A stretch of DNA of 45,482 bases from a virus. The stretch spans positions 1-45,482 of IMG/VR virus record IMGVR_UViG_3300005747_000028. One strand, given 5' to 3'. A model generated the notes under the pieces. It made no database searches and had not been told where the DNA came from. It saw only the letters and a list, made by a program, of their open reading frames with translations. Every line of letters starts with the position of its first letter. The stretch's first letter is position 1. The translations under genes were made by a program, and so were the position numbers. Of the stretch, positions 1 to 45,482 are shown piece after piece.

Positions 1-109
1 TTTGAGCAATTTGCCCAGCAACCCCACTACCAAATCCGCCACTACAGTTACATCCGTGGAGTATGATTCCTTCTGTTACGGAGAGAAGGTCTCCCTTAAT
101 GATTTCCAT
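1..109 (-). CDS. Macro-domain (ADP-ribose binding) protein, partial
   Basis: The first 36 residues are present; the gene runs off the left edge. Translation from the ATG at 109 begins MEIIKGDLLSVTEGIILHGC and continues with NCSGGFGSGVAGQIA. This is the macro-domain pattern: a short beta strand, then an Asn-containing loop, then a Gly-rich loop that holds ADP-ribose. Phage relatives act on ADP-ribose 1''-phosphate or reverse ADP-ribosylation; which applies here cannot be seen. A sigma70-type promoter (117-145) places transcription start at about the ATG, with no ribosome binding site, so it may be translated leaderless. It fits with the NAD+ salvage pair at 37.7-40 kb. Confidence 0.75.
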   Translation of the reverse strand, partial: MEIIKGDLLSVTEGIILHGCNCSGGFGSGVAGQIAQ

Positions 110-116
110 ATGATTA

Positions 117-145
117 TATTAACATCTTAATTACGTGTATGTCAA
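117..145 (-). promoter_or_regulatory. Sigma70-type promoter of the macro-domain gene
   Basis: On the minus strand TTGACA (140-145) is followed after 17 bases by TTAATA (117-122). The predicted start falls on or next to the ATG at 109. The same TTGACA-17-TTAATA layout heads the tRNA array. Confidence 0.6.
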
Positions 146-216
146 CGTTACCTGCGTGTCACTTCGTTCCAACGACTACGTTGTAGTCTCTTGAGTTTAC
201 GTCTTACGGTGAGAAT

Positions 217-307
217 TGCCGTGCTTGGATTCGAACCAAGAATTATCCATATCGGAATCGAACCGATCTTCCCTTTGCGCGCGGAAGGGTATCACCAGAC
301 TCACGGC
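217..307 (-). tRNA. tRNA-like gene with two tandem T arms (aberrant)
   Basis: A 91-base element has GCCGTG/CACGGC acceptor strands and a perfect T arm (CTTGG-TTCGAAT-CCAAG). A second perfect T-arm motif (ATCGG-TTCGATT-CCGAT) occupies the variable region. The anticodon arm CCCTT/AAGGG encloses a 9-base loop, CCGCGCGCA, with no U33. CCA is not encoded, unlike the rest of the array. It may be a recombinant of two tRNA genes or a non-decoding tRNA-like RNA; isotype is undetermined. Confidence 0.4.
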
Positions 308-313
308 TAAAAA

Positions 314-390
314 TGGCACCCGATGAGGGACTCAAACCCCCAACACCGAAGGTAGAAGCTTCGTGCTCTGTTCAATTGAGCTAATCGGGT
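314..390 (-). tRNA. tRNA-Arg (anticodon TCT)
   Basis: Acceptor ACCCGAT/ATCGGGT, discriminator G, encoded CCA. Anticodon arm CGAAG-CTTCTAC-CTTCG reads AGA. T loop is TTTGAGT. It is the leftmost canonical tRNA of the array. Confidence 0.92.
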
Positions 391-396
391 AAAGTT

Positions 397-446
397 GCCC
401 GGTGCGGATAGATTTGCCGTCTATCTCTTGGCTGTAGCGTCCGGGC
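397..446 (-). other. 50-base mini tRNA-like element
   Basis: GCCCGG/CCGGGC closes a short element containing one strong inner hairpin, GATAGA-CGGCAAA-TCTATC. The 7-base loop resembles an anticodon loop (C32, purine 37) but has G33, and no T arm can be drawn. It could be a shrunken tRNA remnant or the 3' end of the large RNA beside it. Confidence 0.3.
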
Positions 447-450
447 GCGC

Positions 451-1486
451 TGGTTTTCTGACCGTTTCCTAGCATGGTAGTTTTTAAGGCTAGACTACCA
501 ATACAACCTAGATTTTAATAACGTATAAAATCACTAAAAAGTCCGGACCTTCCTTTATACACTCAGGCCAATGTGTGGCAAACCAACTTTAAAAAGTACT
601 CTTGGTGTTGACGTACAAAAAGGTCAAAGAAAGGAGTTTTACCAAGAGTACTTTTTAAAATCAAAAGGCTTGAGATTACAGCCTTAGTAGTATAGCTTTT
701 GAAGGATTATGGACCGTGTGCTAGACGCTCTTTCCCCTCTTATCCACATACTCGGTTTCCCTAAGCATGTACCATACCATGACTGCCTTTTATTTTACAG
801 GTCAGGCGGTGGACCTATGCTAACAAGCTACTCAAGTTTTCAATCCCCGTTGAAGTTTTACCTCCATTAGTCTCTGCTAAGAGATTACGAGTCAATCTAA
901 CTTAACATCATTAACCTTGCGAGTCTCAGATGCCGACATTGCCGAAGCTGCCGGATTAAGCCATTTTAACTTGTTACTGACAGGTGTCTTTGCGTTTACA
1001 ATTGTAATAGGATTTGAACCTATAACACTTTCCTATGCAGGGAAATGATCTACCATTGATCTATACAAAGATTAACTTCCTAAGATGTGCACCTGCCGGT
1101 GAATCCCATACCTTTTGGGTATGAAAATATCACACACCTTCTGCTTTTGCCTTGCGAGCTATTCACCGTTCTTCTCGACTCCGGTTTAACCCTTCCTCGA
1201 TTGTACTGCTAAATGCCCTTGCTTGCGACTCAGACTATTTAACTACCCTTTGTCAGTATTTGCTCCTTAGTTTTGCATGTAAGTAGTGGTTGCGCCACTT
1301 TGTCCTCACCGTCGGCCCGGACTCAAACTCACCTAAGTTACCAAACAGTCTCCACTAGAGTGAAGCCATTGCTGACTTGGCTTGCGTGCTATGGGTGTTT
1401 TACTCCCCCGGAAAGTTGAAAGACCTTCCCGTATCAGACTGTTACCAGCCCTTGCCAATTTAATTCCCACACGCGGGAATATTCGT
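451..1486 (-). ncRNA. Candidate giant structured RNA (GOLLD-like)
   Basis: About 1 kb inside the tRNA array has no credible reading frame but is dense in hairpins. Examples are a perfect 19-bp stem (588-606 with 641-659), GGTAGT/ACTACC near 475-498, AAGGCT/AGCCTT near 666-687, CATACC/GGTATG near 1107-1123, AGTGG/CCACT near 1286-1300, AAGCCA/TGGCTT near 1373-1394 and ATTCCC/GGGAAT near 1463-1482. A tRNA-Cys-like cloverleaf lies within it. Size, tRNA neighbourhood and an embedded tRNA match published GOLLD RNAs of phages, which form large RNA multimers; ROOL is the alternative. Family membership is inferred, not aligned. Minus strand is assumed from the neighbours. Transcription could come from the promoter at 1913-1942. 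Confidence 0.5.
1002..1069 (-). tRNA. tRNA-Cys-like (GCA) cloverleaf inside the large RNA
   Basis: T arm ATAGG-TTCAAAT-CCTAT, anticodon arm TTTCC-CTGCATA-GGAAA (anticodon GCA) and D arm GATC/GATC are all well formed. The acceptor stem is only about 5 bp (TTGTA/TACAA) and CCA is absent. A normal tRNA-Cys lies at 2906-2979, so this copy probably serves as a domain of the surrounding RNA or needs CCA addition. Confidence 0.5.
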
Positions 1487-1906
1487 TTAAATTTTTACTA
1501 CTGTCTCCTGACTAGTATAAAGGTCTGAAATTACTTTGTCAAATTCTATTTTATCAAACTGTGCATGAAGTTCTGGTGCGTCCCATTGATACAAATCTGG
1601 GATATTCAAAACTACACTGTAAATATTATTATTCCATAATGGGTCGTAAGTTGTCATCTTGTAATTATCTTCATTTACAAAAATTACAACATCTGCCCAT
1701 TCTAATAGTACCTCACTCATTGGAACAAGTGCGTAATCGTATGTACCACAAGCCCTAGTGTTATAACCATACTTCTTATGAAGATAGTTAGCTAGGGTTG
1801 GTGACCGTAACATTCCCGCACTACAGACAGTTAAGACCTTACGAGCCTGTGTTTGATAGTGGTTATGTGCATTACTTATAGCATTCATTGTAGATTTCTG
1901 TATCAT
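1487..1906 (-). CDS. Low-molecular-weight protein tyrosine phosphatase-like protein
   Basis: 139 residues if read from the ATG at 1906. Residues 24-35 read VLTVCSAGMLRS, containing the CX5R phosphatase P-loop of the LMW-PTP/arsenate reductase fold at the end of the first strand. WADVVIFVNED follows where the family has its second strand. The C-terminal Asp-Pro acid loop is not obvious, so activity is uncertain. The promoter at 1913-1942 puts the transcript start at about the first ATG, without a Shine-Dalgarno; a second ATG at 1888 would still keep the domain whole. It could dephosphorylate a host signalling protein (inference). Confidence 0.65.
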   Translation of the reverse strand: MIQKSTMNAISNAHNHYQTQARKVLTVCSAGMLRSPTLANYLHKKYGYNTRACGTYDYALVPMSEVLLEWADVVIFVNEDNYKMTTYDPLWNNNIYSVVLNIPDLYQWDAPELHAQFDKIEFDKVISDLYTSQETVVKI

Positions 1907-1912
1907 AATACC

Positions 1913-1942
1913 ATTATAACCTTATTAATTTCACTATGTCAA
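1913..1942 (-). promoter_or_regulatory. Strong sigma70-type promoter
   Basis: TTGACA (1937-1942) and a perfect TATAAT (1913-1918) are separated by 18 bases on the minus strand, between tRNA-Arg(TCG) and the phosphatase-like gene. It probably also drives the large RNA downstream. The start site would coincide with the ATG at 1906. Confidence 0.7.
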
Positions 1943-1943
1943 G

Positions 1944-2016
1944 TGGTACCCACAAAAAGATTCGAACTTTTCACCTGTGGTTCGAAGCCACTGGACCGAT
2001 CCAATCGGTGTGGGTA
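1944..2016 (-). tRNA. tRNA-Arg (anticodon TCG)
   Basis: Acceptor TACCCAC/GTGGGTA with encoded CCA. Anticodon loop CTTCGAA on a GTGG/CCAC stem reads CGA. T loop TTCGAAT. Confidence 0.92.
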
Positions 2017-2022
2017 TGGTTT

Positions 2023-2096
2023 TGGTACCCGCGCCTCGATTCGAACGAGGCATCTGAGGCTCGCAACCTCTGAGCTAGGTCCAACTAGCGCGGGTA
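2023..2096 (-). tRNA. tRNA-Arg (anticodon GCG)
   Basis: Acceptor TACCCGC/GCGGGTA, CCA encoded. GAGG-TTGCGAG-CCTC gives anticodon GCG. The 5' end abuts the stop codon of the 65-residue gene upstream. Confidence 0.92.
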
Positions 2097-2294
2097 TTAT
2101 TTCTTATCACCTTTAATGATACTGACTACTTCTTTTGTAATACGATCATCACTAAGGTCACGATGTTTCATTTTAAGTGAGGCAGCAATCATAAATGCTC
2201 TATGATTAACCGAACCGAAGGGGTATGGATTGTGTTCAAATCCGTTACCGTGAATACGTACTGTGTCAATCGCTTTAATGATGATGTTTTTCAT
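2097..2294 (-). CDS. Hypothetical small protein
   Basis: 65 residues, basic and soluble, embedded in the tRNA array. AAAGGA lies five bases before the ATG. The TAA stop touches the first base of tRNA-Arg(GCG), so gene and tRNAs share a transcript. I recognise no family. Motifs such as EHNPYPFGSVNHRAF are not ones I can assign. Confidence 0.65.
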   Translation of the reverse strand: MKNIIIKAIDTVRIHGNGFEHNPYPFGSVNHRAFMIAASLKMKHRDLSDDRITKEVVSIIKGDKK

Positions 2295-2333
2295 TTAAAT
2301 CCTTTGGTGGTGATAGCAGCACTCGAAGCTGCA

Positions 2334-2570
2334 TTAAGCATCCTTATGAGGGATGGGTTCTTCCTCTTGAACTATATCACCATTGTTGCATATGTCTTTA
2401 ATCTTGTCAACTTCTTTAGAAAGTCTTTCATATTCTTTTTTACTTATTGCTACGAATGTAGACTTACCATTAATGGTAATGTGTACCTCGCGCCCCGGTG
2501 CGGCATTTATCCAATTCATCCACTTTTTCTTTTCTCTCTTGAAACGAGACATAGGTACATATTCTTTCAT
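2334..2570 (-). CDS. Hypothetical small protein, antitoxin-like segment
   Basis: 78 residues with a GGAGA ribosome binding site. A very basic N-terminus (SRFKREKKKW) precedes HITINGKSTFVAISKKEYER, which weakly recalls the beta-hairpin and helix of Phd/YefM antitoxins, then an acidic tail. No toxin gene is adjacent. It sits between tRNA-Arg(GCG) and tRNA-Thr(GGT). The resemblance is too short to assign a function. Confidence 0.6.
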   Translation of the reverse strand: MKEYVPMSRFKREKKKWMNWINAAPGREVHITINGKSTFVAISKKEYERLSKEVDKIKDICNNGDIVQEEEPIPHKDA

Positions 2571-2582
2571 AACAATCTCCGT

Positions 2583-2659
2583 TGGTGCCTATATTTGGAA
2601 TTGAACCAAACCCTCATACTTACCAAGTACGTATCCTGACCCTCTAGACTATACAGGCA
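2583..2659 (-). tRNA. tRNA-Thr (anticodon GGT)
   Basis: Acceptor TGCCTGT/ATAGGCA, CCA encoded. CGTAC-TTGGTAA-GTATG gives GGT. T loop TTCAATT. Confidence 0.9.
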
Positions 2660-2665
2660 TTAAAA

Positions 2666-2741
2666 TGGTGGCCCTTGTTGGATTCGAACCAACGCTCTCG
2701 GATTCAAAGTCCGAAGCCTTACCTGACTTGGCTAAAGGGCT
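2666..2741 (-). tRNA. tRNA-Gln (anticodon TTG)
   Basis: TCGGA-CTTTGAA-TCCGA reads CAA. T arm GTTGG-TTCGAAT-CCAAC. The first acceptor pair is A1-C72, an unpaired end; weak first pairs are tolerated in tRNA-Gln. CCA encoded. Confidence 0.9.
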
Positions 2742-2743
2742 AC

Positions 2744-2821
2744 TGGTGCGTACTCTCGGACTTGAACCGAGAAACAATATATTTTGAGTATACTAGGTAT
2801 GCCAATTCCCATCAAGTACGC
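2744..2821 (-). tRNA. tRNA-Leu (anticodon CAA), short variable loop
   Basis: Acceptor GCGTACT/AGTACGC, A73, CCA encoded. GTATA-CTCAAAA-TATAT gives CAA. The D arm is of the long Leu type, but the variable region is only about five bases instead of the usual long arm. Confidence 0.88.
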
Positions 2822-2825
2822 AAAT

Positions 2826-2899
2826 TGGGGTGACGTGATGGAATCGAACCATCGTGAAGGGGTTCACAGCCCCTGACTCTGCCATTGAGCTAACGCCAC
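2826..2899 (-). tRNA. tRNA-His (anticodon GTG)
   Basis: AGGGG-CTGTGAA-CCCCT gives GTG. Discriminator C73 is the His identity base, but the preceding genomic base is T, so the usual G-1 opposite C73 is not encoded. CCA encoded. Confidence 0.9.
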
Positions 2900-2905
2900 A
2901 TAATT

Positions 2906-2979
2906 TGGAACCCACTGTCGGAATCCAACCGACTTACAACGTTTTGCAGACGCCTATCCATGCAACAGATTCAGTGGGC
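2906..2979 (-). tRNA. tRNA-Cys (anticodon GCA)
   Basis: GGCGT-CTGCAAA-ACGTT gives GCA, and discriminator U73 is the Cys identity base. CCA encoded. Confidence 0.9.
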
Positions 2980-2986
2980 ATAATTT

Positions 2987-3083
2987 TGGAGGAAGCGGTG
3001 GGATTTGAACCCACGGACCTGATGTTTAGTCAGACCATCTGTTTTCAAGACAGGAGCAATAAACCAGACTCTGCCACGCTTCC
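2987..3083 (-). tRNA. tRNA-Ser (anticodon TGA)
   Basis: 97-base class II tRNA. GGAAGCG/CGCTTCC acceptor, CTGT-CTTGAAA-ACAG anticodon arm, long variable arm, T loop TTCAAAT, CCA encoded. Confidence 0.93.
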
Positions 3084-3088
3084 ATATT

Positions 3089-3162
3089 TGGTACACCATC
3101 ACGGTAACGATCCGCGTACTCCGCTTTGTAAGAGCGGTGCCTCACCTTTTGGCCTATGGTGC
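3089..3162 (-). tRNA. tRNA-Val (anticodon TAC)
   Basis: CCGCT-CTTACAA-AGCGG gives TAC. Acceptor GCACCAT/ATGGTGT, CCA encoded. Confidence 0.92.
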
Positions 3163-3170
3163 ATATTGTT

Positions 3171-3246
3171 TGGTGCGTCATCACGGTTTCGAACCGCACT
3201 CCCTTGGGCTTCAACCAAGTGCTTTCACCAGATTAGCTTATGACGC
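3171..3246 (-). tRNA. tRNA-Phe (anticodon GAA)
   Basis: CTTGG-TTGAAGC-CCAAG gives GAA. Acceptor GCGTCAT/ATGACGC, CCA encoded. Confidence 0.92.
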
Positions 3247-3252
3247 ATTGTT

Positions 3253-3330
3253 TGGTACGAGCGGACGGATTCGAACCGACACTGTGCGGGGCTTAAACCC
3301 GCTGCCTCCTGCCAATTGGGCTACGCTCGC
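3253..3330 (-). tRNA. tRNA-Leu (anticodon TAA), short variable loop
   Basis: GCGGG-TTTAAGC-CCCGC gives TAA. A73 and CCA present. The variable loop is short (class I size), shared by the other Leu tRNAs here. Confidence 0.88.
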
Positions 3331-3337
3331 ATAAAAC

Positions 3338-3429
3338 TGGTAGTCCATGAAGGATTTGAACCTTCCCGTCGGGGTATATCAGACCCTCAGAGATTATAAG
3401 TCTCCGCCGCTCACCAAGAGCTATGGACT
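3338..3429 (-). tRNA. Class II tRNA with anticodon TAT (Ile by codon, AUA)
   Basis: GGAGA-CTTATAA-TCTCT gives TAT, reading AUA. The gene is 92 bases with a real variable arm (GGGT/ACCC), a body typical of Leu, Ser or Tyr tRNAs, not Ile. Bacteria usually read AUA with a lysidine-modified CAT tRNA. The amino acid charged is therefore uncertain. Confidence 0.75.
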
Positions 3430-3434
3430 AAAAA

Positions 3435-3510
3435 TGGTGGGCCTGCTCAGATTTGAACTGAGACTCAACCGATTATGAGTCGGCTGCTTTAACCATTAAG
3501 CTACAAGCCC
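3435..3510 (-). tRNA. tRNA-Met (anticodon CAT)
   Basis: CCGA-CTCATAA-TCGG gives CAT. Acceptor GGGCTTG/CAGGCCC, A73, CCA encoded. A lysidine-type Ile2 cannot be excluded. Confidence 0.85.
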
Positions 3511-3518
3511 ATAAAACT

Positions 3519-3549
3519 ATTATAACACTAGTAACCAGTAACTTGTCAA
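3519..3549 (-). promoter_or_regulatory. Internal promoter of the tRNA array
   Basis: TTGACA (3544-3549) and TATAAT (3519-3524), 19 bases apart, lie between tRNA-Thr(TGT) and tRNA-Met in one of the few wider spacers. The long spacing makes it weaker than its neighbours. Confidence 0.45.
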
Positions 3550-3624
3550 TGGTGCCCCTTCAAGGAATCGAACCCTGTTCAGATGCTTACAAGGCAACTG
3601 CATCACCATTTATGCTTAAGGGGC
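3550..3624 (-). tRNA. tRNA-Thr (anticodon TGT)
   Basis: GTTGC-CTTGTAA-GCATC (one T-T mismatch) gives TGT. Acceptor GCCCCTT/AAGGGGC, CCA encoded. Confidence 0.88.
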
Positions 3625-3685
3625 GTAAAAATAGAACATGACAATCCGGCTCTAATTGCCTTATGTGAGAGGTTCTATAAAATTT

Positions 3686-3763
3686 TGGTGCGGTGACTCG
3701 AATTCGAATCGAGACCTCTAGTTTGGAAGACTAGCGTGCTTGGCCGTTAAACACTATCACCGC
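3686..3763 (-). tRNA. tRNA-Gly (anticodon TCC)
   Basis: CTAGT-CTTCCAA-ACTAG gives TCC. Acceptor GCGGTGA/TCACCGC, CCA encoded. Confidence 0.92.
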
Positions 3764-3768
3764 AAAAA

Positions 3769-3844
3769 TGGTGGAGAATATCGGACTCGAACCGATCAGG
3801 CTAAGAACTTGCAAGGTTCTTCCGGGTGCCCATGCCCATCCCCC
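3769..3844 (-). tRNA. tRNA-Ala (anticodon TGC)
   Basis: AGAAC-CTTGCAA-GTTCT gives TGC. Acceptor GGGGGAT/ATTCTCC includes two G-U pairs; CCA encoded. Confidence 0.9.
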
Positions 3845-3849
3845 GTCAT

Positions 3850-3939
3850 TGGTGCCGGATGGCTAGAATTGAACTGCCTGCCCATAGGGACGTGGTTTAC
3901 AGCCACGCGATAGGACCACCTATCCTTATTTCATCCGAC
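3850..3939 (-). tRNA. tRNA-Tyr (anticodon GTA)
   Basis: Class II, 90 bases. CGTGG-CTGTAAA-CCACG gives GTA, with a long variable arm and CCA encoded. Confidence 0.92.
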
Positions 3940-3945
3940 TTAATT

Positions 3946-4021
3946 TGGCTGCATCGGTGGGCTTCGATCCCACATATCACGGATTAACAGTCCGCCGCTT
4001 TACCGGGTTAGCTACAATGCA
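3946..4021 (-). tRNA. tRNA-Asn (anticodon GTT)
   Basis: CGGA-CTGTTAA-TCCG gives GTT. G73 matches Asn identity. CCA encoded. Confidence 0.92.
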
Positions 4022-4027
4022 ATAATT

Positions 4028-4105
4028 TGGTACGCCCTCTCGGTATCGCGCCGAGACCTCACCGGTTAAAAGCCGGGTGTGCAAATCTATTAACACCTAG
4101 AGCGC
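4028..4105 (-). tRNA. tRNA-Lys (anticodon TTT)
   Basis: CCGG-CTTTTAA-CCGG gives TTT. The T loop is CGCGATA instead of TTCGANT, which departs from the normal T54-T55. CCA encoded. Confidence 0.85.
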
Positions 4106-4112
4106 ATAATTT

Positions 4113-4190
4113 TGGTTGACCACCTCGGGTACGATCCGAGACCTCACGGAGTAAGAGTCCGGTGTGCAAAGCCTATAACACCTGTGGTCA
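4113..4190 (-). tRNA. tRNA-Lys (anticodon CTT)
   Basis: CGGA-CTCTTAC-TCCG gives CTT. Acceptor TGACCAC/GTGGTCA, A73, CCA encoded. Its D-arm region resembles the neighbouring tRNA-Lys(TTT), suggesting duplication. Confidence 0.88.
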
Positions 4191-4271
4191 ATAATTCTTC
4201 ACGTAGTTTATAGAGGGTAACGTGACCTCTCACATAGTTTTTAAGTCTTAGTGTCTTGGACTTTTTAATTT

Positions 4272-4350
4272 TGGTACGGGTGGAGGGATTCGAACCCACA
4301 CTGTAATGCTTCTAAGGCATTCGCCTCCTGCCTAATTGGGCTACACCCGC
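4272..4350 (-). tRNA. tRNA-Leu (anticodon TAG), copy 1, short variable loop
   Basis: AATGC-CTTAGAA-GCATT gives TAG. A73 and CCA present; class I-sized variable loop. D arm is nearly identical to tRNA-Leu(TAA). Confidence 0.88.
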
Positions 4351-4357
4351 TCAAACT

Positions 4358-4434
4358 TGGTACTCACCCCGGCTTCGAACCGGGAAACCACACTTTCTAA
4401 GAGTGTGAGGTATGCCAATTCTCGTCAGGTGAGC
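4358..4434 (-). tRNA. tRNA-Leu (anticodon TAG), copy 2
   Basis: CACACT-CTTAGAA-AGTGTG gives TAG again, on a body closer to tRNA-Leu(CAA). Acceptor GCTCACC/GGTGAGT, CCA encoded. Confidence 0.88.
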
Positions 4435-4441
4435 ATAAAAT

Positions 4442-4518
4442 TGGTCGTGCATCTAGGTAACGATCCTAGCAATACCGGTATATCAGACCGGCGCGTTCAC
4501 CATGTTCGCCAATGCACG
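4442..4518 (-). tRNA. tRNA-Ile (anticodon GAT)
   Basis: CCGGT-CTGATAT-ACCGG gives GAT. Acceptor CGTGCAT/ATGCACG, CCA encoded. Confidence 0.92.
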
Positions 4519-4592
4519 AAATATATCAGCGGTAATGATTAAAGACCTTTACTCTTATTATCGGGACGGTCATGCGAGAACTGATATAAAAT

Positions 4593-4678
4593 TGGTAGCG
4601 CAGGTGGGATTCTAACCCACGAGTCTCGGAAGACACAAGGTTATGAGCCTTGCTGCTTATACATCTTGCTTCCGCGCT
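4593..4678 (-). tRNA. tRNA with anticodon CAT and a class II variable arm
   Basis: CAAGG-CTCATAA-CCTTG gives CAT. The variable region holds a stem (GTCT-tccg-AGAC), unusual for Met or Ile2 tRNAs. Acceptor AGCGCGG/CTGCGCT, CCA encoded. Charged amino acid uncertain. Confidence 0.75.
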
Positions 4679-4687
4679 ATAAAAAAA

Positions 4688-4757
4688 TGGTGGCGTTTTA
4701 CCCATTAAACTAACAGAGTTTCCCCCGTGCAAGATTCGAACTTGCATTTCCACCGGT
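4688..4757 (-). tRNA. Circularly permuted tRNA-like gene (T arm before D arm)
   Basis: Read 5' to 3' on the minus strand the parts are: anticodon 3' strand GGTGG, variable AAAT, T arm GCAAG-TTCGAAT-CTTGC, acceptor 3' strand ACGGGG, a GAAA tetraloop, acceptor 5' strand CTCTGT, TA, D arm GTTT-AATGGGTA-AAAC, G, and anticodon 5' strand CCACC followed by A. All four helices pair, the acceptor partly through G-U pairs. The element has normal tRNA length and normal array spacers. The ends therefore lie in the anticodon loop and the acceptor is closed by a GNRA loop. No anticodon remains, and the new 3' end reads CCACCA. Confidence 0.7.
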
Positions 4758-4765
4758 CTATATTT

Positions 4766-4840
4766 TGGCACCCCCGAACGGTTTCGATCCGTCGCCTCCG
4801 GCGTGACAAGCCAGAACTGCTCCCATTACAACACGGGGGT
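4766..4840 (-). tRNA. tRNA-Asp (anticodon GTC)
   Basis: CTGGC-TTGTCAC-GCCGG gives GTC. ACCCCCG/CGGGGGT acceptor with G73, the Asp identity base, and encoded CCA. Confidence 0.92.
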
Positions 4841-4847
4841 ATAAATT

Positions 4848-4924
4848 TGGTGCGAGTGACAGGATTCGAACCTGCGTATACATGCTCCCAAAGCATGTGC
4901 CTCACCAGACTAGACTACACTCAC
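4848..4924 (-). tRNA. tRNA-Pro (anticodon TGG)
   Basis: CATGC-TTTGGGA-GCATG gives TGG. Acceptor GTGAGTG/CACTCGC, CCA encoded. Confidence 0.92.
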
Positions 4925-4927
4925 ATA

Positions 4928-5000
4928 TGGCACAGTGGCTGGATTCTATACCAACATTCCCCCTACTCCACGTAGGGGCGCTCTAGTTGAACTACACTGT
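4928..5000 (-). tRNA. tRNA-like gene with G33 (Trp-like body, loop CGTGGAG)
   Basis: Acceptor ACAGTG/CACTGT, G73 and encoded CCA. The D region GTAGTTCAA resembles bacterial tRNA-Trp. The anticodon arm CCCTA-CGTGGAG-TAGGG has G33 and nominal anticodon TGG. Read in the opposite direction the loop is CTCCACG, which would give U33 and a Trp CCA anticodon, so a flipped anticodon hairpin is possible. T loop has eight bases. Probably not a normal decoder. Confidence 0.5.
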
Positions 5001-5007
5001 ATAAAAT

Positions 5008-5081
5008 TGGTACACCCAAGGGGTATCGATCCCCTGCTACAAAGTTGAAAGCCTTGCGTTCTACCATTAAACTATGGGTGT
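5008..5081 (-). tRNA. tRNA-Glu (anticodon TTC)
   Basis: CAAGG-CTTTCAA-CTTTG gives TTC. Acceptor ACACCCA/TGGGTGT, CCA encoded. Confidence 0.92.
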
Positions 5082-5131
5082 ATTGAAATTCTAGTTTAAC
5101 ATGACCTTTCGAACCATGTCAACATTTAATT

Positions 5132-5207
5132 TGGAGCGGATGATCGGAACCGAGCCGACAACCTAGTACTTGGCAAGCACTCGCTCTACCAGTTGAGCTA
5201 CATCCGC
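5132..5207 (-). tRNA. tRNA-Gly (anticodon GCC)
   Basis: AGTGC-TTGCCAA-GTACT gives GCC. Acceptor GCGGATG/CATCCGC, U73, CCA encoded. T loop is CTCGGTT. Confidence 0.9.
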
Positions 5208-5215
5208 GTTTTATT

Positions 5216-5290
5216 TGGCTAGGGTGGTCGGATTTGAACCAACACTGCAAGGTTTTGGAGACCTGCCTACTACCGTTGTATTACACCCTA
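5216..5290 (-). tRNA. tRNA-Trp (anticodon CCA)
   Basis: AGGT-CTCCAAA-ACCT gives CCA. Acceptor TAGGGTG/CACCCTA, G73, CCA encoded. Confidence 0.92.
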
Positions 5291-5295
5291 ACATT

Positions 5296-5371
5296 TGGCC
5301 TCGCAGGGAGGATTTCCACCTCCAATCTCCCCATCCAATGTGGGGTATTTTAAAAGTTAAACTACCGCGAG
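5296..5371 (-). tRNA. tRNA-like gene with A33 (nominal Gln, TTG)
   Basis: Acceptor CTCGCGG/CTGCGAG, G73, encoded CCA and T arm GGAGG-TGGAAAT-CCTCC are present. The anticodon loop CATTGGA on a CCCCA/TGGGG stem has A33. A normal tRNA-Gln(TTG) is at 2666-2741, so this copy may be decayed or non-decoding. Confidence 0.55.
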
Positions 5372-5377
5372 ATAATT

Positions 5378-5466
5378 TGGAGGAGAGAGTCGGTTACGAT
5401 CCGAAGCCGCTTACGCAGCCCAAAGGTTTAGCAAACCCCGCCCGTCACCATCAGGGATCACTCTCC
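5378..5466 (-). tRNA. tRNA-Ser (anticodon GCT)
   Basis: Class II tRNA of 89 bases. GGGGT-TTGCTAA-ACCTT gives GCT, with a long variable arm. T loop ATCGTAA is divergent. It is the first tRNA after the array promoter. Confidence 0.88.
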
Positions 5467-5535
5467 ATGTAAATTCTAAATTGTAAATGAACTGTACTAC
5501 TTTCGTAGCTCTGAGAAGCGTGTCCCAGAAATTAT

Positions 5536-5565
5536 ATATTAACTTGTTTCAGGGAGGGATGTCAA
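5536..5565 (-). promoter_or_regulatory. Main promoter of the tRNA array
   Basis: TTGACA (5560-5565) is followed after 18 bases by TAATAT (5536-5541), or after 17 by TTAATA. It lies just past a terminator and about 70 bases upstream of tRNA-Ser(GCT), so the array is its own transcription unit. Confidence 0.7.
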
Positions 5566-5575
5566 CCCCCCGTTC

Positions 5576-5606
5576 AAAAAAAAACCCCGGTGGTTAGACC
5601 GAGGTT
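5576..5606 (-). terminator. Rho-independent terminator
   Basis: On the minus strand AACCTCGGT-ctaacc-ACCGGGGTT is followed by a run of T residues. It ends the nrd-sigma-DUF458 unit before the tRNA promoter. Confidence 0.85.
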
Positions 5607-5633
5607 CTTTCTTAGACTACAGACGACTCTCGG

Positions 5634-5720
5634 TTACATTTCTCGCGCACGAATATTCCCACAGGGGTGTTTAACCCATTCGGACGTATCCTGTTGTGAG
5701 AGTAAATATAACGAAATCAT
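5634..5720 (-). CDS. Hypothetical 28-residue peptide
   Basis: ATG at 5720 is preceded by AAGGAT at a good distance. The product ends in a Cys-containing basic tail (HPCGNIRAREM). It is the last frame before the terminator. No family is recognised, and its shortness leaves it uncertain. Confidence 0.4.
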   Translation of the reverse strand: MISLYLLSQQDTSEWVKHPCGNIRAREM

Positions 5721-5791
5721 TTCTTATCCTTAAAATTCATTAAATTGTGTATGTGTTATTGCTTTGAACACAACACATGAGATTAGTTCCA

Positions 5792-6244
5792 CTACCTGCA
5801 ATATTCGTCTGCGGCATGTGTGGCACACCATGCGTTAGGCTTCACATCAGGCATGATTCCTGTCACACCGTATACCCACCCAATTGCTTGTTTCATCACA
5901 CTGTGTGACTTCTCAGTAGGCTTACTGTTTACGTCAATGTGAATGTGAAGTTTTTCCGGCTCAATAACGCTCTTAATTTCAGACCAGAGTTCGTTAATGA
6001 ACTGTACTTCCTGTAGCAGTCGAGTAGTTGGGTCAGTTCCGCCGAAATCTTCAAGGTCAACCACGTCTTTGTAGAGTGATCCCCCATGCTTCCCGTCCTT
6101 GTGTACTACAACTACCTTAACATACTTGGCGTACCACTTACCGCGCTTCTTGTAGCGTTGTGAGTCTACACCAATGTAAACTTCCGTGTTTTCGTCGTAC
6201 TTCTGTATTTCTTCTCTGATTGCTTGTGCATTAATAGTCTTCAT
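5792..6244 (-). CDS. DUF458/YkuK-like RNase H-fold protein
   Basis: 150 residues from the ATG at 6244, chosen because GGTGA lies eight bases upstream; a TTG at 6259 is the alternative. EVYIGVDSQRY near residue 26, the basic strand KYVKVVVVHKDGKHGG and IHIDVNSKPTEKSH near residue 106 match the Asp-containing strands of the RNase H-like DUF458 family (B. subtilis YkuK). Function in that family is not established. The start overlaps the sigma gene's 3' end by 14 bases, implying translational coupling. Confidence 0.7.
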   Translation of the reverse strand: MKTINAQAIREEIQKYDENTEVYIGVDSQRYKKRGKWYAKYVKVVVVHKDGKHGGSLYKDVVDLEDFGGTDPTTRLLQEVQFINELWSEIKSVIEPEKLHIHIDVNSKPTEKSHSVMKQAIGWVYGVTGIMPDVKPNAWCATHAADEYCR

Positions 6245-6776
6245 CGTTAAAGTCACCAATTTTCTTTTTTATGGTTTGTCTTGCTCTAAAAATTCTAGAG
6301 CGAACGGTTCCTATGGGTATATCAACCTCTTTTGCAATATCCTCATATGGTTTTAGTTCTAGTTCGTATAAACTAACTGACTCTTTTTGTTCTTCCGGTA
6401 AATCTTCAAAAATAGATTGGATGTAATCGTTGAGTTCTTCTGCTGCTATTTTATCTTCCGGTGTTTCAAAAGAAGGCATTTCTTCTGAATCAATTTGATA
6501 AAAAGCAGAGGGTCGCCTACTCTTCGAAATTAAATGGTTTTTAGCAGAATTGATTGCAACCCTGTACAACCAAGTATAAAAAGAACTATCGCCCCTGAAA
6601 GACGATAGTCCTCCCCACACCCTAATCCACGCCTCCTGTAATACATCTTCTACATCTTGGTCACCTACTATACGTAGTAGGGTATTTCGCAGTTTTGGCG
6701 AATACTTAATAACCAATTTGTCGAATGCCTTATTGTCTCCGTCCTTGGCCAATTGGACTAGTTCTGGTTCTGTCAA
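6231..6776 (-). CDS. ECF-type RNA polymerase sigma factor
   Basis: 181 residues, two-domain layout of group 4 sigma70 proteins. Region 2 spans about residues 10-85 (VEDVLQEAWIRVW, then FYTWLYRVAINSAKNHL, the core- and -10-binding helices). Region 4 spans about 120-175 (LELKPYEDIAKEVDIPIGTV, SRIFRARQTIKKK, a helix-turn-helix). Start is TTG with GGGAG seven bases upstream. It has its own sigma70 promoter. No anti-sigma gene is adjacent. It could redirect host polymerase to later genes, but I did not find a shared non-sigma70 promoter. Confidence 0.88.
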   Translation of the reverse strand: MTEPELVQLAKDGDNKAFDKLVIKYSPKLRNTLLRIVGDQDVEDVLQEAWIRVWGGLSSFRGDSSFYTWLYRVAINSAKNHLISKSRRPSAFYQIDSEEMPSFETPEDKIAAEELNDYIQSIFEDLPEEQKESVSLYELELKPYEDIAKEVDIPIGTVRSRIFRARQTIKKKIGDFNDEDY

Positions 6777-6824
6777 GTTATAGCTCCCTGATTGTTATTT
6801 AGTTGTATTATGTTCATATTATCA

Positions 6825-6853
6825 ATTATGAATATATTGCAAGAGTTTGTCAA
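6825..6853 (-). promoter_or_regulatory. Promoter of the sigma factor gene
   Basis: TTGACA (6848-6853), 17 bases, CATAAT (6825-6830), upstream of the TTG start at 6776. The -35 box lies in the loop and arm of an inverted repeat, AAGAGTT/AACTCTT (6841-6858), that overlaps the nrdA stop and could serve as operator or transcript end. Confidence 0.7.
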
Positions 6854-6856
6854 CTC

Positions 6857-8551
6857 TTACATACAACTTTCACATTCATCAGTTCGCTCGGCCTTAATAT
6901 CAGTAGAGCTATATACGTAGTACAGGCTGAGAATATTCTCATTCATAAACGCATTCTGGTGGACTTCACTGATATATTCCTCAGTGTCGTTATGAGCAAA
7001 AAACAGATTCAGACTTTGTCCTTGGTCTGTATGCTTTTGTCTAGCCGCCGCCATGTTTACTAATATGTTCTGGTCAATTTCAAAAGCAGTTTTAAACCAT
7101 GACTGTTCTTCTTCTGTAAGGAAGTCAAGTCCTTTTACCGATCCACCGTTAGCAAGAATTGCCTTAATTGACTTACTAATGTTTAATTTCTTTTCATTCA
7201 TTAAATCAATCAGTACTGGCGAAACTCTATCAATATCCCCCGCAGCCGTAGAAGCACTAAACGCCATCGCTGGTTCAGGGTTAATGCCCTCTGACCAACC
7301 ACCCATAATCAACGCTGTTGATTTAGTAGGAGCTGTTGCAATTCGATGAGTGTTTCTTAAACCATAACCCTTACACCACTCTGGTTCGCCAAAAGCAGAA
7401 GCCATCCATATACTTGCTTTCTTCGATTCGTCATCAATATGCTTTGCAACTTGCACGTTAAGCATATAGGCGTCAAACCCTTCAGGATCAAGTCTACGCT
7501 TCTGGAATAGAGAAAACAACCCCATTTGACCTAGACCCAGTGCCCTACCCTTCTCTGTGAAGGCTACAACCTTCTCCAAGTGCTTGATTCCTTTAGCTTT
7601 TTTAATGAACTCGGAAGCAACACAATCTAGGAAAATTGTTGCAATTTGGACAGCGTCCGTGTCTTTCCACTCGTCATACAGAGCTACGTTCATGGATGAA
7701 AGCACACATGAGTAACTGTACTCGCTGCTGGAGTGCAGCATGATCTCGGAGCAAAGCTGAGAAGCCTTAATATCGAGACCCAAATTCTTGTACATCGCTG
7801 GGCGCTGTCGGTTGGCCTTATCGACAAAAAAGAAATAACCCTTACCTAGCGTCATCTTAACCCTAAGAGCCGCCTGATAGCGATCTAGAGCCTCATCATC
7901 ACCGCTGTTCAATTTGCTAATAAATTCATCTGTAACATTCCAACCTACGTTAAACCCGTCAGGATTAGCCTCAAGGTGGTGCAAGATTTCCCAAAAATCA
8001 AAATCGTCAATGCTGAGATACCACGCGCCTGCACCGCGACGAGCAGAGCCTTGTGAAATATCACGACACACTTGGATAAGATTCTTGATTACAGGTAGTT
8101 TACCAGATGACTTTCCTCCTACGCTAATATCTGCACCACGATGACGAACATCGCCCAGATACGCGGACGTGCCGAAACCCCATTTAGATAGGACAGCTAT
8201 CTCTGTTGCTGCCTCATAGAATCCCGCTACAGAATCTTCTACGTAGCATCCTGAGCAGGATACAGGTAATCCCCTATCCGTACCCATGTTGGCAAGAACA
8301 GGAGTGGAGGGACTAAGCCACCCTTTCCACAGTATCTCAAAAAAGCGTTTTTCAAAATATTCTGGCTTATTGGTGTGAGCCGCCGCTGTCTTAGCAATGC
8401 GCTCAATCTGCCCCCTCCATGACTCAACACCATATAAGTATTTTTGTTTAAACATTGACCACCCACCTGTGGACGCCCACACGGGAATGAGTCCTTTATT
8501 CTGGAGTTCTTTTCTTTCTTCTGATAGTTCGTTATATAGGTTGTCGCTCAT
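6857..8551 (-). CDS. nrdA: Ribonucleotide reductase class Ia, large subunit
   Basis: 564 residues, shorter than the roughly 760 of E. coli NrdA and lacking the N-terminal ATP cone, as in other compact phage enzymes; dATP feedback is therefore probably absent. Visible motifs: PVSCSGCYVEDS (active-site Cys region, about residue 94), SYSCVLSSMNV (about 280, catalytic Cys loop), APTKSTALIMGGWSEGINPE (about 408, substrate loop), LYYVYSS (Tyr pair of the radical path) and CESC-M at the C-terminus, the redox-active pair. It reduces ribonucleotides to dNTP precursors. Start overlaps nrdB by 4 bases. Confidence 0.96.
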   Translation of the reverse strand: MSDNLYNELSEERKELQNKGLIPVWASTGGWSMFKQKYLYGVESWRGQIERIAKTAAAHTNKPEYFEKRFFEILWKGWLSPSTPVLANMGTDRGLPVSCSGCYVEDSVAGFYEAATEIAVLSKWGFGTSAYLGDVRHRGADISVGGKSSGKLPVIKNLIQVCRDISQGSARRGAGAWYLSIDDFDFWEILHHLEANPDGFNVGWNVTDEFISKLNSGDDEALDRYQAALRVKMTLGKGYFFFVDKANRQRPAMYKNLGLDIKASQLCSEIMLHSSSEYSYSCVLSSMNVALYDEWKDTDAVQIATIFLDCVASEFIKKAKGIKHLEKVVAFTEKGRALGLGQMGLFSLFQKRRLDPEGFDAYMLNVQVAKHIDDESKKASIWMASAFGEPEWCKGYGLRNTHRIATAPTKSTALIMGGWSEGINPEPAMAFSASTAAGDIDRVSPVLIDLMNEKKLNISKSIKAILANGGSVKGLDFLTEEEQSWFKTAFEIDQNILVNMAAARQKHTDQGQSLNLFFAHNDTEEYISEVHQNAFMNENILSLYYVYSSTDIKAERTDECESCM

Positions 8552-9546
8552 GCTGCTTCTGCCTTATTTTCTTGTAATTTCCAAACAAATCCTTTTTGAT
8601 TCCACCCTCGACTATAGCTGGAACCTTGTCCAGCAAAGAAGTCAGTGTACTGATATGATTCTACAATTTTATCAAACCATTTAGCGACAGGGTTGTACTT
8701 TACTTCGTATAGTTTTTTCAAACCTAAGCGATTCAACACCAAGTTGATACGGCTATCAATGAAGTGCTGCATTTGAATTTCAGTGATACCTTTGATCGGA
8801 CCTTTACTAAAAATTTCTTTAATAATTTCAAATTCATGTTCACGAACCTGAGCAGCAAGGTTATAAATAACTTCGTCATATTGCTCACAGTTCTGACCCA
8901 TTTCTTCCATTTCCTGCCGCGCTGTCTTATACAACCACGTACTTGCCTGACAGTGAGTGTCCTCATCCCTAGCCGAAAACTTAACCGCTAGGCCGATATT
9001 GGGTAAAACGTTGTTCCCGTTCGCTCTGAACGACATTAGGAATGCAAAATTAGAGAATAACACAACCCCTTCTGCGAATGAGAAGGCAGCAATACGCACT
9101 AAAGGATGGTGCTTATCGGATAGGTGAGCATCCATGTGTTCCATTCGTGCGCGCATAGCATCGTTGGCTTTATATGAAGAATAGAAGTCATCATTCGATA
9201 CAAAAAGCAACTGGTTGAGTTTGTCATACACGCGGCGGTGTACACTTAATTCGATTGCCCCAAACAACTGAGCCATTTCCTGAATCTCAGGCCGAGGGAA
9301 TAGGTTTTTAACCACGTCTGTCCAAAACTCATCTGCTCGGCGTTCATACAACGTGAACAGTTTAAGGACCGTGAGGATTCCGTGTTTTTCAGATTCAGTT
9401 AATTCTGTCCTAAGAGGTTGAATATCTTTTTCTAAATCTACTTCGTTTGCTGTCCAAAACACAGATTGTTGTGCGTCTTGAAAAATATGTGCTTGTGGGT
9501 AATGTACGGCCAAGCTCTCCGTAGGGGTCATAATTTTTGGCGTCAT
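8548..9546 (-). CDS. nrdB: Ribonucleotide reductase class Ia, small subunit
   Basis: 332 residues of the ferritin-like R2 fold. Metal and radical residues visible are ERRADEFW, GAIELSVHRRVY (Glu, His and radical Tyr), FAEGVVLF and RDEDTHCQ (Glu and His). It generates the tyrosyl radical used by NrdA. GAGGAA precedes the ATG. The gene follows the tmRNA-like RNA directly, whose 3' hairpin and T-run may attenuate read-through. Confidence 0.96.
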   Translation of the reverse strand: MTPKIMTPTESLAVHYPQAHIFQDAQQSVFWTANEVDLEKDIQPLRTELTESEKHGILTVLKLFTLYERRADEFWTDVVKNLFPRPEIQEMAQLFGAIELSVHRRVYDKLNQLLFVSNDDFYSSYKANDAMRARMEHMDAHLSDKHHPLVRIAAFSFAEGVVLFSNFAFLMSFRANGNNVLPNIGLAVKFSARDEDTHCQASTWLYKTARQEMEEMGQNCEQYDEVIYNLAAQVREHEFEIIKEIFSKGPIKGITEIQMQHFIDSRINLVLNRLGLKKLYEVKYNPVAKWFDKIVESYQYTDFFAGQGSSYSRGWNQKGFVWKLQENKAEAA

Positions 9547-9565
9547 AGCGTTCCTCTGATCTATT

Positions 9566-9867
9566 TATAGCGGGGACAAAAAAGCCCACGTAAGAGACAT
9601 AAACCTTTTAAAGGGTGCTGTTTTTCGCTCTTGTGTGGGCTTGTCCAATTTGGGTAATAAGGCTTGGTAACCTCAGATAGCTCACGCTGCCATTAGGTAG
9701 GTGCTATCGAAACTGTTATCATTTGCAGTTACTACTTAGAGTAACTGATTTACAATTTTGTTTCAAGCTTTTTGAAAAATAATTACCTAATGGTGGAGAT
9801 GGCGAGGTGCCGCCCCTCGCGTCCTGAATACTTACTATCCAGTCGAATCTAATTCATCCCCGCTATA
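9566..9867 (-). ncRNA. tmRNA-like RNA with the tRNA-like domain before the tag
   Basis: The minus strand has GGGGATG (9855-9861) followed by the tmRNA signature GATTCGACTGG. The stem CTGGATA-gtaag-TATTCAG, GGACGCG, a GCGAGG/CCTCGC arm and CATCTCC-A-CCA (9791-9801) complete a 71-base tRNA-like domain whose acceptor pairs over 7 bp. A tag frame follows (9682-9726): GCA then NDNSFDSTYLMAA and TGA. It starts right after CAGTTACT/AGTAACTG. CCATTAGGTA after CCA pairs with TACCTAATGG in the tag. The ends form an 11-bp inverted repeat (9857-9867 and 9566-9576). A GCCCAC/GTGGGC hairpin with six T lies near the 3' end. Ordinary tmRNA places the tag inside the tRNA-like domain. Confidence 0.75.
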
Positions 9868-9870
9868 ACG

Positions 9871-10062
9871 TCAATTAGCCGGAGTACCTCCCGATGAGAA
9901 CTGAGCAAGCATTACTTTCTCCATAAGTTCAGATGCTTGATGTGACTCAATCATGGTCACAAGGGTTTTTGCTGCAACCAGTGCAGTATCCATATCATAT
10001 ACCTGTGCCACTTTAGACAATTCAGAAACCAGTTCTGCTGTTTTTTCAAAATTAGGCGTCAT
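9871..10062 (-). CDS. Hypothetical helical protein
   Basis: 63 residues, predicted all-helical (LVSELSKVAQVYDMDTALVA then MIESHQASELMEKVMLAQF). AGGAGAAG precedes the ATG. It overlaps the upstream gene by 11 bases and ends just before the tmRNA-like RNA. No family recognised. Confidence 0.7.
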   Translation of the reverse strand: MTPNFEKTAELVSELSKVAQVYDMDTALVAAKTLVTMIESHQASELMEKVMLAQFSSGGTPAN

Positions 10063-10270
10063 GTTCTTCTCCTATAATTGCGTCAAAGGGTGTTGACGCT
10101 GAAAATAACTTTTCAGTTTCTGCCATATATTCCGATAGCACCTCAATCAGCATTGGAATATCGTCCCTACTAACTAAGGTATATCTATCACAACTGTCTT
10201 TAATACAAATATCTTCACCGTCTGAATTAGATGTCTTAAATGTAATAAGATCACTACTCACAATTCTCAT
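10052..10270 (-). CDS. Hypothetical protein
   Basis: 72 acidic residues behind AAGGAG. Beta-rich N-terminus (IVSSDLITFKTSNSDGEDIC) and helical C-terminus. It overlaps both neighbours in the replication operon, directly after endonuclease I. Family unknown. Confidence 0.7.
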   Translation of the reverse strand: MRIVSSDLITFKTSNSDGEDICIKDSCDRYTLVSRDDIPMLIEVLSEYMAETEKLFSASTPFDAIIGEEHDA

Positions 10271-10647
10271 AAAATCTCCTTGATTGTTTGCTCAGTATAC
10301 CATTTAATGTTATTTTTATCGGCCCAATCTTTCATTAAGTTGAAAGTACCGTCTTTCCTTTTCTTTGCCCCCGGCATTTTACAGTTAGGGTCTTGGAAAA
10401 GGAAAATTAATTCTAATCCCATTTTGTCACATTGTTTCTTAATGTGCAGGTATTTTTTGTACTCACCCGGTCGGAAACGCCCTTTACTTTCAATGATATA
10501 ATGTTTCCACTTGAAGTCGGGAGTGTAGTTCGCCATCCTAGCAGGAACTTCATATGAGACTTTATCAGGGTGATAGTCCGTATTTTTTAGAACCCCCTTA
10601 TGTAAGCGTTCCTCAAATTTGGAATCGTACTTACGTTTCTTCCGCAT
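10267..10647 (-). CDS. Endonuclease I (Holliday junction resolvase, T7 gp3-like)
   Basis: 126 residues from the ATG at 10647; a GTG at 10677 would add ten residues but lacks a ribosome binding site. The order FEERL, YEVPARMANYTPDFKW, YIIESKGRF, KKYLHIKKQ, LELIFLFQDP reproduces T7 endonuclease I, including the PD-(D/E)XK residues Glu, Asp and ESK. It should cleave branched DNA from replication and recombination before packaging. The basic N-terminus (MRKKRK) fits DNA binding. Confidence 0.9.
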   Translation of the reverse strand: MRKKRKYDSKFEERLHKGVLKNTDYHPDKVSYEVPARMANYTPDFKWKHYIIESKGRFRPGEYKKYLHIKKQCDKMGLELIFLFQDPNCKMPGAKKRKDGTFNLMKDWADKNNIKWYTEQTIKEIL

Positions 10648-10837
10648 CTTCTTCTTGCTCTGACTGCGCCGCGACACTCAGCGCCGTTGACAACCCGGTA
10701 ATATGCTCTTTTACTTGCATAAGTTGTAATTTAAGTTCCTTTTCTTGGTTCTGAATTTCCACCAAGGTTGAATAAATAGCTTTAGTACCAGCACTAAATT
10801 TATTTTCATCGTATTTTTTATTATTAATCGTTACCAT
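10631..10837 (-). CDS. Small DUF6447-like protein
   Basis: 68 residues: VTINNKKYDENKFSAGTKAI, then a long helix (LVEIQNQEKELKLQLMQVKE) and an acidic tail. This beta-hairpin plus helix plan matches the DUF6447 proteins of marine phages, of unknown function. GGAG eight bases upstream. Ends inside the endonuclease I gene. Confidence 0.65.
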   Translation of the reverse strand: MVTINNKKYDENKFSAGTKAIYSTLVEIQNQEKELKLQLMQVKEHITGLSTALSVAAQSEQEEDAEET

Positions 10838-11705
10838 TTACATCTCCGTATTTAGTATTATAAAAAGAACAGAAGGGTGCTGCACTGCAATATTCAGTAC
10901 ACCTTAGATCAACACCGGGTCTGAATTCTACATTGAACGCTGTCCCTTTTTCGTTTGAGAAGGTGTGTGCTTCGTCGGGGTTGCTGAAAACCTTTGACGC
11001 TCTCTTAGCGCCTTTTCTCATCACTGCCCACTTGTCCCCCTGACTCCATCTATCTTCCGGTGTACAAGGTGAGGGGAAGCCCTGCTTGGCGGCTTCATGT
11101 AATGCAATCCTTTCTTGAATATACTCAAGAACCATTTCCCTACCCCATAAGGGGATATGTACTTCCGCAAACTTGAAGTCCGGATAAGAATTATCCCGTA
11201 GCGATTCTCCACGCCTCCAATCTAAGGGGAACCCATTAATCTTCAATGAGTTAACCTCATAACCATTTTCCATCATAATAAAACGGTTAATGTTTAACTG
11301 CTGTTCCCACTCGTCGTGTTCACTCTTCTGGATTTTAAAAATAGAAGTGGTCTTGTGGTCAGAAAGCTCTTTAGTATTTTTATCATAGAGGTCAATCTGA
11401 CAAGAGATAACAAATCCGTCCACCTCCGCATACATTCTTTCTTCAACAATGTAATCGTCAGGGTAGTTTTTTAACTTTACCTCAATCTGATTATGAATTG
11501 CCGTACCAAAGAACGACGACAGAAGAGAGGGAGGGTTGGGTTCAATTTCTTCCTTATGGTTCTTTTCAAGATGTAGAATCATGGGAGGCTTAATCAGGGA
11601 CGTAGAACTATAATCAGTCCTACGCCCCGGATTGTAGTCAGCCATCGTGTCAAGAATAGACCGATTTAACCACTCAGGTAATATTGCGTTTACCTCATTA
11701 TTCAT
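10824..11705 (-). CDS. PD-(D/E)XK exonuclease, Cas4/RecB-like
   Basis: 293 residues. GTAIHNQIE near residue 67, ISCQIDLYDKNTKELSDHKT near 99-120 and QLNINRF near 136 are the His/Glu, Asp, ExK-type and Gln motifs of RecB-family nucleases. The C-terminus carries CTEYCSAAPFCSF, and another Cys lies near residue 217, the Cys set that binds a 4Fe-4S cluster in Cas4/AddB relatives. It likely degrades or processes DNA ends with the adjacent SSB. It overlaps the next upstream gene by 4 bases. Confidence 0.82.
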   Translation of the reverse strand: MNNEVNAILPEWLNRSILDTMADYNPGRRTDYSSTSLIKPPMILHLEKNHKEEIEPNPPSLLSSFFGTAIHNQIEVKLKNYPDDYIVEERMYAEVDGFVISCQIDLYDKNTKELSDHKTTSIFKIQKSEHDEWEQQLNINRFIMMENGYEVNSLKINGFPLDWRRGESLRDNSYPDFKFAEVHIPLWGREMVLEYIQERIALHEAAKQGFPSPCTPEDRWSQGDKWAVMRKGAKRASKVFSNPDEAHTFSNEKGTAFNVEFRPGVDLRCTEYCSAAPFCSFYNTKYGDVNGND

Positions 11706-12115
11706 TGAGGAATAATACCTTCTTTTGTATACTGGAAGATAAACGTTTCAGCAATTTGAATTGCTCGTTTAGCCATGTCAATATCGGTTGTAGTCTTACC
11801 GGAAGTTGCAATAGCAATAGCTGTAGCGTGAGCCATAGCATTTTGCCGCATGATTTGATCGTCCTTTGTTGGCTTAGGTTGGACTTTAACCGCGCCACGC
11901 TCAAGGACTTTAAAAGTCTTGGGGTCAAAGTTCAGGTACTTACCGTCATCTTTTTCCTCAAACTCTACTCGGTCACCGGGATTGGCGTTTTTTACGTCCT
12001 TGTTACCGAAGCAACTGTAGGTTTTACCATCTACGGTGACAGAGTGCCTAACATAGGCACCCCTTGCGCTCTCACCCGCTTGTGTTTGATAGTTAGTTAC
12101 AATTCCTTGAATCAT
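11702..12115 (-). CDS. Hypothetical protein, possible ssDNA-binding accessory
   Basis: 137 residues. The first 75 look like a small beta barrel (IVTNYQTQAG, RHSVTVDGKTYSCFG, GDRVEFEEKDDGKYLNF). The rest is Gln/Ala-rich helix (QNAMAHATAIAIATSG). Position between SSB and the exonuclease and the OB-like pattern suggest a DNA-binding partner, but I do not recognise the family. Confidence 0.7.
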   Translation of the reverse strand: MIQGIVTNYQTQAGESARGAYVRHSVTVDGKTYSCFGNKDVKNANPGDRVEFEEKDDGKYLNFDPKTFKVLERGAVKVQPKPTKDDQIMRQNAMAHATAIAIATSGKTTTDIDMAKRAIQIAETFIFQYTKEGIIPQ

Positions 12116-12118
12116 ATT

Positions 12119-12694
12119 TTAAAACTCCGCGTCGTTTTCGTCATCCCCAGAATCAGCCTGACCGAGACCAGTTGAACTCTGGACGTTACCAAGACCAGTA
12201 CCAGTATTTCCGCCCGGACCTTCAATGAGGTCGTCAACACGAACATTCAGCAGGGAGTGGAATTGCTTACCACGAGCCTCGTAAGACAAGTACTCAATAG
12301 AACCTACAGAGCCATTGCCGATACGCACCGTGCGTGTAACATCCTCAAGGTCGTTTGAACCGGGAGACACGGGTACAAATACCTTTGGTCGCTTCTTATA
12401 GGACAAAGGTTCGCCGGTTTTACCATCAAGGTACTTACGCTTGAAAGTAATTACATATTGGTTCTTTTCATCAGGGAAGGGAGGGTCGAATTTGTATTTT
12501 TCAGCAAACTCTGAAGTTTTCACCTTGCGAACCTTGTTCTGTGGGAATTTTTCTTCAAACTCATCGGCCACATCTTCATTGACAACGGCATCAATTGCGT
12601 AATGGTCGGGTTGTTCATAATCAGGGTTACCCTTCTTGGGTGTTTGGGTCCAAGCGTAGGCCAGAGATACGTTATTAAGAATTAGATTTTCCAT
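12119..12694 (-). CDS. Single-stranded DNA-binding protein (T7 gp2.5-like)
   Basis: 191 residues, beginning with LILNNVSLAYAWTQTPKKGN. A beta-rich core of about 150 residues is followed by a Gly-rich linker and an acidic tail ending DSGDDENDAEF, the C-terminal aromatic-acidic hook of phage SSBs that contacts polymerase and helicase. Strong AAAGGAA site. It lies directly downstream of the polymerase gene. Confidence 0.82.
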   Translation of the reverse strand: MENLILNNVSLAYAWTQTPKKGNPDYEQPDHYAIDAVVNEDVADEFEEKFPQNKVRKVKTSEFAEKYKFDPPFPDEKNQYVITFKRKYLDGKTGEPLSYKKRPKVFVPVSPGSNDLEDVTRTVRIGNGSVGSIEYLSYEARGKQFHSLLNVRVDDLIEGPGGNTGTGLGNVQSSTGLGQADSGDDENDAEF

Positions 12695-12707
12695 TTATGT
12701 GTTCCTT

Positions 12708-14765
12708 TTATTCAATAATCAGTTTTTTAGCTTCGGTGATATAATAATCATAATCAATATCACCATCAAAGTCAACCATTTTGTTACAAGTTTTTACTTT
12801 GTACTTAGATTCTATACCAATTTCTCTCTCCTTAGTAGGGTCTTTTGGCAACGGAGGCATAATTTTAATCAATTTACCGCCATTTTTTGAGGGGTAATAC
12901 CTACAAATATTCTGTTCTGGCTCTCGTCTTCCATCCTCATATTCTAACACAAGTCGAGAAGATCGTGGTACTTTTGTACGCAACATGAAATCCATAATAT
13001 CAGCATGGTTTTTGATGAATTTGGCTGCGCTCTTACCATATACCATTTCAGCTTCCGCTGCCTTCTTAATGACTAAAGCCGAATGGTTCTGATGCCAACC
13101 AAGTCCGTCATATTCGTAAGCCCCTTTGCGTTTAATACCCCCTTCCTTCTTGACCGCAATGTAGTTATTTACGTCGCGGATATACATCGCATCATAATCG
13201 ACAAACTCAAGTTCTAGTTTAACCTGTTCTTGCCACTTTGTAAACACGTCATCTGTCTGAGCCAAGTATTCGTTATCACAAGCAATGGTCAAACCATCAG
13301 TGTTCATTTGAACAACGGATACTGATGGTATACCCAGTAGTTTCTCGGCCAACAGGCAGAGGGACAGTTGACCATTAATTGTAATACTCATTGTATACAT
13401 TGGATCATAGAACGGACTGAACTTGTTGTTAGAATCCCCGTACACAGCATTCAGTGCCAACTTCATCATTCCGTTCTCAGGTTGGCTCTTGTCGAACTGT
13501 TTACGTTGGTTATACACGTCAACGTAGATGTCGCAGAACTGTTCTCCCATGTGAGCAGGGTAGATGTTGTTGGAAATAGCAAGATTAGGATAGTAAGAGC
13601 TTACATCGGCATCCCTCACAGTCCTCTCAGACGTGCTACGAACGATTTTATTAGATAGGCTGGCGTGGATACCACCCGTACCGAAATCAATTCTCAGACC
13701 GTCTACCACGACGTTTAAACAGGTAGCGATGTTCCACTTCCAATAGTGCGAAATCTTTCCTGACTTTAGCACTACTGGTTCGTGCCACCCGCTAGGGTAT
13801 TCTGACTTCAGTCTGGCTAACTCATCAGAAGAGGGTTCTTCCGGCAGTTTCTTTCGTTTCGTCAGAAGCTCCGCATACTTAGCTACCTCACCAAGGTCAC
13901 TCTCAAGAATCTCCGTAAAAACACCTTTAGTCTCTTTAATGTCCTGTTTCTCAAACCATTCTTTAACGGCAATAAACTCAGGTCGCTCAAAGTCGTAGTA
14001 ATCAAACAAACAATCCTTCAGAGGGATACTCTTTCGCTTGGTCTGTATGGGCTTACGCTTACGTCCGTCCATATAGAAGCATTTGTGCCCTTCTTCCTCT
14101 AGCTTCAGAATGAAATAGTCCTTACCAATCTTCGCATCGGAGTGGTTAAGGAAGTCATACTCATACTTCTCTGTCAATTCCTCGCGGAACCGAATAGATT
14201 TCAGCGTATGGAAATAGAACTCAAGTGTCTGATCCACATCATGTTCGTTATATACAATCAAGTTATCAATCTGATCGTGATCCAAATTGCTACCAATCTC
14301 ATAAGGTAAGTCTTGAATGTTATCAGATCGCATATTGAACTCAAGCATTTTCAGCGAGGTTGATCGGGCGGGGTTATCGAAGTGATGGATTTTATACAGA
14401 TCAATTTGTTGAACGTACTCATTCCTCACCGTGGGTGGAAACCCCGTTTCCCTAGCAATATCAATAACTTGCTGTGCTTTACGAAATAACTTATGTGCTA
14501 GTTTCTTACCGTCTGTTAATAGGTCATAGTTCTCCCTCTGGTCAAGCAACCAGTGTATTACTGGGTAATCAAACCCCTTGTTGTTGAAACCAACCATTCT
14601 CAAGTTGTTGTTGTGAAGAAAGTCAAGGTATTTGAAAATTACATCTGCATCGTTTTTGCGATCAGATATTTCATATACCCGTTTAATCTTTCTATCCTCA
14701 CTAATGGTGGCTAGGGTAAAGACATTTTTATATGTCTCAATATCGTAAATAAAGTCTCTTATCAT
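12708..14765 (-). CDS. DNA polymerase, family B-like, with 3'-5' exonuclease
   Basis: 685 residues. Exonuclease motifs: DFIYDIETYKN (Exo I, Asp and Glu), VGFNNKGFDYP (Exo II), YNEHDVDQTL (Exo III). Polymerase motifs: DADVSSYYPNLA (motif A, near residue 392), KLALNAVYG (motif B, near 440) and VVQMNTDGLTI (motif C, near 490). Motif C has Asn in place of the first Asp of the usual DTD. Replicates the phage genome with the primase-helicase, whose gene overlaps its start by 4 bases (GTGGGATGA). Confidence 0.93.
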   Translation of the reverse strand: MIRDFIYDIETYKNVFTLATISEDRKIKRVYEISDRKNDADVIFKYLDFLHNNNLRMVGFNNKGFDYPVIHWLLDQRENYDLLTDGKKLAHKLFRKAQQVIDIARETGFPPTVRNEYVQQIDLYKIHHFDNPARSTSLKMLEFNMRSDNIQDLPYEIGSNLDHDQIDNLIVYNEHDVDQTLEFYFHTLKSIRFREELTEKYEYDFLNHSDAKIGKDYFILKLEEEGHKCFYMDGRKRKPIQTKRKSIPLKDCLFDYYDFERPEFIAVKEWFEKQDIKETKGVFTEILESDLGEVAKYAELLTKRKKLPEEPSSDELARLKSEYPSGWHEPVVLKSGKISHYWKWNIATCLNVVVDGLRIDFGTGGIHASLSNKIVRSTSERTVRDADVSSYYPNLAISNNIYPAHMGEQFCDIYVDVYNQRKQFDKSQPENGMMKLALNAVYGDSNNKFSPFYDPMYTMSITINGQLSLCLLAEKLLGIPSVSVVQMNTDGLTIACDNEYLAQTDDVFTKWQEQVKLELEFVDYDAMYIRDVNNYIAVKKEGGIKRKGAYEYDGLGWHQNHSALVIKKAAEAEMVYGKSAAKFIKNHADIMDFMLRTKVPRSSRLVLEYEDGRREPEQNICRYYPSKNGGKLIKIMPPLPKDPTKEREIGIESKYKVKTCNKMVDFDGDIDYDYYITEAKKLIIE

Positions 14766-16507
14766 CCCACCTCTTTCTCAAATGCGTTGTGAATATCACC
14801 TTGGTCGAATACGGGCTTATCATCGCTCGTCACGTTACCTAGCTCTGTCTCACTTTTCTTCTCGTAAGGATCGTCAACCGACTCAAACCACGCTTTTTCG
14901 GCGTGGTACTTAATCCACCCAGCTTCACCAGTCATACCTGTACGACGGCACTTCGGCACCTGAATCCTAGTGCAATTACGAGTATGGGGATCAGGGTGAG
15001 TTTTGTCCCGACTCAGAAGAACCGTGTTGAATGTAATCTGGTTGATCGCACTCGTACCCTTAATGTCATATTCAGTAATTGCATGAGGGTCTTTGGTATC
15101 CGGCTTTTTGGCGTGAGCCACCTGAATCAAAGCAACCTTGCGCCGAACTGCTAATTTTAGCAGCTTATCCATGAATTCGTCAAGTACGCTGTTCTCGTTA
15201 GAAGGCACAGCCGCTTGTAGAGGGTCAATTACCACAACCTTTGTGTCCATTGCGTTGACCATCCATTCGACCTTATCAAACAACTCGTCAGAGCTTGTGA
15301 AAGCTCCTTGGTGGTTCACCGCGATCAACCTGCGATCATCGTGTACAAGCTCCTGAAACTCCTTATACAGCTTCTTGTAATCTAGAGTCTTGCGATTTTG
15401 CAGCGCAAGGTTTTTCTGCAAATGGATCGACAACATGGCAGACACAATATCCGCCGGAGTCGATTCAAGATATAGGATACCGGTACGATACTTAGTATTA
15501 ACAATCGTATTGTGAACAATGCGGTTGATCACCGATGATTTACCAATTGAGGTCAATGCACCAATTGTTGTAATTTCACCGAGTCCCATTCCTCCACCGA
15601 ACATATAATTGATTTCACCAAATTCTTCAGGGAAAGGTACAAGTTCTACATCTTTTTGATTTTCAAACTCATCCCACATTTGACCAAGTGTGACAATGTC
15701 GATAGGGCTATATCGTTCAGCCTTAAAGAACGTAGTCTTTAGGGCATCCGCTTCACCATTTTTCAAATATTCGTTCGGGTCTTTACGACTCAATTTAGCA
15801 ATGTATGCTTGACCCGGTTTGAGGATTTTAGCAACATCTTCGTTCGCTTTATGCCCAACCTTATCGTTGTCAAACATCAGAATGACTTTCTCAAAAGAGG
15901 CTACGTACTCATAGTTTGCCTGAATTTGCTCAAGGGCACCAGACTCACCGACTGTTGGTGAAACAACGGGAGTAGTTCCGTATTGCTTGTTAGTCAACAC
16001 TTGGGCCACAGAAAGGGCATCCTCTTCCCCACCAGTGATAACTAGGTACTTACCTCCTGCGGGGAAGAGACTTTGACCAAAAAGATCAGAGTGTTTCTTG
16101 TTCTTGCCGGTTACGTAAAAATCCTTTGTTTCGCATACTCGTGTTTTATAGGCAGTGCGCTCCCCGTCATCCGTAACAGGGTAGTGCCTTTTAATAGGAG
16201 TCATTCCGTTCATTTCGGAACGTACACCATATAGTTCACAAATTGACTTAGTGATACCTCGGTCCTTCCATCCTCTAATTTCTAGAGATTCAATTTCAGT
16301 AAAATCAACCACCTTATTTGTCGATTCCTCGCTATTTCCATTTTCCAAATCGTAATACTCCTCTACTTGTTTTGAATTATAAGGTCTGCTGCACGAATAA
16401 CAGAACCCATCTATTTTTCCATTTTCGTGTTTATAAATTTCAACGGCATCACTTGATTCACAGCCGTCTTTGTAGCAAGGTTGTTTTACCAAAAGTCGCT
16501 TACTCAT
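14762..16507 (-). CDS. Bifunctional primase-helicase (T7 gp4-like)
   Basis: 581 residues. N-terminal zinc ribbon near residues 9-45 (CYKDGC and FCYSC), Toprim segment ITGGEEDALSVAQ and ILMFDNDKVGHKA near 160-215, then a RecA-like DnaB helicase: Walker A GALTSIGKSS near 313, Walker B VVVIDPLQAA near 412 and QVAHAKKP near 450. It unwinds the fork and lays primers. Stop codon overlaps the polymerase ATG; start overlaps the gene upstream. Confidence 0.95.
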   Translation of the reverse strand: MSKRLLVKQPCYKDGCESSDAVEIYKHENGKIDGFCYSCSRPYNSKQVEEYYDLENGNSEESTNKVVDFTEIESLEIRGWKDRGITKSICELYGVRSEMNGMTPIKRHYPVTDDGERTAYKTRVCETKDFYVTGKNKKHSDLFGQSLFPAGGKYLVITGGEEDALSVAQVLTNKQYGTTPVVSPTVGESGALEQIQANYEYVASFEKVILMFDNDKVGHKANEDVAKILKPGQAYIAKLSRKDPNEYLKNGEADALKTTFFKAERYSPIDIVTLGQMWDEFENQKDVELVPFPEEFGEINYMFGGGMGLGEITTIGALTSIGKSSVINRIVHNTIVNTKYRTGILYLESTPADIVSAMLSIHLQKNLALQNRKTLDYKKLYKEFQELVHDDRRLIAVNHQGAFTSSDELFDKVEWMVNAMDTKVVVIDPLQAAVPSNENSVLDEFMDKLLKLAVRRKVALIQVAHAKKPDTKDPHAITEYDIKGTSAINQITFNTVLLSRDKTHPDPHTRNCTRIQVPKCRRTGMTGEAGWIKYHAEKAWFESVDDPYEKKSETELGNVTSDDKPVFDQGDIHNAFEKEVG

Positions 16508-16689
16508 CCCCCCTCCTGATACTTAATTGTTTCAACCATCATTGTAGCGTGGGTGTCTGACAAATCCCTACGTATTGTGTAGACGGCTTCCAGCAGTATG
16601 CTTAAATAGTACCCGCTGTTCATCGTAAACTTATTATCCTCGCACCTACTAAGGAAATTGTCAAGAAACTGTTCATTTTCTATATTCAT
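16504..16689 (-). CDS. Hypothetical protein
   Basis: 61 residues starting MNIENEQFLDNFL. ATG at 16689 was chosen because GAGGT lies six bases upstream; an open frame extends further but overlaps another gene. Helical, acidic. It overlaps the helicase start by 4 bases. Family unknown. Confidence 0.65.
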   Translation of the reverse strand: MNIENEQFLDNFLSRCEDNKFTMNSGYYLSILLEAVYTIRRDLSDTHATMMVETIKYQEGG

Positions 16690-16852
16690 CGAATACCTCG
16701 TGTAGTATAACACTTTCTGGTTCAACATCGAAAGAGGCGCAAAGGTAAGACACAACTTCCCACTTCTTCCACTCAGTCTGGATTTCACCAGATTTGTAAT
16801 GTTGTCGAGAATCATCGGGATTCTCTAGTATTTCATATTTATATATTTTCAT
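16673..16852 (-). CDS. Hypothetical protein
   Basis: 59 residues from the ATG at 16852 behind GAGGTAGGT. Begins MKIYKYEILENPDD and contains EIQTEWKKWEVVSYLCASFD. It overlaps the next gene by 17 bases, typical of this operon. No family recognised. Confidence 0.6.
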   Translation of the reverse strand: MKIYKYEILENPDDSRQHYKSGEIQTEWKKWEVVSYLCASFDVEPESVILHEVFDEYRK

Positions 16853-16926
16853 TACCTACCTCATTCGCTCCAACGGACGTACCAACGGTATTGCGTCAAT
16901 GGTATCGGTTTCAAGGTCGAAATAAA

Positions 16927-17127
16927 TCATGTCAACCTCATTACTAATAGACAGAGGACAGATAATAGTATGGTTCCTCCACAAACATAAGCCGCTCTAA
17001 CAAAAAATTTGTACATGACCGTGTGTTCAAGGTTAGCTAGGCAACACAACACTGCGGCGTAACACACCCCAAACAAAATGAATAGACAACCTACAATAAT
17101 GGAGGGGAAGATATTAGTATACAGCAA
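16927..17127 (-). CDS. Small two-helix membrane protein
   Basis: 66 residues starting at a TTG with GAGG nine bases upstream. Two hydrophobic segments (IFPSIIVGCLFILFGVCYAA and AAYVCGGTILLSVLCLLVM) flank a short polar turn, so it should sit in the inner membrane as a hairpin. Function unknown; superinfection exclusion or lysis roles are only possibilities. Gap 17128-17209 upstream has no confident gene. Confidence 0.5.
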   Translation of the reverse strand: MLYTNIFPSIIVGCLFILFGVCYAAVLCCLANLEHTVMYKFFVRAAYVCGGTILLSVLCLLVMRLT

Positions 17128-17209
17128 GGTCTATTCCTCATCATCAATAATAATCTCATACTCATTAGTCCGCTCGCGGAGTTGGAGTTGGTATGACGCC
17201 TGTTAGGTG

Positions 17210-17485
17210 TCAGCATGGCTTTTTGCCTTCCCATTTCAGGTAAACCACTCGCTTTCCGTGTGCCTCATACATGCGGTGAAAGTCGGCATCCCAAGGAACA
17301 AGTAAACGGGAATCGTCATTCATGGCAAACATCTGATGGCACCTATCACAACAAATACGCCTACTTTGCTGCGAAAATTCCTGAGTTGAGACGTACCTGT
17401 GCCCGATAAACAGGCATATCGCCCTGTAATCAACCGTCAGCCACCTAACAAAACGCCCGAGCGGACCCGGTGAAACTCGGATCAT
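17210..17485 (-). CDS. Small zinc-motif protein, DUF1660-like
   Basis: 91 residues. AICLFIGHRYV followed by RRICCDRCHQMF recalls the phage DUF1660 pattern (a hydrophobic GH segment and a CxxC-type knuckle). ATG overlaps the previous stop (ATGA). It belongs to the richer-GC accessory block at 17.2-19.1 kb. Confidence 0.6.
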   Translation of the reverse strand: MIRVSPGPLGRFVRWLTVDYRAICLFIGHRYVSTQEFSQQSRRICCDRCHQMFAMNDDSRLLVPWDADFHRMYEAHGKRVVYLKWEGKKPC

Positions 17486-17745
17486 TCCTCACCCCCGGCA
17501 GCGGGCCGCTCATCGTTGGCGTTATCCTTCCCCCGCTCAAATGTAGGGCTGTTCTCGCCAGCAAGTGCAGACGATTGGTGACTGTCCACATGACTTTCGT
17601 AGTACCACAAATGAATCAATGGATAATTGCGTGTCCTCCCGTTATCAAACACAACAAGTAGCGTATCCCCCTCAAGGGCGAAAGTTTCTACATCAGATAG
17701 AATTATCTTGTTTAGATTGTCTTTCGGGCTTAATAATAAATTCAT
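17482..17745 (-). CDS. Hypothetical protein, KTSC-like beta domain
   Basis: 87 residues from the ATG at 17745, preceded by GGAGG; an upstream extension exists but lacks a ribosome site. FALEGDTLLVVFDNGRTRNY then PLIHLWYYES suggests a small beta domain that weakly recalls KTSC proteins. The tail is low-complexity. Function unknown. Confidence 0.6.
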   Translation of the reverse strand: MNLLLSPKDNLNKIILSDVETFALEGDTLLVVFDNGRTRNYPLIHLWYYESHVDSHQSSALAGENSPTFERGKDNANDERPAAGGEE

Positions 17746-17746
17746 A

Positions 17747-18007
17747 TCAATCCTCCAGTGGTGATTTGTAGAGTGGGTATGATTTCCTACGAAACGGGAA
17801 TCGTTTGTTGAGTAGCACAATGTTCTCGGCCATTGGTGCGGTATGAATGGATGCAACAGGCGCAGCCTCCACAACATCGCGCATGAACTGTGCTGCGGAA
17901 CTAGCCGAAGAAGCAACGATTGAATAACTGTGATTTCCGGCTATATCTAATGCGAATTGCTCCAAAACCTCCGCATGCCGCAGCAGGTCGGATTTGGTTG
18001 GTTTCAT
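17747..18007 (-). CDS. Hypothetical protein, paralogous N-terminus
   Basis: 86 residues. The first residues MKPTKSDLLRHAEVLEQ parallel MKPTKAQALRYAEVLQE of the next gene upstream, indicating a tandem duplication. An Ala-rich helix follows (SSASSAAQFMRDVVEAA). Overlaps its neighbour by 4 bases. Function unknown. Confidence 0.6.
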   Translation of the reverse strand: MKPTKSDLLRHAEVLEQFALDIAGNHSYSIVASSASSAAQFMRDVVEAAPVASIHTAPMAENIVLLNKRFPFRRKSYPLYKSPLED

Positions 18008-18426
18008 GCGGTGTCGCCTTTTACTACTTTAGGTGGATTTTTCAGCGGGAAGCACATACCTTTGTATAGCCCCTTGAGCCACTCGCGCTCTTCACGCAAC
18101 CGCTCAATTTCCTTCGCCTGCTCTTTCAGTAGTTCGCGTAGCCTGACGTGCATCGACGTTTCGTATTCGCAATCAATTACATCTAATTCGTAATCTGGAT
18201 TTTCAATCAATGAAGCGACAATGCGTAGCTCGATGTTTTTTCTTGCGTTCTGGCTGATGATCGCCTGAATCCTTGGATGCTTCATGTCTGGTTCTGCATG
18301 CGCAAACTCACGCCACATTTTGGCTGATGCAATGCACGCATCCGCGTAGAGACTCCCCTTGAAGAAGTCGCCTTGTTCTTGCAAAACCTCAGCATAACGC
18401 AGGGCTTGGGCTTTTGTTGGTTTCAT
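18004..18426 (-). CDS. Hypothetical protein with C-terminal coiled coil
   Basis: 140 residues behind a strong AAGGAGGG site. N-terminal helix shared with the gene downstream; residues 95-125 (LRELLKEQAKEIERLREERE) form a coiled coil, as in many small accessory proteins of lambdoid phages. Function unknown. Confidence 0.65.
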   Translation of the reverse strand: MKPTKAQALRYAEVLQEQGDFFKGSLYADACIASAKMWREFAHAEPDMKHPRIQAIISQNARKNIELRIVASLIENPDYELDVIDCEYETSMHVRLRELLKEQAKEIERLREEREWLKGLYKGMCFPLKNPPKVVKGDTA

Positions 18427-18563
18427 TTTTTCCCTCCTTCTACTACTTCACCTGTTCCTTTACACCTTGGGCATTCAACTCTTGAAGCCCACTTAATCTT
18501 TTTTGCTGCACTCAACAACCTATCGAGGTGATTGCACTGAGGAAGGCCGGATTTGGTTTTCAT
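18423..18563 (-). CDS. Small zinc-knuckle protein
   Basis: 46 residues. ECPRCKGTGEVVEGG is a DnaJ-type CxxCxGxG knuckle, and a Cys lies nearer the N-terminus, so one zinc site is plausible. Both ends overlap neighbours in ATGA arrangements, which supports it as a real gene. Confidence 0.6.
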   Translation of the reverse strand: MKTKSGLPQCNHLDRLLSAAKKIKWASRVECPRCKGTGEVVEGGKK

Positions 18564-18919
18564 CTGTCGCTCCCTATCGCTTCATCAAGCGCAAGGATTC
18601 GATCCTGCCGAACAAGAACCCAGCCATCCGGCTCAGTGCCGTTTTGCATGTATGGCAAACGTGCAGCGGCCTTGATTCGCTCCAACTCTTTAGCCTGTTC
18701 AACAAACTGATGGGCGAGTGTGGGCGCTGCGGCTATAAATGTTGCGTTAGCGTTATCCTCATCTATACAACCAGTGGTATCCCAAGGCACTACTTTGCAC
18801 ACGACTGATGCGTCGTCTCCACAAATGCACCATGTCATACCGTTACGAAACCACGGCCCATCCGTAGCCGCCTCCAACAACGCTTCAACCTCGGCGGGTG
18901 TGTAGTGCTTGTCGGTCAT
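18560..18919 (-). CDS. Ea22-like accessory protein
   Basis: 119 residues from the ATG at 18919. The EAATDGPWFRN start, the central NANATFIAAAPTLAHQFVEQ and the following coiled helix are the Ea22/Ead layout found in lambdoid phages, function unknown. Its richer GC and its type suggest acquisition from an enteric-type phage. Confidence 0.65.
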   Translation of the reverse strand: MTDKHYTPAEVEALLEAATDGPWFRNGMTWCICGDDASVVCKVVPWDTTGCIDEDNANATFIAAAPTLAHQFVEQAKELERIKAAARLPYMQNGTEPDGWVLVRQDRILALDEAIGSDR

Positions 18920-19104
18920 CACTCACCCTCCAGTGGCATAGGAATCAAGCATTCGGGACGAGTCGCAAGAGTCAGAGTCAGTTCACTGACCCGAGCGAAC
19001 TCGGATATCCCGTGGTGTATTTCGGATATTTGCTTATGCAAAGCACCGATGTAGCCGACTGAACAAATAAGGCATGTCGCCAAGACTGGTGTTAGAACCT
19101 TCAT
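18919..19104 (-). CDS. Small membrane or secreted protein
   Basis: 61 residues. N-terminus MKVLTPVLATCLICSVGYIG is a hydrophobic signal or anchor, followed by a polar helix. ATG at 19104 preferred over a GTG three bases upstream. Overlaps the Ea22-like start. Gap 19108-19196 upstream holds only a possible 14-residue leader peptide. Confidence 0.5.
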   Translation of the reverse strand: MKVLTPVLATCLICSVGYIGALHKQISEIHHGISEFARVSELTLTLATRPECLIPMPLEGE

Positions 19105-19196
19105 CACTCACTCACCCTCCCGCTTCGCAATCTCACGCTTGATGTCAGTCATTTTATATCCCCATGTAACACTATCATAACTTTAATCCTTCTGTA

Positions 19197-19520
19197 TTAA
19201 TAAATCTCGTTACCACCGGCTTTTTTCATAGATTGGTATACTGAAATAAGGGTACGGGCATGTTCGCGTTTGGCGTAAAGAATAGTGTATTCCGCAGTAA
19301 CTGTTTCCTTATCATCTACCGCCTTTTTAAAATCAGGGTGCTTACGGGCTACGAGTCGTTTAGTATCTACCGCTCCCTTCGCATCAGAATCAAAGTGATA
19401 TGCTTCTACATACTTGATTTTGTCATCCGCTGATTTCATTGCTCCTGCGAGTCCACCATATTCCTCGGCTGTTTCAGCCAGAAGCTCAAGTGCTTCTTCA
19501 ACTTGTTCTTCAGTTATCAT
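19197..19520 (-). CDS. Hypothetical helical protein
   Basis: 107 charged, mostly helical residues (EEQVEEALELLAETAEEYGG; KHPDFKKAVDDKETVTAEY). AAAAGGA precedes the ATG, and it overlaps the nucleotidyltransferase stop. Family not recognised. Confidence 0.7.
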   Translation of the reverse strand: MITEEQVEEALELLAETAEEYGGLAGAMKSADDKIKYVEAYHFDSDAKGAVDTKRLVARKHPDFKKAVDDKETVTAEYTILYAKREHARTLISVYQSMKKAGGNEIY

Positions 19521-20103
19521 GTTTTTCCTTTTGAATTAGCGTGTACAAGGCGAAATATGCTGCCCTATCCTTACTCATTACACTATATGATTTGAATCGC
19601 TCAATCATTTTTTTAACGTGAGCGTTCTCCATAGTGTAACCTTCTTTATCATTGATTACAATAGCGTTAGCAGCTAAAGCAATATCAAAATCAAATGTTG
19701 TGCGGATTTGACGGTGCTTATACCAAGCCTGACAAATTGTTGTACTGAACTTATCAACTACACATGAAAAAGTCGGTTTCATCATATGGATGAGTTGTAC
19801 TTTCAGTCCTTGAAACTCAATATTGAAGATATGCTTAATATCTTTCATTGTTTCGTACTTCCAAGTGTGGTTGAAAGTAACGTGGTCGATTTTAAGTACG
19901 TCGTGGAACAACTCTTTTAACTTAATCTCAATAAGTCCTAGTGTCCAATGCATAGGTAGGTGAAAGTATAGATCAATGTCATTTGCTTCATTACCCATGT
20001 ACCAATCCCTAGGTGCGCCGCCAGCTACAATACAAAAAGGGTCTAATGATTCCACTCGTTTAAGTAATTCGTCAGCGATAGCTTTTTGGGATTCAATCGT
20101 CAT
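19510..20103 (-). CDS. Nucleotidyltransferase (Pol beta / tRNA NTase-like)
   Basis: 197 residues from the ATG at 20103 (GAGG nine bases upstream, 11-base overlap); an ATG at 20139 is possible. FCIVAGGAPRDWYMG then ANDIDLYF is the GG...RD...DxD signature of class II tRNA nucleotidyltransferase heads, with the two metal-binding Asp. It is less than half the length of a full CCA-adding enzyme. It could repair CCA ends, finish the tRNA-like genes without CCA, or act as a toxin- or antidefence-type transferase. Confidence 0.7.
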   Translation of the reverse strand: MTIESQKAIADELLKRVESLDPFCIVAGGAPRDWYMGNEANDIDLYFHLPMHWTLGLIEIKLKELFHDVLKIDHVTFNHTWKYETMKDIKHIFNIEFQGLKVQLIHMMKPTFSCVVDKFSTTICQAWYKHRQIRTTFDFDIALAANAIVINDKEGYTMENAHVKKMIERFKSYSVMSKDRAAYFALYTLIQKEKHDN

Positions 20104-20188
20104 CCTTGCAGTCCTCGCAAACGTATTCGCCGTACTCATTTTCTTCTAGTTCTGTGTACTCGCCACACTTTTCACATTCATTTACCAT
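20093..20188 (-). CDS. Mini zinc-ribbon protein
   Basis: 31 residues with two CxxC pairs, CEKCGEY near residue 5 and CEDCKDDD near residue 24. AGGAGAGGAAG precedes the ATG. It overlaps the nucleotidyltransferase start. Likely a zinc-stabilised adaptor; function unknown. Confidence 0.65.
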   Translation of the reverse strand: MVNECEKCGEYTELEENEYGEYVCEDCKDDD

Positions 20189-20315
20189 CTTCCTCTCCTG
20201 TCAAATAACCTTCAATATCTTCGTTGTCCATAGGTTCATATGCTTCATCTTTTCCTTTCATATGGAAGGCTAGAATGATGAAAATAATTACCGGAATAAA
20301 TATTAGAGCTTCCAT
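20178..20315 (-). CDS. Small single-pass membrane protein
   Basis: 45 residues. ALIFIPVIIFIILAF is a transmembrane helix at the N-terminus, with an acidic cytoplasmic-type tail. GAGGATTTAA precedes the ATG. Overlaps the zinc-ribbon gene. Confidence 0.6.
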   Translation of the reverse strand: MEALIFIPVIIFIILAFHMKGKDEAYEPMDNEDIEGYLTGEEDGK

Positions 20316-20699
20316 TTAAATCCTCTTATAGTGAGTATTATCTTTTTCAATTAGTCGTTGTAAATTAACTTGTATGTCTTTATCACACGGAACCCAGTCA
20401 AAGTTCAATTCCGGCGGAATGTCGTATGAATCTGAAAGAATCTTAACAGATAACTCTGTGTCTATGTTTACGCCTCGTCTGAGGCATTCATCGCATAGCT
20501 CAACATACCTGTTGCGTAGAAATTTGATCTTATCATAGAAGAACGTTACGTGTCCAGTACCCATTCGATATGAGGTTGGTGTTTTACGCAAGTCTACCGG
20601 CTTTTTGACGCGGGTAAAGATTCGAGGAAGTTCTCGTCGTTCAGCGATAAGGTGTTGCTTTGTAAGAAGTTTTGGGTCAACAAGATTAATGCGAGTCAT
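20316..20699 (-). CDS. denV: Pyrimidine dimer DNA glycosylase / AP lyase (T4 endonuclease V)
   Basis: 127 residues, close to T4 DenV in length and order: MTRINLV, QHLIAERRELPRIF, GTGHVTFFYDKIKFLRNRY, ELCDECLRRG. The catalytic Thr2 amine and Glu at ERRELPR (T4 Glu23) are present. It starts base excision at UV photoproducts. Overlaps the upstream gene by 14 bases. Confidence 0.95.
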   Translation of the reverse strand: MTRINLVDPKLLTKQHLIAERRELPRIFTRVKKPVDLRKTPTSYRMGTGHVTFFYDKIKFLRNRYVELCDECLRRGVNIDTELSVKILSDSYDIPPELNFDWVPCDKDIQVNLQRLIEKDNTHYKRI

Positions 20700-20961
20700 A
20701 TTCTACCATGTAACGCTGGACCATTTGATAATGGTGGGTTTCAAGTGGACAATTACATTCAAGAGTGATGCGGTTCTTAATAATTGTACCGCGAGGCCGG
20801 TCAAGAGTGTATGCAAAATGTGCAAATTGCAAAAATGACAGATCGGTAACAAGACTATTACCGCTAACAAGGTCTTCAATGAGGCGTTTAAGGTGAATCG
20901 TGTCAATAAGGTAAACAGTTGCTTTGTATTTGTGCCATACGAGGTATCTATAAGTTTTCAT
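20686..20961 (-). CDS. Hypothetical protein
   Basis: 91 residues with alternating beta strands (YRYLVWHKYKATVYLIDTIH) and several His residues near the C-terminus. TAGGAGTTTCAA precedes the ATG, the same ribosome site as the gene upstream. Family unknown. Confidence 0.7.
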   Translation of the reverse strand: MKTYRYLVWHKYKATVYLIDTIHLKRLIEDLVSGNSLVTDLSFLQFAHFAYTLDRPRGTIIKNRITLECNCPLETHHYQMVQRYMVEYDSH

Positions 20962-20970
20962 TTGAAACTC

Positions 20971-21138
20971 CTATTTTTTAAAGTAATATTTTTTAAGATG
21001 GTTCTTGGACCACCAACGTTCATACCCGCTTACGTACCTAACCTTATATCTATTTTTACCTTCCTCAGTGTAGTGCCCTATTACTTCACAACTTAGATTC
21101 GGAATACGCCTACTATATAACGTGTCACCAACTAACAT
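20971..21138 (-). CDS. Hypothetical SH3-like small protein
   Basis: 55 residues, basic: MLVGDTLYSRRIP, CEVIGHYTEEGKNRYKVRYV, then a Lys-rich end. The pattern suggests a small beta barrel. It is the first minus-strand gene of this unit, facing the plus-strand terminase-like gene across 46 bases. Confidence 0.6.
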   Translation of the reverse strand: MLVGDTLYSRRIPNLSCEVIGHYTEEGKNRYKVRYVSGYERWWSKNHLKKYYFKK

Positions 21139-21184
21139 TGAAACTCCTATATGTGATTGTTTTCTAATGGAAAAGAGGTAAATT

Positions 21185-21652
21185 ATGTCAAATATTCAAA
21201 AACACGGGCGATTTGGCCCGCAACAGAAAAAGAAATTCTTAAGGTTGCTGGCTAAACACGGTAATCTCAAGCAGTGTGCAGCTATGGTAGGTGTATCCTC
21301 ACAAGCCGTATACAAGGCTATGAACAAGGACGAAAAACTTAAAGAGGCGGTGGACATTGCTCGTGATAAAGCCGCTGTTGTTATTGAGAGTGAAATCAAG
21401 CGTCGTGCGATTGATGGGGTTGAAAAGGATGTCTATTTCCAAGGTGAGGTTGTAGGTACTGAAATTGTTTATTCCGACAAGATGCTTGAATTATTAGCAA
21501 GAGCTAATATACCTGAGTACGGTAATGTAGCTTCAAATCTCGGTAGCCACTCACAACCACAAGTCAATATTAACATCCTCAACGGTGAGACAAAAACAAA
21601 ACTCGCAGATTTACTTGGGGTGACAATAGATCAAGAACCTGTGGATATTTAG
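21185..21652 (+). CDS. Probable terminase small subunit
   Basis: 155 residues. Helix-turn-helix near residues 16-40 (LAKHGNLKQCAAMVGVSSQA), then a basic helix and RRAIDGVEKDVYFQGEVVGT with YSDKMLELLARANIPEYG, the typical tail of phage small terminase-like proteins. It would recognise the packaging site. Oddly it lies about 20 kb from the large subunit, next to an HNH gene. GAGG precedes the ATG. Confidence 0.65.
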   Translation: MSNIQKHGRFGPQQKKKFLRLLAKHGNLKQCAAMVGVSSQAVYKAMNKDEKLKEAVDIARDKAAVVIESEIKRRAIDGVEKDVYFQGEVVGTEIVYSDKMLELLARANIPEYGNVASNLGSHSQPQVNINILNGETKTKLADLLGVTIDQEPVDI

Positions 21653-21828
21653 ACCCAAATCCAAGCAATAGCAAAAATCACCGTAAGTACAGATGAAATA
21701 CTAAGAGTGAAAGCGTTAACATAGTACCAATTTGTTACTCTATATTCATTAGCTATTACTTCAAGAAATGTAGAGATAAGAGAAATAACAAAAACAAGAA
21801 GCGAAGTAAGGAAGAGTTTAATAATCAT
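21649..21828 (-). CDS. Small membrane protein between plus-strand genes
   Basis: 59 residues with two hydrophobic segments (FLTSLLVFVISLISTFLEVI and SVLTVIFAIAWIWV). Its ATG overlaps the ATG of the HNH gene on the other strand, and its stop overlaps the terminase-like stop. It fills the whole gap. No clear ribosome site, so it is tentative. Confidence 0.45.
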   Translation of the reverse strand: MIIKLFLTSLLVFVISLISTFLEVIANEYRVTNWYYVNAFTLSISSVLTVIFAIAWIWV

Positions 21829-22267
21829 GTTTTATAACCAAATAGTAAAGTATTTCAGAGAAGAATTAGAAATGCCTATAGCCTCATCTTGGCAATTAAT
21901 GAAAGCTATGGGCGGTGAAGGCAGGGCAATGGAGTACCTCATTGATAAATATTGTGAGGAAACCGGCGCGGATAAGAATGACCTAGAAGGTGGTATCCAA
22001 CACCGCACCGATGTAGACATGACCAAGAATACTAAATGGATAACCTTACGACGTAAGGCATTAAAGATATTCGGGAAAGAGTGTATGAAATGTGGTGAAT
22101 TTGGCGATCAGGTAGATCATATTCACCCTCGTTCAAAATACCCAGACCTAGCTTACGATACTAACAACATTCAAATCCTCTGTGGTCAATGCAACAAAAT
22201 CAAAGGTGAGCATGACGAGACTGATTATCGCACAGAAGACCATATCAGGTTATCAAAACTAATATAA
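21827..22267 (+). CDS. HNH endonuclease
   Basis: 146 residues. The C-terminal half has CMKCGEF, VDHIHPRSKYPDLAYDTNN and ILCGQCNKIKG: the DH-N-H core with two zinc-binding Cys pairs. The N-terminal 60 residues are helical and unassigned. It is beside the small terminase-like gene, as in phages where HNH proteins aid packaging; a free-standing homing endonuclease is the alternative. Confidence 0.85.
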   Translation: MFYNQIVKYFREELEMPIASSWQLMKAMGGEGRAMEYLIDKYCEETGADKNDLEGGIQHRTDVDMTKNTKWITLRRKALKIFGKECMKCGEFGDQVDHIHPRSKYPDLAYDTNNIQILCGQCNKIKGEHDETDYRTEDHIRLSKLI

Positions 22268-22277
22268 GGTCTCTGTA

Positions 22278-22619
22278 TTAATTAAATGACTTACGGTAGT
22301 TATCTGCAACTAGTTTATGTAGCTTCCTGCGTTTAAACCAAGAGATAGGTCCAAAGGCTTGATCTGTCGTTACCGTATTAGCATTAAAGATGCCCCAGTC
22401 GTTATGTTTGAAGCAAGCAATAAAGTCATCTGAGGTATCCCAGCTTTTACCATCAAGTACTAAATATAGTGTGTGCCTATATACTTGAGGTAAGCATTTA
22501 CCTTCCTCGATTATTTTCTGACACCTAGCCCACTCGGGGTAACTACTATACATTGTAAGATAGTCGGTACCTGTAATAATAATAAGAACAATAATCCCAG
22601 CAACTAATAAAACGTCCAT
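22278..22619 (-). CDS. Membrane-anchored hypothetical protein
   Basis: 113 residues. LLVAGIIVLIIITGTDYL is an N-terminal transmembrane helix; the rest is soluble with two or three Cys. AAGGAG precedes the ATG. Family unknown. Confidence 0.65.
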   Translation of the reverse strand: MDVLLVAGIIVLIIITGTDYLTMYSSYPEWARCQKIIEEGKCLPQVYRHTLYLVLDGKSWDTSDDFIACFKHNDWGIFNANTVTTDQAFGPISWFKRRKLHKLVADNYRKSFN

Positions 22620-22670
22620 AAAAACTCCTTAAATCAATAAATGTTAGAATAATTCCACTTTTCAGGAACT

Positions 22671-22922
22671 TCAGGATTCATGTCTGCACTCTGCACAATC
22701 AACAACTCTTGGTTCAGAATACAATTGCTTCAGCTTACAAGCCTCTTCTTTTGTTGTCAAGCAGTCGGAAATAAACTCAGACTCCTGTGGCCACCAGTAA
22801 TGCCCGTTAAGGTCTTTTAACCTACCTGTTTTGTTATCCCTTAAAGCAAAACGCTCTTCAGAGTCAATATTGAACTCAACTACTGAGTATTGCGACTTCT
22901 TTTTCCAGAATTTAAGATTCAC
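22671..22922 (-). CDS. Hypothetical protein
   Basis: 83 residues starting at GTG, with GAGGTGAATC just upstream. Basic start (LKFWKKKSQ), a beta-type middle and a terminal DCAECRHES Cys pair. The 11-base overlap with its neighbour supports coupling. Function unknown. Confidence 0.6.
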   Translation of the reverse strand: MNLKFWKKKSQYSVVEFNIDSEERFALRDNKTGRLKDLNGHYWWPQESEFISDCLTTKEEACKLKQLYSEPRVVDCAECRHES

Positions 22923-23169
22923 GATTCACCTCACCATAAGGGCCACCTATTACAGAAACACCGTTTGAACAGTGGTACTTGTTGGCTATGAGACCAATCT
23001 CGTAACTTACCACCCCTCCGTAATGTTTGCAAACCGAATGGCCGTATTCTAAGTTCTTTTCAGCAGTCTCAACCTGTCGATCAATGTGTAGGGATGCTGT
23101 TGCTAAAACAACAAAGCAGAATATAAAGCCTAGCACCACCCCCGGAAAAAATTCAGAATTATTCGACAT
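22912..23169 (-). CDS. Membrane-anchored small protein
   Basis: 85 residues. FFPGVVLGFIFCFVVLATAS is a transmembrane helix; the outer part has two Cys that could form a disulfide. AGGAG precedes the ATG. Overlaps both neighbours by 11 bases. Confidence 0.6.
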   Translation of the reverse strand: MSNNSEFFPGVVLGFIFCFVVLATASLHIDRQVETAEKNLEYGHSVCKHYGGVVSYEIGLIANKYHCSNGVSVIGGPYGEVNRES

Positions 23170-23569
23170 CTTCCAACTCCTTAACTTTCTGTTTCAGTTC
23201 TTCAATCTTCTGATTGATCTCGTCAATCTTAGACTGCTTCCCTCGGTTTGGATATGTGATGCGGTAAATATCCTTTGTGTTCCAGAATGGTTGGCCGATG
23301 ACCGCTCCCCATTCACCACGACGGGGCTTAAATTCCACAACAGCGTCCTTATTTTCCAGCCACTCGATGATTAGGTCATGGTGAGGGTGCCATTTGTTAA
23401 ACGATGGTTTAAACCTAAATGCATACCATCCGCACGAGGTGCCCGAGTCATCCGTTACTACAATGCAGTCTTCATATACTCCTTCAACAACATATGTTTT
23501 ACCTTCGGTCAACAGATTGTCGGAACCTGTAACACAAACAACCCTATCACCAATTTTAAACTTACTCAT
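23159..23569 (-). CDS. Hypothetical KOW/SH3-like protein with coiled coil
   Basis: 136 residues from MSKFKIGDRVVCVTG, chosen for AAGGAG seven bases before the ATG at 23569. An N-terminal beta barrel (LLTEGKTYVVEGVYEDCIVV) is followed by a second domain and a C-terminal coiled coil (KIDEINQKIEELKQKVKELE). Function unknown. Confidence 0.7.
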   Translation of the reverse strand: MSKFKIGDRVVCVTGSDNLLTEGKTYVVEGVYEDCIVVTDDSGTSCGWYAFRFKPSFNKWHPHHDLIIEWLENKDAVVEFKPRRGEWGAVIGQPFWNTKDIYRITYPNRGKQSKIDEINQKIEELKQKVKELEDVE

Positions 23570-23606
23570 TGTTTTCTCCTTTCTTTGTATTACCAAATAA
23601 TAATTT

Positions 23607-23630
23607 AGGCGTATTAATCACCATACGCCT
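23607..23630 (-). terminator. Hairpin at the 3' end of the first early gene
   Basis: AGGCGTAT-8 nt-ATACGCCT forms an 8-bp stem that includes the last codons and stop of the gene at 23614-23790. An A/T-rich tail follows on the minus strand rather than a pure T-run, so it may attenuate or protect the message instead of ending it. Confidence 0.4.
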
Positions 23631-23790
23631 CAATTTCTTTTTCTAAACGTACTAATTCTTTATTAAGATTATTAATAATACTATCAACAACTGAATCGAC
23701 ACTGTTTGTACAGTCAATTAAAACATTGTAAACAAATGCAAGATTAACATATTTAAACCTTTCATATATCATTTTTTTCTTTTTAAACAT
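23614..23790 (-). CDS. Hypothetical small basic protein
   Basis: 58 residues: MFKKKKMIYERFKYVNLAFV then a helical acidic end (LNKELVRLEKEIEAYGD). It is the first gene after a strong promoter (23833-23861). AAGAG lies upstream; an inner ATG six codons later is an alternative start. Family unknown. Confidence 0.6.
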   Translation of the reverse strand: MFKKKKMIYERFKYVNLAFVYNVLIDCTNSVDSVVDSIINNLNKELVRLEKEIEAYGD

Positions 23791-23832
23791 TAATTTAAAT
23801 CTCTTTTTAAATATATCTAATATATGTATTTA

Positions 23833-23861
23833 ATACTATCATATATTTTGATGTTTGTCAA
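23833..23861 (-). promoter_or_regulatory. Strong early-type sigma70 promoter
   Basis: TTGACA (23856-23861), 17 bases, TAGTAT (23833-23838), about 40 bases upstream of the gene at 23614-23790. It can drive the leftward small-gene cluster to 22.3 kb. Confidence 0.7.
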
Positions 23862-24120
23862 GTACGTACTCATAAGTCGTTGTTTTTAAACGTAATTTAG
23901 TATACTTAAACCTTAGTTATTAAATATCTCGCCGCTGTTAATTAACATTAACTTAAACCCTATTGGCGTATTAACTAATAACTAATGTTTAAATATAATA
24001 CTTAATGTTTATTTCTTTAATACATTTATTGTTAAATATATGTTTAAATATATATCTTAGTAATATGTTTAATAATAATATTTATATATAATATTTATAT
24101 TAATAATAATTTATAACACA
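23862..24120. other. AT-rich noncoding tract
   Basis: About 260 bases of extreme A/T with repeated TTTAAATATA and TTAATAATAATA runs and no plausible gene. It borders the early promoter on one side and a GC-rich structured element on the other. It could be a DNA-unwinding or regulatory region; I see no iterons or DnaA boxes in it. Confidence 0.5.
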
Positions 24121-24124
24121 CGCC

Positions 24125-24260
24125 CACGCGAGGGATGGCAGCGTCAAAACAAGTGAGCTTCTGAGAAGCCCTCTAAGCAATTTTGAGGTAGGGGTAGTAC
24201 GATGGCACTACCTGACCCTTTAAACCGTCTTAGAGGGCGTTACAGAGCGTTTTAGACTAT
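24125..24260. ncRNA. Compact structured element, candidate small RNA
   Basis: In sharp contrast to the A/T-rich flank, this segment folds: GCCCTCTAAG (24168-24177) pairs perfectly with CTTAGAGGGC (24229-24238). It encloses GGTAGT/ACTACC (24193-24198, 24207-24212), and GCTTC-tga-GAAGC lies beside it. No gene fits. Strand cannot be decided; a 3' structure of the gene at 24281, a small RNA or an origin element are options. Confidence 0.45.
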
Positions 24261-24280
24261 GATGTGACCACTGTCTCAGG

Positions 24281-24595
24281 TCAAGGTATCGGAACTCCCT
24301 TGAAGGGGAGGAACAGTGTACCTTTGTTCACGAAGCATGACGCCCCACCCGACCCAATTACAACCATCACATAATTATTACTATCATTCTCTTTGTAGAT
24401 AATATATCGAGCCATATCATAAGCATCTTTATCTGCCGAGAATTCCAAATACGATGAAAAACCTTCATCGTGCATATATTGTTCATATTTTCGGGAGCTA
24501 TAACACTCATATTTGTTATAATATGACCCCATTGACATAGGGTAGAAAATAACAATGAAAGCACAAACAAAACCTAGTGTAATATTTTTTATCAT
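24281..24595 (-). CDS. Membrane-anchored or exported hypothetical protein
   Basis: 104 residues. ITLGFVCAFIVIFYPMSMGS is a signal peptide or anchor; the exported part has YNKYECYSSRKYEQYMHDEG and a second Cys. Preceded upstream by the rIIB terminator, so it needs its own start or read-through. Family unknown. Confidence 0.6.
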   Translation of the reverse strand: MIKNITLGFVCAFIVIFYPMSMGSYYNKYECYSSRKYEQYMHDEGFSSYLEFSADKDAYDMARYIIYKENDSNNYVMVVIGSGGASCFVNKGTLFLPFKGVPIP

Positions 24596-24613
24596 ATATT
24601 AAATTGTCCTATA

Positions 24614-24639
24614 TAAAAAAGGGGGTTTTTACACCCCCT
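24614..24639 (-). terminator. Rho-independent terminator after rIIB
   Basis: Minus strand AGGGGG-loop-CCCCCT followed by six T, seven bases beyond the rIIB stop codon. Confidence 0.85.
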
Positions 24640-24646
24640 CTCTAGA

Positions 24647-25624
24647 TTAATGTTGGGAAAGATCAATCAAGCTGTCTTCCCAATCGTCCGAATAGTCGTC
24701 AAGTTTATGAACGGTGTTCGCATAACCACCATCGCAATCCCAATTAGTCTCATCAATGAAAGGCTTGTTTTCATAAAACCACGCACACCCATCTTCATCC
24801 ATAGCAAGATAGTTAGCCCACTCCGGCTTCAGACTTTCCACTAGGTCATCGAACGGGTCATCTAGATCAACCTCATCGTTGTCGAAGTCATCCCCTTGAG
24901 GAATGTACATTGAAGGAATGTTACCCACTTCAACTTCTCGGATTACCTCGTAGGCGCACACTCGCATCTTAGCGTTGTTGTAGTCTTTCGGTACAGCAAC
25001 CACATCTTTCGGATTAACCTTGACCATGACTACCTTACCGCCCGGTGCAAAGTGAGGCAGGTATGACTGTGAGCAGACATGCAGACCTCGGGAGCAAGTA
25101 CGATCAGAGTCCTCGTCCACTTGATTACGCGGCATTGATGGGGTAGCGCCGGGGCTGTTATCAAACTGACCAGTATAAACGTCAGTAAAGTCCTCACGTA
25201 CTCGCTTATACGCCATGAAACAACCGTCACCCGTAATAGGTAGATCACAGGCTTCGAGGAACCCAAACAGTTCCTGAACTGCCCGGTAGGAGCAATTAAG
25301 ACTCAGGTTGCTGTAGAAGTTAATGAGGGGCTTCAGATTGTAATGATTTTGAAGCATAAACAGCAGTCGTGAATTCAACGCTTCCGGTAGTTGTTCACCG
25401 TTGATTTTCACTTGGTTATCAGTCACCTCAATCTCTGGGTACTTGGCAGCTTCAGCCTTAGCCGCGTTAATCGGCTTCAGCATTTGCAGGAGTGCAGTAG
25501 CGTCGTCTGCTTGGATGGCGTCAATCACCTTTTGGTAATTCGACTGGTTACGTTGCACGTCAAAGGTTTCACCATCGAGGATGACGGTAACTTTTTCTTC
25601 ACGGATAATGTGTGGGATATTCAT
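24647..25624 (-). CDS. rIIB: rIIB-like protein
   Basis: 325 residues. An N-terminal 140-residue domain with VTVILDGETFDVQRNQSNYQ is followed by FGFLEACDLPITGDGCFMAYK and DRTCSRGLHVCSQSYLPHFA, the hallmark C-terminal segment of phage rIIB-like proteins; the end is acidic. With rIIA it is thought to act at the membrane against defences. Three bases separate it from rIIA; AAGGAG precedes the ATG. Confidence 0.88.
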   Translation of the reverse strand: MNIPHIIREEKVTVILDGETFDVQRNQSNYQKVIDAIQADDATALLQMLKPINAAKAEAAKYPEIEVTDNQVKINGEQLPEALNSRLLFMLQNHYNLKPLINFYSNLSLNCSYRAVQELFGFLEACDLPITGDGCFMAYKRVREDFTDVYTGQFDNSPGATPSMPRNQVDEDSDRTCSRGLHVCSQSYLPHFAPGGKVVMVKVNPKDVVAVPKDYNNAKMRVCAYEVIREVEVGNIPSMYIPQGDDFDNDEVDLDDPFDDLVESLKPEWANYLAMDEDGCAWFYENKPFIDETNWDCDGGYANTVHKLDDYSDDWEDSLIDLSQH

Positions 25625-25627
25625 AAT

Positions 25628-27544
25628 TTACTCTCCTTGAGTGTTGAAATAAGCAGTAGCTGCGTCAATGATTTTGTTTTGAATCTCGTCCTTCAACTGA
25701 CTTAGTTCGTCAGTCGCATAGTAAGAGATTTCGTTCAGATGTTTGAACAAAGTAATAGGGTCTGTTTTGTCGATAATCTCCCTCTCCTTTTTGTTGACAT
25801 CGTCAATATTAACACTTGTGTTCTTAAAAATCAAGGCTTCTTCGCTCGACAGTAGGGCTGCTTTCTTATCTAGTAGATTAATCAGCTTCGAGTATGCCCC
25901 TCTACCCACAAGTCGATCAACCGGGATTTTTTGCTTTGAGAGGTGGTCGAGAAGGTTGATCCCTTTCTTAGCAAGTGATTTGTTTCGTGGACCAAGATAG
26001 TATACAGGTTTACCATTAAACTCTTTCACCGCAATATGGCTAGTACTGAGAGAATCAGGGTTGTAGGTATCCGTTTTGTTATCGACCATTGAGTTACGAA
26101 TGATCCACAAGTAGTAGAACCCATTTTTAATATCTTCGTCCGTAACATCATACTCGTCGTGGTATCGACCCCAAGTACTCAGGTTGGTGACGACCTTGCG
26201 CGCTGATTTAGCAACGCCCGATGAGGAAGCTGTTCTTGTAACTTCCGGCATGTTCGATACTACAACCCAATCAATGTCTCCCAGCTTCTCGATCAAGTCT
26301 TTGTCATATTCACCCTGTACTTGATACGCACATTTGATGCCATTATCCACCATGTATTGTTGTACACGGGATACATAACCTTTCTCAACGTTGTTGAAAA
26401 ATACATGGGTGATTTTGGTTGAACCCGTGAGTTTTATTTCGCTGACACCTCTACGGGTAACTTTCTTAGTCAATCCCCCGGTTGAAGAATTGTAGCGGGT
26501 GAGGTAGTTTGCCTCTTGGTCCACAGTAAATTCATGGTCACGAACCTTTTTCAACTTATCAACATACTCACCGCTCCCCTTGATGGCAACCCTCGCTAGT
26601 TGCTGAACCAGAGCGTAAGTGAGTGGCTTACCTTTGTACTCTTGATTCCACAGATTTTCATAATAAGTATCTGTAATTTCCTTACATTTCCTAGCAATGT
26701 TGGCAATAGTGTTTTCGGTGTACTTCAATTGCTCCCGCGAAGGGGTTACAGCAAGGTCGCCCATTTCAAAACACAATACTGTTTTTCGAGTATTGAAGAA
26801 TGTGTTGAACAGGTCAGTCAAGTACCGGCGATCAAGTTCATAAACCACCGCCCCCTGCTTGGCAAAGACAACGTTACTTTCCCAATACTGCTTTTTACCC
26901 AAATCGAGGTAATCGCCCATATCTTTATACTGAATGGGTGCAAACTCACCACGAACCTCAACCGCGCCTTTAGGGAAGTAAGATAGCTGGGATGGTGCCT
27001 TACTGATAAACTCACGCATATCCACCGCTTTCACCGATATTGTAATTTTAATACCGTTGTGTTTTTCGGTAGCACACTGATTCAACTTAGTGAGCTTTGG
27101 CATTCCTCCGTCGAGGTGACAAAGGTATTCAGTTTCCGTGCCATTGAACCGACTACGAATGGTGAAGTTATCAGTGTATGAAAAGGGTGACTTACAACCA
27201 AGTCCAAATGCACCCGTAAATTCATTACTGTCTGACTTAGTTGAACTGAAGTAAGAGGTGAACAAGTGAGCTACATCGTATTCGGCTAGACCAGTACCAA
27301 AGTCCTCCACTGAGAATACTGGGTTCAACGTGGTTGGTAGTGTCACAATGAACGGTAGAGATTGTTTTGCCGCAAGGTGGGCGTCGTAAGCATTACAACT
27401 TATCTCACGAATAACAGCGGAGATAGAATCTGAATAGAGTCCATCGCTAAGAATCTGGAAAGCGTGGGCACTTGCCTTAATGGTGAAGTCGGAACTCTCA
27501 CCAATGTTGCTGGAGAGTACATCGGATTTAGTTTCAAGAAGCAT
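25628..27544 (-). CDS. rIIA: rIIA-like GHKL ATPase
   Basis: 638 residues. The Bergerat fold is in the first 130: VIREISCNAYDAHLAA (N box), VEDFGTGL (G1) and GAFGLGCKSPFSY (G2). A transducer-like middle and variable C-terminus follow. T4 rIIA is needed to overcome the lambda RexAB exclusion system; a similar anti-defence role is inferred. AAGG precedes the ATG. First gene of the rIIA-rIIB pair. Confidence 0.9.
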   Translation of the reverse strand: MLLETKSDVLSSNIGESSDFTIKASAHAFQILSDGLYSDSISAVIREISCNAYDAHLAAKQSLPFIVTLPTTLNPVFSVEDFGTGLAEYDVAHLFTSYFSSTKSDSNEFTGAFGLGCKSPFSYTDNFTIRSRFNGTETEYLCHLDGGMPKLTKLNQCATEKHNGIKITISVKAVDMREFISKAPSQLSYFPKGAVEVRGEFAPIQYKDMGDYLDLGKKQYWESNVVFAKQGAVVYELDRRYLTDLFNTFFNTRKTVLCFEMGDLAVTPSREQLKYTENTIANIARKCKEITDTYYENLWNQEYKGKPLTYALVQQLARVAIKGSGEYVDKLKKVRDHEFTVDQEANYLTRYNSSTGGLTKKVTRRGVSEIKLTGSTKITHVFFNNVEKGYVSRVQQYMVDNGIKCAYQVQGEYDKDLIEKLGDIDWVVVSNMPEVTRTASSSGVAKSARKVVTNLSTWGRYHDEYDVTDEDIKNGFYYLWIIRNSMVDNKTDTYNPDSLSTSHIAVKEFNGKPVYYLGPRNKSLAKKGINLLDHLSKQKIPVDRLVGRGAYSKLINLLDKKAALLSSEEALIFKNTSVNIDDVNKKEREIIDKTDPITLFKHLNEISYYATDELSQLKDEIQNKIIDAATAYFNTQGE

Positions 27545-27613
27545 ATTTAAATACCTTAATAATTTGAATTGGAAGGCGGATTGTTTAACGTGTATCCGCT
27601 ACCACTATAAAGT

Positions 27614-27880
27614 TTATACGAACTTCATTTCCACACCGTCAATATTCAACGCTCGAATCGTTTCAAGGTTGATGTTTCGGTAGTTACCCTTCACGGTATC
27701 AAACACGGTCACATACTTAGGAATATGGGCTGTGGTGGAAGGATCACCTGTCTTGAGGTGCTTCTTAACGCCGAGCCGAGCGTTCATTACCCGAACCTCG
27801 CCGTTCTTTTTTTCGAACTCCACTGTGAAGAAACGACCTTTAGTGGAATTAATGAGATTGCGAATTGTTTCAATATTCAT
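27614..27880 (-). CDS. Phage SH3 beta-barrel fold protein
   Basis: 88 residues. FFTVEFEKKNGEVRVMNARL, GVKKHLKTGD, YVTVFDTVKGNYRNINLETI match a widespread small phage protein of SH3-like fold, role unknown. Its ATG sits in the AAGGTAAAGTTTATG cassette repeated through 27.6-34.6 kb. Confidence 0.75.
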   Translation of the reverse strand: MNIETIRNLINSTKGRFFTVEFEKKNGEVRVMNARLGVKKHLKTGDPSTTAHIPKYVTVFDTVKGNYRNINLETIRALNIDGVEMKFV

Positions 27881-27890
27881 AAACTTTACC

Positions 27891-27980
27891 TTATAGGTTG
27901 TCTAGTGAGTAGCCACTAGGTAGATGGACTGGAAATTCACCGAGAGGTAAATCAGCGAACGACGAAGCCGGTTGTGTCAT
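27891..27980 (-). CDS. Hypothetical 29-residue peptide
   Basis: MTQPASSFADLPLGEFPVHL and a short tail, with AAGGAG ten bases upstream. It overlaps the GP88-like gene and ends just before the cassette of the SH3 gene, filling the gap exactly. Function unknown. Confidence 0.45.
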   Translation of the reverse strand: MTQPASSFADLPLGEFPVHLPSGYSLDNL

Positions 27981-28632
27981 GCTTGGCATCTCCTTTTGCT
28001 CGAAGTCCGACATAAGTTCCTCGCTGATCGGTTGTTCGTCGGTCTGTGGTGTCTCCATTGATTACTTTCACTCCCTTGTAGGTTTCCGGTACTTTATCAA
28101 AAACAACAGCCGAGTTGCCCCCGTTGAGTACATGGTTAAGAGCAATGACCTCACTACCCTCGCCCTCGTGCCGAGAGTACACCATGTGAGCGTACTCGTT
28201 TTTAAGCAACTTAGGGGTCTTAGTGTAGTCGTACCACGTTACATCAGGGTATTGACGCTGCACGTCAGACCAATCAAGATCGGACGTACCATTCAGCCTG
28301 ATTTCCACCGGAAGGTTAAGACGCTTACCGCGCCGGATGAGGAATTTAATATCCTCGTGTAGCAGTTTATAAAATTTATCTTTTTCCTCAAACCGCATTT
28401 TTGTTTTACGGATACGGGCCTTCTGCACCATCTTCATCTTACCTCGACCCGCTTCGTTCAAACATACTCGTGAGCAGTTTGATTTACGAGGATCATTCTC
28501 CCCTGTGCGGTTAGCGAATGGGCACACATTGTACCCACTCAAGTCAGAAGGTGCGAGGTGCAAGATAGCAGTTACAGCACCCGTATTCTTTGCCATTTTA
28601 GCGTTTGACGACGCTTCACTTAACAGCTTCAT
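27952..28632 (-). CDS. GP88-family protein
   Basis: 226 residues. VCPFANRTGENDPRKSNCSR then VCLNEAGRGKM gives the conserved Cys-rich start of the phage GP88 (DUF) family, followed by VQKARIRKTKMRFEEKDKFY and VEIRLNGTSDLDW. The Cys may bind a metal. Function unproven. Position between accessory genes gives no further clue. Confidence 0.75.
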   Translation of the reverse strand: MKLLSEASSNAKMAKNTGAVTAILHLAPSDLSGYNVCPFANRTGENDPRKSNCSRVCLNEAGRGKMKMVQKARIRKTKMRFEEKDKFYKLLHEDIKFLIRRGKRLNLPVEIRLNGTSDLDWSDVQRQYPDVTWYDYTKTPKLLKNEYAHMVYSRHEGEGSEVIALNHVLNGGNSAVVFDKVPETYKGVKVINGDTTDRRTTDQRGTYVGLRAKGDAKHDTTGFVVR

Positions 28633-28852
28633 TGTTATCGCTCATTACGTGACATATTTCAATCCCATTACATTTAATAATCAGGATCACCTTTTGAGAA
28701 TTACCTTTCGTGAATGATAGATAACCCCTTTCATTTCGCTTTATCCGAGCAACGGCCTTATCAATATCGTTTGATTTAATACCCTCATATCCGAATGAAT
28801 AGGATGAGAGGGCATAACCCTCTCCTATTAGTTCATTCAGTATAGATTTCAC
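28616..28852 (-). CDS. Hypothetical protein
   Basis: 78 residues from a GTG that overlaps the previous stop (GTGA). No separate ribosome site is clear, so re-initiation is likely. Alpha-beta content (IDKAVARIKRNERGYLSF; KVILIIKCNGIEICHV). Function unknown. Confidence 0.6.
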   Translation of the reverse strand: MKSILNELIGEGYALSSYSFGYEGIKSNDIDKAVARIKRNERGYLSFTKGNSQKVILIIKCNGIEICHVMSDNNEAVK

Positions 28853-29208
28853 TCGATCAACTCGAAAAAGCTACCTGCCCGAATTTCACTAAATTCCTCT
28901 TCTGTGATTCTACTAACATTTTCCACGGGATATGGCTCTTCCCACCTGTTGCCGTTTATGAGAGAAATTAGACAAACTTTGTTTGTTAGTGGTTGAGCAA
29001 GGATATACTCATTTCCCTCTCTGATAAACCGATCTCCTAATTTATAAAGTTTATCTTGCTTGATTCGATAGTTGAATTTATACCAGTCCCATGTTGGTGT
29101 AAATTTACTTGTCCACCCTCCTATCGGGTTATCATAAGCAAAATATTCAATTTTCTTACCTTCATCGTAGGCTTGCATTACGGCAATCATTTCTTGTATT
29201 GATTTCAT
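28849..29208 (-). CDS. Hypothetical protein
   Basis: 119 residues, Trp/Tyr-rich (GGWTSKFTPTWDWYKFNYRI), a pattern often seen in small phage accessory proteins. Overlaps both neighbours by 4 bases. Function unknown. Confidence 0.7.
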   Translation of the reverse strand: MKSIQEMIAVMQAYDEGKKIEYFAYDNPIGGWTSKFTPTWDWYKFNYRIKQDKLYKLGDRFIREGNEYILAQPLTNKVCLISLINGNRWEEPYPVENVSRITEEEFSEIRAGSFFELIE

Positions 29209-29399
29209 TTAAAATCCTCTAGTGTAAATCCCTGAGCCATATGGTCATCCCAGTCCAGAACAAGTACCGAACCATTCAGGTAAACAGCACAATCCTCAGT
29301 CTGGATAGGTTCCTCGGTCACGACTTCAACTCGGCCATCATCGCCAAGAAAGATAAACTTTACCCCTTGGCGCACAATATCAAAACCTTTAAAATGCAT
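29205..29399 (-). CDS. Hypothetical protein
   Basis: 64 residues from MHFKGFDIVRQGVKFIF. The ATG at 29399 lies six bases after GGAGG; an open frame extends upstream but lacks a site. Acidic beta-type protein ending WDDHMAQGFTLEDFK. Confidence 0.6.
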   Translation of the reverse strand: MHFKGFDIVRQGVKFIFLGDDGRVEVVTEEPIQTEDCAVYLNGSVLVLDWDDHMAQGFTLEDFK

Positions 29400-29742
29400 A
29401 GTCATCCTCCGGAAAATATTCATTGTTACGATCTTCTTCGTCTGCTCTTTCAGCAATCCAATCGTAAAAATCATTAACTTCTTTTTCAGACCACTTGTGA
29501 AGTTTCATGTAGTCCTCAATTGGTGTCGGTATATTACTCTGCCATTCTTCCGAATTTGGAGCAATAGTAGATGTAACCAAAACTTCAGATACTTCTGCTG
29601 GTTCACCGTCCGGCGGATAGCAAACTTCAACTGGCCCTGAAGAAATACCGGGGTCATACCACCCCGGCTTCGCTGTAACTTCTAGTTCGTAGTCCCAGCC
29701 CTTGCCAAACTGAGAATCGGTTTCAACGTGAAACGTAAACAT
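29389..29742 (-). CDS. Hypothetical acidic protein
   Basis: 117 residues. FTFHVETDSQFGKGWDYELE and PGWYDPGISSGPVEVCYPPD, then an acidic helical end. AAGGAAG precedes the ATG. Resembles small host-takeover proteins in composition only; no family recognised. Confidence 0.7.
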   Translation of the reverse strand: MFTFHVETDSQFGKGWDYELEVTAKPGWYDPGISSGPVEVCYPPDGEPAEVSEVLVTSTIAPNSEEWQSNIPTPIEDYMKLHKWSEKEVNDFYDWIAERADEEDRNNEYFPEDDYAF

Positions 29743-29751
29743 AATACTTCC

Positions 29752-29889
29752 TTAAATTGGGTTATAGAGCCACTCCCAAAACGAGAGCGGAATGTAGTTT
29801 TCCGTATCAATCGAACCCTTGTACTTCCAGTACCCGAACAGGAGGGATTGACGATCAGAGGCAGACAGTTCGTTGAATACTTTACGCAT
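29752..29889 (-). CDS. Hypothetical small protein
   Basis: 45 residues (MRKVFNELSASDRQSLLFGY and a Trp-rich end, LSFWEWLYNPI) behind AAAGGAC. Fills a gap exactly between neighbours and overlaps the upstream gene by 8 bases, supporting a real gene. Confidence 0.6.
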   Translation of the reverse strand: MRKVFNELSASDRQSLLFGYWKYKGSIDTENYIPLSFWEWLYNPI

Positions 29890-30199
29890 TTTTAAGTCCT
29901 TTTTCAGAGTTAATCAGGTTTACAGCGGCTTCGTTAGCCAAATCTCGGCAGCGAGAAGCAAGAAGTTTACTCGACTTCTTACCCGACACTGAGGCAGAGG
30001 CAATACGGGTGGCAAACTCAGTTAGGTGAGCAGCCTTGTACTCATCTACCGGCCCGTAGGATCGGATTGATTTTACGGCGGCAAGCATCTTACCCACCCG
30101 CTCGATTTGACGCGGCTCAGACCCCGCATCTTTCATGTAATTGTGAGTAATCTCTACGAGGGCAGTAGATACACCGATGTTTTTTGCACAAGATAGCAT
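29882..30199 (-). CDS. Hypothetical helical protein
   Basis: 105 residues, helical and Ala-rich (VGKMLAAVKSIRSYG; HLTEFATRIASASVSGKKSS). TAGGAAAAAC precedes the ATG. Function unknown. Confidence 0.7.
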   Translation of the reverse strand: MLSCAKNIGVSTALVEITHNYMKDAGSEPRQIERVGKMLAAVKSIRSYGPVDEYKAAHLTEFATRIASASVSGKKSSKLLASRCRDLANEAAVNLINSEKGLKNA

Positions 30200-30220
30200 T
30201 GTTTTTCCTATTTTTGAAGT

Positions 30221-30475
30221 TTAAAGAGGTAAGTTTACTGTATGATCAGATACAGCATCCTCACCATTACAAGGGATGTACAGGACTGATCCTTTTTCAT
30301 CTCCGTTTCGGAAGTATACAGTAGAATACTCCACCGAGTCAACTACTGACATAACTTCCGACTCATTGCTCACCTTTTCGTATTCATCTCCATCATAAAC
30401 TATATACGGAGTCCACCCTTTCTTTTTAAGATCACGGATTGACTTGCGGATTGTCTTTGCCGCAATTTGCGACAT
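30221..30475 (-). CDS. Hypothetical protein
   Basis: 84 residues from MSQIAAKTIRKSIRDLKKKG. The ATG at 30475 is the one in an AAGGTAAAGTTTATG cassette, so the longer upstream frame is probably not used. Beta-rich remainder (STVYFRNGDEKGSVLYI). Function unknown. Confidence 0.65.
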   Translation of the reverse strand: MSQIAAKTIRKSIRDLKKKGWTPYIVYDGDEYEKVSNESEVMSVVDSVEYSTVYFRNGDEKGSVLYIPCNGEDAVSDHTVNLPL

Positions 30476-30485
30476 AAACTTTACC

Positions 30486-30791
30486 TTATACATTGATTTC
30501 CTCGTGGTAGTTTCCATAAAAACAGTGCATTAGTTCATGCGTGACAATCTGCGAAATTCTTTCGTCCAGATCGGATGGGTAGGGTGTGAAAGCATTCACT
30601 GCGGGTGTGTAGATGGTACATACATCATCGTTAAAGTATGCACAGCCTATCTTTCCTTCACATTTGGGAGGTAATTCACCCTGCTCCCACCTAATCACCA
30701 TTTCGTTACTACATGAACTCAACCAGATAATCAGGCTCAAGGCCCAACTCATCTTCAATAATACTTTCAAGCATGAGAATATCGCACTCAT
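30486..30791 (-). CDS. Putative lipoprotein with HExxH zinc-protease motif
   Basis: 101 residues. The N-terminus SCLKVLLKMSWALSLIIWLS ends in the lipobox-like LSSC. Further on, QIVTHELMHCFYGNYHEE near residue 84 contains HELMH, the metallopeptidase zinc motif, with downstream His/Glu candidates. Very small for a protease. It would sit on the cell envelope. AGGAG lies about ten bases upstream. Confidence 0.6.
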   Translation of the reverse strand: MSAIFSCLKVLLKMSWALSLIIWLSSCSNEMVIRWEQGELPPKCEGKIGCAYFNDDVCTIYTPAVNAFTPYPSDLDERISQIVTHELMHCFYGNYHEEINV

Positions 30792-30897
30792 TATTCATTG
30801 TCTCCTGAATTAAACATTCAACTTCCTCCCAACGCTCTTGGGCTTCAGCTTCAGTCATGCCGTCGCGGCGCATAAGAATTTGTTTTACTGATTCCAT
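30709..30897 (-). CDS. Conserved small phage protein
   Basis: 62 residues: VKQILMRRDGMTEAEAQERW, then an acidic helix ending LGLEPDYLVEFM, a layout common to uncharacterised proteins of many tailed phages. Its start lies in the GGTAAACTTTATA cassette. Overlaps the lipoprotein gene. Confidence 0.7.
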   Translation of the reverse strand: MESVKQILMRRDGMTEAEAQERWEEVECLIQETMNNECDILMLESIIEDELGLEPDYLVEFM

Positions 30898-30913
30898 TAT
30901 AAAGTTTACCTTT

Positions 30914-30997
30914 TCAGTGTATGCCGTTTAATGCTTGTGCCCAAGCAATAGCGTTTGCATAGGCAAGCATCGCCAATGTGGCGTAAGGATAGTCCAT
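30914..30997 (-). CDS. Tiny membrane peptide
   Basis: 27 residues (MDYPYATLAMLAYANAIAWA) forming one hydrophobic segment. GGTGA precedes the ATG and it ends just before the cassette of the next gene. Function unknown. Confidence 0.4.
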   Translation of the reverse strand: MDYPYATLAMLAYANAIAWAQALNGIH

Positions 30998-31002
30998 AGG
31001 TT

Positions 31003-31092
31003 TCACCAATTGTAGTGAATTGCAACAAAGCATAGGGTGACAAAGAACCCAAAGATTGTTGAAATAACGAGTGCTTCCATGTTAGGTGTCAT
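31003..31092 (-). CDS. Tiny membrane peptide
   Basis: 29 residues: MTPNMEALVISTIFGFFVTL then CFVAIHYNW, one transmembrane helix. GAGGTAGAAG precedes the ATG. Adjacent to another one-helix peptide. Confidence 0.45.
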   Translation of the reverse strand: MTPNMEALVISTIFGFFVTLCFVAIHYNW

Positions 31093-31119
31093 CTTCTACC
31101 TCATCAGTTCGATTGTGCA

Positions 31120-31320
31120 TTATCCAAAAGCCTCCAAAACAACCACCTTACGTTGATATTGAACAACACCATCCGCAACCTGCACAAACGTACCTCGCCC
31201 AAAGTCAGCAATGGAAGGATGCCCGCTGCGGTTGAGTTGGTCTGCACTCATGGGTGTTTTGTATCTCCGACCTGTTCGCCGGGCAAGTTTTATAAAATCA
31301 AGAACTTTAATTTTTTTCAT
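31120..31320 (-). CDS. Hypothetical basic protein
   Basis: 66 residues from the ATG at 31320 (a TTG nine bases upstream is closer to AAGGAG). DFIKLARRTGRRYKTPMSAD and GRGTFVQVADGVVQYQRKVV suggest a basic helix and beta end. Function unknown. Confidence 0.6.
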   Translation of the reverse strand: MKKIKVLDFIKLARRTGRRYKTPMSADQLNRSGHPSIADFGRGTFVQVADGVVQYQRKVVVLEAFG

Positions 31321-31378
31321 TACTTCCAATTCTCCTTGGAAATTACACGGTAGGAATCAACCCTCGCCGGGGTAAAGT

Positions 31379-31618
31379 TTATATTTCCACAATACCTTGA
31401 GAGTATTGCTTGTAACTGATGAATATACACTTATCGTAAGTGTAGTTTTCCAATATGTATTTTCTTATTGTGTTTTTAGCTGATTGTATGTCTTTTGCAA
31501 CAACAACTTTGCTGATAGGTGTCACATCCCTATGGCCCAACCATGTTTTTTTATCACCGTACAAGTGCCTGCTTTCTGGTTTAGATAGTAAGTTATATCT
31601 AATAACATAAGTTCGCAT
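31379..31618 (-). CDS. Hypothetical protein
   Basis: 79 residues, basic, beta then helix (TYVIRYNLLSKPESRHLYGD; KDIQSAKNTIRKYILENYTY). TTGGAG precedes the ATG. The stop codon lies within a GGTAAAGTTTAT repeat unit. Function unknown. Confidence 0.65.
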   Translation of the reverse strand: MRTYVIRYNLLSKPESRHLYGDKKTWLGHRDVTPISKVVVAKDIQSAKNTIRKYILENYTYDKCIFISYKQYSQGIVEI

Positions 31619-31682
31619 GAATGCTCCAAGCCGCCGGGTAAAGTTTATAAAATCGAGTATCAGTAGTTGAGACTGCGGGATA

Positions 31683-31736
31683 TTACCACAAACGACCGAA
31701 ATTCATCACTGTACTTGTGCACACGGGTGCGTTCAT
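31683..31736 (-). CDS. Possible 17-residue peptide
   Basis: MNAPVCTSTVMNFGRLW follows AGAGGTTATAAGAAG, a leader nearly the same as that of the next gene upstream (ACAGGGGTTATAAG before the ATG at 31989). It may be a broken duplicate. Weakly supported. Confidence 0.25.
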   Translation of the reverse strand: MNAPVCTSTVMNFGRLW

Positions 31737-31752
31737 CTTCTTATAACCTCTG

Positions 31753-31989
31753 TTATAACGGTGAAGGGTTTAATGGTCGTTTTCCAGTAATCTGCAATGC
31801 AAGATACCTTGCTGATGCCATTACCTTGTCCATGTTTTTAATAAACAAGATTGTATCTTCGACAGCATCTTTGTTAGCGCCAATTGTATCACACGCTACA
31901 TACTCCAACGCCGCCAAGCAATCTTGACTGCCTGTTTCCAGCATTTCAATCATGCTTAATATGTAGATTGCTCTTTCATGCTCTGTCAT
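31753..31989 (-). CDS. Hypothetical helical protein
   Basis: 78 residues, mostly helical (AIYILSMIEMLETGSQDCLA; EDTILFIKNMDKVMASARYL). CAGGGG lies upstream of the ATG. Function unknown. Confidence 0.65.
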   Translation of the reverse strand: MTEHERAIYILSMIEMLETGSQDCLAALEYVACDTIGANKDAVEDTILFIKNMDKVMASARYLALQITGKRPLNPSPL

Positions 31990-32039
31990 CTTATAACCCC
32001 TGTAGAACAGAAAATAATCATAATAAAGTTTACCTTAAC

Positions 32040-32324
32040 CTAGTAGTTCGCAGTTCGGGAGATTTTGACAAAAACATACCCGCCACTCTTGTGAACACGC
32101 ACTCGTTGTGACACACAACCACAGCAATCGTAATCATGCCCACACCCGGCGGTGGTGTGTTCAAATTTAAACAAGTCTAGAAATTCGTCCGTAACGTCAT
32201 CACCAAAGAACTGAATCAGCGTACTTGGAACAAACGAGAAATCTTCATTCGCATCGTCATCAGTTTGGTTGAATACTCCAACGGGACGAATACCGTACAC
32301 GCGGTGAATATCATTTGAATTCAT
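32040..32324 (-). CDS. Hypothetical Cys-rich protein
   Basis: 94 residues. GCGHDYDCCGCVSQRVRVHK near residue 62 is a plausible metal site. The ATG sits in AAGGTAAACTTTATG. Acidic middle. Function unknown. Confidence 0.65.
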   Translation of the reverse strand: MNSNDIHRVYGIRPVGVFNQTDDDANEDFSFVPSTLIQFFGDDVTDEFLDLFKFEHTTAGCGHDYDCCGCVSQRVRVHKSGGYVFVKISRTANY

Positions 32325-32329
32325 AAAGT

Positions 32330-32491
32330 TTACCTTTCTTCGTTATCAAACAGATTGAGCAGAATTTCTATGTCCTGCAACATATCAAAGTAACGGACGG
32401 GGAGATTTTCATCCCCAAGCATATCCTCAAGAACATGGTACTTTTTCATCACACTTTTAACGTGCAACCGTACATACTCTTCTTTATTCAT
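32330..32491 (-). CDS. Hypothetical small helical protein
   Basis: 53 residues starting MNKEEYVRLHVKSVMKKYHV. The ATG at 32491 follows GGAGGTAAACTTT, so the longer open frame upstream is only the shadow of the neighbouring gene. Function unknown. Confidence 0.6.
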   Translation of the reverse strand: MNKEEYVRLHVKSVMKKYHVLEDMLGDENLPVRYFDMLQDIEILLNLFDNEER

Positions 32492-32530
32492 AAAGTTTAC
32501 CTCCTTACAGGTCGCGGTAAAGCTCATAAC
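32489..32530 (-). repeat. 42-bp direct repeat, copy A
   Basis: Identical to 33163-33204. It spans the last codons of the fusion gene (ELYRDL and stop) and the initiation cassette of the next gene. Confidence 0.95.
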
Positions 32531-32936
32531 GGCTTTCAAAACGGAAGAAGAAATCCTCGGCTTCCGTCCTAATCCAAGGACAGCAATGCTCACAGATTTC
32601 CGGATACCCGCAAGCGGAGTATTCTGCCTCCGGAATGTCACCCTCAGGGTAAGAATAAAAATCGTCAATGAGAAACATCAACGACCCCATGAGTAGGCAC
32701 AGATACTCCTGAAGTACTGCCGCTTCAGCAATACCCTCAAAGGTAAACTTTACCTTTCGTACACTAAGTACGAACTCAGCCTCTGCCTCGGCTTCAGTCA
32801 TTACCATACGGGCAGCTTTACGCTTACCCGAACGGAACAGCTCTTTACGCTTGCCCGGAGCAGGTCCACAGCACGGGCAGTTCATCCCACCCGGACCAAT
32901 ATTCTTCAGGGTGTATTTTTTTGCAATAGTGGCCAT
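32505..32936 (-). CDS. Probable fusion of two small genes, Cys-rich
   Basis: 143 residues. The first 58 (PGGMNCPCCGPAPGKRKELF and a basic then Glu/Ala-rich stretch) match a common small phage protein that is normally complete at this length. Codons 60-63 are the repeat cassette AAAGGTAAAGTTTACC, in which the usual ATG has become ACC. The remaining 80 residues (FEGIAEAAVLQEYLCLLMGS; CGYPEICEHCCPW) look like a second protein. Its own ATG lies in a cassette. Confidence 0.65.
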   Translation of the reverse strand: MATIAKKYTLKNIGPGGMNCPCCGPAPGKRKELFRSGKRKAARMVMTEAEAEAEFVLSVRKVKFTFEGIAEAAVLQEYLCLLMGSLMFLIDDFYSYPEGDIPEAEYSACGYPEICEHCCPWIRTEAEDFFFRFESRYELYRDL

Positions 32937-32943
32937 ATAAAGT

Positions 32944-33165
32944 TTACCTTTTCGATTTCTTATAATTCTTCAAGTGAGGCATGGTCAATTCAGAGTAGAT
33001 TTCAATCTTGTCCCACTCTAGATTTTTCCAATCATTAATACAGTCCAGAACACCCACAGGGTGAGTATCAGCAATGCAACAAACCCTACCATCCTTGTAC
33101 AAAACGAGTCGGTGCCAAGGCATTGAATACCTATTTTTAATGCAGTTGCGAATATGTTTGAACAT
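32944..33165 (-). CDS. Hypothetical protein
   Basis: 73 residues from MFKHIRNCIKNRYSMPWHRL, ATG at 33165 in AGGAGGTAAACTTTATG. Upstream of it lies a copy of the 3' end of the fusion gene (42-bp repeat), which explains the longer open frame. VLYKDGRVCCIADTHPVGVL is beta-like. Function unknown. Confidence 0.6.
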   Translation of the reverse strand: MFKHIRNCIKNRYSMPWHRLVLYKDGRVCCIADTHPVGVLDCINDWKNLEWDKIEIYSELTMPHLKNYKKSKR

Positions 33166-33204
33166 AAAGTTTACCTCCTTACAGGTCGCGGTAAAGCTCA
33201 TAAC
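33163..33204 (-). repeat. 42-bp direct repeat, copy B
   Basis: Identical to 32489-32530. Here the coding part is only a remnant, showing that a gene-end plus cassette unit was duplicated and carries translation signals from place to place. Confidence 0.95.
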
Positions 33205-33208
33205 AAAG

Positions 33209-33445
33209 TTAGAGAACAGTGGGAGATAAAAACTTTACTTCCGTAATAGAGTTAATCATCCACTCTTCTATTTCGTCTATAGAGTAGACCCACTTAGATA
33301 CAGCCTGATCCGCTTGCAATTTGGTTTCAGCGACCACCTTTTTTTCAATAGTTTTGTGAACGGACACCTCTTCGATAAACCCAGTATGGGGGTTATTTTG
33401 CTTGGTTGTCACTAAAACTAAAATGTTGACGTTGTAGATTCGCAT
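33209..33445 (-). CDS. Hypothetical protein
   Basis: 78 residues from MRIYNVNILVLVTTKQNNPH. ATG at 33445 lies in AAAGGTAAACTTTATG. Beta-rich with a central helix (TKLQADQAVSKWVYSIDEIE). Resembles small phage proteins that bind host targets only in general layout. Confidence 0.6.
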   Translation of the reverse strand: MRIYNVNILVLVTTKQNNPHTGFIEEVSVHKTIEKKVVAETKLQADQAVSKWVYSIDEIEEWMINSITEVKFLSPTVL

Positions 33446-33549
33446 AAAGTTTACCTTTCCCCATTTTGAATAGAAATCTAGCGATTTCGCCGGGGGTTGA
33501 AGATGAAAAAATCCCATCCGTTACAACAATATGTATAGAGGGATATAAT

Positions 33550-33765
33550 TTAAATCAGAATGGTTTTCTCACGATGGTCATACACATCAATACTCCTGTG
33601 ACCGGGTTTAACCAGATAGGTGGTATTACCATACGTGACGTACCAGTAACCATCGTCAAGGTACGGCTTTGCACGTTCGCCAATAATGGTATATGTGCGG
33701 TCAATATCGACCAAATACGCCACCACGATTGCGAACAGTATCGCCGTGATGAGCAGAACAATCAT
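33550..33765 (-). CDS. Small membrane-anchored protein
   Basis: 71 residues from MIVLLITAILFAIVVAYLVD, a transmembrane helix, followed by an acidic-basic soluble part with YWYVTYGNTTYLVKPG. ACGGAG lies upstream of the ATG at 33765. Confidence 0.6.
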   Translation of the reverse strand: MIVLLITAILFAIVVAYLVDIDRTYTIIGERAKPYLDDGYWYVTYGNTTYLVKPGHRSIDVYDHREKTILI

Positions 33766-33816
33766 TATGTATAAACTCCGTGTGAAGTGAAACAACTGGT
33801 AAAAAGTACCATTATT

Positions 33817-33851
33817 CAGCACCTTACACTATATAATAATATAAGGTGCTG
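33817..33851. promoter_or_regulatory. 10-bp inverted repeat upstream of the membrane gene
   Basis: CAGCACCTTA (33817-33826) and TAAGGTGCTG (33842-33851) are perfect arms around an A/T core. On the minus strand a TTTACA-16-TATAGT promoter-like pair spans it, so it could be an operator or a terminator for small upstream genes. Confidence 0.4.
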
Positions 33852-33881
33852 TAAATATTACCTTTTTTTTATAAAGTTTAC

Positions 33882-33938
33882 CTATACTCCAGCAAGGGAG
33901 CATAGAACCCATCCCACTACGATGATAGTGAGGATCAT
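33882..33938 (-). CDS. Possible 18-residue membrane peptide
   Basis: MILTIIVVGWVLCSLAGV, one hydrophobic segment. It ends in the initiation cassette. Weak ribosome site, so low confidence. Confidence 0.3.
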   Translation of the reverse strand: MILTIIVVGWVLCSLAGV

Positions 33939-33948
33939 GGCCCTGATG

Positions 33949-34050
33949 CTAAAAACGCACCCCCATCAGGAATACGTAGGTGGCCGTGAAGAACGCGGTG
34001 GTGGTCATTGCGACCCCAACCAAGATGGCGTAGTGGCTAGTTTTGTACAT
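33949..34050 (-). CDS. Small membrane peptide
   Basis: 33 residues (YKTSHYAILVGVAMTTTAFF then TATYVFLMGVRF), one transmembrane helix. AAGGGG precedes the ATG. Confidence 0.45.
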   Translation of the reverse strand: MYKTSHYAILVGVAMTTTAFFTATYVFLMGVRF

Positions 34051-34115
34051 AGTAACCCCTTAAAAGGTAAAGTTTACCCACCTACAAAGCCGGTGGGCGT
34101 GGCTTCGGTAGCAGC

Positions 34116-34553
34116 TTAGGCTGTTGCTGCGAGGGCATCCAGCATCAGGCGTGCCGTGGCGTCCCCGCCGTCAGCCAGCTCCCGCAGAATCTTAACTGCG
34201 TCCTCTAGGCTTTTCTTGGCAGGGGCGGATTCCTTGTGCGCTTTCCATGCGAGCGCCCCTTTTTTGATGGTCAGCCCCTTGTCTGCGGGGATGTGGCCTT
34301 CCTCCCGTCCCCACTTGGAGAGGTTATTAAGGTTGGCCCGGAGGCGCTTCACTTCCTCTTCACCCGTACTCCGGGCAGAGGTGTAGTCTGCTACGATCCG
34401 CGCCAGTGCGCCAAGGTTGGCATCCGCAATATGAGTACGAAGGGTTTTTGCAACGAGGCGAAGGCCACGGTCCGACCGTTTCATGGCGTCAACCACTTTG
34501 GTGGTCTCAGTGGTGGCGGCGATGGGGGCGATGACGTTATTAACTTTGCTCAT
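34116..34553 (-). CDS. Hypothetical helical protein, GC-rich
   Basis: 145 residues, Ala-rich and helical, with a basic patch (EEEVKRLRANLNNLSKWGRE) and an acidic/Ala-rich end (SLEDAVKILRELADGGDATA). CGGAGAAAG precedes the ATG. Higher GC than its neighbours. It is the gene nearest the DnaA boxes, so a replication or DNA-binding role is worth testing, but no family is recognised. Confidence 0.65.
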   Translation of the reverse strand: MSKVNNVIAPIAATTETTKVVDAMKRSDRGLRLVAKTLRTHIADANLGALARIVADYTSARSTGEEEVKRLRANLNNLSKWGREEGHIPADKGLTIKKGALAWKAHKESAPAKKSLEDAVKILRELADGGDATARLMLDALAATA

Positions 34554-34591
34554 TGTGCTTTCTCCGTTAGGAACATATAAAGTTTATAGAC

Positions 34592-34616
34592 TTATCCACA
34601 GATTGCCTGTGGATAA
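34592..34616. promoter_or_regulatory. Pair of perfect DnaA boxes
   Basis: TTATCCACA (34592-34600) and its inverse TGTGGATAA (34608-34616) are separated by seven bases. Both match the high-affinity E. coli R1 box. They head a 1.1-kb gene-free region. Confidence 0.7.
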
Positions 34617-35049
34617 CTTTTGACTAAAATGCCAAAATTCTCGGGGATATATACCCAAAAACAGCATTTTTTACCCTGATTGGTCAAAAAGTAACCAATT
34701 GGGTATATTAGCAACTACTGATATACAGATAGTTTCAGATAGCCTGCTCACATATGCAAACAGGCTACGGGAAAATTCTGTTACGTAATTATTTTGGTCA
34801 TGGCAGTTCGTTGACGACTTGCAACCGAATACGTCGGCCCCCTTGCGGGTAGTGCGCGCCCCCTACTGCTAGGGTTCTGCCATTGTTTATACACGCCGTA
34901 GGCTTCTCGCCTTGCTACCCTTCCGGCTCCCGCTTGGGATACCCGGCTCGTTATCCTTTCACCCCGTAGGGTTCATGTGCCGACCTGAGCGCCTAGCCGT
35001 TCTGTCACAGCCGCCCGGATTGGTTATCCCGAACGATGTGCCGCAAGTG

Positions 35050-35067
35050 ATGTTCCACGTGGAACAT
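35050..35067. promoter_or_regulatory. parS-like 18-bp palindrome
   Basis: ATGTTCCACGTGGAACAT is a perfect palindrome whose 16-base core matches the bacterial ParB target (TGTTNCACGTGNAACA). No ParB-like gene is in the window, so host ParB would be the reader. Confidence 0.7.
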
Positions 35068-35234
35068 GTTTTCCGAACCCTAACACCCGTCACCCGGATG
35101 GTCATTGGAAACGCTTGCGTAACCGTTGCTTTGTCAGGTCAGTCTATAACTGCCGATATGTAGCATTGTCACGTGTTTGAACCGTCGCCCCCGTGGGCCT
35201 CGCTGGAGCCTTGCGGCTCGCCGGTTCGCTGAAT

Positions 35235-35246
35235 TGTTAAAGAGCA
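35235..35246 (-). promoter_or_regulatory. rrn-type boxA antitermination site
   Basis: On the minus strand TGCTCTTTAACA, followed by ATT, is identical to the boxA of E. coli rRNA leaders, which loads NusB-S10. It lies in a gene-free, GC-rich stretch. Confidence 0.6.
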
Positions 35247-35405
35247 CTGGGTTTACCTGCCGTCGCCGCTATGGTGTGCGGCCCGGTCAGGTGGCTGGCT
35301 GCTGGAGCCTGCCCCCGTTGGGTGGGTTGCCCCTCCCGACACCACAAACTATACGCCCCTACTTCGGTCAGTGCAAATGGTAAATTTTATGCGCAACCTT
35401 TTCCC

Positions 35406-35508
35406 TTTAAAATCAATCACTTACGTGGGTTTAGCGCAGCCCTCGGTAGCGACACCTCCGCAATTCTCCGCGTTGCAGTGCAACAATCGTTTAAAATCAA
35501 TCACTTAC
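35406..35508. repeat. 19-bp direct repeats (two copies)
   Basis: TTTAAAATCAATCACTTAC occurs at 35406-35424 and 35490-35508, 84 bases apart. Iteron-like or duplicated promoter elements. Confidence 0.8.
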
Positions 35509-35585
35509 AAGCGCCCCGGCCTAAAATGGTGCAGTGCAGCTTGACAACCCCCCTCCCCCCATTTGTCAAGGCTTTGGGGCGACCT

Positions 35586-35652
35586 CCAACTCTCCAAGCT
35601 AGGAAAAAAATAAAGTTGTTAAAAGTTTTTATGGCCAACTCTCCAAGCTAGG
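35586..35652. repeat. 18-bp direct repeats (two copies)
   Basis: CCAACTCTCCAAGCTAGG occurs at 35586-35603 and 35635-35652, flanking an A-rich stretch beside the terminator of the next operon. Confidence 0.8.
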
Positions 35653-35667
35653 GTCTGAAAAAAATTC

Positions 35668-35692
35668 AAAAAAAAGCCCCAATTAAGGGGCT
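35668..35692 (-). terminator. Rho-independent terminator of the NAD/PhoH operon
   Basis: AGCCCC-ttaatt-GGGGCT followed by seven T on the minus strand, just after the stop of the gene at 35718. Confidence 0.9.
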
Positions 35693-35717
35693 AAGGGGTT
35701 AAAAAATAGAAAAAAAA

Positions 35718-35918
35718 CTACGTTGCGGTACTAATTCCAATAGATATGTAAAGCACCATCAAAATTAGGTGACTCAACGCAAATGAGTTTGATAGCTTAT
35801 GAGAAAAGGTATCTCCCTCGTGTTTAAATTCCTGTCCTTTACGATACAGGTGAAGGGCTATAACGAAGCTGCTCGCGCCCATAACGACGCATAAGAGTAT
35901 TATTAATATATCAATCAT
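35718..35918 (-). CDS. Small two-helix membrane protein
   Basis: 66 residues from MIDILIILLCVVMGASSFVI. A second hydrophobic segment (LILMVLYISIGI) ends the protein, with a polar loop between. ATG at 35918 preferred over a TTG at 35930. Last gene before the terminator. Confidence 0.6.
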   Translation of the reverse strand: MIDILIILLCVVMGASSFVIALHLYRKGQEFKHEGDTFSHKLSNSFALSHLILMVLYISIGISTAT

Positions 35919-36273
35919 GGTTCCAGTCAAATTTGTGAATAATGGGGTTATAAGGAATTGCGTTTTTGGGAAGTCTCCCAGTATAGTCAGGACATACTAT
36001 TGCTGTTTCTAGTAATCCATGCCAGCGTACTTGGTAATATGGTTTAGGTAGATGAGGTATCCGTTTATTAGATAGTACGTACTGTGTGTTATCTTTCTTT
36101 ACACAATCTCCTACCGTTATGGAAATTTCACATATCTCAGCCCCGGCGATGTCAACACCATACCTGCGTCCTTGAGTTAATGAACAGCTTGCCGATTTAA
36201 TGGTATCGTAAACACGCATACGTGGTGTCCAAGCACTATCCCAAAACTTATCACCTCTTTTAATTACGTACAT
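35911..36273 (-). CDS. Hypothetical beta-rich protein
   Basis: 120 residues, basic and beta-rich (GRRYGVDIAGAEICEISITV; YYQVRWHGLLETAIVCPDYT). GGAGG precedes the ATG. Function unknown. Confidence 0.7.
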   Translation of the reverse strand: MYVIKRGDKFWDSAWTPRMRVYDTIKSASCSLTQGRRYGVDIAGAEICEISITVGDCVKKDNTQYVLSNKRIPHLPKPYYQVRWHGLLETAIVCPDYTGRLPKNAIPYNPIIHKFDWNHD

Positions 36274-36491
36274 TTTTCCTCCAAATCCTCGATGATCTTT
36301 TTCATATCGTCACTTACACAGAAGTGGTCTAGTAGTGTGTAACATGCTGATACGAGTTGTTTACTTCTTATTGCGTCTTCGTGGTGATAGAATATTGCAT
36401 CCTTTTCGCCGCGAATGAGGTCTTGTAGGTACATTACCATCACTTCTTCTAGTATACCATACATTTTTTCGCCAAGTTTGAATCTATTCAT
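36264..36491 (-). CDS. Hypothetical helical protein
   Basis: 75 residues, helical (ILEEVMVMYLQDLIRGEKDA; MKKIIEDLEEKCT). GGAGGAAC precedes the ATG. Overlaps both neighbours. Confidence 0.7.
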   Translation of the reverse strand: MNRFKLGEKMYGILEEVMVMYLQDLIRGEKDAIFYHHEDAIRSKQLVSACYTLLDHFCVSDDMKKIIEDLEEKCT

Positions 36492-36675
36492 CTTGTTCCT
36501 CCGGCCATGAGCCGTGCTCTGCCATGTGATATATACGCTCCATACATTCTCCGGGTTTTATTCCTGAGTGGTTAGACAGAGCATACAGACGGGGTAAAAA
36601 ATCAGGTTCCCGCTGAAAGCGTGTCTTTGTAACTTCCTTTGCAATCTTTTGTAGTTCTTTGTTTGAGTACTTCAA
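36484..36675 (-). CDS. Hypothetical helical protein
   Basis: 63 residues starting at TTG behind GGAG. ELQKIAKEVTKTRFQREPDF and PGECMERIYHMAEHG are helical. Overlaps both neighbours by 4-8 bases. Function unknown. Confidence 0.65.
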   Translation of the reverse strand: MKYSNKELQKIAKEVTKTRFQREPDFLPRLYALSNHSGIKPGECMERIYHMAEHGSWPEEQDE

Positions 36676-37106
36676 TCTTGTTTCTCCAGAATGCTAATCT
36701 CATCATTAAACTTCCAGATACCTTTTCTTGGCCCGGAACACCAAACATAAGTATCAGTATTTTTGTCAAAGAAATCTGGTTTATTTAGGCAATAACGGTC
36801 TGGATGATCTTTACAGTTACTAAGGTCATATTCGATGTCGTTTAGAGTTGCTGACTCAAAACCGTCATTTTTCAACCAGTAAATCTCTTGACCTTCTTCA
36901 GCATAGCCGTCGAAGACTCTATAGTGTTTTACCCACTGTGAATCTTCATCAACCTCTATTGAGCGTGTATACGAGTTTATTGTAAAAGTAGCCTCCATCA
37001 CAAGAGTTTCTTCTATCACTTCTCCCTCAACAGTAAGAACGCCATCTGAAAAATTCAGACCTGTTACATTCTTAAACTTAATCCTCTTACGATTTTTATT
37101 ATTCAT
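36672..37106 (-). CDS. Hypothetical beta-rich protein
   Basis: 144 residues. A beta-sandwich-like N-terminus (VTGLNFSDGVLTVEGEVIEE) and a C-terminal part with three Cys. GAAGGGG precedes the ATG. Family unknown. Confidence 0.7.
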   Translation of the reverse strand: MNNKNRKRIKFKNVTGLNFSDGVLTVEGEVIEETLVMEATFTINSYTRSIEVDEDSQWVKHYRVFDGYAEEGQEIYWLKNDGFESATLNDIEYDLSNCKDHPDRYCLNKPDFFDKNTDTYVWCSGPRKGIWKFNDEISILEKQD

Positions 37107-37118
37107 TTAACCCCTTCT

Positions 37119-37610
37119 TTAACACAGTCGTCGTGTAACTTCAAACAAAGCACTCTCAAAACCGGTAAATACTGTAACACCGTGTTCAGAACACATGACA
37201 TCAACGTTACCTTTACGCCAAAATCCTTCTGGACAGCATACGACAGCTTTGTTTGGAAACTTACCGAGAACATACCCTAGTTCCATTAAGGTGATCGGTG
37301 ATTTAGTGTTAGGGTCAAAGTAGAAGAAAACAACGTTTGCGGCTTTAATTCCGTCCTTTTCCCACGTCACTTGTTCGTAAAACTGTGGATTGTTAATATC
37401 CTGTTCCCAACTAGAATCCCAATCATCTCGGCGCGGGTTTAGAACAGTACAACCCATGGAAGGTTTTATTTTATTTTTCAGGTATTTGAAAGCTTTTTCT
37501 TGCCACATTTCAGCCGCGCCCATTTCAATAGAACCCGCAAGAAACACCGAGGTCTCAAGTCCGTAATATCCCGGTGCCTTAACTTCAACTACGTTTGCAT
37601 CTTTAAACAT
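37119..37610 (-). CDS. Nucleoside 2-deoxyribosyltransferase-like protein
   Basis: 163 residues. VFLAGSIEMGAAEMWQEKAF near residue 22, LNPRRDDWDSSW near 56 and the acidic SPITLMELGYVLGKF near 103 follow the phage and bacterial deoxyribosyltransferase-like fold, with the catalytic Glu expected in the last motif. It could exchange or hydrolyse nucleobases from deoxynucleosides, nucleotides or NAD-like compounds. It is the gene directly after the NAD+ salvage pair. Confidence 0.75.
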   Translation of the reverse strand: MFKDANVVEVKAPGYYGLETSVFLAGSIEMGAAEMWQEKAFKYLKNKIKPSMGCTVLNPRRDDWDSSWEQDINNPQFYEQVTWEKDGIKAANVVFFYFDPNTKSPITLMELGYVLGKFPNKAVVCCPEGFWRKGNVDVMCSEHGVTVFTGFESALFEVTRRLC

Positions 37611-37694
37611 TATTTAATCCTTTAAAGTTGCCCTTTGCGGAACACCGGGCCAGTGCTTATGTTCATCTCCGCTAGTAAAAAATTAGTTAAAAAC

Positions 37695-38978
37695 TCAACT
37701 ATCGGTTACGTCTTCCCACTTGAATTTACGAACCATGTGGCCATTTTCCCACACAACAGGCATATCTTCAAACCGACCGGCAGGAGAAGCCTTACTTGGG
37801 TCAGTCTTGGGGTTCTTGCGAACGTTACGCCATTCACCGTTTACTCGGATAGCAGAGCATTTCATTGCCCAACGACCCCAGTCGCGGTCACAGTGTTGAA
37901 GTAGGGCACCACCCATACCGAAGGCAATGTTATCAGCACTCCAACCTTCGCTAGTAAGCACAGTCAAGATGTTTTCAATGGTTTCTTGGTCAATGCCGTC
38001 ACCTTGGATTACTCGGACGTGATTGAGGACTTTATATCCCTTGTCGTTGACTTCGTAACCGAACTTAGTACCGAGATTAGAGACTGTACGCAGTACAACA
38101 TCCACCGGGTCACCTGAATCAGGGCGAACAACAACAATACCATTACGCTCTTTAACCTCATCAAGCAGTGAACCACCCCAAATATTAAGAACAGCGTTAT
38201 CAAGATCATAAGAGTCGGATACAGCAGCAATAATAGGAGCGTCACTATATTGATTGAGCATGTTTCTAAAAGCATGTTCTTCTCCGTCTTCACCCCAAGA
38301 GGTTACTGTACTATGCTCCATTGCAGGAATACTATATCCAGCCATATCTGCGTCGTAAAAGCGACGAGCATACAGGAGGGCTTGCAGCGTGTCTGAGCCT
38401 TTGAAGTTGGTCAGGTGGGCCATGCCTCCTAGTCCTGCACTTTCGGGGCTAGAAACGCCTCTGGAGCCGAAATCATGCAGTTTGAAGTCCAACCCCGATA
38501 CGTCACCAGTTTCCTCAAGGAATCTCTTGATAACCTGACGAATATTGTACGAAATCGTAGCCACAGTTGATGGATACCAAACTCGAAGGAGCATGGTTTC
38601 GACATAAGTGGTCAACCAGTAGCACTTAGGGTCTGTGTTTTCAACAGAAGCAAGGACCGTTCCCGGCTTGTAGATTTTACCTTCTGGTACGGCTCGAATA
38701 CGAAGGGGAAGTTGGCCGTTATATTCGTCCATGATGTACTGCCAACCCTCTTTGTGGAAGGGTACACCGTGCACCCCTAACACTTCGTCGGCTTCATCAA
38801 TATCGGCCTGAGTGATGCCGAGATCAATATTCTTCAAAATAGCTTGGAAACCAAACCATTTAGTGTCTGAGAAAGCTCCTTCTCGCGCCATAATGTGACT
38901 GTGTACGATCTCGGTCCCTTCAGGGTACTGTACGTGCATAGATGCTTTGTAGCTATCTGAATCTAAAATAATGTTCAT
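37695..38978 (-). CDS. nadV: Nicotinamide phosphoribosyltransferase (NAMPT)
   Basis: 427 residues, somewhat shorter than the 460-490 usual. LDSDSYKASMHVQYPEG at the start, HDFGSRGVSS near 168, LTNFKGSDT near 189, AMEHSTVTSW near 219 (catalytic His), VVRPDSGDPVDV near 286 (PRPP/NMN-binding Asp), IQGDGID near 322 and FGMGGALLQ near 351 are all present. It makes NMN from nicotinamide and PRPP. Nine bases separate it from the NMN adenylyltransferase, its partner. Confidence 0.96.
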   Translation of the reverse strand: MNIILDSDSYKASMHVQYPEGTEIVHSHIMAREGAFSDTKWFGFQAILKNIDLGITQADIDEADEVLGVHGVPFHKEGWQYIMDEYNGQLPLRIRAVPEGKIYKPGTVLASVENTDPKCYWLTTYVETMLLRVWYPSTVATISYNIRQVIKRFLEETGDVSGLDFKLHDFGSRGVSSPESAGLGGMAHLTNFKGSDTLQALLYARRFYDADMAGYSIPAMEHSTVTSWGEDGEEHAFRNMLNQYSDAPIIAAVSDSYDLDNAVLNIWGGSLLDEVKERNGIVVVRPDSGDPVDVVLRTVSNLGTKFGYEVNDKGYKVLNHVRVIQGDGIDQETIENILTVLTSEGWSADNIAFGMGGALLQHCDRDWGRWAMKCSAIRVNGEWRNVRKNPKTDPSKASPAGRFEDMPVVWENGHMVRKFKWEDVTDS

Positions 38979-38987
38979 AACTAACTC

Positions 38988-39980
38988 CTAGTCTTTGATA
39001 CGTGTAACGAAATATTCCAAAATGTCCGAATGGTCCTCAAACAGAGGTGGAACCTTGTCTAAAGGAAACCACTTTGCTGTTTTTGCGTCATCGTTACCTT
39101 TAATATGAGGCAATTCTTTGGAATTGTCAAGTTTGAAACCGAAAGCGTGGCTAAAAACACGCCCTCGGAGTGAGCGATCAGGATGATCGAACAAGTGTGA
39201 CGCGAATACAGAGCCTCGGAGGACTTTTTCGGGTACTTTCAACCCTGTTTCCTCCCTAAGTTCCCTAATTGCGGCGTCAAAAAGCTTTTCTTTAGGGTGG
39301 ATATAGCCACCGGGTAGTGCCCAAGTCCCTTTTCCGGGCGCATTTTTACGTTCAATGAGAAGAACATGGCCGGATTGAATTACTACGGCGTCAGCGCAGT
39401 TAAAAGTAGGGTCATATGGGGCATTGGCCCACATTTGGGTGTGTTTTTCTTGGAACTCGTATTCGTCGTAGACTAAACGACCAAATTCGCCGGGAGCAAA
39501 GAACTCCCGAGGGTTGTATCCGCACATATCAATAATTTTTTCTTTATTATTATTGAGTTCATTGGTATACATGAGGTGACGAATGTCTGTGGCGTTGAGC
39601 ATTTTCCCATCGTGAAGATAGGGGGCCACGTTTAGTACTGCCCACGGTTGGAAATTTAGCAGGTATACAGACGAATCATCTTTTTCATATCCCACTATTT
39701 TTACGTAACTTTCCCCGCGACGAGCAAGTTCTCCATCAACAACCTCACGTACTTGACGATGCCATAGTGCGTCATTGTATAGGTAATCTTTAATGGGGAG
39801 AACAGTAAGCATTGGAAAATGCTTTAAAATCATAGACTTACGTTCTTCAAAGGTGAAAGGATTCTTTAAATCTCGAACCCGCCCGGAAGAGCCTACGAGA
39901 ATCACAGGGTTTTGTGCCTGTGAAATAAGGTGAATATGACCTTTATGTAGCGGTTGAAACCGCCCTATAATTACATCCAT
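38988..39980 (-). CDS. nadM: Bifunctional NMN adenylyltransferase / Nudix hydrolase
   Basis: 330 residues. The N-terminal half is a nucleotidyl transferase: IIGRFQPLHKGHIHLI (HxGH) and NATDIRHLM (the ISxTxxR equivalent). The C-terminal half holds a full Nudix box, GGYIHPKEKLFDAAIRELRE-ETGL. It joins NMN and ATP to give NAD+, and the Nudix part probably removes ADP-ribose or other nucleotides. Same architecture as cyanobacterial and KVP40-type enzymes. With NAMPT it forms a two-step NAD+ route. Confidence 0.95.
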   Translation of the reverse strand: MDVIIGRFQPLHKGHIHLISQAQNPVILVGSSGRVRDLKNPFTFEERKSMILKHFPMLTVLPIKDYLYNDALWHRQVREVVDGELARRGESYVKIVGYEKDDSSVYLLNFQPWAVLNVAPYLHDGKMLNATDIRHLMYTNELNNNKEKIIDMCGYNPREFFAPGEFGRLVYDEYEFQEKHTQMWANAPYDPTFNCADAVVIQSGHVLLIERKNAPGKGTWALPGGYIHPKEKLFDAAIRELREETGLKVPEKVLRGSVFASHLFDHPDRSLRGRVFSHAFGFKLDNSKELPHIKGNDDAKTAKWFPLDKVPPLFEDHSDILEYFVTRIKD

Positions 39981-40013
39981 AACTAACTCCTAGTTTTATG
40001 ATGGTGTGGTTGT

Positions 40014-40574
40014 TTAAATTGTCAATTCTAGCTGCGGTTCCTCTTTAGTCAACCTTGATAGAATATCGTCAGCGTCTAACCAAACGTCAATGCCTTTTTT
40101 GAGGTCTTCGATTTCTTCACTTGTTAAGATTCTAGAATAGCATCTCTCCAGAAGGTTGTCAATTCGCTTGGCTTCAAACTCAATTTCCTTACGAACATCT
40201 GAATTCTTACCTATTGTACCACCTGTAGAGGTGTGAATCAACATATTCGCGGAAGGGTGGACAATAATTTCGTCACAAGCTAACGCTAACATACTTGCTC
40301 CGGAATGGCAATTACCTTGGATCACGGCGAGAGTTGTTGCCTCACATGCCCGAATTACGTCATATAACTGAGCGGATGTCTCAAGGTATCCTCCATTTGA
40401 GTTGAACACCAGTGTTACTACATCGCTCTTGCTTACACTACCAATCTCCTGTACGAGATCGTCGTAATAAGAAGGTTCTTTAATGTCCTCTGTGATGTAT
40501 GCTTTGATCTCGTAACCAATAGGGTTACGGTAAAAAGAGAGTCTTTCCGAGTGGTTCATATTAGTATTGTCCAT
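40014..40574 (-). CDS. ClpP-like serine protease
   Basis: 186 residues. LVFNSNGGYLETSAQLYDVI (oxyanion region), NCHSGASMLALA near 90 (nucleophile Ser in a GxSAS-like context), MLIHTSTGG near 113 (catalytic His) and an acidic segment near the end give the Ser-His-Asp set of family S14. Phage versions often serve as head-maturation proteases, but this one is in an early-type operon beside PhoH, suggesting a role in host takeover. Overlaps PhoH by 14 bases. Confidence 0.85.
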   Translation of the reverse strand: MDNTNMNHSERLSFYRNPIGYEIKAYITEDIKEPSYYDDLVQEIGSVSKSDVVTLVFNSNGGYLETSAQLYDVIRACEATTLAVIQGNCHSGASMLALACDEIIVHPSANMLIHTSTGGTIGKNSDVRKEIEFEAKRIDNLLERCYSRILTSEEIEDLKKGIDVWLDADDILSRLTKEEPQLELTI

Positions 40575-41274
40575 ATTCTTTTACGTCCCTGTTGAGAGCC
40601 ACAATGAAACTTTTCACTGCATCGCTTCGTACAATGTCATCCGTGCTGTTGAAATCCACAAACCCAAAGTCGTTACTGAGCTTTTGGCGTTCCGCAAAAT
40701 CAATGAGAAACTTAAGACCACTCCGGTCCTTCAACTCCGATTGAGTAATATCCCCAGCAAAGATCAGTTTAGAGTTGCGCCCTACGCGAGTAACAATCTT
40801 GATAATTTCGTCCACTGCGAGGTCTTCCGCCTCATCTATGATGATCCATGAGTTATCAAAAGAGCAACCTTTGATCGTTTCCAGTGGCTGATACACAATG
40901 TCATCGTGCTTGATAGCGATTTCTAACGCCTCATTACCTAGTCTTTTACGTAAGATGCGGATAACGGGGGATAACCACTCTTCCATCTTTTGAATCTTAT
41001 CCCCAGCGAAGAAACCCAGACTTTTACTGTTGCTCACGGCGGGTCTACAGAAAACGATAGCATCTGTTTCGTTCAACCGGTACTTGTCTGCCGCCAGCAT
41101 GGTTGGTATATACGTTTTAGATGTACCAGCAAACCCCGTGGCAATAATTACTGTTTTGTCTTCAAGTAATTCTATATAAGTTTGTTGCTTTTTCGTTAAA
41201 GCTCTTAGCGGGGCGTCGTTGATTTTTTCACGTCGTTCTTCAGCAAACTTCTCTTTTATTCTACGCCTCGTCAT
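40561..41274 (-). CDS. phoH: PhoH-like ATPase
   Basis: 237 residues from MTRRRIKEKF, chosen for GGAGG seven bases before the ATG at 41274. TGFAGTSKTYIPTMLA (Walker A), VFCRPAV, SWIIIDEAEDL (Walker B, DEAED) and FAGDITQSEL (motif with Asp and Gln) define the family. RNA helicase or RNA-binding activity is reported for relatives; its role in phages is unproven. Confidence 0.92.
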   Translation of the reverse strand: MTRRRIKEKFAEERREKINDAPLRALTKKQQTYIELLEDKTVIIATGFAGTSKTYIPTMLAADKYRLNETDAIVFCRPAVSNSKSLGFFAGDKIQKMEEWLSPVIRILRKRLGNEALEIAIKHDDIVYQPLETIKGCSFDNSWIIIDEAEDLAVDEIIKIVTRVGRNSKLIFAGDITQSELKDRSGLKFLIDFAERQKLSNDFGFVDFNSTDDIVRSDAVKSFIVALNRDVKEYGQY

Positions 41275-41467
41275 TTTCGTCCTCCAGTATGACATAAACT
41301 CGACCACACAGCTTGTTTTTGGGGTCGAATACTATTTTTCCTTTTATATCCAATGACTTATGTTGCGAAACCAGTTCCCCGTTCTTATATATTGCTATGG
41401 GATAAGGGTCTCTTTTTTGAAATTCTTTCTGATTTACCCTTAAAATTAACCTGTTACGTATATCCAA
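41261..41467 (-). CDS. Hypothetical beta-rich small protein
   Basis: 68 residues, basic, starting at TTG ten bases after GGGAG. PIAIYKNGELVSQHKSLDIK and KNKLCGRVYVILEDEN. Overlaps the phoH start by 14 bases. Function unknown. Confidence 0.55.
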   Translation of the reverse strand: MDIRNRLILRVNQKEFQKRDPYPIAIYKNGELVSQHKSLDIKGKIVFDPKNKLCGRVYVILEDENDEA

Positions 41468-41628
41468 AGTCTTTTTTCTCCCACAATATAGAATAATTGA
41501 TTAATTTTGATGCCAAAATGAAAGAGGGGGGTCAAAAATTTGTGTCTTGGGCGTAATTGCGTACCCTCTTCACCCTGTTTGATGTAAATGGGGCAAAAAA
41601 GTATCCACCCTTTATTTTCTGTACTCAC
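41446..41628 (-). CDS. Possible small protein
   Basis: 60 residues from a GTG preceded by GAGG six bases upstream. It overlaps both neighbours by 17-22 bases and lacks recognisable motifs, so it may be a spurious frame filling the gap. Confidence 0.35.
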   Translation of the reverse strand: MSTENKGWILFCPIYIKQGEEGTQLRPRHKFLTPLFHFGIKINQLFYIVGEKRLWIYVTG

Positions 41629-41914
41629 GTTTTACCTCAATGAATTCACCAAGCCATAGCGCGGCGATGGTGTTTTGAAAAGCGGTGTTGAAAAATTCTT
41701 CACGTTCTTCTTTTGTTAACTTGCCTCCGTCAAGCTCACAGTGGCATTTATAACAAAGAATGGCTCCGTAATAGTCGTGGGCCTTTATGCCGGTCCCTTT
41801 CCCATGCCTTAAGAAATTACTATGTGCCCAAACTTGAGTTCCGTCGTCAATACCACATCCTGAACAAGGAATAAACCTTGCTAAACGGGTAAGGTGTTTA
41901 TTTCTGTAATTCAA
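41612..41914 (-). CDS. DUF1364/HNH-like nuclease-type protein
   Basis: 100 residues. ARFIPCSGCGIDDGTQVWAH and GIKAHDYYGAILCYKCHCEL give two Cys pairs with His and Asp in between, the layout of DUF1364, an HNH-like family from lambdoid phages of unproven activity. Start is TTG (41914) with a weak site. Confidence 0.7.
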   Translation of the reverse strand: MNYRNKHLTRLARFIPCSGCGIDDGTQVWAHSNFLRHGKGTGIKAHDYYGAILCYKCHCELDGGKLTKEEREEFFNTAFQNTIAALWLGEFIEVKREYRK

Positions 41915-41917
41915 AAC

Positions 41918-42115
41918 TCAAACAGGCTTTATTTGTCTTAGGGTAATACTGCGAGTACGCAAAATGTCCCAAAAATCAGGGACATCCATGTTTAGGGGTA
42001 TACGACCTACGAGATACACCTCGGCCCCTTTAGGTACGCTATTTAGCGTTGAAGGGTGAGATATTTTCACGTAATCCTTTAAATCGAAAGTTTTATCTGA
42101 AATATAGTAATACAT
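41918..42115 (-). CDS. Hypothetical protein
   Basis: 65 residues, beta-rich (MYYYISDKTFDLKDYVKISH; EVYLVGRIPLNMDVPDFWDI). It is the first gene of the leftward operon, facing the terminase across 33 bases. Function unknown. Confidence 0.65.
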   Translation of the reverse strand: MYYYISDKTFDLKDYVKISHPSTLNSVPKGAEVYLVGRIPLNMDVPDFWDILRTRSITLRQIKPV

Positions 42116-42148
42116 AGTCCCATTATGACAAAGTGAAGGAAGGTAAGT

Positions 42149-43522
42149 TTGGATCAGTCGTTAATAAAACTCGGTGATGAGTTAAGAAATCTTCGAAAAA
42201 CAAACCCGGATAGAGTCAGGCAGATACTATCTGAGTTAAGTAACCACGAGGCTCAACAGGTATTTTATTGCTGGGAGCTTTGGGCTAGACCTAACCAACT
42301 AGTCAAGGATTATCATGAAGGCTGGCCAGAAGTGGTTATTGTCTACTGCATCGGTCGCGGCGGGGGAAAAACGAGACTGGCTTCAGAGTGGATTAGGAAG
42401 AAAGCGACCCGAAAGGCCACTGAAATCGCTCTGATTGGACCTACAGCAGCTAAAGTACGTGATATTCAGGTCTTGGGTCCGTCTGGTATTATTGGCGTTC
42501 ACCCGCCCTCTGTAGCCCCAAGTTACGAACCATCCTATTCTCGTGTCAGTTGGAAAAATGGTTCTGTAGGGAAGATGTTTTCTGCTGAGAAGGGTGATAG
42601 AATTCGTGGTGGTAACTTTGAAATCGCTTGGTACGACGAATTGGGTGAGGTTTTTGACCCTGACCCTTTCGATCAGGCTATGCTTGCCCTCCGTGTGGGG
42701 GAATCACGTATGCTTGTGACCACAACCCCTCGTCTAGGTAACGAAAGCCTTATTGAGTTGTGGAAGAACGCGGTTTTTAATGATGATCCACCACAGGAGG
42801 GTAAATTTGTACGCATTATCACTGGTTCGACGTATGAAAACCTCGACAACCTCTCCCCCACGTTCAAAGCTCAGGTTCTGTCTAAATATGAAGGGACGCG
42901 ACTAGCTGCTCAAGAAATTGAGGGTAAGATGCTATTCGAATCAGAAGGTGCCCTTTGGAACGTTGAGTTAATCACAAATTGCACGCTACATCAACAAGAT
43001 ACTCTACCTGAAATGGATAGAATCTGTATTGGTGTTGACCCCGCTGTAACTACGACGGCAAAAAGTGATAAAACAGGTATTGTTGTTGCGGGCTTGTCGG
43101 GGGAAACGGTCTATGTGCTTGGAGATTTTACTGATTCGTACACACCTCAAGGGTGGGTAAATAAAGTACACCATTTGTACGATATGTATTCAGATCAAGC
43201 ACCGTGCAGCATCGTTGTAGAAAGGAACCAAGGTGGTGATCTTCTTACTCAAGCTCTGACAAAGGATAGACCTTTCCTCCCTGTCGATACTGTGTTCAGT
43301 ACACGAAACAAGATTGCTAGGGCCGAGCCGGTGGCAATTCTGTACGAACAAAACAAAGTTAAGCATGTGAGGGGGTTAGGTAAGCTGGAAGAAGAGATGT
43401 GTACTTATGAGGGTAATCCTAAGCAATCATCTCCGAACAGACTCGACGGATTAGTGTTTGCTATCACTCATCTTGTACTTGGTGAGAAGAGATTTAGTAA
43501 ACGCGTTGAGTTTATCCTTTAA
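42149..43522 (+). CDS. terL: Terminase large subunit
   Basis: 457 residues starting at TTG behind AAGGAAGG. Packaging ATPase: IVYCIGRGGGKTRLAS near residue 68 (Walker A) and IAWYDELGEV near 156 (Walker B with catalytic Glu). RNase H-fold nuclease: IGVDPAVTTTAKSDKTGI near 292, VVERNQGGD near 350 and NRLDGLVFAI near 433 supply the Asp/Glu metal residues. It cuts concatemers and drives DNA into the capsid. First late gene; the probable small subunit is about 20 kb away. Confidence 0.95.
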   Translation: MDQSLIKLGDELRNLRKTNPDRVRQILSELSNHEAQQVFYCWELWARPNQLVKDYHEGWPEVVIVYCIGRGGGKTRLASEWIRKKATRKATEIALIGPTAAKVRDIQVLGPSGIIGVHPPSVAPSYEPSYSRVSWKNGSVGKMFSAEKGDRIRGGNFEIAWYDELGEVFDPDPFDQAMLALRVGESRMLVTTTPRLGNESLIELWKNAVFNDDPPQEGKFVRIITGSTYENLDNLSPTFKAQVLSKYEGTRLAAQEIEGKMLFESEGALWNVELITNCTLHQQDTLPEMDRICIGVDPAVTTTAKSDKTGIVVAGLSGETVYVLGDFTDSYTPQGWVNKVHHLYDMYSDQAPCSIVVERNQGGDLLTQALTKDRPFLPVDTVFSTRNKIARAEPVAILYEQNKVKHVRGLGKLEEEMCTYEGNPKQSSPNRLDGLVFAITHLVLGEKRFSKRVEFIL

Positions 43523-43992
43523 ACCCTGCTTGTAAGCTCCTGTAACCACTCTAGAACCTCGTTCTGCTCTATCGGGTGCAACTCTCCCACCCACTGCTTA
43601 ACGCGCTCTACGGGCTTTAGAGGGGCTTTCCCATCCCTTGCATTTGTAGCAAGAGCGTCAGCCATTTCGTTCCAGTAGTCTCCATTATGACCACGAACCC
43701 AGTTCCACTCAACCTTTCGGTTAACGCACAAGTCTTCTAACATATCCCATAAGTCTATGTTTTTGTTGCGTTTCCAATTCTCAGTCATTGTTTTTACAAC
43801 ATATTGAGAATCAGAATTGATTCTTACATCAACATCAGGATGATCGTTAAGTGCTTGAATACACGCCATAATTTCAGCACGGTTAGATGTAGCTTTTTGC
43901 ATTACCCCAGATGAAGGTGTGACATCTGGACCGCAGTACGCCCATGATCCTATACCGTCTAAGCATCCCCCATCTGTATAAATATCAATCAT
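43519..43992 (-). CDS. rnhA: Ribonuclease HI
   Basis: 157 residues from MIDIYTDGGCLDGIGSWAYC, the usual RNase HI length; an open frame continues 39 codons upstream but lacks a good site. Catalytic set: Asp in YTDGGC, Glu in SNRAEIMA, Asp in NSDSQYVV and Asp in WNEMADALA, with VRGHNGDYWNE. It removes RNA primers and R-loops. It is convergent with the terminase gene, overlapping by 4 bases. Confidence 0.93.
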   Translation of the reverse strand: MIDIYTDGGCLDGIGSWAYCGPDVTPSSGVMQKATSNRAEIMACIQALNDHPDVDVRINSDSQYVVKTMTENWKRNKNIDLWDMLEDLCVNRKVEWNWVRGHNGDYWNEMADALATNARDGKAPLKPVERVKQWVGELHPIEQNEVLEWLQELTSRV

Positions 43993-44109
43993 TTTTGTTT
44001 TTTCCTCTACAAGATAAGGGTTTAAGACCCTATCACCAAGCCTGTTATAAATTATAGTATCCATAAATACATAGACAAGTGTGAAACTTATCAGTTTGAC
44101 CTCTTTCAA

Positions 44110-44520
44110 AGTATCGTCCGAAGCACAAGACTGGTGTACTGTCTCCAGATCAAAGTCCGAGGGGGCTGACCATATCCCCGCCCTTCAGTAAAGTATGGTG
44201 CAACATGTAAGCTTAACATGTCGTGAGTGGAGCGTCAATCCTGTAAGGTCTAGAAACATTAAGTACGGCGTGAGCCGGAAAAGAAACAACCCCCGATCTT
44301 TTATAGCTCGCCATGTACGGCTATAAAGTAGTAAAGCCGCCCTAACGGGCTGAATTCTATCTGTTCCAATTACAGTTTAATTGGAGATAGCATGGGTGAC
44401 TCCATGAAAAACAAAGTAGCTTTACGATTTACAACATGCAGACAGTTGCAATAAGTCTGTATCTAAATAACCTAGCACTGAGCTTAGTTGGATAGATAGA
44501 ATTGCGGGGGGCGGGCTGTA
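44110..44520 (+). ncRNA. Candidate structured noncoding RNA upstream of virion genes
   Basis: The region between rnhA and the next plus gene has no reading frame but many ordered stems: ACCATA/TATGGT, ACATGT-aagctta-ACATGT, CGGC-GTGA-GCCG (a GNRA tetraloop, which sets the strand), TTATAGC/GCTATAA and GCCC-taac-GGGC. A second domain is closed by AATTCTATCT (44353-44362) with AGATAGAATT (44494-44503). It contains CCAATTA/TAATTGG, CATGG/CCATG, CAGAC/GTCTG and CTAGC/GCTTAG. CTATCT can instead pair locally with AGATAG at 44385-44390. I do not recognise the family; a leader, switch or packaging RNA is possible. Confidence 0.5.
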
Positions 44521-44551
44521 ACTTAATCACTTAAACAATGTCTTAATACTT

Positions 44552-45358
44552 ATGATAGCACCTAAATCCATAGCAAGTAAGATCAGTAACGGGTTGCGTT
44601 ATGTGCAAGCACGACCAAGTACGTTCATTCCTCCAAATGTAAGAGCCGCGTTAGAGAAAGCGTCACAAGAAGTTGACGTTACTCCTGAAGACGCGGCATT
44701 TGTCGTTAAGTGGTACTCAGGTGGTCCTTATGGAATCCCCAAAGACGTATTCAAGCAACTTGTTGGTAAAGATGCGGGGCTATCTTGGTTTAAGAACTTG
44801 GCTAAAAAAGCTGCTCCGATTTATAAAGAAGATAGAATTGTTGAGCCGCCCACTAAAGTTAAAGAACGAAGAATTGTACACGAGAGTGTTGGTATTCCGG
44901 GTAGGAACGGTTGGACACCAACGTTTACTTCGTATGAAGATTCTGGAAGTACGTACATCTTCGTAGATTGGACAGGTGGTAGTGGGGCTAAACCCGGCAC
45001 AGGGTACATTGGTTCGACAGGATTAACCAACGATCTCATGGAGGCCACAAGTTTTTCATCGGGCGGCGGAACATCTACCGTCAGATCAATTCGATACGTT
45101 GACGCTGATACCGCTGTTACAATTAGCGATGATATTATTATTGCTACTGCTGGATGCACAATTACGCTACCTCCTGTAGCGGGTATTGATAAATATTTTA
45201 CGATTAAATCTAAAACCATTGAGCCGGTTGTTGTTTCTGCCGATGGAACGGAATTAATTGATGGTGAAGATAGTCAAATACTAAATATAATTTATTATTC
45301 TATCGACCTTCACCCTGAAGATACGGGTGACGCACAAGCAGGATGGGCTGTAATCTAA
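44552..45358 (+). CDS. Probable virion appendage protein
   Basis: 268 residues. A helical first 100 residues (LPSTFIPPN-type start, then KNLAKKAAPIYKEDR) is followed by a Gly/Ser/Thr-rich beta region. The C-terminal domain (VDADTAVTISDDIIIATAGC, ITLPPVAGIDKYFTIKSKT) is typical of tail-fibre and tail-tip repeat domains. No clear ribosome site precedes the ATG, so the upstream RNA may help initiation. Assignment rests on composition and position. Confidence 0.55.
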   Translation: MIAPKSIASKISNGLRYVQARPSTFIPPNVRAALEKASQEVDVTPEDAAFVVKWYSGGPYGIPKDVFKQLVGKDAGLSWFKNLAKKAAPIYKEDRIVEPPTKVKERRIVHESVGIPGRNGWTPTFTSYEDSGSTYIFVDWTGGSGAKPGTGYIGSTGLTNDLMEATSFSSGGGTSTVRSIRYVDADTAVTISDDIIIATAGCTITLPPVAGIDKYFTIKSKTIEPVVVSADGTELIDGEDSQILNIIYYSIDLHPEDTGDAQAGWAVI

Positions 45359-45482
45359 ATGGCAAATAACGTAATACCTGACGAAATCAACGTAATCAAT
45401 GATGCGTTGTCTGTTACAGGGCAAGGCTCTGGAGCAACAGCACAACGTGTCCAGCTATCTGATGAGTCTCTTGTTGCTCTAG
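45359..45482 (+). CDS. Hypothetical late protein, partial
   Basis: 41 residues before the window ends: MANNVIPDEINVINDALSVT then GQGSGATAQRVQLSDESLVA. The ATG overlaps the preceding stop (TAAATG), so it is coupled to the gene before. Likely a virion protein by position. Confidence 0.55.
   Translation, partial: MANNVIPDEINVINDALSVTGQGSGATAQRVQLSDESLVAL

What the first reader, a model, noticed from the sequence alone, without database searches (positions are those of the whole stretch)
4688..4757. Circularly permuted tRNA gene in a phage tRNA array
The arms of this tRNA appear in the order T arm, acceptor, D arm, with the anticodon-stem strands GGTGG and CCACC at the two ends. The acceptor strands ACGGGG and CTCTGT are joined by a GAAA tetraloop. 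D arm (GTTT/AAAC around AATGGGTA), T arm and both other stems pair perfectly or with G-U pairs, and the element has normal tRNA length. Permuted tRNA genes are described from algae and archaea; I know of none in phages. With no anticodon loop and a closed acceptor it cannot be a standard decoder. It could be a decoy for anticodon nucleases or a precursor that is cut and rejoined (inference).
Basis: partly seen in the sequence, partly recalled or inferred. Interest (0 to 1): 0.9.

Follow-up and report, generated by a model that had tools for sequence, protein, structure and literature searches.

The report
Stand-alone tRNA-mimic RNA in phage array
Between two ordinary tRNA genes this phage encodes a small RNA that folds like a tRNA with its arms in rotated order and its amino-acid end sealed; it matches the tRNA-mimicking half of bacterial Y RNAs without their protein-binding half, and similar stand-alone copies occur in other phages, including laboratory mycobacteriophages, where its function can be tested.

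Summary
On the minus strand (4754 to 4688) lies a perfect circularly permuted cloverleaf: anticodon-stem strand, T arm, acceptor stem closed by GAAA, D arm, anticodon-stem strand. It sits 10-11 nt from ordinary tRNA genes on both sides and overlaps no ordinary tRNA. No shuffled window equals it (0/1500).

The reading "permuted tRNA gene, unknown in phages" needs correcting. The same permuted module is the tRNA-like half of bacterial Y RNAs (YrlA; Rfam RF02553 matches at 29 bits, cut-off 69). What is unusual is that it stands alone: no Ro60-binding stem, and no Ro60 gene in this 45-kb record.

I found about 15 further stand-alone copies beside or among ordinary phage tRNA genes. They include complete mycobacteriophage genomes (MrMagoo, Rey, Reindeer, GenevaB15), where compensatory changes keep the helices paired. 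Records with array-embedded copies lack Ro60 (0/13); records with other copies mostly have it (26/39).

No joining of the flanks gives a valid anticodon loop, so re-splicing into a decoding tRNA is unlikely. Best explanation: a non-decoding tRNA mimic that occupies tRNA-binding proteins (PNPase or tRNA nucleases). Structure is well supported; function is inferred. A second, undescribed, covarying RNA lies at 4521-4590.

The parts
4688..4754 (-). Stand-alone permuted tRNA-like RNA (whole element, 67 nt including a 3' A)
   Evidence: Fold -20.5 kcal/mol, exact permuted cloverleaf; covariance model hit 43.6 bits; Rfam YrlA 29.2 bits, below cut-off
4750..4754 (-). 5' terminus: anticodon-stem 3' strand GGTGG (tRNA positions 39-43)
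   Evidence: Pairs fully with 4689-4693
4729..4745 (-). T arm GCAAG-TTCGAAT-CTTGC, preceded by 4-nt variable loop AAAT (4746-4749)
   Evidence: Five pairs, canonical T loop
4713..4728 (-). Acceptor stem ACGGGG / CTCTGT sealed by a GAAA tetraloop (4719-4722)
   Evidence: Six pairs, two of them G-U; in relatives in kind the capping loop varies in length and sequence while the stem stays paired
4695..4710 (-). D arm GTTT-AATGGGTA-AAAC, preceded by U8 A9 (4711-4712), followed by G26 (4694)
   Evidence: Four pairs; A14 and GG kept as in tRNA
4689..4693 (-). 3' terminus: anticodon-stem 5' strand CCACC (tRNA positions 27-31)
   Evidence: Pairs with 4750-4754
4766..4840 (-). Upstream neighbour, ordinary tRNA-Asp(gtc), 11 nt away
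   Evidence: ARAGORN, Rfam
4596..4678 (-). Downstream neighbour, ordinary tRNA (CAT anticodon), 10 nt away
   Evidence: Rfam tRNA 35 bits

Best explanation
It is a stand-alone, non-coding tRNA mimic built like the tRNA-like module of YrlA-type bacterial Y RNAs: a circularly permuted tRNA body whose acceptor stem is sealed and whose anticodon-stem ends are open, encoded as one slot of a phage tRNA array. It keeps the D-loop and T-loop features of the tRNA elbow, so it should bind proteins that recognise the tRNA body, but it cannot be charged or decode. Most likely (inferred) it occupies such proteins during infection: PNPase, the known partner of the Y RNA module, or host tRNA nucleases, for which it would be a competitor without a cut site. 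Shown: the predicted structure, its conservation by compensatory change in relatives in kind, its place in arrays, the lack of a Ro60-binding stem and of a Ro60 gene in the record. Inferred: expression, partners and effect.
For: Exact permuted cloverleaf as minimum-free-energy fold and beyond chance (0/1500). Rfam YrlA match spanning the element, E 2e-4. Same module with Ro60-stem flanks in many viral and bacterial records. Stand-alone copies next to tRNA genes in unrelated phages. BLAST-found mycobacteriophage family: 97.6% of pair cells paired, 8 of 21 pairs with changes on both sides, 0/500 shuffles. Ro60 (TROVE) in 0 of 13 array-embedded versus 26 of 39 other records, P 3e-5. Outer-stem z +1.4 in the window versus mostly -1 to -6 in the Ro60 group. 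Reviews describe the YrlA tRNA-like domain as PNPase-binding and a substrate of DusA and TruB (PMC8394870); PMC7790460 suggests it may competitively inhibit an anticodon nuclease.
Against: No expression, binding or phenotype data. The window is a 45-kb record, probably a fragment, so Ro60 could lie outside it. The Rfam score is well below its cut-off and could reflect tRNA-likeness alone; descent from Y RNAs is not proven, and origin from tandem tRNA genes is possible. Four of the 13 array-embedded records are one mycobacteriophage lineage.
Confidence: 0.6

Rival explanations
1. True permuted tRNA gene: the anticodon-stem ends are joined, RNase P and a 3' nuclease open the acceptor cap, and a working tRNA results, as in red and green algae and Thermofilum.
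For: Gene order (3' half, short linker, 5' half) is that of permuted tRNA genes, whose linkers range from 1 to 74 nt (PMC3978253). MrMagoo encodes RtcB.
Against: No joining of leader and trailer yields a Y32-U33-R37 loop in the window or in 13 of 16 array-associated elements, whereas 25 of 26 ordinary window tRNAs tabulated have U33 and all 26 have a purine at 37. RtcB is present in only 1 of the 7 array-associated records tested and the RNA_ligase family in 2 of 14. The capping loop changes freely. The array already holds ordinary tRNAs for nearly all amino acids.
Confidence: 0.07
2. A working Y RNA in the full sense: it acts with a Ro60 protein encoded elsewhere in this phage or by the host.
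For: Rfam YrlA match; other phages carry Y RNAs beside Ro60, e.g. Mycobacterium phage Colt gene 224 'Ro-like RNA binding protein'.
Against: Only 10-11 nt separate it from the neighbouring tRNAs, with no complementary outer stem (z +1.4) and none of the Y RNA flank motifs. Complete genomes with stand-alone copies have no TROVE gene.
Confidence: 0.12
3. Functionless leftover of two tandem tRNA genes that lost their outer halves.
For: A tandem tRNA-Met/tRNA-Val boundary in Klebsiella phages resembles the MrMagoo element over about 55 nt, so such an origin is plausible.
Against: Compensatory changes in acceptor, T and anticodon stems in the mycobacteriophage family; full pairing in the window; recurrence in many unrelated phages.
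Confidence: 0.08
4. A processing or structural spacer of the array: the tRNA-like fold recruits RNase P or protects the precursor without acting in trans.
For: In this group it lies beside tRNA genes, sometimes with 0-5 nt gaps (L593).
Against: Most array gaps have no such element, and related mycobacteriophages (Bongo, PegLeg) lack it cleanly at the same place.
Confidence: 0.13

Closest known systems
YrlA-type bacterial Y RNA (Rfam RF02553), tRNA-like module
   Same: Same order of arms, acceptor closed by a loop, anticodon stem as the connecting stem, tRNA-like D and T loops.
   Different: No Ro60-binding basal stem, no Ro60 gene in the record, located as one slot inside a tRNA array.
Circularly permuted tRNA genes of algae and Thermofilum (PMC3978253)
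   Same: 3' half precedes 5' half with a short linker between the acceptor strands.
   Different: No anticodon loop can be restored from the flanks; no evidence of re-joining.
Permuted tmRNA (Rfam RF04321)
   Same: Acceptor strands joined by a linker in the precursor.
   Different: No tag-coding part; only a chance-level 12-bit match over the tRNA-Asp/Pro region, not the element.

Membership tests
YrlA-type bacterial Y RNA | tRNA-like module with T, acceptor and D arms in permuted order | tested here: met
YrlA-type bacterial Y RNA | Basal stem formed by 5' and 3' ends that binds Ro60/Rsr | tested here: not met
   10-11 nt flanks, no complementarity beyond shuffles (z +1.4), motif absent
YrlA-type bacterial Y RNA | Ro60 (TROVE) gene in the same genome | tested here: inconclusive
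   Absent from the 45-kb record, which may be a fragment; absent from complete phage genomes with stand-alone copies
YrlA-type bacterial Y RNA | Score above Rfam RF02553 gathering cut-off (69 bits) | tested here: not met
   29.2 bits; the 13 scanned loci that carry comparable modules also show no RF02553 match over the cut-off
YrlA-type bacterial Y RNA | Modification by DusA/TruB and binding to PNPase | not testable with these tools
   Needs biochemistry
Circularly permuted tRNA gene | 3' half upstream of 5' half, acceptor strands separated by a short linker | tested here: met
Circularly permuted tRNA gene | Complete anticodon loop recoverable at the junction | tested here: not met
   No combination gives Y32-U33-R37
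Circularly permuted tRNA gene | Circular intermediate and mature tRNA | not testable with these tools
   Needs RNA from infected cells
Ordinary tRNA gene | Detected by ARAGORN or the Rfam tRNA model in normal order | tested here: not met

The most novel reading that the evidence does not exclude
Phage tRNA arrays repeatedly carry dedicated non-decoding, uncleavable tRNA-shaped decoys, assembled from halves of adjacent tRNA genes independently of Y RNAs, which shield the phage's real tRNAs from host tRNA-cutting defences.
Probability: 0.22. Interest if true: 0.85.

Novelty: new variant of a known kind. Interest (0 to 1): 0.6.

Why it matters
Annotation of phage tRNA arrays misses this class: the element is unannotated in the MrMagoo and Rey records. 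If it works as a tRNA-body competitor, it would be an RNA counter-defence that cannot be cut at an anticodon or charged, and it would show what the Y RNA tRNA-like module does without Ro60. Because copies exist in complete genomes of phages grown on Mycobacterium smegmatis mc2 155, the question is directly testable.

Tried and rejected
RNR-based relatives of the window phage have no comparable tRNA array nearby. Exact element sequence and its 5' half: no match in viral contigs. Plasmids: none. A covariance model from rotated window tRNAs was abandoned because the alignment was poor; model R1 from stand-alone and Y RNA modules was used instead. Bit scores of R1 alone are not decisive, since tandem tRNA boundaries score up to about 48 bits. 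L177 looks like a tandem of tRNAs without anticodon arms and was not counted as stand-alone. The first structure string for A2 was off by one column and was redone. A GNRA cap as a conserved feature was rejected: it came from the search pattern, and caps vary in BLAST-found homologues.

Full report
Observation. Ordinary tRNA finders see nothing there even at lax settings. Rotated back with any of eight tested seven-base loops it is called a tRNA by ARAGORN every time, and the rotated letters match whole phage tRNAs weakly, about 72%.

Chance. A scan for the permuted descriptor scores the element 25. In 1500 dinucleotide shuffles of the window, both strands, the best score was 23. Boundaries of ordinary tandem tRNAs are the harder control: 3 of 1139 reach 25 in loci that were themselves enriched for the pattern. 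Those have two complete tRNAs; here there is none.

What it is. Scans of IMG/VR and GTDB for the pattern T arm, GAAA, D arm, filtered by structure and by absence of overlapping tRNAs, returned many permuted modules. Most have long flanks that tend to pair with each other and share motifs such as GTTACTTC and TGTCG: I read these as Y RNAs of the YrlA type, whose tRNA-like domain resembles the D, T and acceptor arms (PMC8394870). Rfam's YrlA model matches the window element with 29.2 bits, E 2e-4 for that search, below its cut-off of 69. So the fold has a precedent, in bacteria and in phages with Ro60. An example is Mycobacterium phage Colt, with such an element just upstream of a gene annotated 'Ro-like RNA binding protein'.

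What is different. The window element has only 10-11 bases to its tRNA neighbours and no complementary outer stem (z +1.4). Similar stand-alone modules next to or among tRNA genes were found in L220, L238, L282 (two in tandem), L293, L313, L440, L474, L524, L542, L593 and in mycobacteriophages. L593 fits exactly between two tRNA genes, with the same GGTGG/CCACC stem as the window. Counting records in which the module lies within 12 nt of an ordinary tRNA, 0 of 13 have a TROVE (Ro60) gene, against 26 of 39 others, Fisher P 3e-5. Four of the 13 are one mycobacteriophage lineage; counting it once leaves about 1e-4 by my own arithmetic. L443 (19-26 nt from tRNAs) does have TROVE. Many records are fragments, but MrMagoo, Rey, Reindeer and GenevaB15 are complete genomes.

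Evolution. The mycobacteriophage set was found by BLAST from one member, not by structure, so its covariation is not built in: 97.6% of pair cells paired, 8 of 21 pairs changed on both sides, 0 of 500 shuffles as high, slid controls 30-46% paired. Changes fall in the anticodon, T and acceptor stems; the acceptor cap varies freely. GenevaB15 appears to carry a second, degenerate copy in tandem (my reading of the sequence). Bongo, PegLeg and Nanosmite lack the unit at that place.

Mechanism. Re-joining into a decoding tRNA would need a Y32-U33-R37 loop from the flanks; the window and 13 of 16 array-associated elements offer none, and RNA ligases are not consistently present. Charging is excluded as drawn by the sealed acceptor. 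The kept D and T loop features suggest that the tRNA elbow matters. For YrlA this domain is reported to bind PNPase and to be modified by DusA and TruB (PMC8394870), and PMC7790460 proposed that it may inhibit an anticodon nuclease competitively. I therefore favour a trans-acting competitor for tRNA-body-binding proteins; this step is inference. I would put the structural identification at about 0.85 and any specific function well below that.

Second RNA. Bases 4521-4590 (minus) hold another structured RNA: an almost invariant core TGACCGTCCCGATARTAAGAG...AAAGGTC inside a terminal stem that differs in nearly every phage yet stays paired (7 of 8 terminal pairs change on both sides; 0/500 shuffles reach the observed pairing or covariation score). 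Rfam has no convincing family for it. It may be the more novel object in this window.

Limits. Stand-alone copies outside the mycobacteriophages were selected by pairing, so their pairing is not independent evidence. The primary Y RNA papers (Chen 2014, Wang 2018) were not held; statements about them rest on the reviews cited.

Noticed in passing
4521-4590 (minus strand): Undescribed small structured RNA: core TGACCGTCCCGATARTAAGAG, found exactly in 14 viral contig stretches plus Rhodococcus phage Francesca and Sulfitobacter phages; terminal stem covaries strongly (7 of 8 pairs changed on both sides, 0/500 shuffles on covariation score), GACC/GGTC inner helix invariant, no Rfam family, often inside tRNA arrays.
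   Followed up: partly
667-1140 (minus strand): GOLLD RNA (176 bits) with a tRNA-Cys inside it (998-1071); MrMagoo also has GOLLD about 0.35 kb from its stand-alone tRNA mimic.
   Followed up: no
4929-5003 (minus strand): Degenerate tRNA-like slot ending in CCA, called tRNA-Pro(tgg) only at lax thresholds.
   Followed up: no
5091-5130 (minus strand): Gap between tRNA-Glu and tRNA-Gly holds an isolated T-arm-like hairpin GACATGGTTCGAAAGGTCATG, possibly another tRNA fragment RNA.
   Followed up: no
L281 (reverse-complement 3377-3712), L110, L275, L503: Phage Y-RNA-like modules with an ACAGCAA flank motif in place of the usual GTTACTTC, in records where no TROVE gene was found; L281 has three in tandem.
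   Followed up: partly
L175, L417 and other Y RNA loci: Just before the module many Y RNAs keep what looks like a tRNA anticodon loop (TTTGTAA, CTGTTAA, CTTTTAA), suggesting repeated origin from real tRNAs.
   Followed up: no
37695-39980 (minus strand): Nicotinamide phosphoribosyltransferase next to a cytidyltransferase/NUDIX protein: a likely phage NAD+ salvage pair.
   Followed up: no
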